Part shown: positions 1-25,434 of the stretch, piece after piece
Numbering within the stretch: position 1 is the first letter of the stretch
Layout of the letters: each line of letters starts with the position of its first letter
IMG/VR virus record: IMGVR_UViG_3300005511_000075
Location: 1-25,434 of that record
Source: a virus
DNA: 25,434 nt
Direction: 5' to 3' (one strand)
Position numbers and translations under genes: made by a program
The notes under the pieces: model-generated
What the model was told of the DNA's origin: nothing
Databases searched by the model: none
Seen by the model: only the letters and a program-made list of their open reading frames with translations

Positions 1-99
1 TTGGTGCAGCTGAACCTACATTCAGGCCCTTGACTGGCGGGGCTGACAGCTGTCAGCCCGGCTCAAGTGGCGTTTGAGAGCCCATAAAAGGCACAGAAA
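1..99. other. Non-coding left edge with late-promoter copy A
   Basis: No gene is visible in this stretch. It holds dyad copy A (40-59), a 5-bp inverted repeat CTGAA/TTCAG (10-14 and 21-25) overlapping the proposed -10 element, and an imperfect hairpin (60-66 with 74-82) just after the fibre-assembly stop. That hairpin has no T-run on the minus strand, so I do not call it a terminator. A gene reading leftward presumably starts beyond base 1. Confidence 0.5.
13..59 (-). promoter_or_regulatory. Putative activator-dependent late promoter, copy A
   Basis: Bases 40-59 are a perfect 20-bp palindrome, GGGCTGACAGCTGTCAGCCC. On the minus strand the hexamer TAGGTT (18-13) lies with its first base 31.5 nt from the dyad centre and is followed by C12. 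The same offset carries CACATT at copy B and TAAAGT at copy C. The palindrome follows the last fibre gene and points out of the window. In a P2-ordered tail module the next operon would begin with the sheath and tube genes, so this copy is likely to drive them. Binding by the Mor-like protein is inferred from copy number, placement and spacing. Confidence 0.5.
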
Positions 100-600
100 T
101 CACGAGTTGGCAACAGTCGGCCAATAAGCATCGTTGGTGGCGAAATCAGTCGGGATTGCCGGCGAGTCCTTGATCGCTCGAGCGGCAAAAATGTGGGCCT
201 GCTTGTGGGCCATCGCCGCCTTGCCGAATGAAAACATCGTCTGCGCATCCATCGAGTGCATGGAGTTGATAGCGTCGATCCATTGAAAGTCGCTGTCGCC
301 GCCATGCCAACGGTAATCTCCGGCCTGCGCCCCTGCCATGACCGCAGCAAGCGCCGCCGTCGATGCACCCATGATGTTTTCCCGATCCTCGGGCCGCGAC
401 TGATAGAAGGCGCCGCCGAAGCTGAACCCGGCCGCGATCCGTCGGTCGCGCTCGACATCTACGTCAACTGCTGTCGGAGGCGGGTTGAGGAATGCCGCCA
501 ACTCTTCGTCTGGTATTGGCGTCTCCGCAATGCCCTCACACCAGGAGTCAGACCATGCAGTGATTTTGCCGCTTGCGTCTTTGTTAACGTACTTGGTCAT
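100..600 (-). CDS. Tail fibre assembly-type protein (DUF4376-like)
   Basis: This gene encodes a 166-residue protein that directly follows the tail fibre gene. The ATG at 600 shares one base with the fibre stop codon (TAATG), which favours this start over one 11 codons upstream. The N-terminal half (about 1-55) is acidic and proline-containing. The C-terminal half has the DUF4376 look: an ERDRRIAAGF segment near residues 51-60, then a DFQWIDAINSM stretch and an alanine-rich helical part. DUF4376 domains are common in fibre-assembly or fibre-tip proteins, where they help fold or cap the receptor-binding fibre. Family membership is by pattern recognition, and a chaperone role is inferred from position. 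It is the last gene before the putative late promoter at 13-59. Confidence 0.65.
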   Translation of the reverse strand: MTKYVNKDASGKITAWSDSWCEGIAETPIPDEELAAFLNPPPTAVDVDVERDRRIAAGFSFGGAFYQSRPEDRENIMGASTAALAAVMAGAQAGDYRWHGGDSDFQWIDAINSMHSMDAQTMFSFGKAAMAHKQAHIFAARAIKDSPAIPTDFATNDAYWPTVANS

Positions 601-1826
601 TAATAAACCCTCGGGAGTGTGTAGTCTTCCCAACCGCCGATGTTCACGCTGGAACCAGCACTTGTACCTGATACAAGACGTCCAAGTTGACGAGCGGTGC
701 TGCTTATTGCTGTACCCCTAAAGCTACCATTAGAAGCTCCAGCAGTATTCGACGCCTGTCCTGCGGCTCCGGAGGAAGCGGTTCCAGCAGTGTCATCACC
801 ATCAGAAACCGCCATCGAACAACTTACGTTGACTACCTGAATGTTGAGGAACACGAAAGCTCGTACACGAATGCCCCCCGGTAGGGGCACTGTTGCAGGC
901 AGGGTGCCGATTGCAAAGCTAAGGGTCGAGGTCGTTGTAAACCATTGGACCTGGGCCGTGTAGCAGACGTTACCTACCTGAGTGTAGTCGACTATCTGTG
1001 ATGAGGCGTTGGTGTATACAGCCCAAAAACGTCCAACCCATTCGTATCCAGTTGGGATCGTGGTGAGCGTCGTGTTTGGGGAGTAAATCCATTCGAAAGA
1101 CCCATCTGAAATCTTCCGAAGCGCATGCAGGTGATACGTAAGGTTGGCGGCAACCGCGAAGCCGCTTTCCATGCCGCCGACGTTATTGCCTGCCACCCAC
1201 GTAGCGTTGATGTTTTTCGCAAGGGTCGCAGCGTTCTTAACGAACCTTCCGTTACCCTTGATCGAACCCGTCGCGACCGAGACTTGTGTTGCGCTTACGC
1301 GGGTAGTCATGAGGCCTTTTAGGTAGTCAGCCGTGCCATCGCCGGCATTTTGGAGTGCGTGTCCCGCGAGATCGATGTCGCCGGTCATCGTGCCGCCCGC
1401 CAAAGGCAAACGCGCGGCTATGGCTGCGGAAAGGGCCGTTAGGGCAGTGACCAGCCCGACCACATCCTCCTGCGAATGCTGGTGAGGACCGAGGGCGGCT
1501 ATCGCCGACGACGGCATCCATTTGCCGTCCGCGCCCTTCACCAGGACATAATTGAGCGCAGCGGATGCAGCACCGTCAACGTCGGTGAGGTCGTCCAGGC
1601 TGAAGGTGCGGCTGGCGTCCATCTTGTTAGCGAGCGCGGCGAGGAGGCCGACAATATCGCTGATCGCATGACCGTGGCCGAGGTTCGCTTTGCCTGCGAT
1701 CTGCGTGGTCAGGGATAGAAGGATCAAATCCAGCAAGTCCCATGCCTGCTGCAGGCGATAGAATTCCTCATCGACGTCGGCTGTATCGACGGGCTTCGGT
1801 AGATTGAAGTTCGGGGTCGTGGTCAT
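600..1826 (-). CDS. Tail fibre protein
   Basis: A 408-residue virion protein expected to bind the host surface. The N-terminal third attaches to the baseplate and carries two HxH motifs (HGH near residue 51, HQH near 115). HxH motifs coordinate metal ions in several trimeric phage fibres. The motif LPLAGGTMTGDI near residues 140-151 is a hallmark repeat of tail fibres. The distal half is rich in Ser, Thr, Gly and Ala, as in beta-structured receptor-binding tips. An RBS-like AAGG precedes the ATG, nine bases after the DUF4815 stop. The coding sequence for the distal half (about 600-1330) is visibly more AT-rich than its neighbours, which suggests exchange of the receptor-binding part. Confidence 0.85.
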   Translation of the reverse strand: MTTTPNFNLPKPVDTADVDEEFYRLQQAWDLLDLILLSLTTQIAGKANLGHGHAISDIVGLLAALANKMDASRTFSLDDLTDVDGAASAALNYVLVKGADGKWMPSSAIAALGPHQHSQEDVVGLVTALTALSAAIAARLPLAGGTMTGDIDLAGHALQNAGDGTADYLKGLMTTRVSATQVSVATGSIKGNGRFVKNAATLAKNINATWVAGNNVGGMESGFAVAANLTYHLHALRKISDGSFEWIYSPNTTLTTIPTGYEWVGRFWAVYTNASSQIVDYTQVGNVCYTAQVQWFTTTSTLSFAIGTLPATVPLPGGIRVRAFVFLNIQVVNVSCSMAVSDGDDTAGTASSGAAGQASNTAGASNGSFRGTAISSTARQLGRLVSGTSAGSSVNIGGWEDYTLPRVY

Positions 1827-1835
1827 GGTCAGCCC

Positions 1836-4800
1836 TTAAAGGATGCCGGCGCCAAAATCGCCGATGATGAGCCGGGCCGCAGGGCCGCCCGTGCCGGTGA
1901 GCTTAAGTCGGATGTTGGTTCCGGTGAGTGGCGTCTTCTCGTATTTGCGCTCACTCCAAAGTGGGTACGAGAGCGCCTCGACGGCGGTCACCGGCACGTT
2001 CACGAACGCAGCTCCGTCGACCGAATAGGCCATGGCGATGGTCGCGCCGCCTGGCAGATAGACCTTGAAATAGTTGGCCACGCGAACGGCTTCGCCGAGA
2101 GTGAAGGCGCGGGTGACGTAGGTCAGCTCCTGGGCGATTTTGCCGGCTATCAGCTCGACCGGAGCATAAAGGATCGGCGAGAGTTTCTCCGTGCCAGTTA
2201 GGATGGCGCGCAGCTGCACGGTCTCCGTGATGTACTCGGTCAGGCTCAAGACTTGCGACGGCAGGATTTTGTAGATCGTGCCGTTGGTGCGCTCGATCTC
2301 GAAGACGACGCTGCAGCCAGCCGATGGAAGCTCGACGGCCGCCCGCACCTGCAGGTCGGAGCATTGCACGAGGTCGAAGCTTCCGAGATCGACTGTTTTG
2401 GTCGTGATCGGATACTTCGCGGCGACAACACGGAACGTCAGCGCCTCGTCCTGGTGGGCTGTCCATGTTTGGGCATTGACGGACGAGAAGCGGGGACCTG
2501 TCACGTATGGATGTGCCGTAACTTTCTTCTGCGCCTCGGCATCGAAGCCGCCGAGCTTAGCGATCGAGATCGCGTGATCCTTGTCATTCGTCTTGATGAC
2601 GAAAGCATGGGTGCGATCGACGGGCGTCGTCAAAGGCAGATTGAAGCGCGCTGATTTCCAACCATTGACCGCACCGACCATGGAAACAATCGCCTCGGCC
2701 GCGACATCGGCCGTGGGATAGCCGTTGTCGGTCGAGACCTGGTCGATGAGAAGATGTTTTGTCTGGTCGCCGACATGGCACAGGTGGAAGTCGACGCCAA
2801 TGACCTGCCTCATCTCCGAGACCGCAAATAGCTGGGCCTGCGGGTCGCTGTGTGCGGCACCCCCACGTCCCCCGTTGGAGTTGTTGCCGCTGTTGCCGGA
2901 GATAGAGCGCGTGACCTGCGCCCGCGTCCAATTGTTAATCGTTGTGACACGGCGCATGACGTCGATCTCGACCGTCCCTTGTCCGGTGAAAAGCGCCGTC
3001 GCCTCGGTGCCGCCGCGTCCGGTCGCGGCGACTACCTTACTACCAGCGGTGACGTTTGCCGGGATCACGAATGTGCCCGTCACTTTCCCGTTGGCATCGC
3101 CGACCTGGACGCCGGCTGGCTTGACATTGATGCCGTCGAACGTGAGCGCATCGAGGATCTCGCCAACGCCCAGGCCGGAGATCTGGAAGGTCACCGGGAT
3201 CTGGCGCAGAAACTCCAGTTGTTCGACACGCTGATCGACGAGCTGGTCTGTCGCCGAGCTGGTCTGCAGCGGGCCGCTATCCGTGCGGGCGCCGCGGTTA
3301 AATTCGACGGTCTGTGCCGAGAGCCATTCGTCACGGCTCTCGGTCCAGAAGTCGACTGCAGGTGTAAGCTTCAGGGCGCCCGGAAGCGGCTCGAAATTTT
3401 GATAGGGATTGATCTTCTCGCAGGCTGTCTTGAGCGCCTGGGCGACTATGACTTCTTCCACGTAGTCGAGGGTGACCGCCTGGTCGAGATCCACATGGTA
3501 GAAGGTTGGCTCAATCGCGAGCGCCAGCATTCCATCGGAGATCGCTCCGGACTGAGCGGTGCCGCCGTCACGATACGTGTCGTCGGTGAACGGATCGACG
3601 AACATATTCTTCTTCGAAACGGGTTCGCGCGCATCGATGCCGCTCTTCAAGCGTTCGAGCTGAACGAGGCGGACGAGGTCGAGGAGCTGGCTGTTGAAGC
3701 GGGCCTGTTCTGCCGCCGACAGAAATCGCACACCATCATTGATGCCATCAATTGAGACCGTAGGCGTGGACATCCAGTCGTTGCGGATCTGGCAAAGCTT
3801 GAGAACATCGCTTGGCGCTGCCGGCGGCAACGGATTGGTTTGGGCAGGCAGTCCTTTCAGATAGAGCGGCGAGCCGTCCTGTTGCAGGCAAAGCCGGTCG
3901 ATGCGCGGCAGCTTCGTGGTATAGGAGACGATGATCTCGCCGCCCGTTGCGCCGCCTGAAACAGTGATGGTCGTCGCGGTGCTGGCGTCGGCCGCGACAC
4001 TGGCACGGTAGCGATAGGTGACCTGATAGGTTTCGCCAGCGATCGGTTCGGCGCCGGCTGCAGCCCAATCGATATTGCGGCCGACGAGGCTGTAATCGGT
4101 GACGACCGTGTAAGTGGTCGCGCCCTTCTTGACCAGAGAAACAGAAAGGACGTTGGCGTCCGGCAAGGCATCGGCACCGCCGGCGATCGCGCCACGTGTG
4201 ACCGTGGCCGTCTTTTCCATCGTCAACAAGATATCGTTGATGTGTCCGATCGGCGCCTGGTTGACTGAGAAGGTGAGAGAGGCGCCGCCGGTATAGATGT
4301 GGGTCTCGCCTGGGATGGCGAGTTCATCCCATTCCTCCGGTTCAGCATGCCGAAGCGCTGCCAAGCGCGTCCGCTTATAGCCGTTGATGTTTGCCTCACC
4401 CTGTTCGATCGCAAAGACCTGGTCGCCGGCGTTGGCACCAAGCGCGGTCACGCGGCAGCCGCTGACAATATAGTTGCCGTTTGGTCGGTCGTAGGCGGCG
4501 AGCGCCTGCATCGCCGGTTCAAGGATTGACGGCCCAGTCTGGTCGAGGATCGTGCCATCCTGCATCGTGTAAACAGAGAAGAACGTACCGGCGCCGGCGT
4601 CGTCTATATGCGCCCAGGAGATAGAAGCAACTTCGCGCGCGGCACCTGGTTCGCCTTCCGCCAGCGAACCGGGAACCAAACCGAGCAACGAAGGATCCTC
4701 CTCGCTAGTCACGTAAGTCTTCACCAGGCGCACGCCGATCTCGGTTCGGCCCTCCATGGGAATGGCCGTCAGGATCTTAGCCGCGACGGGGAAGATGTCA

Positions 4801-5063
4801 CCGGCGACATAGATGCTGCCATCGGTCAGAGTGACGGTGCCGGCCTCGATGTCGACAATGGCGTCAGCACGCACGATGCGGTTTCCGTCCTTCGCGACAA
4901 GCGAGCCGAGCCGGTCATGCCGTCCGCGAATGATCGTCTGCATATCCTGCAGTTCCGCGCCTTGGAGGAAGGGCCGCTCGCCGTACCACACAACGCTCTG
5001 GATTTCGGGGTGACCGGCGGCGCGGTCGAAGGCATAAGGCAGGCCGCTTTCGTGTTCGTACAT
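1836..5063 (-). CDS. Large tail/baseplate-associated protein (DUF4815-like)
   Basis: At 1075 residues this is the largest protein in the window. The N-terminus (GLPYAFDRAAGHPEIQSVVW and a following region with FLQGAELQ) matches my recollection of DUF4815 proteins. These are found in tail modules between baseplate gene I and the fibre. The middle contains repeated beta-rich segments and a glycine/asparagine-rich linker near residues 710-725. The C-terminal third looks like beta-sandwich, carbohydrate-binding-type repeats (inference). The ATG at 5063 overlaps the stop of tail gene I; the codon before it is TTG, also possible but less likely. It occupies the position of P2 gene H and may form a fibre platform or an adhesin. 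Its enzymatic or binding activity is unknown. Confidence 0.75.
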   Translation of the reverse strand: MYEHESGLPYAFDRAAGHPEIQSVVWYGERPFLQGAELQDMQTIIRGRHDRLGSLVAKDGNRIVRADAIVDIEAGTVTLTDGSIYVAGDIFPVAAKILTAIPMEGRTEIGVRLVKTYVTSEEDPSLLGLVPGSLAEGEPGAAREVASISWAHIDDAGAGTFFSVYTMQDGTILDQTGPSILEPAMQALAAYDRPNGNYIVSGCRVTALGANAGDQVFAIEQGEANINGYKRTRLAALRHAEPEEWDELAIPGETHIYTGGASLTFSVNQAPIGHINDILLTMEKTATVTRGAIAGGADALPDANVLSVSLVKKGATTYTVVTDYSLVGRNIDWAAAGAEPIAGETYQVTYRYRASVAADASTATTITVSGGATGGEIIVSYTTKLPRIDRLCLQQDGSPLYLKGLPAQTNPLPPAAPSDVLKLCQIRNDWMSTPTVSIDGINDGVRFLSAAEQARFNSQLLDLVRLVQLERLKSGIDAREPVSKKNMFVDPFTDDTYRDGGTAQSGAISDGMLALAIEPTFYHVDLDQAVTLDYVEEVIVAQALKTACEKINPYQNFEPLPGALKLTPAVDFWTESRDEWLSAQTVEFNRGARTDSGPLQTSSATDQLVDQRVEQLEFLRQIPVTFQISGLGVGEILDALTFDGINVKPAGVQVGDANGKVTGTFVIPANVTAGSKVVAATGRGGTEATALFTGQGTVEIDVMRRVTTINNWTRAQVTRSISGNSGNNSNGGRGGAAHSDPQAQLFAVSEMRQVIGVDFHLCHVGDQTKHLLIDQVSTDNGYPTADVAAEAIVSMVGAVNGWKSARFNLPLTTPVDRTHAFVIKTNDKDHAISIAKLGGFDAEAQKKVTAHPYVTGPRFSSVNAQTWTAHQDEALTFRVVAAKYPITTKTVDLGSFDLVQCSDLQVRAAVELPSAGCSVVFEIERTNGTIYKILPSQVLSLTEYITETVQLRAILTGTEKLSPILYAPVELIAGKIAQELTYVTRAFTLGEAVRVANYFKVYLPGGATIAMAYSVDGAAFVNVPVTAVEALSYPLWSERKYEKTPLTGTNIRLKLTGTGGPAARLIIGDFGAGIL

Positions 5064-6184
5064 CAAAACCTCACAAGGAACTGGAGCTGCTCGCGCACGG
5101 TTGCGCGCAGCGGGAGACTGGATGGTGTGAATGCGATCGGGTGCCCGCCGCTAAGTTCGGAGTCCGTCAGCCAGAGCCGGCCGGGCGGGACGCCTTCGAC
5201 GAGAGCGGCACCGATCGTCAACTCGATGCTCTCGGCCGTGATGCCATCGGCATCTTCGAAGTCAGTCATGGCTTCGATGTAGACGCTGGTTCCGCCGGCT
5301 GTAGGCTGGTAGGTCGCTCCGGCAAACTCGTAGACACCTCCGACCTTCAGATTGACCGGTTGCACCGCGCGGCAACGGCGATGCCCGATAACGCTGCCAT
5401 TGCCAGCCTTCAGCGTGGCATAGATGACTTGGCCCGCAAACCATGCGGCCATTAGTGATCGCCGCTGCGTTGCTGCGTTTTCCGCCCAGGAGAATGTTGC
5501 CGTCTGCCAGGCATAGGTCATCTCGGCCCATTTAAGGCCCGTCTCTTCCGGCGGCACGATCCAGTTGCCGATCGATGTTCCTTCCGCCTCGGTCAGTAGG
5601 TGGTCGACTGACGTCATCCGACCGAATGACCAGAGTGTTCCAGCCGAGGTGACCGCAACACCACTTTCGCGCTCGAGCAGACTTTCCTCGATGCGGGCAC
5701 CGTCGAGTTCGACCGCACCGGCATCATACTGGAAGACGCCGCGACGAAGGTTCGAACGCTTCGGGATCGATAAGGCGGTGATACCTTCGATGCGCTCAAG
5801 GTCGGGATGATCGGCGGCTGGTAAAGTGGGGAAGCGAAGCTGTGTCGAGTTCCAGTAGGCTCGGCCATGCCAGGCGTCTTCCATCGTCGCCGTGTAGCCG
5901 ATCCAGCCGAGGCCCTTCTTGACGGATGCCGGCGTGCCGCGCAGCCGCTGCCAGTTGACGCCCTCACGGCCCACGATCAGCGTGTAGAGGTTCGGAACGT
6001 AGGGCGTCAGCTCGCCGAGCCCGTACTCGTAAACCAGAAAAGGAAGGAAAGAAGGTGGCGGCGAAACCAGCTTGGCCGTGCGGATCGCCGCGACCGCGCC
6101 GGCGAGTGTTTCCCATCGTTGCGCATAAGAGACCTCAATCGCCCTCTCGAAAAGACCCGAGCTGTTCGGGAGCAAGGTGCCCAT
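5063..6184 (-). CDS. Tail protein I (P2 gpI-like baseplate protein)
   Basis: This gene encodes a 373-residue protein beginning MGTLLPNSSGLFERAIE. That opening is typical of the P2 tail protein I family (Tail_P2_I), which starts LLPPNAT-like and contributes to the baseplate wedge with J and W. The N-terminal 200 residues fit the family, with aromatic motifs such as LVYEYGLGEL near 50-60 and GLGWIGYTATMEDAW near 90-105. The remaining 170 residues form an extra C-terminal region that I do not recognise; P2 gpI itself is much shorter. The start overlaps the J stop by one base (TGATG), implying translational coupling. The order V-W-J-I is that of P2 rather than Mu. Confidence 0.8.
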   Translation of the reverse strand: MGTLLPNSSGLFERAIEVSYAQRWETLAGAVAAIRTAKLVSPPPSFLPFLVYEYGLGELTPYVPNLYTLIVGREGVNWQRLRGTPASVKKGLGWIGYTATMEDAWHGRAYWNSTQLRFPTLPAADHPDLERIEGITALSIPKRSNLRRGVFQYDAGAVELDGARIEESLLERESGVAVTSAGTLWSFGRMTSVDHLLTEAEGTSIGNWIVPPEETGLKWAEMTYAWQTATFSWAENAATQRRSLMAAWFAGQVIYATLKAGNGSVIGHRRCRAVQPVNLKVGGVYEFAGATYQPTAGGTSVYIEAMTDFEDADGITAESIELTIGAALVEGVPPGRLWLTDSELSGGHPIAFTPSSLPLRATVREQLQFLVRF

Positions 6185-7065
6185 CAGAAATCGCGCCCTT
6201 GGAGGTTGAGCGTGACGGTACCGATCGCCAACGCCTCCGAAGGCGGCACGGCAATCTTGCTGATCGGCGTGATCGGCTCGATGCGATGCACTCCCTCGAT
6301 CATCAGTTTCGAGATCCACCAGGACGGCACGAAGTCGCGGCCAAGCGATTGAGCAACTGACCAGGCAGTGCGCAGTGCGGCTTCGGCGCGCACAAGGGTC
6401 GCCTCATCCGCGTCCGGAAGAAGCCAGACGTCGGCGGCGATATTGATGACTGTGCGAACTGCTGTTGCGACGATGATCGTGTCGTTGGTCATTCTCACGT
6501 CGTCAGCCTGCAGTGCGGCGTTGACCGTCGCCAGGAGATCTGGTCCGGCCAGGCCATCGGGAGAGGTCGAAAAGACGGCGACGTGAATGACTGGGCTGCG
6601 GCCGACCGTGTAGACGATCGCGTCCTCGACATTGACGTCGGCCGACATGGCGACCGACCTGTAGCGAGGAGCAGTACCGCCCGTCGATCGGCCCTGAATT
6701 GCCAGAACCACGCGAGCGCAAAGCCGGTCATCATTTTCGCCAGCCAGGCGGACGACATCATAGAACGTTGCAAGGTGGTCGAGATCGCTGCCGCGTGCGA
6801 AGGCGAGCAGATTAGCCTTGATGGCGTCGTTGATCCGACCGCGAAGCACAACCTCGCGAAAGCCTTCTGTCTCGGTGGCGATAACGGCGAGATCCGTTTC
6901 GAGCATCTCGACGTCGTATGGCGGCAAGTTCAGCGACGGGTTGGCCGTCCGTACGCCTTCCCAAAGCGAAACAAATTTGGCCTTGTAGGTGGCGGCGATC
7001 GCGGCGTAGTCCAGCTCCTCGATGATGGTAGGCGCCGGCAATGACTTGAGGTCGATCGCGCTCAT
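6184..7065 (-). CDS. Baseplate assembly protein J (Mu gp47/P2 gpJ-like)
   Basis: A 293-residue protein of the Baseplate_J family (related to T4 gp6), which forms the ring of wedge dimers at the edge of the baseplate. The N-terminal motif around residues 8-45 (LPAPTIIEELDYAAI) and the segment FARGSDLDHLATFYDVVRL near 105-125 are characteristic. The latter corresponds to the family motif with A-x-G-x-x-LD-LA. The C-terminal part has RIEPITPISKIAVPP-type sequence leading into a beta strand. The ATG at 7065 overlaps the stop of the gp25-like gene in an ATGA junction. A longer in-frame extension upstream lies inside the preceding gene and is rejected. Confidence 0.88.
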   Translation of the reverse strand: MSAIDLKSLPAPTIIEELDYAAIAATYKAKFVSLWEGVRTANPSLNLPPYDVEMLETDLAVIATETEGFREVVLRGRINDAIKANLLAFARGSDLDHLATFYDVVRLAGENDDRLCARVVLAIQGRSTGGTAPRYRSVAMSADVNVEDAIVYTVGRSPVIHVAVFSTSPDGLAGPDLLATVNAALQADDVRMTNDTIIVATAVRTVINIAADVWLLPDADEATLVRAEAALRTAWSVAQSLGRDFVPSWWISKLMIEGVHRIEPITPISKIAVPPSEALAIGTVTLNLQGRDF

Positions 7066-7466
7066 GCCGATGCTCCCTTGGTGGTCAATGGTATGGGCGG
7101 AAGGGTGAGCGCGGCCGCGAGAGCGTAGTTTCCGAAACGGCCCTCGGGATAGTAGATGCCGCCGTGACGTAAGCCGAGAGTGCCGCCTTCGGTGAGCGAG
7201 ACGAGCTGCAACTGCGTGACGGCGTATTCCGGTTCCCAACGAGCGGCCGAGGCTACCAACTCATTATATATGAGCAGCGCGATCGACGGCGTCAGATCTT
7301 CGGAAAGAAGGCTGCGAAGATCCGAACCGAAGGCGAGGAGCATGGCACGCTCGTCCAGGCGCGTTCCCCAGATCTTGCCGAGCGACTGCGCCAGGTGGGC
7401 AGCACCTTGCAACCGCTCACCTGTCTGGGGATTGAAACCATTCCTGTATCGAACCGCGCCGGCCAT
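7062..7466 (-). CDS. Baseplate wedge protein W (GPW/gp25 family)
   Basis: A 134-residue protein of the GPW_gp25 family, related to P2 gpW and T4 gp25. This protein sits in the inner baseplate and nucleates sheath assembly. Family features seen are GERLQGAAHLAQSLGKIWGTRLDERAML near residues 16-45, with a basic residue followed by E-R-x-M, and DLRSLLSEDLTPS near 49-61. A GAAGGA ribosome-binding sequence precedes the ATG. Because gp25-type proteins join the baseplate to a contractile sheath, the gene implies that a sheath and tube are encoded outside the window. Confidence 0.85.
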   Translation of the reverse strand: MAGAVRYRNGFNPQTGERLQGAAHLAQSLGKIWGTRLDERAMLLAFGSDLRSLLSEDLTPSIALLIYNELVASAARWEPEYAVTQLQLVSLTEGGTLGLRHGGIYYPEGRFGNYALAAALTLPPIPLTTKGASA

Positions 7467-7491
7467 TCTTCAAGCTTCCTTCAAAGATGGC

Positions 7492-7686
7492 TCAAGCGTT
7501 GCTCGAAGCCGGCTTGGGCAGGATGTAACCGGCGAGTAGCTCGGCGCGTGCCTGGCGCTCGGTCAGCTCGATCTCCTTGCGATCGCCAACGCGCTCGCCG
7601 GCGATGTAAGGCGGGGCCTTTTCAGCGATGAGGTATGTCGCCTTGTCGTTCGCGTTGATTGGTGCTGCTGTTGTCTTCTTGGCCAT
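7492..7686 (-). CDS. Small conserved phage protein between V and W
   Basis: A 64-residue protein with a clear AAAGGA ribosome-binding site before the ATG. It has a lysine/alanine-rich N-terminus, then AGERVGDRKEIELTERQARAEL near residues 29-50. This short 'gap then LTE-x-QA' motif recurs in small phage structural proteins such as the N-terminal FluMu-type domains. I do not recognise a defined family. It is encoded between baseplate genes V and W, so a minor baseplate or assembly role is plausible but unproven. Confidence 0.55.
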   Translation of the reverse strand: MAKKTTAAPINANDKATYLIAEKAPPYIAGERVGDRKEIELTERQARAELLAGYILPKPASSNA

Positions 7687-7697
7687 GGTTTTTCCTT

Positions 7698-8237
7698 TCA
7701 GCCTTCGGGTGGGCCGGTGAGATCGCCGCCCCTCAAAACTTCGGTGTGCTTGTGGTCGTGGCCGACATTGCGGTCGTTGTGGGTGAGGACATCGCCCTCA
7801 ATCGTAACCGGCCCTTCGATCTTGACCGGCCCTTTCAGGAGAAAGCCTTGCGGCCCAAGCTCCAGGCGGGCCGCTTCCCGTTCGAGCACTGCGGTGTCCG
7901 ATGAATTCGACGGTGATGCGTGGTCCTGGTCGTAGGTGGCCGGTACCGCGATCGAGATCTCGCCGACCGAGCCGGAGCTGCTGACGAGTGCCATCTGCTC
8001 GCCGATCGCCGGCTGAGAGTGGACGCGCATGCCGCCTGCGGCTGGCTCCTGCCAGCGCACCCATGGACTCAAGACCTCGGCGCCGGAGCTGCTGGTGGCG
8101 ATCACCAGGCGCAACATACGCCGATCAGCATCCACGACCTTGACCTTGCCGGAAAGGCGCATCAGTGCGAGGCGGCGCTCGGCTCGATCGAGCTTGATCG
8201 CCTGCCGGCGAAATTCGGTGGCGGTAAGGTCACGCAT
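7698..8237 (-). CDS. Baseplate assembly protein V (Mu gp45-like spike)
   Basis: A 179-residue protein of the gpV/gp45 spike group, which forms the trimeric membrane-piercing tip at the end of the tail tube. An OB-fold-like N-terminal part is suggested by KVKVVDADRRMLRLVI near 30-46 and the aromatic PWVRW motif near 58-62. It is followed by QPAIGEQMALVSSSG near 75-90 and a C-terminal stretch of regular short strands (GPVKIEGPVTIEGDV near 135-150). The terminal HDHKHTEVLRGG contains clustered histidines; related spikes bind iron at their tip through HxH motifs. The ATG at 8237 lies inside the end of the previous gene (8-bp overlap). Confidence 0.82.
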   Translation of the reverse strand: MRDLTATEFRRQAIKLDRAERRLALMRLSGKVKVVDADRRMLRLVIATSSSGAEVLSPWVRWQEPAAGGMRVHSQPAIGEQMALVSSSGSVGEISIAVPATYDQDHASPSNSSDTAVLEREAARLELGPQGFLLKGPVKIEGPVTIEGDVLTHNDRNVGHDHKHTEVLRGGDLTGPPEG

Positions 8238-8856
8238 CGTTGACCACCTCGGCAGGGAGCCACGGCGCCATGTCACGGATCGCAGCGTTGGCCGCGTACT
8301 GGATCGAGCCGTCCTCGATGTCCACGGCGCCGATCGGCAGCGGGAACACGCCGGCGCCGATATCGACAACCTGCTGTGTCCAGCTCACGGTATAGTAAGC
8401 CGTGCCCTGGCTCTGGTCGCGGACGGTAAAGAGCGGCTTCAGCTCTGGCGCCGGCGACGTCTCGGGCGGCGTAATGCCAACCATGCCCCAGGTGGCGACG
8501 ATCGGGTCATTGAGGATCTTCAGGAGCTGGCCACCGATCGCAAAACCGACATGCTCTTTCTCGACGCGCTTGCCGCCTACCATGGCTGCTTCAACGACAA
8601 TGTACGCGGTCCATTCGACCGAGGCCGAATAGGAACCGTCCGCGAGCATTGCCGGGCGGATGCGCGACCAGCCGATGCCGACGCCAGGCGCCTGAACCAC
8701 TGTTTTGCCGACCAGCTCGGCAATGTCGACCTTGCCTGGGTGGCTGACTATCGAGACGCCCTTCAGGAGGCTCTTCAATGTGTCGACGATCGCGTTGTGG
8801 GTGTTGGCGGTTGGATCGGCCGCCATGATCTGCTGAAGGGTCGCCGGCGCGATCAT
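8230..8856 (-). CDS. Mu gp37-like protein, tail terminator candidate
   Basis: A 208-residue protein. I place it with the Mu gp37/DUF1834 group mainly by position, after the DUF1320 and gpG homologues and before the baseplate genes, and by its general pattern. That pattern is a helical N-terminus with NAIVDTLKSLLKG near 21-33, then alternating strands containing VSIVSHPG and SASVEWTAYIVV. Proteins at this position in P2-type phages (gpR) and tail terminators have the same size and role in capping the tube. No catalytic motif is visible. The start overlaps the preceding small membrane protein gene in an ATGA junction. Confidence 0.55.
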   Translation of the reverse strand: MIAPATLQQIMAADPTANTHNAIVDTLKSLLKGVSIVSHPGKVDIAELVGKTVVQAPGVGIGWSRIRPAMLADGSYSASVEWTAYIVVEAAMVGGKRVEKEHVGFAIGGQLLKILNDPIVATWGMVGITPPETSPAPELKPLFTVRDQSQGTAYYTVSWTQQVVDIGAGVFPLPIGAVDIEDGSIQYAANAAIRDMAPWLPAEVVNDA

Positions 8857-9071
8857 GCCCGTTTCCTCCGGCTGGCATAGTCGATGGTTGCGAATGCGGC
8901 CACGATGAAGGCGAGCGCAACCAACACCAGCACGACGACGTCGAACATGCGAATGCCGTACGCAATCGCGGTGCCGTTAAAGAGGAGAGCGGCAAGGAAG
9001 GCGGCTGTGACCAGGCCGACTGCGAGCAGCACGAAGATGATGCCGAAGAAGACGAAAAGGTTCGTTCTCAT
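8853..9071 (-). CDS. Small two-TM membrane protein
   Basis: A 72-residue protein consisting almost entirely of two hydrophobic segments (about residues 5-32 and 42-62) joined by a short polar loop. It ends in the positively charged tail SRRKRA. This is the layout of small holins or antiholins, but it lies among connector genes far from the endolysin. It starts in an ATGA overlap with the gpG-like gene and ends in another overlap with the gp37-like gene, so it is translated as part of the structural operon. No family is recognised; a holin-like role is only a possibility. Confidence 0.6.
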   Translation of the reverse strand: MRTNLFVFFGIIFVLLAVGLVTAAFLAALLFNGTAIAYGIRMFDVVVLVLVALAFIVAAFATIDYASRRKRA

Positions 9072-9547
9072 TGCAGCGCTCCGAATACATCGGTGACCAC
9101 GTCGATGATCTCCTGGCGATTGTCTTCGGACAGACCGAGGAAGGGACGTGCGGGAATGGTGACCTTCTTGGCGTGGATGGTCTTGCCGCCGATCGAAAAC
9201 ACGAGAGCCTTGGCGTTCTTCGGCACGATCGTCATTCCGTCCTGGTGAACATGCGCCCACTCCCAGGTGGCACCCCACTCAGCCTCGTCGGCCGAGGAGG
9301 CCCACGTGATGGACGCAAGAAGGTGCTGGCCGGTTTCGACCAGGATGGAGGTGCCCTCGTTGTTTTCCTGCCAGGGAGTGCCGTCCGGAGCGGTCTTTTC
9401 TTCCGAGATCCGGCGGCGGGTCTGGCTTTCGCCAAGCGCGCCGATCGCGGTCATAAGCTCGGGGGCATCGAAGTCGAAGATCGGCGCAAGCTTCGCCAAC
9501 GCGGCGTCGAAATCGTCGGCGTCAATGACGAGAGAAATGCCGCTCAT
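9068..9547 (-). CDS. Virion morphogenesis protein (Mu gpG/P2 gpS family)
   Basis: A 159-residue protein matching the phage virion morphogenesis family that includes Mu gpG and P2 gpS tail-completion proteins. Diagnostic elements are the segment TRRRISEEKTAPDGTPW near residues 43-59, followed by LVETGQHLLASI near 69-80. These correspond to the family's 'R-x-F/I-x-x-E-x-x-P-x-G-x-x-W' and 'L-x-x-x-G-x-L-x-x-S' motifs. The C-terminal IPARPFLGLSEDN near 131-143 matches the usual 'PARPFLG' end. It is needed to finish or attach the tail. In Mu, gene G lies upstream of I; here it lies after the capsid genes. It starts in an ATGA overlap with the DUF1320 gene. Confidence 0.85.
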   Translation of the reverse strand: MSGISLVIDADDFDAALAKLAPIFDFDAPELMTAIGALGESQTRRRISEEKTAPDGTPWQENNEGTSILVETGQHLLASITWASSADEAEWGATWEWAHVHQDGMTIVPKNAKALVFSIGGKTIHAKKVTIPARPFLGLSEDNRQEIIDVVTDVFGALQ

Positions 9548-10008
9548 ATCCGGCCGAGCCTCTCGCGGGTGAAAACACGCGTGGGTGCTTCGACGATGAC
9601 TTCGTTCTGGCCGACGTCGCCATCGGTATCGGTTGGCGAGCCGCCGGCGCCGGAGTTGGTGGTCGAAAGCGCGCCCTTGCCAGAGGCGATCGCTTCCAGA
9701 CGCTTGATGGCCTGGTCGTAGCGCTCCTTGATATTTTCGGTGGAGCGGCTGAAAGCGAGCGCGATGCGGTAGAAGGCGATGTCGATGCAATAGACCTTGA
9801 CGACGGCGAGCGACGTTTCGTCGAGGGCCGCAAGATCCGCAGCGGAATAGCGCGCTGCCAGGATGGCGCGGATCTCGGTCGTGGCGTCGTCCAGGCCGAG
9901 GCCGATGCGGACGTCGTCGCGCTCGCCGGTCTGCTCGTCGGCCGCCACCAGGGCGAGGTCATTCGGAAAACGGCTTTCCAGATCTGCGATGGTGGCGAAG
10001 GCGGGCAT
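9544..10008 (-). CDS. Connector protein, Mu gp36-like (DUF1320)
   Basis: A 154-residue protein of the DUF1320 family (Mu gp36), which belongs to the head-completion or head-tail connector proteins. The sequence is typical: FATIADLESRFPNDL near residues 4-18, DDATTEIRAILAARY near 40-54, and CIDIAFYRIALA near 74-85. The last 40 residues are low-complexity, rich in Gly, Ser, Thr and Asp, and unusual compared with the compact core. An RBS-like GGAG is found upstream of the ATG. A GC-rich hairpin (10027-10052) lies in the gap before it. Confidence 0.82.
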   Translation of the reverse strand: MPAFATIADLESRFPNDLALVAADEQTGERDDVRIGLGLDDATTEIRAILAARYSAADLAALDETSLAVVKVYCIDIAFYRIALAFSRSTENIKERYDQAIKRLEAIASGKGALSTTNSGAGGSPTDTDGDVGQNEVIVEAPTRVFTRERLGRI

Positions 10009-10026
10009 GGTTTCTCCAGGTGCGAT

Positions 10027-10052
10027 GCGGGGCGGCCAAAATGCCGCCCCGC
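10027..10052. repeat. GC-rich inverted repeat between connector genes
   Basis: A perfect 10-bp inverted repeat, GCGGGGCGGC and GCCGCCCCGC, with a 6-nt loop occupies the gap between the HI1506-like and DUF1320 genes. No T-run follows on either strand, so it is not a standard intrinsic terminator. It could stabilise or delimit mRNA ends. Confidence 0.6.
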
Positions 10053-10073
10053 CGGATGGTCATCGCTCGGGGG

Positions 10074-10331
10074 TTATTGGTTTTCGGTGCCGCCGCTGTC
10101 TTCTTCGTCCGGCACTTCGATGACGCGCTCATCGATCTTGAGCATCGGATCAGCACGCCAGGCTTCGACGAGTTCTTGGCCCTTCTCGCCGAGGTCGGCT
10201 GCGGTGAAGATCGTTTCGGCCTTGTTGAAGCTGTAGCCAGCGCGGCGGCGCGGGCCGCCTGGTGCGGTTACAACGAGGACCGATACGTGCCTGGTCCTGG
10301 TGGATGAGCTGCTGGTGGTAGCCTTTGCCAT
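10074..10331 (-). CDS. HI1506-related (FluMu gp35-like) protein
   Basis: An 85-residue protein with an N-terminal Ser/Thr-rich tail, then RRRAGYSFNKAETIF near residues 28-42 and ELVEAWRADPMLKIDE near 53-68. This pattern ('RAG-x-x-F' followed by 'L-x-x-D-P-x-L') is that of the HI1506-related proteins encoded next to the capsid gene in FluMu and other Mu-like phages. The biochemical role is not established. The ATG is preceded by AAGGAGACGAAT, a strong ribosome-binding site. The C-terminus is acidic. Confidence 0.62.
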   Translation of the reverse strand: MAKATTSSSSTRTRHVSVLVVTAPGGPRRRAGYSFNKAETIFTAADLGEKGQELVEAWRADPMLKIDERVIEVPDEEDSGGTENQ

Positions 10332-10382
10332 ATTCGTCTCCTTGGCGGTTCTCGGAAAAACAGCGGTCGCGCTGCTTGTCGG

Positions 10383-10420
10383 AAAACCGCCGGCGGCTTT
10401 GAGGAGGAGTGCCGCCGGCG
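10383..10420 (-). terminator. Intrinsic terminator-like hairpin inside the late operon
   Basis: On the minus strand, CGCCGGCGGC (10420-10411) pairs perfectly with GCCGCCGGCG (10397-10388) across a 13-nt loop and is followed by GGTTTTCC. On the plus strand the same hairpin is followed by TTTATT. The T-run on the minus strand is short, so it may be leaky and lower expression downstream of the capsid gene. Confidence 0.5.
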
Positions 10421-10477
10421 TTTATTCACTGATGGCCGGGAGGAGGTGGCCGCCAGCCGATCGAGCTTGCGCCGGAA

Positions 10478-10732
10478 CTAAGCAGGCCGGCCGTTGAAGA
10501 GGCTGAGACCGTGAGTGTCGTAGCTTTCCCGATATTCCGGCTTGAGCTGTCCGATCAGTCGGAAGGCAGCGACGCCAATCGTGACGACCAGGCGCCAGGC
10601 ATAGGCGGATGCTGCGGGCACCACTTCGAGGACGAAGAGCAGCGCGGAAACGCAGGCAAAGCAGATCGAGGCAGCAAGGCTGCGAAGAACAACGAAGGCT
10701 GCGCTTGCGATCAGGTAGGTAGATCGGGCCAT
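10478..10732 (-). CDS. Small membrane protein after the major capsid gene
   Basis: An 84-residue protein with hydrophobic segments at about residues 5-22 and 25-48 and a weaker third one near 50-60, ending in a polar tail. The ATG at 10732 is preceded by GAGAGA at a suitable distance. A start 11 codons upstream has a weaker RBS. It is encoded between the gpT-like capsid gene and a terminator-like hairpin, in an operon where membrane proteins are unexpected. I do not recognise a family. It could be a superinfection or membrane-modifying moron, or a structural accessory. Confidence 0.55.
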   Translation of the reverse strand: MARSTYLIASAAFVVLRSLAASICFACVSALLFVLEVVPAASAYAWRLVVTIGVAAFRLIGQLKPEYRESYDTHGLSLFNGRPA

Positions 10733-10782
10733 GAGAAATGTCTCTCGGTTGTTGACGAAGGGCATGCACTGCGGATGAGGAA

Positions 10783-10800
10783 GCGGCCGGCGCCGGCCGC
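10783..10800. repeat. 18-bp GC-rich palindrome after the capsid gene
   Basis: GCGGCCGGCGCCGGCCGC is perfectly self-complementary and lies six bases after the capsid stop codon. On the minus strand it is followed by TTCCTC, a poor T-run. It may act as a weak terminator or protect the 3' end of capsid mRNA. Confidence 0.5.
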
Positions 10801-10806
10801 CGTCAG

Positions 10807-11700
10807 TTACTGAAGCAGCGGGGCTTCGATGATCTGGACGAGATTGCGAACAGTATTGGTCGTCCCGCCGATCTGTTCGGCAAGCAGGATCTCGCGTGCC
10901 TCGAAGGTGTTGGTCGAGCCGACGATAATGTGCGTCGGCTTGATGCCAAGCGGACGGCCTTCGTCGTCCTTGAAGCTGGTCATCGCCTCATACGCGGCCT
11001 TGAGATTATCGGCCGTCAGCGCCGCCTTCGAAGCGAAGGCCATCTGCCAGAAACCGAAGCCGGCGGCGACGCGGGCGTCAGTGCCGTAGAGATACTCGTC
11101 ACGCATAAAGACGTGATCGGAGGTCTTGCCGTCTTCCTTGGCAACAAAGCTGTAGTCGCGGCGCTTCTGGAAGATGAACGGCTTCAGCGGGCGGGAGAGA
11201 TCGACCAGGATCCACGTCGCGCCGGCGCCGGCCTGCATGTTGGAAACGGACACCTCCGCGCCGGGCTTGCCGACCGGGTGATCGGTGTCGAAGAAATACT
11301 GGCCATCGTAGCAGAGCGTGGTGAAGCCGGCATTGATCAGCTCGAAGGTGATTTCGTCGGGATGCGTTGCGGCGGAATTGCCGAGCATCTCGAAGCGCGT
11401 GCCGTAGAGACCGAGCTTGTCGTCCTCGATGTCGTCGCGCTTGACGCCGATCGTCGCTTCGAACTTGCGGTTGACGATCGAGTACCCCTTTGCTGCGAGC
11501 GACTTGATATGGCGGTCGCCAATCCATTCGCGCAGCTTCGGGATATCGCCGAGCCAGCCGTAAACCTCCTCCGAGGAGTTCGAGGGGACGATCGTAGCGA
11601 CACTTTCGTACATCGCCTTGACGCCGGTGAAGCCCTTCTGGAAGGACGTCTTGAAGCCGCGCTGCGCGGCCGCAAGCAATTCTGGAGTGATAACTCGCAT
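10807..11700 (-). CDS. Major capsid protein (Mu gpT-like)
   Basis: A 297-residue protein of the Mu-like major head subunit family. Family features are clear: LLAAAQRGFKTSFQKGF at about residues 8-24, the VYGWLGDIPKLREWIGDR segment near 46-63, the KGYSIVNRKFEATIGVKRDDIEDD segment near 71-94, and DGQYFFDTDHPVG near 131-143. It assembles the icosahedral capsid lattice, with the protease/scaffold encoded two genes upstream. An AGAGG ribosome-binding site precedes the ATG by nine bases. The length equals that of Mu gpT (about 300 residues). Two GC-rich hairpins follow the gene, consistent with a need for abundant capsid message. Confidence 0.92.
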   Translation of the reverse strand: MRVITPELLAAAQRGFKTSFQKGFTGVKAMYESVATIVPSNSSEEVYGWLGDIPKLREWIGDRHIKSLAAKGYSIVNRKFEATIGVKRDDIEDDKLGLYGTRFEMLGNSAATHPDEITFELINAGFTTLCYDGQYFFDTDHPVGKPGAEVSVSNMQAGAGATWILVDLSRPLKPFIFQKRRDYSFVAKEDGKTSDHVFMRDEYLYGTDARVAAGFGFWQMAFASKAALTADNLKAAYEAMTSFKDDEGRPLGIKPTHIIVGSTNTFEAREILLAEQIGGTTNTVRNLVQIIEAPLLQ

Positions 11701-11729
11701 ATGCTTTGCCTCTAGATGTTAGCTGGACG

Positions 11730-12134
11730 TCAGTAGCCGACGCGGACGAAGACGCCGTCGCCATCGACGTTGATGATCTTGCCGGCGACCGAACGGGTGT
11801 TGCCGCCGTTGGTCTTGGCCACGGTCTGGTCGTCGACCAGGTAGCAGTCCTTGCCGACGTCGCCGGCGAGGATCGCATCGGCGGCAAGGTTGAAGAACTT
11901 GAAGGTGCCGCGCTCGGTCGTGACCTTCTTGGCGCCATCCGCGCCGGCGTTTGCCACGCCCTGGTCGGCGACGCCGAGAACGACCAGGTTCAGGGCCGTC
12001 TTGCCTGGAACAGCAAGGCCAGCGTCGGCGACGACAAGCGCGCCCTGGAAGATGGTGGTAGCACCCTTGACCGGGGTGCTGGAAAACTTGCCTTCCGTCT
12101 GAACGGGCTGGCGGGCCTGCGACATTGCCGTCAT
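11730..12134 (-). CDS. Capsid cement/decoration-type protein
   Basis: A 134-residue protein between the protease/scaffold and the major capsid genes, where many Mu-like phages encode a small capsid-stabilising protein. It is small, rich in Ala, Gly and Val, has no cysteine clusters, and consists of predicted beta strands such as NLVVLGVADQG, which fits a decoration protein with a beta-barrel core. GGAGAG precedes the ATG at 12134; a second ATG three codons in is also possible. The function rests on position and composition, not on a distinctive motif. Confidence 0.6.
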   Translation of the reverse strand: MTAMSQARQPVQTEGKFSSTPVKGATTIFQGALVVADAGLAVPGKTALNLVVLGVADQGVANAGADGAKKVTTERGTFKFFNLAADAILAGDVGKDCYLVDDQTVAKTNGGNTRSVAGKIINVDGDGVFVRVGY

Positions 12135-12161
12135 GGATCTCTCTCCGGCTGTTGGTTGGGT

Positions 12162-12620
12162 TTAGGCGGCGGACGTCAAGCCGTTGGCCTTGCGGTACTC
12201 GTCTTCAGTCAGACCGAGCATCTTCATGACGTCGCGCTCTTCGGCCGAAAGCGTGTGGACCTGGTCGGGCAGGTTCTTGCCGTCCAGGTTGCTTGCACCG
12301 AGGCCGACGCCAAGCGTCTCGATCAGCTTGGTGACCTGCGCCAGGCCGTCGTCGGACGCGCAGAGCGCCTCATACTGCGGGCGCTGCGCCGGTGTGATCT
12401 TCTTTGCCTTCAGCGCGCCTTCGATGAGGGCGTCGACCTTCTCCTTGCGGCTGGTGGCCTTCAGGCTTGCCAGCTCGGAGTTGGCAGCGGCCAACGTGTC
12501 GAGCGTCTGCTGGTGAACGGCAGGCTCAATACGCTTGGCGAGGTCGCCGATCGCCGAGAGGCAGGACGCCTCGCTGGCTTCAGGGGCAAGTTTGAGGGCA
12601 GCAGCAATGGCCTTCAGCAT
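12162..12620 (-). CDS. Nested scaffold protein (Mu Z-like), internal in-frame start
   Basis: Met183 of the protease gene begins MLKAIAAALKLAPEA. It is preceded by GGAG (12630-12627) six bases before the ATG, a near-ideal ribosome-binding site inside a coding sequence. Initiation here would give a 152-residue, mostly helical protein identical to the C-terminus of the protease. Mu (I/Z) and lambda (C/Nu3) use exactly this arrangement to produce the scaffold separately from the protease. The start falls at the boundary between the protease domain and the scaffold region. Production from this start is inferred from the site and the family precedent. Confidence 0.68.
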   Translation of the reverse strand: MLKAIAAALKLAPEASEASCLSAIGDLAKRIEPAVHQQTLDTLAAANSELASLKATSRKEKVDALIEGALKAKKITPAQRPQYEALCASDDGLAQVTKLIETLGVGLGASNLDGKNLPDQVHTLSAEERDVMKMLGLTEDEYRKANGLTSAA

Positions 12621-13166
12621 GTTCGTCTCCGAGTTTGAAGGAAGCGCCGACGCGACGGCCGGCATGGAAATTCCGGGCGCGGCAACGAGCGCCGCCGAGT
12701 GCAGCCAGGTTGCGCGGCCGGTCTCGTCCGTCTTCAGCGACGGCGAGATGTAGCGGTGCGAACGGGCGGTGAGGATTTCGAGGCCGGCGGCCAGCCAAGA
12801 GACACGACCATATAGGCCATCAGGGCGGGCCTGCAGTTCCTCGATCCAAGCGACGGCGGGAGCTGCCTCACCGAACATCGCCTTTTTGACGGTGGCGTGA
12901 TCGAGATCGAGCGGCACGGAGACCTTGTCGGCATTGAAGCGCTCGACGAGAACCTCCGGCTCAACGATAAAGTTGCGACCGTCGCGACTGGTGAATGCGC
13001 CGCGCGGCGTTAGCTTGATCCAGGCCGGGCCGGTTGCCTTGTCGACAGCCTGGGGATCTCCGGCGAAAACGTCGATCGTGGTGACGCTGGTCATGGCGGC
13101 TGCAGCATCCTCGATCGAGGCTGCGAGGCAGGAAATCAGGAGGGCGGTTGCGGTGCGTTTGATCAT
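12162..13166 (-). CDS. Mu gpI-like prohead protease with scaffold domain
   Basis: A 334-residue protein of the Mu-like protease family (Mu gpI). The N-terminal half is the protease: LTPRGAFTSRDGRNFIVE near residues 52-69, PLDLDHATVKK near 85-95, and RSHRYISPSL near 135-144, corresponding to the family's 'DxDHA' and 'YRYISP' motifs. The C-terminal half (from about 183) is helical, alanine/lysine-rich scaffold, ending in LTEDEYRKANG. It cleaves scaffold and itself during head maturation. No ribosome-binding site precedes the ATG at 13166, and a late promoter lies just upstream, so the message may be leaderless or start at Met25 (13094). The first 24 residues resemble a signal peptide but are probably not one. 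Confidence 0.85.
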   Translation of the reverse strand: MIKRTATALLISCLAASIEDAAAAMTSVTTIDVFAGDPQAVDKATGPAWIKLTPRGAFTSRDGRNFIVEPEVLVERFNADKVSVPLDLDHATVKKAMFGEAAPAVAWIEELQARPDGLYGRVSWLAAGLEILTARSHRYISPSLKTDETGRATWLHSAALVAAPGISMPAVASALPSNSETNMLKAIAAALKLAPEASEASCLSAIGDLAKRIEPAVHQQTLDTLAAANSELASLKATSRKEKVDALIEGALKAKKITPAQRPQYEALCASDDGLAQVTKLIETLGVGLGASNLDGKNLPDQVHTLSAEERDVMKMLGLTEDEYRKANGLTSAA

Positions 13167-13173
13167 GGGGCAG

Positions 13174-13220
13174 AATGTGCCAGATCAAACAGCAGCGGCG
13201 GGGCTGACACCTGTCAGCCG
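13174..13220 (-). promoter_or_regulatory. Putative activator-dependent late promoter, copy B
   Basis: The dyad GGCTGACACCTGTCAGCC (13202-13219) has two 8-base arms. The 23 bases 13201-13223 are identical to those at copy C. On the minus strand the hexamer CACATT (13179-13174) lies at the same offset as at copies A and C and is followed by C and T. If the centre is at -43.5, as for Mu Mor, transcription would start near 13167, immediately before the gpI-like gene, the position of Mu's PI promoter. Confidence 0.6.
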
Positions 13221-13356
13221 TGAGATGAAAGGCCCAAAGGCGTTTCCGGCCGCTTCGTTCCCCAACATACAGCGAGTGCGTAAAAATCAAAGCCCTTTCA
13301 AAGCCCGTACGCGCGTTTTTAGGGGCGACTACGAGTATCCGACCATCCGAGCCCCC

Positions 13357-13385
13357 TTGCGCGCGTCTGTGGCGATTTCTATGGT
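13357..13385 (+). promoter_or_regulatory. Promoter of the plus-strand secreted-protein gene
   Basis: TTGCGC (13357-13362) and TATGGT (13380-13385) are 17 bases apart. The start site would fall near 13392, followed by GGAGG (13404-13408) and the ATG at 13415. Each box matches the sigma70 consensus at four of six bases. It gives the inserted gene its own transcription, independent of the phage late operons. Confidence 0.45.
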
Positions 13386-13414
13386 CGCCCGGAATGTTGC
13401 CTTGGAGGGGTAAA

Positions 13415-13849
13415 ATGAAGAGACTTGCTGCCGCCGCGTTGGTGGCCATCGTTGCCGTCATACCGGCAAGGGCTGCGGACTGGCCGCCGGCCGACGATTA
13501 CGTGAACTCGCTCGTGAACTGCAGCGCGAGCACGGACGCTGCAAACTGCGAGTACACGCGGTCGGTCTGGGCAAAGCAGTATGGCGATGCCATCACCGGC
13601 GACTACCAAGGCCAGCGCAATGTCTCCTTCTGTTTGAGCACCGGCTGCAACAAAGCGATCATTGAGAACCACATCCTTGGATGCGCTTGGCGCCAAGTGA
13701 TCCTCAAAGCCGGTCATCTTCAGATCGATCAAACGGACGTCTCGAACCTGAAGCACTTCTGTGGCGATGAGCTGCTCGACGATGCGGGCCGCCGAGCCGC
13801 CAACGCCCAAGCGACACGCCTGCTCGGTATGTTGCCGCAGACGCGGTGA
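13415..13849 (+). CDS. Secreted six-cysteine protein, candidate moron
   Basis: This is the only convincing plus-strand gene. It encodes 144 residues with a classical signal peptide (residues 1-20, MKRLAAAALVAIVAVIPARA, cleaved before ADW). The mature part has six cysteines (36, 45, 73, 78, 90, 116), which suggests three disulphides in the periplasm or outside. Motifs include SFCLSTGCNKAI near 71-82 and GCAWRQVILKAG near 89-100. GGAGGGG precedes the ATG. An upstream in-frame ATG/TTG would place residues before the signal peptide and is rejected. The opposite orientation, own promoter and position between the muF and protease genes mark it as a lysogenic-conversion cassette. I do not recognise a functional family; a host-fitness or exclusion role is a guess. 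Confidence 0.8.
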   Translation: MKRLAAAALVAIVAVIPARAADWPPADDYVNSLVNCSASTDAANCEYTRSVWAKQYGDAITGDYQGQRNVSFCLSTGCNKAIIENHILGCAWRQVILKAGHLQIDQTDVSNLKHFCGDELLDDAGRRAANAQATRLLGMLPQTR

Positions 13850-13850
13850 T

Positions 13851-13879
13851 TTGCGCATTTCAGAAAGACCACCTATATT
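13851..13879 (+). promoter_or_regulatory. Strong candidate promoter before the structured element
   Basis: TTGCGC (13851-13856) and TATATT (13874-13879) are 17 bases apart. The -10 also contains CTATAT, the usual alphaproteobacterial form. The expected start, six to eight bases later, coincides with the first base of the inverted-repeat element at 13887. It shares its -35 box and spacing with the promoter at 13357-13385. Confidence 0.5.
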
Positions 13880-13886
13880 CGCACTT

Positions 13887-13969
13887 AGCGTGGCAGCGAA
13901 GTCCGTTGGCCTCGATGCCCACTGGAGGGAGCCCGGATAGGCCGGGATGCGGTCCCTCCCTGCCACGCT
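13887..13969 (+). ncRNA. Candidate structured small RNA
   Basis: The 83-base element is closed by a perfect 10-bp inverted repeat, AGCGTGGCAG (13887-13896) and CTGCCACGCT (13960-13969). Stacked directly inside it is a 7-bp stem GGAGGGA/TCCCTCC (13924-13930 with 13953-13959), which encloses a 5-bp stem CCCGG/CCGGG (13932-13936 with 13942-13946). The left branch (13897-13923) can form a short GGC/GCC hairpin, giving a Y shape. A good promoter places its start at the first base. It ends exactly where the convergent muF gene ends. No T-run follows, so the 3' end is uncertain. It is not a tRNA: there is no T-arm. The function is unknown, and it could instead be a processing or termination structure. 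Confidence 0.4.
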
Positions 13970-15193
13970 TCATTCACCAAATGGCCAGTCTCTTCCAAGC
14001 CGATCGAACTCGGCTCTGATTTCCTTGCTGTTCTTCTGATGCAGGGAATTGATCCGCAGGTATCCGTTGTTTGAGACGCTCGCGAACGCACGCCAGAACG
14101 CGTTGCCTATCTTGTAGTAAAGTGTCCGGACGCTATCCTTGCCGTTGCGGTCAGGCATGATAATGGCGTTGGCAATCATTTCCGGCAACACAGCGAAATC
14201 GTCGGCGGACATTTTGTGCCGCTTCATGCGCTCGGCAATGGCCTCGCCGGTGATCGAAACGACGCGTGACCGGGCGCCGAGATCGTCGGCGAGCCGCTCG
14301 GAAATGCCCGCAGGTAACCAGACTTTCTGTTCCAGTCGCGGCGCGAGCTGCAGATAGGGATCGCGCCAAAGATCGTCGAGGATCCTGGTGGCATCGTCCA
14401 CCGGCGCCACGGCAAGCTTTTCTTCCAGGTTCTGGATCAGGGTTGAGGCGCGTGCCAGTCCGGCATTCGTCTGCCAGCCGGGATCGATGCCTGGGGAAAC
14501 CATGGTCACCTCGCCGGTGCGGCGATTGCGATGCGGAACGTCTGGACCGAGATCGGGCGGGTTGTCGCGATAGATAATGCCGCCCTCTTGCGACTCGCGG
14601 CCGAGCAGGCTTGCGGCTTCGCGCGCCGAGATTTGACGGACCTGGCACTTGCAGCCCCAGCCATTCGGCGGCCAGTGCGTCTTCCAGAAGGGATGATCGA
14701 CAGGAAGGATGATGCCAACCCACGCAAGGTGCTCTTGCCGAGGGTCGGTTGACGTCGTGCGCAGATAGAGGATGTAGGGCAGCGCGCGCTTACTGCGCTG
14801 TGCCCGTTCCCATTGACCGGCAGCGCGGGCCGAATTCGCGTTCGACCAGAATATGTTCTTGAGGCGCCGTGTCCGTGAGAAGTCGACCATGCGGTCGGGC
14901 TGCTCGCCAGTCGGGTCGGCGACCATGCGCGGACCCCACCAGCCCTGCTTTGTGAGTTCGGCCTGGATGTCTTCCTTCCAGCTCTCGAAGCCTTTGCCGG
15001 TTCGGATTGCCTCGGCAATACTGTCGCGGAAGCCGGTGAGCAGCTCGGCCTCAGTCGCCTTGGCAACGGTGAAGGCGTAAGCATGCTCCTCGCCCCATAC
15101 GTCCAGCCAGGAGAATGCCGGCTTCAGGGTTTTGCCTTCGAAGTAGCCGGTCACTTCCTTGGGTACGGCAAAGCCCTTGCGGATCTCTGCCAC
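13970..15193 (-). CDS. MuF minor head protein with C-terminal PBECR2-like nuclease domain
   Basis: A 407-residue protein. Residues 50-190 are the Mu F-like head morphogenesis domain, with the hallmark run DPRQEHLAWVG (150-160) and HPFWKTHWPPNGWGCKCQVRQIS (start 167, end 189). In Mu, gpF (gp30) sits inside the head near the portal. Residues about 305-395 look like the PBECR2 domain (Barnase-EndoU-ColicinE5/D-RelE fold). Matching features are RHKMSADDFAVLPEMIANA (325-343), then TLYYKIGNAFWRAFAS and LRINSLHQKN. Such domains occur as toxins fused to MuF and may be injected with DNA. The start is GTG, two bases after the portal stop; no upstream ATG fits. No protein immunity gene is evident next to it. 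Confidence 0.85.
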   Translation of the reverse strand: MAEIRKGFAVPKEVTGYFEGKTLKPAFSWLDVWGEEHAYAFTVAKATEAELLTGFRDSIAEAIRTGKGFESWKEDIQAELTKQGWWGPRMVADPTGEQPDRMVDFSRTRRLKNIFWSNANSARAAGQWERAQRSKRALPYILYLRTTSTDPRQEHLAWVGIILPVDHPFWKTHWPPNGWGCKCQVRQISAREAASLLGRESQEGGIIYRDNPPDLGPDVPHRNRRTGEVTMVSPGIDPGWQTNAGLARASTLIQNLEEKLAVAPVDDATRILDDLWRDPYLQLAPRLEQKVWLPAGISERLADDLGARSRVVSITGEAIAERMKRHKMSADDFAVLPEMIANAIIMPDRNGKDSVRTLYYKIGNAFWRAFASVSNNGYLRINSLHQKNSKEIRAEFDRLGRDWPFGE

Positions 15194-15195
15194 GC

Positions 15196-16845
15196 TCAGT
15201 CCACCGTATCGCCGATGCCACGCGCGATCGCCGTCAGCCTGGCAAGGCGCTCGGCCATCTTCGAAGCATCCGGGCCGGCGGTTTCAATGACCTTCAAAGC
15301 CTCTTCGAAGCTCGATGCCGTTGACAGGATCTCGGCGATCGGCTGGACGATCGGCCGGGCCATCTCCTCCCAATCGTTGGCGGCCGACGCAAACAGGGCA
15401 TCCACTTGGTCGAGCGCGTCGGGCTCGCCAGCCTCGGCCGCAAGCAACGACGTGCAGGCGCCGCAGCGGCAGGCGCGGCGATGGTCAAACACGATGGCGG
15501 AAAGAGCGGCGGTCTTTGACTTGCGCTCATCGTTTGGCAGGGGCTTGGTGACCGGCTGCACCGTGGCACCTGGCTTCGCTTCCGCTGGCTCGGCCGTCTT
15601 GACGGTTGCGATGAGTAACTCGTCATCATCGCCGGGATCCGACAAGCCGATCTTTTCGCGGATCTCCGACTGCTTCACGCGCAGGCCGTACGGCATCATC
15701 TTGGCGACGGCATCGGTCAGCGCCGCGACGTCTTCGGGGTCCGGTACCAGGAGCTGGACGGTCGGGTAGTGTTCCTGCGGCCCGAAGTTGAGATCGACGA
15801 AAGGCCGGATCAGGTCGCGGTTGGCCGTGTAGGCGAGCTGCTTGCCATCGGCGCGCAGAATGTCCAGCCGGACTTCGTTGTGGATCTTCGCCTGGCCGAG
15901 TGATGAGCCATCGTCGGACGTCATGGTCTGGCCAACGACAAGCTTGGAGATCTGCTTGTCGACGTAATCCAGCAGGCCACCGAAGACCGCCGCGCCGTTG
16001 TTGCCGCTGACTTCGTGAAACTCGACATCCATGCCCTGCGGGATGATGGCGGCGGCGTCGTTGGCGATGGAGGTGACAGCCTTCAGCAGCGTGCGCTTGT
16101 CTGTCGCGCTGGCATTGGCGTTGTACTTGCCGACGCGCAGCGGCATGCCATAGACCTCGGAGAAGGCCGCCCAATCCTGCAGCGTGAATTGCTGGATCAG
16201 GTATGCCCAGGCCGCCGGCCGCGCCATGCCGCGCCGGAGCGGCAGCCCCATTTTGGTGCGCGGCATGTGGCGCAGGAATTTCGCCTGCGGCAATTCCTCG
16301 CCCTCGATCGAGCCATCGACGGCCAGGCGCAGCTCACGTAGCTTCAGGCGATCGAGCTGAAAGAACCGCGGATCCCGCTCGATGTAATCGACCGGTCGCA
16401 ACGCCTTGCGTTCGTACTCCCACATCATCTCGACGACGGCATAGCCTTTGGAGATGCCATCGGTGAGATTGCCGAGGGCGTTGTCGAAGCCGTCGTCCTT
16501 GACCAGCTCGGTGACCGCATCGACGATCTTGCTGTCGGCGTCATTCGCCTCGATCGTCGCGTCGATGCCTTCCAGCGCCAGGCGGCGCGTCTGCAGCTGC
16601 GACGCATAGTGAAGGTACCGCTCTTCCATTTCCTCGGCGAGGGTCAGGTAGTTGCGGGCATCGCCGGTGGCGGCGTCGCGTAGGATTGAGCCGAGTCGTT
16701 CCGGGGTCAGGCCGGAAGCGACGCGCTCCTCGTGGACGCGGCGGACGCCGGCGACGGTCGGAACAGCGATCTCTTCGGAGAGAACCTGGATGACGATCGG
16801 CGTGCCGTCTGGCCCGAGGATCGATGATGTGCGGGTGCTTACCAA
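15196..16845 (-). CDS. Portal protein (DUF935, Mu gp29-like)
   Basis: A 549-residue protein of the DUF935 family, the portal of Mu-like phages. It forms the dodecameric ring through which DNA enters and leaves the head. Recognisable parts are an N-terminal LTPERLGSILRDAATGDARNYL-type segment near residues 46-67 and a central region with LPLRRGMARPAAWAYLIQQFTLQDWAAF (starting about 205). Others are FHEVSGNNGAAVFGGLLDYVDKQISKLVVGQT near 285-315 and QPV-to-CRCGAC near 459-464. The last 85 residues are helical and may contact the minor head protein encoded next. The start overlaps the terminase end by seven bases. The length matches Mu gp29 (about 510). Confidence 0.92.
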   Translation of the reverse strand: MVSTRTSSILGPDGTPIVIQVLSEEIAVPTVAGVRRVHEERVASGLTPERLGSILRDAATGDARNYLTLAEEMEERYLHYASQLQTRRLALEGIDATIEANDADSKIVDAVTELVKDDGFDNALGNLTDGISKGYAVVEMMWEYERKALRPVDYIERDPRFFQLDRLKLRELRLAVDGSIEGEELPQAKFLRHMPRTKMGLPLRRGMARPAAWAYLIQQFTLQDWAAFSEVYGMPLRVGKYNANASATDKRTLLKAVTSIANDAAAIIPQGMDVEFHEVSGNNGAAVFGGLLDYVDKQISKLVVGQTMTSDDGSSLGQAKIHNEVRLDILRADGKQLAYTANRDLIRPFVDLNFGPQEHYPTVQLLVPDPEDVAALTDAVAKMMPYGLRVKQSEIREKIGLSDPGDDDELLIATVKTAEPAEAKPGATVQPVTKPLPNDERKSKTAALSAIVFDHRRACRCGACTSLLAAEAGEPDALDQVDALFASAANDWEEMARPIVQPIAEILSTASSFEEALKVIETAGPDASKMAERLARLTAIARGIGDTVD

Positions 16846-18455
16846 TGCCGTCTCCCGTATGCATGGTCGTCGTCGTCATCGCCGCCGGCGGCAGCCATGA
16901 GGGACGCAACTGTCTGATAGTCGTACTCGGTCCACTGCTGGCGGCTGGCGTAGTGCGCCAGGGCCAGGCCGATGGCGAAGTCGCCATGGCGTTTCTTCGA
17001 GCCCTGGCCGGTACGCAGATCCGGCACGCGCGGCACGCCGGCGATAACCTTGACGGTGCGCAGGTCCGTCAGGTGTTCATCATCCTTGATGAGGGCAATA
17101 GCATCGTCCTCGAAGGCGGCTTTCAGCGGCGGCATGTTGATGCGGTACCAGTCGGTCGAAAACTTGATGGCCTCGACTAGGCCGTAAGGGTGATCCGCGT
17201 CACGCAAGCCGAACAAGCGCCCCATGTCTTCGGCGACGGTCCAGCCCATGCCTGTCGCGTCGAAAGCGGCTCCCACCAGGCGCGGTGCGCCTTCCAAGAT
17301 CATCCGCGTGATCAGCTTCTGCTCGTCGCCTGGCACGTTGCGCATTTCCACCGTCAGCTCCTCCTCTCGCTTGAGGAGGCGGGAGACAGAAAGCAGGGTG
17401 GCAACGGAGAGATCGGCTACGCGAGCGAAGTCGAAACCAAAGGCGTGCCGCTTGGAGCGATCCAGGCGAGCGAGTGCAGTCTTGAGGTCGAACAAGACCG
17501 GGGCAAGCAGCGCGGCTCGCTCGATGCGGTTGAGGTGAAGAAAGTTCGACGGAAGCTCCAGACGGATGACCGGCGCCTGGATCGACATACGGGCCTCGAC
17601 GAGTGGCGCGGCGAGCCAAGAGCCCGTTCCTGCAGTCGGAATGCAGAACAGCTCTTCGTCGGCACCCTCGCCATAGAAGTCGATGATCTCCTGGCGCCAG
17701 GCGGCTTCGCCTTCCGGCGTCCACTCTTTGCCGTTCACCAGGCAGATGCGCTCGTAGAGCCCTTCCTTCAGCGCCTGGTCGAAATCGATCCTGATATGAT
17801 CGTATTTCGAGCGGCCGGAAAGGATCGCCTGGATCTGCTTGTTGAACTCATTTTCGGTGCCGTCATGTGTCGAGCAGACGACGACCTGGCCGCCCCACAT
17901 GAGGAAAGCGAGTGCTGCCTTCAGCAGCTCCGGCAAGCTGTCGACGAAGGCAGCCTCGTCGATCATCACGACGCCCTGCTTGCCGCGCAGCGATCGCGGC
18001 GCCGACGAGAGCGCCAACACTTCGAAGCCGGAGGCAAAGCGAATGCGGAACGCCTGGATGGAGCGCTCGCCTTCCTTGTCGCTGTCGTCGAACAGGAACT
18101 CGTCGACCGCCGCAGCCGCGTCCATGTAGGCTCGCGCCCACATGGCGCAGGCGTCGATGAATTCGCGCGTCATCTCCTGGGAATAGGAGATGTACATGAC
18201 GTCCATGCCGCCGGCCTTCTTCTCACGGCCGGCGCGCAGGGCGGCATAGGCTGCGAAACCGAAGGTCAGGCCGATACGCCGGCTTTTCTCGATGAACAGA
18301 ACGCGGCAGGCAGCGCTTTCCAACAGCGCGATCGTGCGTGCCTGGTAGGAGAGTAGCGCCTTTGGCAGGCCAAGTTCTTTGACAAGGCCCGGCAGAACCT
18401 CGGTAGCGGTTCGCCGGGCCTCGACCCATTGTTCCTCGGTGATGGGCGCGGTCAT
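16839..18455 (-). CDS. Terminase large subunit (Mu gp28-like)
   Basis: A 538-residue packaging motor and nuclease. The ATPase domain shows a deviant Walker A, EKSRRIGLT (56-64), Walker B VVMIDEA (162-168, with the catalytic Glu) and the coupling motif CSTHDG (194-199). The RNase H-like nuclease domain supplies acidic residues in GFDFARVADLS (340-350), GAAFDATGMGW (395-405) and RHGDFAIGLA (489-498). The C-terminus ends in a run of five Asp followed by His and Arg residues. It cuts and packages phage DNA into proheads through the portal encoded next. The start forms an ATGA overlap with the small-subunit gene, so stoichiometry is probably coupled. Confidence 0.95.
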   Translation of the reverse strand: MTAPITEEQWVEARRTATEVLPGLVKELGLPKALLSYQARTIALLESAACRVLFIEKSRRIGLTFGFAAYAALRAGREKKAGGMDVMYISYSQEMTREFIDACAMWARAYMDAAAAVDEFLFDDSDKEGERSIQAFRIRFASGFEVLALSSAPRSLRGKQGVVMIDEAAFVDSLPELLKAALAFLMWGGQVVVCSTHDGTENEFNKQIQAILSGRSKYDHIRIDFDQALKEGLYERICLVNGKEWTPEGEAAWRQEIIDFYGEGADEELFCIPTAGTGSWLAAPLVEARMSIQAPVIRLELPSNFLHLNRIERAALLAPVLFDLKTALARLDRSKRHAFGFDFARVADLSVATLLSVSRLLKREEELTVEMRNVPGDEQKLITRMILEGAPRLVGAAFDATGMGWTVAEDMGRLFGLRDADHPYGLVEAIKFSTDWYRINMPPLKAAFEDDAIALIKDDEHLTDLRTVKVIAGVPRVPDLRTGQGSKKRHGDFAIGLALAHYASRQQWTEYDYQTVASLMAAAGGDDDDDHAYGRRHW

Positions 18456-19042
18456 TCGGCCTTAACCCCGAGAATTTTGGACAGGATCTCTTGCGTCGTC
18501 TCGGCCGTGAGGCCCTTGGACTTGGCAACCTGGGAAACTGCCTGCTTGGCATTCTCGGCGAATTCCGCTTCGATCTTTTGGCGGCGAGATGTCGAGATGC
18601 CCTGCGCCTGGGCGGCAGCGCGCAGCGCATTTGCAAGCGACATAGCGCCCTTGGGATCGATGCCCGCTTCGCCCTCCGACGTCAGCACTTCGAAGACCAG
18701 CGTCTTGATCGCCTCGGCGGCAATCAGGGTGAGATTGTCCGAGGCGTCGATATCCCAACTCTTGGCCAGTGTCGCAGCGATTTCACGCGTCTGGTGGAGC
18801 CGCTGCGTCAGGGTCGCAAGCTTGATGCTGTGCCGATTAAACGATGAGAAGGAAGGGATATCGAATTCCAACTCGCCTCGACGTTCTGCCTTCAGCCCTT
18901 CGAGTTGCAAGACAAAGTCGGAATAGATGTCCGTCTGAGTTCGCTCGCGCTTCTGGAGTTCACCCGCCGCCCAGGCAACGACCTCGGCGCACTCGCTTGG
19001 GAGTTGCTCGATGAGGTTTAGGCGTCCTCGACCTTGCGCCAT
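18452..19042 (-). CDS. Terminase small subunit candidate (DUF3486, Mu gp27-like)
   Basis: A 196-residue protein of the DUF3486 family. The N-terminus GRGRLNLIEQLPSECAEVVAWAAGELQKRERTQTDIYSDF (about 4-43) is characteristic, with the family's 'LP-x-x-x-x-x-L-x-x-x-L' pattern. A FSSFNRHSIKL segment follows near 63-73. The rest is helical. It is encoded immediately upstream of the large terminase, as Mu gp27 is, and should recognise DNA for packaging. I chose the ATG at 19042, one base after the preceding stop, over an in-frame upstream start inside the previous gene. There is some uncertainty over whether DUF3486 acts as a true small terminase. Confidence 0.85.
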   Translation of the reverse strand: MAQGRGRLNLIEQLPSECAEVVAWAAGELQKRERTQTDIYSDFVLQLEGLKAERRGELEFDIPSFSSFNRHSIKLATLTQRLHQTREIAATLAKSWDIDASDNLTLIAAEAIKTLVFEVLTSEGEAGIDPKGAMSLANALRAAAQAQGISTSRRQKIEAEFAENAKQAVSQVAKSKGLTAETTQEILSKILGVKAE

Positions 19043-19043
19043 C

Positions 19044-19343
19044 TTAGGCTCCGATCTTCGGGCGCTTGACGCCTTCGAGTTCGGTCCTGCGCTCAACATG
19101 GTCAACGCCGAGGCGCGTGATCGCGGCGACGACGATACCGTTTACGTCCGTGTTTTTCACGCCGCCGATATCGGCCAGATAACGAAGCTGCTGGCGGATC
19201 CAGTCGCGCGACCGATGGTGGCCGTAAGCGTCGAGGACGTCGGCGAGCAGGCTATCGTTCAGCCGGCCGTCCGGCTGCTCGGAAAGCGCTCGCAGAATGA
19301 CGAGGCGCGCGTCAACGGTGACAAAATCATTGTATTCGCTCAT
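19044..19343 (-). CDS. VpaChn25_0724-type phage protein, winged-helix-like
   Basis: A 99-residue protein with the pattern of the VpaChn25_0724 phage family. Seen are ARLVILRALSEQPDGRLNDSLL near residues 12-33, RDWIRQQLRYLADIGGV near 46-62, and a C-terminal ITRLGVDHVERRTELEGVKRP near 75-95. The pattern of three helices and a beta hairpin is that of a winged-helix DNA-binding fold, and such proteins sit before the terminase genes in Mu-like phages (Mu gp26 position). It may help packaging site recognition. It overlaps the DUF2730 gene in an ATGA junction. Confidence 0.75.
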   Translation of the reverse strand: MSEYNDFVTVDARLVILRALSEQPDGRLNDSLLADVLDAYGHHRSRDWIRQQLRYLADIGGVKNTDVNGIVVAAITRLGVDHVERRTELEGVKRPKIGA

Positions 19344-19705
19344 GCCGCCGAACTACCCTTCATCAAGAAATCTTCAACGCGCGCAACGGTGCGCGCCATT
19401 CCCTCCTGGCTAGTTTCCATCCGCCCGAGTTTGCCTTCGAGCCGCTCGATCGCGATCCGCATCGACATGACAGCCTCGGCGTCAGGAAGATGTTTGATGT
19501 CGCTCTCAACACTCTGGACGCGCCTTTCGAGCGCCGAGAGCGTTGCCAGGAATTGCGTCTTCTCAACACTGTCCTGCTTTCGAAACTCGCTTAGATCACT
19601 GGCGGTTTTCTTCGCGCCGGAGGAGATCACGTGCCAGATCGAAGTGCCGACAGAGATGACTAGGGCAAGGAGGCCGAACCAGTCTTTGAGGGGTCCTATT
19701 TCCAT
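19340..19705 (-). CDS. DUF2730-like membrane-anchored coiled-coil protein
   Basis: A 121-residue protein with one N-terminal transmembrane segment (about residues 8-28) and a long helical, coiled-coil-prone remainder, for example LSALERRVQSVESDIKHL near 57-74. This layout, and the position between lysis and terminase genes, fits DUF2730 (Mu gp25-like). The role is unknown. The ATG at 19705 shares its first base with the preceding stop (TAATG). In-frame upstream starts lie within the zinc-protein gene and are rejected. Confidence 0.72.
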   Translation of the reverse strand: MEIGPLKDWFGLLALVISVGTSIWHVISSGAKKTASDLSEFRKQDSVEKTQFLATLSALERRVQSVESDIKHLPDAEAVMSMRIAIERLEGKLGRMETSQEGMARTVARVEDFLMKGSSAA

Positions 19706-19926
19706 TAACGGCGTCCCTTGCTGCTCGTTTCGAAGCGCTCCTGGCAATGGATGCATCGGCGGGCAGACGGCAGCGCCCGGCGCCTGGTCTCGGCGATCTC
19801 GCCGCCACAATCATCGCACTCAATGTTGCCTTCCAGCTTCAGAGAGGCAGTAGCGCGCTTGATCTGCGCCTCGCGCTCTTCCTCGGCGCGGATCTCCGCT
19901 AGATCGAATAAGGCGTTCCCGTTCAT
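19705..19926 (-). CDS. DksA/TraR-type C4 zinc-finger protein
   Basis: A 73-residue protein with a helical, acidic N-terminus and a C4 zinc finger formed by Cys37, Cys40, Cys58 and Cys61 (CDDC and CIHC 17 residues apart). The surrounding GGEIAETRRRALPSARRCIHCQERFE is diagnostic of the DksA/TraR family. Full-length members bind the RNA polymerase secondary channel and alter promoter choice. This short form resembles TraR, which acts without ppGpp. The ATG at 19926 overlaps the Rz1 stop in an ATGA junction. It could tune host or phage promoters late in infection, but that is inference. Confidence 0.82.
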   Translation of the reverse strand: MNGNALFDLAEIRAEEEREAQIKRATASLKLEGNIECDDCGGEIAETRRRALPSARRCIHCQERFETSSKGRR

Positions 19927-20204
19927 GGCGTGCCCTCTACGGCCGCGACACATGCCGCGCGACGCGCTTCGCCTATGTTGCGGCCGGTGCGATCATGCGC
20001 CCATCCTTGCCAGGTCTCGTCCTCGGAGAAGTCGCGGGCGAATTTCGGCGAGAGCGGCGGCGCCGGGATCTTCACTTCGGGCGGTAGCTCAGGTCTGACA
20101 AGACGCGTCACGACGATCGGCGGCTCGGCTTTCCGCTCAGTCAGGGAGCAGCTGGATGCGGCGAGCGCTAAGACCGCAACCGCCACCATCGGGAAGGGCT
20201 TCAT
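19923..20204 (-). CDS. Rz1: Outer-membrane spanin (o-spanin lipoprotein)
   Basis: A 93-residue lipoprotein with a short signal sequence and the lipobox A-S-S-C, Cys19 being the lipidated residue. The mature part is proline-rich (RPELPPEVKIPAPPLSP near 37-53), typical of Rz1 proteins. The gene begins inside the Rz gene in another frame and overlaps it by 68 bases, a classic embedded/overlapping Rz/Rz1 pair. The o-spanin joins the i-spanin to fuse inner and outer membranes after the endolysin has acted. The host must therefore have an outer membrane. The C-terminal part after residue 55 is longer than in lambda Rz1. Confidence 0.85.
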   Translation of the reverse strand: MKPFPMVAVAVLALAASSCSLTERKAEPPIVVTRLVRPELPPEVKIPAPPLSPKFARDFSEDETWQGWAHDRTGRNIGEARRAACVAAVEGTP

Positions 20205-20496
20205 TTTGTTTCTCTCTGTCTTCTAGCTGCTGTTCGGCCTGGCGAACCTGCTCGCTCGCCGTGGCTTGGATTTTGAGGGTTGCTTTCGCTTGATCAGCAA
20301 CTTGTCGGTTCGCCTCGGCGTCAGCCTTTTCGAGCTTGGCCTGCCACTTCGCGTTCGCTGTCTCGGTGGCGGTCGCTGCCGCCTCATCGAGCATGGAGTG
20401 GAACTCGCGTAGGCCGAGGTAGGCGATGCCGGCGGCTGTAACGAGCAGCACGCCGGCGATGATGAGTGCGACAATCGGCTTGGTGAACATCTCCAT
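20137..20496 (-). CDS. Rz: Inner-membrane spanin (i-spanin)
   Basis: A 119-residue protein with an N-terminal transmembrane segment (about residues 7-27). A long periplasmic helix rich in Ala, Glu, Gln and Lys (about 30-105) follows, as in Rz i-spanins that form coiled coils. The end GLSARRIQLLPD resembles the usual 'GLS-x-x-R-x-x-LL' tail of Rz proteins. It overlaps the o-spanin gene and starts one base into the stop of the holin candidate (TGATG). Confidence 0.82.
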   Translation of the reverse strand: MEMFTKPIVALIIAGVLLVTAAGIAYLGLREFHSMLDEAAATATETANAKWQAKLEKADAEANRQVADQAKATLKIQATASEQVRQAEQQLEDREKQNEALPDGGGCGLSARRIQLLPD

Positions 20497-20801
20497 CAGC
20501 GCACCTCGCCGACACCGGCGCCCGGCTGGGCGCGAGCGTCGTAAGGGGGCGGTGGGCCACCATATGGAGAATTGGCGACCTCGAAATCCTTGGAGCCGTA
20601 GTGGCGATGGGCGCCGATAAGCACGGCGATCATCGCGCAGAGGCTCGGCACGAAGACAGGCGCGATCGCAACCGCTTCCTGAGAACCGCGAAAGGCGGCG
20701 AGCGCAATGCCGACCAGGATGAACCAGGACAGCACGAAGCTGATCCAGTTCCAGCGCCTGGTCATTGTGTAAGAGGGCTTGGCTAGAGGATCACGCCTCA
20801 T
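20496..20801 (-). CDS. Two-TM protein, holin candidate
   Basis: A 101-residue protein with two hydrophobic helices, about residues 16-37 (WNWISFVLSWFILVGIALAAF) and 47-68 (IAPVFVPSLCAMIAVLIGAH). A proline-rich polar tail follows. It sits between the endolysin and spanins, the usual holin place. The ATG at 20801 lies 11 bases inside the endolysin gene and has GCGAGG upstream; a later ATG at 20765 is an alternative and would start just before the first helix. No holin family motif was identified, so the call rests on topology and context. Confidence 0.65.
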   Translation of the reverse strand: MRRDPLAKPSYTMTRRWNWISFVLSWFILVGIALAAFRGSQEAVAIAPVFVPSLCAMIAVLIGAHRHYGSKDFEVANSPYGGPPPPYDARAQPGAGVGEVR

Positions 20802-21510
20802 TGCGGGAAACCTCGCCTGCAATGTTCACGCGCACTCGTCCACCGGCAGGGTCGCCGCCGGTTCGTGGCCAGCGGATGCCGACGCAACGGCTCTTGGCGA
20901 CTGCCGAGAGCTTGACGCGGTTCGACTGGTTGCCGCCGAGCACCAGGTAATTGTCCTGATCCTCGCCCACGTAGAGCCCGACATGGCCGCCACCAGGACG
21001 TTGGAAAACGAGAACAGCACCAAGGCAGGGCGCCGAAAGCGACATGCCGAACCTGTTCCATTCAAGGGCACCGAGCGGATTGGCGGGGAGCTTCTCCTGC
21101 GGCAAGACCGCACCAAAGCAATGAGCCATGAAGAGCCCGCACCAGGGCGTGTCGTCATTTGTGAAGAAGCCCGCAATCCAGCCACCAAGCGCGCGCCCCC
21201 AACCGATGATGGTCGGGTTCGATGCCGGGCCGGGCACTTCGGTGAGGCCGATGAAGCGTCGGGCTTCACGCATCCAAACCGGCTCGGCTGGAATTTCGGG
21301 AGCGGCAACGACCTTGACCACTCGGCCTTTCGGCTCAACGCGGAGCGCCTGGACGGTTGCTTCGTCGGCTTGGCCGGTGGGCGGCAATCCTTCGGCTGTC
21401 TGAAAACGCTTCAACGCCTCGATCGAGGCGCGGCCAAACACGTTATCAACTACGCCGTCGTAGGCACCAAATGCCCGCAGGCGCGTGTTTAGCCAGAAAT
21501 TGAAATCCAT
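20791..21510 (-). CDS. Endolysin: peptidoglycan-binding plus TIGR02594/NlpC-P60-like domain
   Basis: A 239-residue lysis enzyme. Residues 5-58 form a peptidoglycan-binding domain 1 (FGRASIEALKRFQTAEGLPPTG near 25-46). Residues 78-216 match the TIGR02594 cysteine-peptidase-like family: DTPWCGLFMAHC with the likely nucleophile Cys124, GGGHVGLYVG with His176, and GGNQSNRV with Asn194. It should cleave the peptide part of host peptidoglycan. I start at the ATG at 21510. A TTG 15 codons upstream (21555) lacks an RBS and would cross a strong hairpin. It is the first gene after late-promoter copy C and a terminator-like hairpin. Confidence 0.85.
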   Translation of the reverse strand: MDFNFWLNTRLRAFGAYDGVVDNVFGRASIEALKRFQTAEGLPPTGQADEATVQALRVEPKGRVVKVVAAPEIPAEPVWMREARRFIGLTEVPGPASNPTIIGWGRALGGWIAGFFTNDDTPWCGLFMAHCFGAVLPQEKLPANPLGALEWNRFGMSLSAPCLGAVLVFQRPGGGHVGLYVGEDQDNYLVLGGNQSNRVKLSAVAKSRCVGIRWPRTGGDPAGGRVRVNIAGEVSRNEA

Positions 21511-21520
21511 GTGGCGCCCC

Positions 21521-21545
21521 AAAACAAAGCGGCCGATCGGCCGCT
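21521..21545 (-). terminator. Terminator-like hairpin before the endolysin gene
   Basis: An 18-bp perfect palindrome, AGCGGCCGATCGGCCGCT (21528-21545), is followed on the minus strand by TTGTTTT (21527-21521). This is a good intrinsic terminator. It lies between the Mor-like gene and the endolysin, and downstream of the proposed late start site near 21556, so it could stop early read-through or attenuate lysis transcription. Confidence 0.6.
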
Positions 21546-21562
21546 CAATATGCAATGGGGAG

Positions 21563-21609
21563 ACTTTAGGGGAGGTGCCCGTTGGGCGCGGGCTGACACC
21601 TGTCAGCCG
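21563..21609 (-). promoter_or_regulatory. Putative activator-dependent late promoter, copy C (lysis operon)
   Basis: The dyad GGCTGACACCTGTCAGCC (21591-21608) has flanks identical to copy B over bases 21590-21612. On the minus strand TAAAGT (21568-21563) lies at the same offset as the elements at A and B and is followed by C and T. It is 13 bases past the stop of the Mor-like gene and ahead of the lysis operon, the place of Mu's lys promoter. Confidence 0.6.
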
Positions 21610-21621
21610 TGACGGGGGAGG

Positions 21622-22017
21622 CTAGAAAAGCGAGCCCTGTTCGTCGTCGTCCTTCTTCATGCGAAATATTGTGCGTTCATGCAAGCCCGATATTTGAGCC
21701 GCGTCGCGGGCGCTCTTGCCGGCATTCAAGGCGTCAGCCGCGCGCCGGCGGGCTGCCTTCAATATCGAGGCTGGTCCAAGCGGGATGACTTCCCGCTGGA
21801 CGCCCTTCAGCTTGCCGTCGCCATCGAGGACGGCAAGCCCCCTGCAGATCCGATCGGCGAGTTCGAAGCCGAGCAGATCCGTAAGCCAGTGACCGTCTTC
21901 GGCCCGAGGCGGAATGGAAACGCGGATGCCGCCATGGCTCTGCGCAATCGCCAGAGCAGTTTCGGCGTTCGTAATCTCGGCGATGTCCGCCAGAATACCA
22001 GGGAGAGAGCTGGTCAC
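21622..22017 (-). CDS. mor: Mor-type late transcription activator
   Basis: A 131-residue protein of the Mu Mor/C family. The N-terminal half has LPGILADIAEITNAETALAIAQSHGGIRVSIPP (residues 5-37), equivalent to Mor's dimerisation region and its 'G-x-R-V-Y-I-P' strand. The C-terminal half carries the helix-turn-helix: LNAGKSARDAAQISGLHERTIFRMK (97-121). Mu Mor activates the middle promoter and C the late ones; only one such gene is seen here, so this protein may activate all late promoters directly. The start is GTG, overlapping the previous stop (GTGA); the gene ends the early operon. The dyads at 41-58, 13202-13219 and 21591-21608 are its likely targets. Confidence 0.85.
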   Translation of the reverse strand: MTSSLPGILADIAEITNAETALAIAQSHGGIRVSIPPRAEDGHWLTDLLGFELADRICRGLAVLDGDGKLKGVQREVIPLGPASILKAARRRAADALNAGKSARDAAQISGLHERTIFRMKKDDDEQGSLF

Positions 22018-22208
22018 GCCTTCCTCCCGTAGCCGAGCTGCAGCTCGATGCGGATTTGGCTGGCGCGCGCCAGGGCAAGCTTGCGCTCCATGCGGATTCG
22101 CGAATGCGCGTCCCGACCGCCCATTCGAAGCTTCCTTTCAAGCTCTTCACATTCGGTTTGAACGCGCGTCAACTCGGGGTTTTCGAAGAGCGGCAAATTA
22201 TTGGTCAT
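22014..22208 (-). CDS. Small helical protein of unknown function
   Basis: A 64-residue charged protein. After a short N-terminus (MTNNLPLFENPEL) it is predicted to be two helices (RVQTECEELERKLRM and ARIRM/ERKLALARASQIRIELQLG-like), coiled-coil-prone. It lies between a small early protein and the Mor gene with overlaps on both sides. No family is recognised. Confidence 0.6.
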   Translation of the reverse strand: MTNNLPLFENPELTRVQTECEELERKLRMGGRDAHSRIRMERKLALARASQIRIELQLGYGRKA

Positions 22209-22437
22209 CGCCCCGCTCCTTCCGAAAGGTGACCGATCGGCGCCGGAGCGTCGTGATGACAGCTCCTTCCTGCAGGACGAATTTCACCTTCTCGACGATG
22301 ACGGCGAGAGCATTCAGCTCCGCGCCGGTCTCGCAGCGGGAAGCGATATGAAGACGGACGGCTTCGACATCGAGGCCGTGCGCATGCTCAAGGTAACGCA
22401 GCACTGCATGATCGGATACGCGGAGAGGAGCGGTCAT
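22198..22437 (-). CDS. Small conserved-looking early protein
   Basis: A 79-residue protein starting at the ATG at 22437, opening with VSDHAVLRYLEHAHGLDVEAVRLHI near residues 7-31. I recall this 'SDHA-x-x-R-YLE-x-x-x-G-x-D-V-E' pattern from rhizobial prophage proteins of unknown function, without being able to name the family. The second half contains a beta-like stretch, VIVEKVKFVLQEGAVITTL. It ends 11 bases inside the next gene. Longer in-frame starts upstream would run through the neighbouring gene and are rejected. Confidence 0.6.
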   Translation of the reverse strand: MTAPLRVSDHAVLRYLEHAHGLDVEAVRLHIASRCETGAELNALAVIVEKVKFVLQEGAVITTLRRRSVTFRKERGDDQ

Positions 22438-22447
22438 TGGGTGGCTC

Positions 22448-22687
22448 TCACGTAAGAGGGTTGCAATCGATCTGGGCTTCGATCTCGCCCTCAAGCGAAA
22501 TCGAGGAGGCCAAGGAGTTTCGGAGCTGCTCAGCGTCAGCCCAGGAGTAGGCAGGCAGATTGAAAATGAAGGTGCGGCCGGCATGGGTATACTTGAACAT
22601 GAAGAGCGCCATCGGCAGCCCGTCCGTATCAATGACAACGGGCTTCAATGGTTCGACCGGCATGTTGAAGGCAACCACCTGGCTCAT
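22448..22687 (-). CDS. Small protein of unknown function
   Basis: A 79-residue protein beginning MSQVVAFNMPVEPLKPV. It contains an aromatic beta-like segment (LFMFKYTHAGRTFIFNLPAYSW near 28-49) and an acidic C-terminus. The ATG overlaps the GemA stop (ATGA), so it is translated with GemA. No family is recognised. Confidence 0.6.
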   Translation of the reverse strand: MSQVVAFNMPVEPLKPVVIDTDGLPMALFMFKYTHAGRTFIFNLPAYSWADAEQLRNSLASSISLEGEIEAQIDCNPLT

Positions 22688-23334
22688 GCGTCACCTGCCA
22701 TTCTCGAACGGATACGCTCTCCAAACATGTTCATCACCAACTGCCAACCGGCAGCCGTGACCTCATGCAGCATCGGCTTACCAGTGATGCGGATCACTTC
22801 GGCATCAAAGCCCTTGCGGACAACGATGTCCGCGCCTGGCGTCAGCTTCTTCCACTGTGCCCAGGCAACTTTGGCGCCATCGGAAGCGAGCCAATCGTAA
22901 CCGTTGGTGTTGCCGTAAGACACGCCGGCCTCGCGGCGTATCCATGCCTTCAGCGCCTCGATGGCTCGATTGGCGTCATCGGCGTAGACAAGAAAGCGCG
23001 TATGATCGACGCCGGTCTGGCGCTTGACGAATGCGACAAGCGCCTTGTCGTCGCGATCGCGGACGATGCCGAGGTTCCAGGCGGCGATCCAGAGTGCTTG
23101 CAGCTTCTTCGCGAACTTGCCTGTGAGCTTCTGGCGGCCGTCGGCGCGACGGGCGGCCGGTGCTGGCGTGAAGCCCTCGTTGCGGAACACCGTGAGGACA
23201 TTCTGGCGTTCCGCCTCGGTCATATCCTTGGCAGAGGACTTGCCCGTGATCCGGGCAAGCTTGGCGCGATAGGTGTCGTCGTCGAGGCCGAGCTGCTTTT
23301 TAGCGACGTGCATGGCTGCGATGGAGGATGTCAT
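22684..23334 (-). CDS. gemA: GemA-type regulatory protein (Mu gp16 family, DUF1018)
   Basis: A 216-residue protein of the GemA family. The N-terminal motif IAAMHVAKKQLGLDDDTYRAKLARITGKSSAKDMTEAERQ (about residues 5-44) is diagnostic ('H-x-x-K-x-x-L-x-x-x-x-Y-x-x-x-L'). QKLTGKFAKKLQALWIAAWNLGIV (near 68-91) and a C-terminal helix-turn-helix-like region follow. In Mu, GemA (gp16) affects host gene expression and DNA topology in the early operon, just before Mor. The gene overlaps its neighbours on both sides by four bases. Confidence 0.9.
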   Translation of the reverse strand: MTSSIAAMHVAKKQLGLDDDTYRAKLARITGKSSAKDMTEAERQNVLTVFRNEGFTPAPAARRADGRQKLTGKFAKKLQALWIAAWNLGIVRDRDDKALVAFVKRQTGVDHTRFLVYADDANRAIEALKAWIRREAGVSYGNTNGYDWLASDGAKVAWAQWKKLTPGADIVVRKGFDAEVIRITGKPMLHEVTAAGWQLVMNMFGERIRSRMAGDA

Positions 23335-23492
23335 TCGGCATCCTTCTCTGCGGCTGCTGGCTGCTCGGCGTCAGCAGTTTTGAAGAGCTGCGGAACAACG
23401 TTGCGGAGATCGACGCCGCCGGTTGACCGGAGCGTCATAGAGCCATCTTTGTGAACCCGTATCGAGACGGACTTTCCGCGCTTCTTAGACAT
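23331..23492 (-). CDS. Small basic protein before gemA
   Basis: A 53-residue protein starting at the ATG at 23492. The basic N-terminus (MSKKRGKSVSIRVHKDGSMTL) leads to a strand-like segment and a charged alanine-rich tail. It overlaps the preceding Ea22-like gene by eight bases and gemA by four, which supports translation. No family is recognised. Confidence 0.55.
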   Translation of the reverse strand: MSKKRGKSVSIRVHKDGSMTLRSTGGVDLRNVVPQLFKTADAEQPAAAEKDAE

Positions 23493-23973
23493 CGGCGCTG
23501 CCCTCCGTGGCGACGGGGCGGAGCGATAGTGCCGCTTCCAATTGTTCAACATAGACGACGATACCACCGATGACTGTAGGATCGACCGCGGCGAGATACC
23601 GGCGATTTGCCTCGTATTCAAGTACACCGTCCTGCTCGCAGTCGTAGGTATCCTCCACCGTGAAGATGTTCGCCGGGACTCCAAACGGATCTGGATCGGT
23701 ATCAACCGGTCGGACACCGCCAGCCGGATCGAAGCTATCGCCATCCGCCTCTTCCCAAGGTCCCGGTGTCACGCCAATAAGAGCCGCCTTCAACGCGCTC
23801 AAGTCCATACGGGCAAATGCCCCGGGCGATGGCGTCGCAGAGATCGCAAGCCCGAAATCCGCGAACGTCTGGATGAAGCGGTCGACATGCTCTGGCGTGC
23901 TGTCGTCGCAGACGAGGCGATCCAGCGCTTTGCCGATCTGCAAGCGGAGTTCATATGGAAGCCGGCCACTCAT
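23485..23973 (-). CDS. Ea22-like accessory protein
   Basis: A 162-residue protein. Residues about 58-110 contain LKAALIGVTPGPWEEADGDSF, and residues 120-150 contain a VLEYEANRRYLAAVDPTVIGGIVVYVEQLEAAL stretch. The combination 'TPGPW ... N-x-x-YL/FI-A-x-x-(D/N)-P' is the signature of the Ead/Ea22-like accessory proteins of lambdoid phages, whose role is poorly known. The N-terminal 55 residues are different and look like a short helical domain (LRLQIGKALDRLV near 9-21). It overlaps both neighbours. Confidence 0.7.
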   Translation of the reverse strand: MSGRLPYELRLQIGKALDRLVCDDSTPEHVDRFIQTFADFGLAISATPSPGAFARMDLSALKAALIGVTPGPWEEADGDSFDPAGGVRPVDTDPDPFGVPANIFTVEDTYDCEQDGVLEYEANRRYLAAVDPTVIGGIVVYVEQLEAALSLRPVATEGSADV

Positions 23974-24170
23974 GACAGGTACCTCGCCATCGTTTCCGCA
24001 AATCGGGTGACATTTACTCTGACGGCAACTTCCTCGCCCGAGGACGCGTACCCGGCGACAGTGTAGTAAACAGTGCCGTCGAGTTGCTCGACCTTGAAGC
24101 CCTCCTGACGGGCGACATCGGCGATCATCTGCTCGTAGCCTTCAACGGTGTGTGGGAAGCGGCGGCTCAT
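23970..24170 (-). CDS. Small protein of unknown function
   Basis: A 66-residue protein, MSRRFPHTVEGYEQMIADVARQEG..., with a helical N-terminal half and a beta-like second half (VEQLDGTVYYTVAGYASSGEEVAVRVNVTRF near 27-57). It starts in an ATGA overlap with the upstream CxxC protein and ends in the next gene. No family is recognised. Confidence 0.6.
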   Translation of the reverse strand: MSRRFPHTVEGYEQMIADVARQEGFKVEQLDGTVYYTVAGYASSGEEVAVRVNVTRFAETMARYLS

Positions 24171-24418
24171 GCAAGACCAGCCTCGGCCGCTTCCTCCGCG
24201 GCCTCGTCATTGAGGTGCCCGGCAGCGACCTGAGAGGCAGCGGGGCAATGTTTGGAGACGACGATCTCGTCATTGGAGATCATGAATTCGGAGCTGCAGG
24301 CAAACTGTGAGATGGCGAATGCAACGCCACCGCCGCCACTGATGATCGCAGATCCGCAGGCTGGGCAGTTCGACTGTGCGACGAGCTTCCGTACCCGAAA
24401 GGCGAGAAGATTTCCCAT
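24167..24418 (-). CDS. Small cysteine-containing protein, possible zinc knuckle
   Basis: An 83-residue protein starting at the ATG at 24418, preceded by GAGGTG about eight bases away. CPACGSA at residues 18-24 is a zinc-ribbon-type knuckle; two further cysteines at 41 and 58 could complete a metal site. The C-terminus is an acidic Ala/Glu-rich helix (DEAAEEAAEAG). A longer in-frame extension into the DUF3164 gene is rejected as an artefact of high GC. No family is recognised. Confidence 0.62.
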   Translation of the reverse strand: MGNLLAFRVRKLVAQSNCPACGSAIISGGGGVAFAISQFACSSEFMISNDEIVVSKHCPAASQVAAGHLNDEAAEEAAEAGLA

Positions 24419-24428
24419 GGTGTGCACC

Positions 24429-25082
24429 TCACACCTTGGCCAGGTCGATGGTGACTGCACGCCAGTCATCCTTCGGACTGTCGCGCTCGTAAAAGCGGAC
24501 ATATTCTTTCGAGCCGGTAACTGTGATGGAGTTGCGGATTGCCTCCATGGCGCGCTTCCAGCGATCGTCCGCGATGTCCAGGCGCAGCAACATAAACAGA
24601 TCGGATTTGTTGATCTGACCTTCCTTCTCGGTATTGAAGGCGCGCATGACGAGAGCGCGGATCTCGTCGCGGCTGCCCTCAGACCAATCAATGATGCAGG
24701 CATCGATCAGGTTCTTCGCGACCTGCAGCTGCGGCCCGAAACTGATCAGGTCGGACACTTGCACCTGCACTTTCATGCAGCCGTCGAAAGTCTGATAGGT
24801 TCGATTGCCCTTCGCGCCGCCGATCTTACCGCCGTACTCCTGTTCCAGGAGAGCGTCGAAGCTGCCGAGATCGGCGACCGTGTGGCCCTTGAAGCGGGCG
24901 ATTTGCGCCGAGAGGTCGCGGGCGAAGCCCATGATCTTACGCACCGTCTCGTCCTGTAGCTTGTCCTCGGGCTTCACATTCGCAAGCGGGACGAGGGCGC
25001 CCTTGGCATCCTCCATGAACTCGCGACCGTTGATGACTTCCACGCCATCGGCGCGCTTTCCTTCGAGAATTACAGCATCCAT
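24429..25082 (-). CDS. DUF3164 protein, conserved in Mu-like early regions
   Basis: A 217-residue protein with the full pattern of DUF3164: a start with NGREFMEDAKGALVPLANVKPEDKLQDETVR near 18-48, GGKIGGAKGNRTYQTFDGCMKVQVQVSD near 84-111, RAFNTEKEGQINKSDLFMLLRLDIAD near 147-172 and DDRWKRAMEAIRNSI near 172-186. DUF3164 proteins are found in early operons of Mu-like phages and are sometimes mis-annotated as sulfate transporters; their function is unknown. The ATG follows the previous stop after one base and has GGAG eight bases upstream. Confidence 0.88.
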   Translation of the reverse strand: MDAVILEGKRADGVEVINGREFMEDAKGALVPLANVKPEDKLQDETVRKIMGFARDLSAQIARFKGHTVADLGSFDALLEQEYGGKIGGAKGNRTYQTFDGCMKVQVQVSDLISFGPQLQVAKNLIDACIIDWSEGSRDEIRALVMRAFNTEKEGQINKSDLFMLLRLDIADDRWKRAMEAIRNSITVTGSKEYVRFYERDSPKDDWRAVTIDLAKV

Positions 25083-25083
25083 A

Positions 25084-25374
25084 TCAAAGTCTCCGAACTG
25101 CGGCTCTCAGCCGCCTCGCTGCCTCAAACAGTTGCTTGGCAGCGGCGGCTTCGCCTTTGGTGTACTGGTCGGCATCAAGGCGATCGGTCGCCTTGAGCAC
25201 TTCGTGAATTGCTATTTCCATGGTTGGTCGCTCTGGCTTCAGGACCGCCTCAACAGGCCGAGGCTTGACTGGCGGTCGGTAGGTCTGATCAAGGAGTATC
25301 CTGGCGACCTTCGGTGCCAGCTCCTCGGCCAATTCCTTGGCCGAAAAGCTTGGTTGCGATTTGAGACCCCTCAT
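25084..25374 (-). CDS. Early protein of unknown function
   Basis: A 96-residue protein with a basic, proline-rich centre (YRPPVKPRPVEAVLKPERP near 32-50) between two helical parts. The ATG at 25374 overlaps the stop of a gene cut by the window edge (ATGA). The frame is open to the edge, so a longer form cannot be excluded, but the overlap favours this start. No family is recognised. Confidence 0.6.
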   Translation of the reverse strand: MRGLKSQPSFSAKELAEELAPKVARILLDQTYRPPVKPRPVEAVLKPERPTMEIAIHEVLKATDRLDADQYTKGEAAAAKQLFEAARRLRAAVRRL

Positions 25375-25434
25375 TCGCGCTTCCCATCGTTTGAAACGAT
25401 CAGGCGCAGATCGACCCGCGAGCGAACTGGTGTG
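25371..25434 (-). CDS. C-terminal end of an early gene cut by the window edge
   Basis: The last 20 codons of an open frame (ending VDLRLIVSNDGKRE) stop at a TGA that overlaps the next ATG in the same ATGA style used across the early operon. Only this tail is visible, so no product can be named; genes at this place in Mu-like phages follow the transposase A and B genes. Confidence 0.5.
   Translation of the reverse strand, partial: TPVRSRVDLRLIVSNDGKRE

Follow-up and report, generated by a model that had tools for sequence, protein, structure and literature searches.

Three copies of an inverted repeat in a 25,434-bp stretch of viral DNA (IMG/VR record IMGVR_UViG_3300005511_000075; hereafter the window) are very probably the operators of a single Mor/C-type activator, which is encoded directly upstream of the third copy and would switch on three late promoters, Plys, PI and Psheath. 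This pairing of activator and operator, the core of the original prediction, is now well supported, its binding and activation parts being predicted, and each check suggested with it that lends itself to computation turned out favourably. In dozens of related phages that infect Alphaproteobacteria the layout is kept while the activator and its target sequence change together.

Three dyads lie ahead of the late genes

The dyad GGCTGACA-NN-TGTCAGCC (full form GGCTGACANNTGTCAGCC) is present in the window as three exact copies at positions 41-58, 13202-13219 and 21591-21608, designated copies A, B and C. Almost every gene of the window is encoded on the minus strand, on which copy A reads GGCTGACAGCTGTCAGCC and copies B and C both read GGCTGACACCTGTCAGCC. 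Copies B and C also have in common the 23-mer TCACGGCTGACAGGTGTCAGCCC (minus strand), so the identity over 23 bases reported originally is correct. The accompanying claim that the window holds no further copy was borne out even when three mismatches were allowed, a search that in shuffled windows gave 0.11 copies on average and never more than 1. Rfam gave no match within the window.

Copy B, the predicted PI operator, is located 36 nt ahead of the start (ATG at 13166) of a gpI-like head maturation protease gene (12162..13166, minus strand; Pfam PF10123, 2.8e-45). Copy C, the predicted Plys operator, lies 13 nt past the stop codon of a gene encoding a 131-aa protein and ahead of the lysis genes, the first of which is an endolysin-like gene having a peptidoglycan-binding domain (20791..21555, minus strand; PF01471, 8e-13; phrog_1259 and endolysin phrogs). 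In relatives this dyad is kept just past the activator stop codon. Judging from the sequence, the endolysin-like gene likely starts at an ATG near 21510, which is accompanied by a GGGG stretch resembling a Shine-Dalgarno (SD) sequence. A hairpin that would sequester the SD in the lysis leader was considered and rejected, as the SD was no more frequently paired than in shuffled leaders (0.63 versus 0.64).

Copy A is found near the contig end, 42 nt past a tail-fibre-assembly-like gene, and is the predicted operator of the tail sheath promoter, the gene itself falling past the contig end. In the nearest relative (L051, which shares its contig with L084 and whose activator is 88-89% identical) the equivalent of copy A is 78 nt before the tail sheath gene, and hence copy A most likely drives the sheath operon. 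The late units expected to follow the dyads were thus recovered, with gpI after copy B, the endolysin-like gene after copy C and, through the relatives, a sheath operon after the equivalents of copy A, in line with the original comparison to P2.

The neighbouring gene encodes a remote Mor/C relative

The gene next to copy C (21622..22017, minus strand, GTG start) encodes a 131-aa protein that matched phrog_836, annotated as late transcriptional activator (3.3e-14), a family also matched by Mu Mor and Mu C (1.2e-10 and 2.1e-11, respectively). The match of the window protein to Pfam Mor is below the Pfam cut-off, and the link runs via its relatives, 52 of 80 of which match Pfam Mor (best 3e-8), and via a profile-profile comparison (hhalign) of the activator family with a Mor/C alignment, which gave an E value of 9e-9 over 109 columns and a probability of 95.7. 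By these comparisons the protein is a remote relative of Mor and C. Its structural model (mean pLDDT 85) has a C-terminal helix-turn-helix (HTH) composed of helices 103-110 and 114-125, which was also matched in Pfam and in the fold comparison. Comparison of the model with PDB folds (Foldseek, VIA) returned only HTH matches and no Mor chain (1RR7), although the protein may have the Mor-type N-terminal dimerisation fold, and the sequence profile of the activator gave an E value of only 0.14 with the Mor structure 1rr7.

A single Mor/C-like activator gene beside copy C had been claimed, and a single gene was found. The search that gives two such genes in Mu found no second Mor/C gene in the window, in Ochrobactrum phage POA1180 or in 19 relatives with contigs of 34.7 kb or more. 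One relative, G036, shows additional weak fragments.

Related phages keep the dyads at the same promoters

Relatives were found by an exact-pattern scan of viral contigs for the dyad, which gave 80 stretches, many of them from the same Mu-like contigs. Since the contigs were picked by having one exact dyad, only extra copies count as evidence. When up to two mismatches were allowed, 16 of the 19 contigs that encode a phrog_836 activator and are 34.7 kb or longer had exactly three dyads, with four in one contig and two in two others, and the two contigs of that length that lack the activator had one dyad each. The genes that follow the dyads, named by similarity to the annotated phage POA1180 and to the proteins of the window itself, encoded tail sheath (19 sites), gpI protease (18 sites) and endolysin (16 sites). 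Thirty sites stayed unnamed, many of them near contig ends, and four had other head genes downstream at about 0.9-1.2 kb. Sheath-type dyads in the relatives were 10-95 nt upstream of the tail sheath gene. The many copies in host genomes that the original prediction named as an argument against itself were not seen: in 10 genomes of 4-7 Mb (up to one mismatch) the dyads were essentially confined to prophages, typically two to three per prophage, with at most about three sites outside prophages.

Two annotated phages have comparable gene orders, an activator of the same family and their own dyad at the homologous promoters, although both differ from the window phage in dyad sequence and spacing. 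POA1180 (activator 38% identical) has exactly three copies of CCTGACA-N-TGTCAGG, one each ahead of the endolysin, protease and tail sheath genes, versus 0.08 in shuffles. In Rhodobacter phage RcapMu, an inducible siphophage whose activator carries an annotation of similarity to Mu gp21 (C), CCGGAC-N4-GTCCGG is found exactly twice, past the activator and ahead of the protease. The two copies fit the lack of a sheath in this siphophage, only the third copy being missing. The expectation that related phages would carry the dyad therefore held in that it recurs at the same three promoters, but did not extend to Rhodobacter phage RC1, which lacks such a dyad pair despite its annotated activator, or to the L229/L231/L233/L243 clade, which has another element in place of this kind of dyad.

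The dyad changes in concert with the activator lineage

A shared palindrome was also sought de novo, with no motif assumed, after the activator stop codon and before gpI, in activator relatives taken with their flanks from genomes and viral contigs. Among the 67 loci with gpI in reach, which were not dereplicated, palindrome pairs scoring at least 7 were found at 50, versus 0 of 926 control pairs, and pairs scoring at least 6 at 60, versus 9 of 926. At one high-scoring locus, L065, the two regions overlap and the match is an artefact. Hence, the dyad tracks the activator family, as the original pairing of the two had it.

The dyad variants seen among the phages were GGCTGACA-NN, CCTGACA-N, CCCTGACA-NN, CGCTGACA-N or -NN, CGCTGCA-N4, GGGTGACG and CCCGGACA. 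Over 38 dereplicated loci the mean number of matching positions was 7.29 for dyads within a phage versus 4.62 between phages, and the partner dyad of a given phage was bettered by only 3% of other phages on average. On an activator tree made with the HTH left out, which is weakly supported, dyad spacing has changed two or more times and the outer letters six or more. Such concerted change of two sites 7-9 kb apart implies one shared trans-acting factor, for which the neighbouring activator is the obvious candidate. HTH similarity and dyad similarity were correlated (Mantel p 0.003). A partial Mantel test in which the N-terminal domain was controlled left no residual HTH-operator signal, and thus specificity determinants are not separable from shared ancestry. 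The recognition-helix arginine (Arg119) is changed to Tyr in L227/L235 and to Asn in L229/L243 and their kin, and the same clades have lost the TGACA core. Given that the tests cannot part the HTH from overall ancestry, the assignment of Arg119 to the GAC core is only a suggestion.

Predicted promoter architecture

Downstream of the dyads a YAnnnT hexamer peaks at an offset of 32-33 from the dyad centre. Over offsets of 31-34 the 58 lysis and gpI sites gave 44 counts of the hexamer, and the 15 dereplicated sheath sites gave 15. The best single offset among the lysis and gpI sites held 19 sites, versus no more than 8 in shuffles. From this positional enrichment the predicted -10 elements of the window, all on the minus strand, are TAGGTT of Psheath (13..18), which begins 22 nt after dyad A, CACATT of PI (13174..13179) and TAAAGT of Plys (21563..21568). 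The -10 hexamers of PI are weak, CACATT being an example. When the hexamer is set as -12 to -7, the dyad occupies -52 to -35 and its centre is at -43.5. Based on these predicted start sites, the dyad is placed as Mu Mor is on Pm, where Mor dimers bind a 16-bp element centred at -43.5 that substitutes for the -35 element (PMC4390567). A sigma-70 scan of copies A and B, the two within its range, gave no site at either, and the host promoter consensus may differ.

Of 37 dereplicated gpI sites, 35 have an in-frame ATG whose offset from the dyad centre is 43-47, the predicted start of transcription, and just two have an SD-like sequence ahead of that ATG. In the window, transcription is predicted to start right at the gpI ATG (13166), so that a leaderless mRNA is expected.

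Sitting between operons, the dyads could instead be transcription terminators, acting as RNA hairpins that part one operon from the next and not as DNA operators, and a T-run after 7 of 15 sheath sites and TTTT after the RcapMu dyad are in keeping with this. However, none of the 39 lysis sites and only 2 of 36 gpI sites had a T-run, equal to control positions, and G-U wobble pairs (10) barely outnumbered their mirror class, A-C (7), which argues that the symmetry is kept as DNA and not as RNA. Moreover, a terminator leaves the -10 hexamer at a fixed distance unexplained. We consider termination a very unlikely function of the dyads, although a terminator may be superimposed at some sheath sites.

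It is just as improbable that the dyads are operators at which another protein, be it the phage repressor or a regulator of the host, turns the late promoters off. Palindromes are typical of many dimeric regulators, but the dyad sequence follows the activator lineage as it varies from phage to phage, host genomes carry the dyads essentially only in prophages and a centre at -43.5 is the position of an activator (PMC4390567). A non-regulatory role, such as in packaging, transposition or replication, where repeated palindromes are known, has almost negligible probability given the fixed distance ahead of late operons, the conserved start codon and the absence of just the third copy in RcapMu, a siphophage that lacks a sheath.

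Discussion

In the activator-operator mechanism that we favor, a dimer of the activator would bind each 18-bp dyad at -52 to -35, substituting for the -35 element, and would let host sigma-70 RNA polymerase work from the -10 hexamer starting 22 nt past the dyad. The bound dimer would recruit or remodel the host RNA polymerase late in the lytic cycle, and the three late operons, expressed from Plys (copy C), PI (copy B, head genes) and Psheath (copy A, tail genes), would be turned on together. With the PI start point placed on the gpI start codon, gpI would be translated from a leaderless mRNA.

Mu C binds related dyads in the four late promoters of Mu (PMC4287176), and the window phage is like Mu in having a Mor/C-family activator gene just before the lysis unit and dyads in several late promoters (PMC4461284, PMC4287176). 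The lysis and gpI promoters are also at the same map positions as in Mu, and the parallels to Plys and PI drawn in the original prediction hold across the relatives, where dyads are found at both promoters. Unlike the operators of Mu C (at Plys, PI, PP and Pmom), the operator described here has 8-bp arms with a TGACA core, and the third promoter is at the tail sheath in place of P and mom. Mor acting on Pm is similar in that its dimer sits on an inverted repeat centred at -43.5 that replaces the -35 element, as is predicted here, and in its remote homology to the activator family, but Mor serves one middle promoter by use of 5-bp arms and a 6-bp spacer, whereas here three late promoters have 8-bp arms and a 2-bp spacer. 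Moreover, unlike Mu, these phages gave no separate Mor gene. As no second Mor/C gene was found, the system would work like the Mu late regulon but through a different cascade, one that has no Mor-to-C two-step.

The paper on POA1180 makes no mention of promoters, activators or inverted repeats (PMC5492332). A literature search, with most subscription papers outside its reach, found no earlier description of the operator. For the specialist, the finding is clean and useful rather than shocking.

In its broadest form our proposal is that alphaproteobacterial Mu-like phages have a single-activator late regulon, that the operator, through changes in arms, core and spacing, has split into six or more specificities that constitute natural orthogonal activator-promoter pairs, that Arg119 reads the GAC core and that the head operon mRNA is leaderless. 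To this combined statement we give even weight, for and against.

To our knowledge, nearly all work on Mor/C activation has been done in coliphage Mu. The present work adds a new branch to that mechanism, in which the operator family, the single activator that replaces the Mor-then-C cascade, the sheath promoter and the predicted leaderless gpI mRNA are new relative to Mu. It provides a large comparative set of activator-operator pairs from phages of Rhizobiales, Rhodobacterales and related hosts, makes the late regulons of these phages predictable from sequence and opens the specificity residues to direct tests. The phages are a source of small, possibly orthogonal, activator-promoter pairs, and leaderless translation of a head gene is predicted across a broad phage group.

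Variation of the predicted operator among activator relatives

In one clade of relatives of the Mor/C-type activator (loci L229, L231, L233 and L243), Asn replaces Arg119 of the recognition helix. The dyad with the TGACA core is absent from this clade, its place after the activator gene being taken by a GACMAGAAARTCTTCG-like element, which also precedes the head maturation protease gene gpI in those members whose stretch includes gpI. Within the dyads of three other loci (L147, L149 and L204), both sites share identical departures from perfect symmetry, and seen from the promoter these departures point the same way in each site; for example, CGCTGACA..TGTCAGCC occurs twice in L204. The sequences thereby hint that the half-sites are used in an oriented manner.

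Features adjoining the predicted promoters

The predicted transcription start at position 13166 of the window is the gpI start codon, a coincidence found in 35 of the 37 dereplicated gpI sites. As the start codon also lacks a Shine-Dalgarno sequence, the gpI mRNA is predicted to be leaderless. Between gpF and gpI, on the opposite strand, lies a gene of phrog_5882, a family of unknown function (13394-13849, plus strand). Its product has an apparent signal peptide, and the gene is possibly a moron.

Downstream of the predicted start of the lysis promoter Plys and upstream of the endolysin ATG, at 21518-21550, the GC-rich sequence AGCGGCCGATCGGCCGCT makes a perfect hairpin with TTGTTTT after it, an arrangement that looks like a terminator or attenuator within the lysis leader. 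The hairpin stem is common to the window, L082 and L084. At the predicted sheath operon promoters a T-run follows the dyad in 7 of 15 cases (L005, L007, L050, L056 and L068 among them), as if operator and fibre-operon terminator were merged at these sites.
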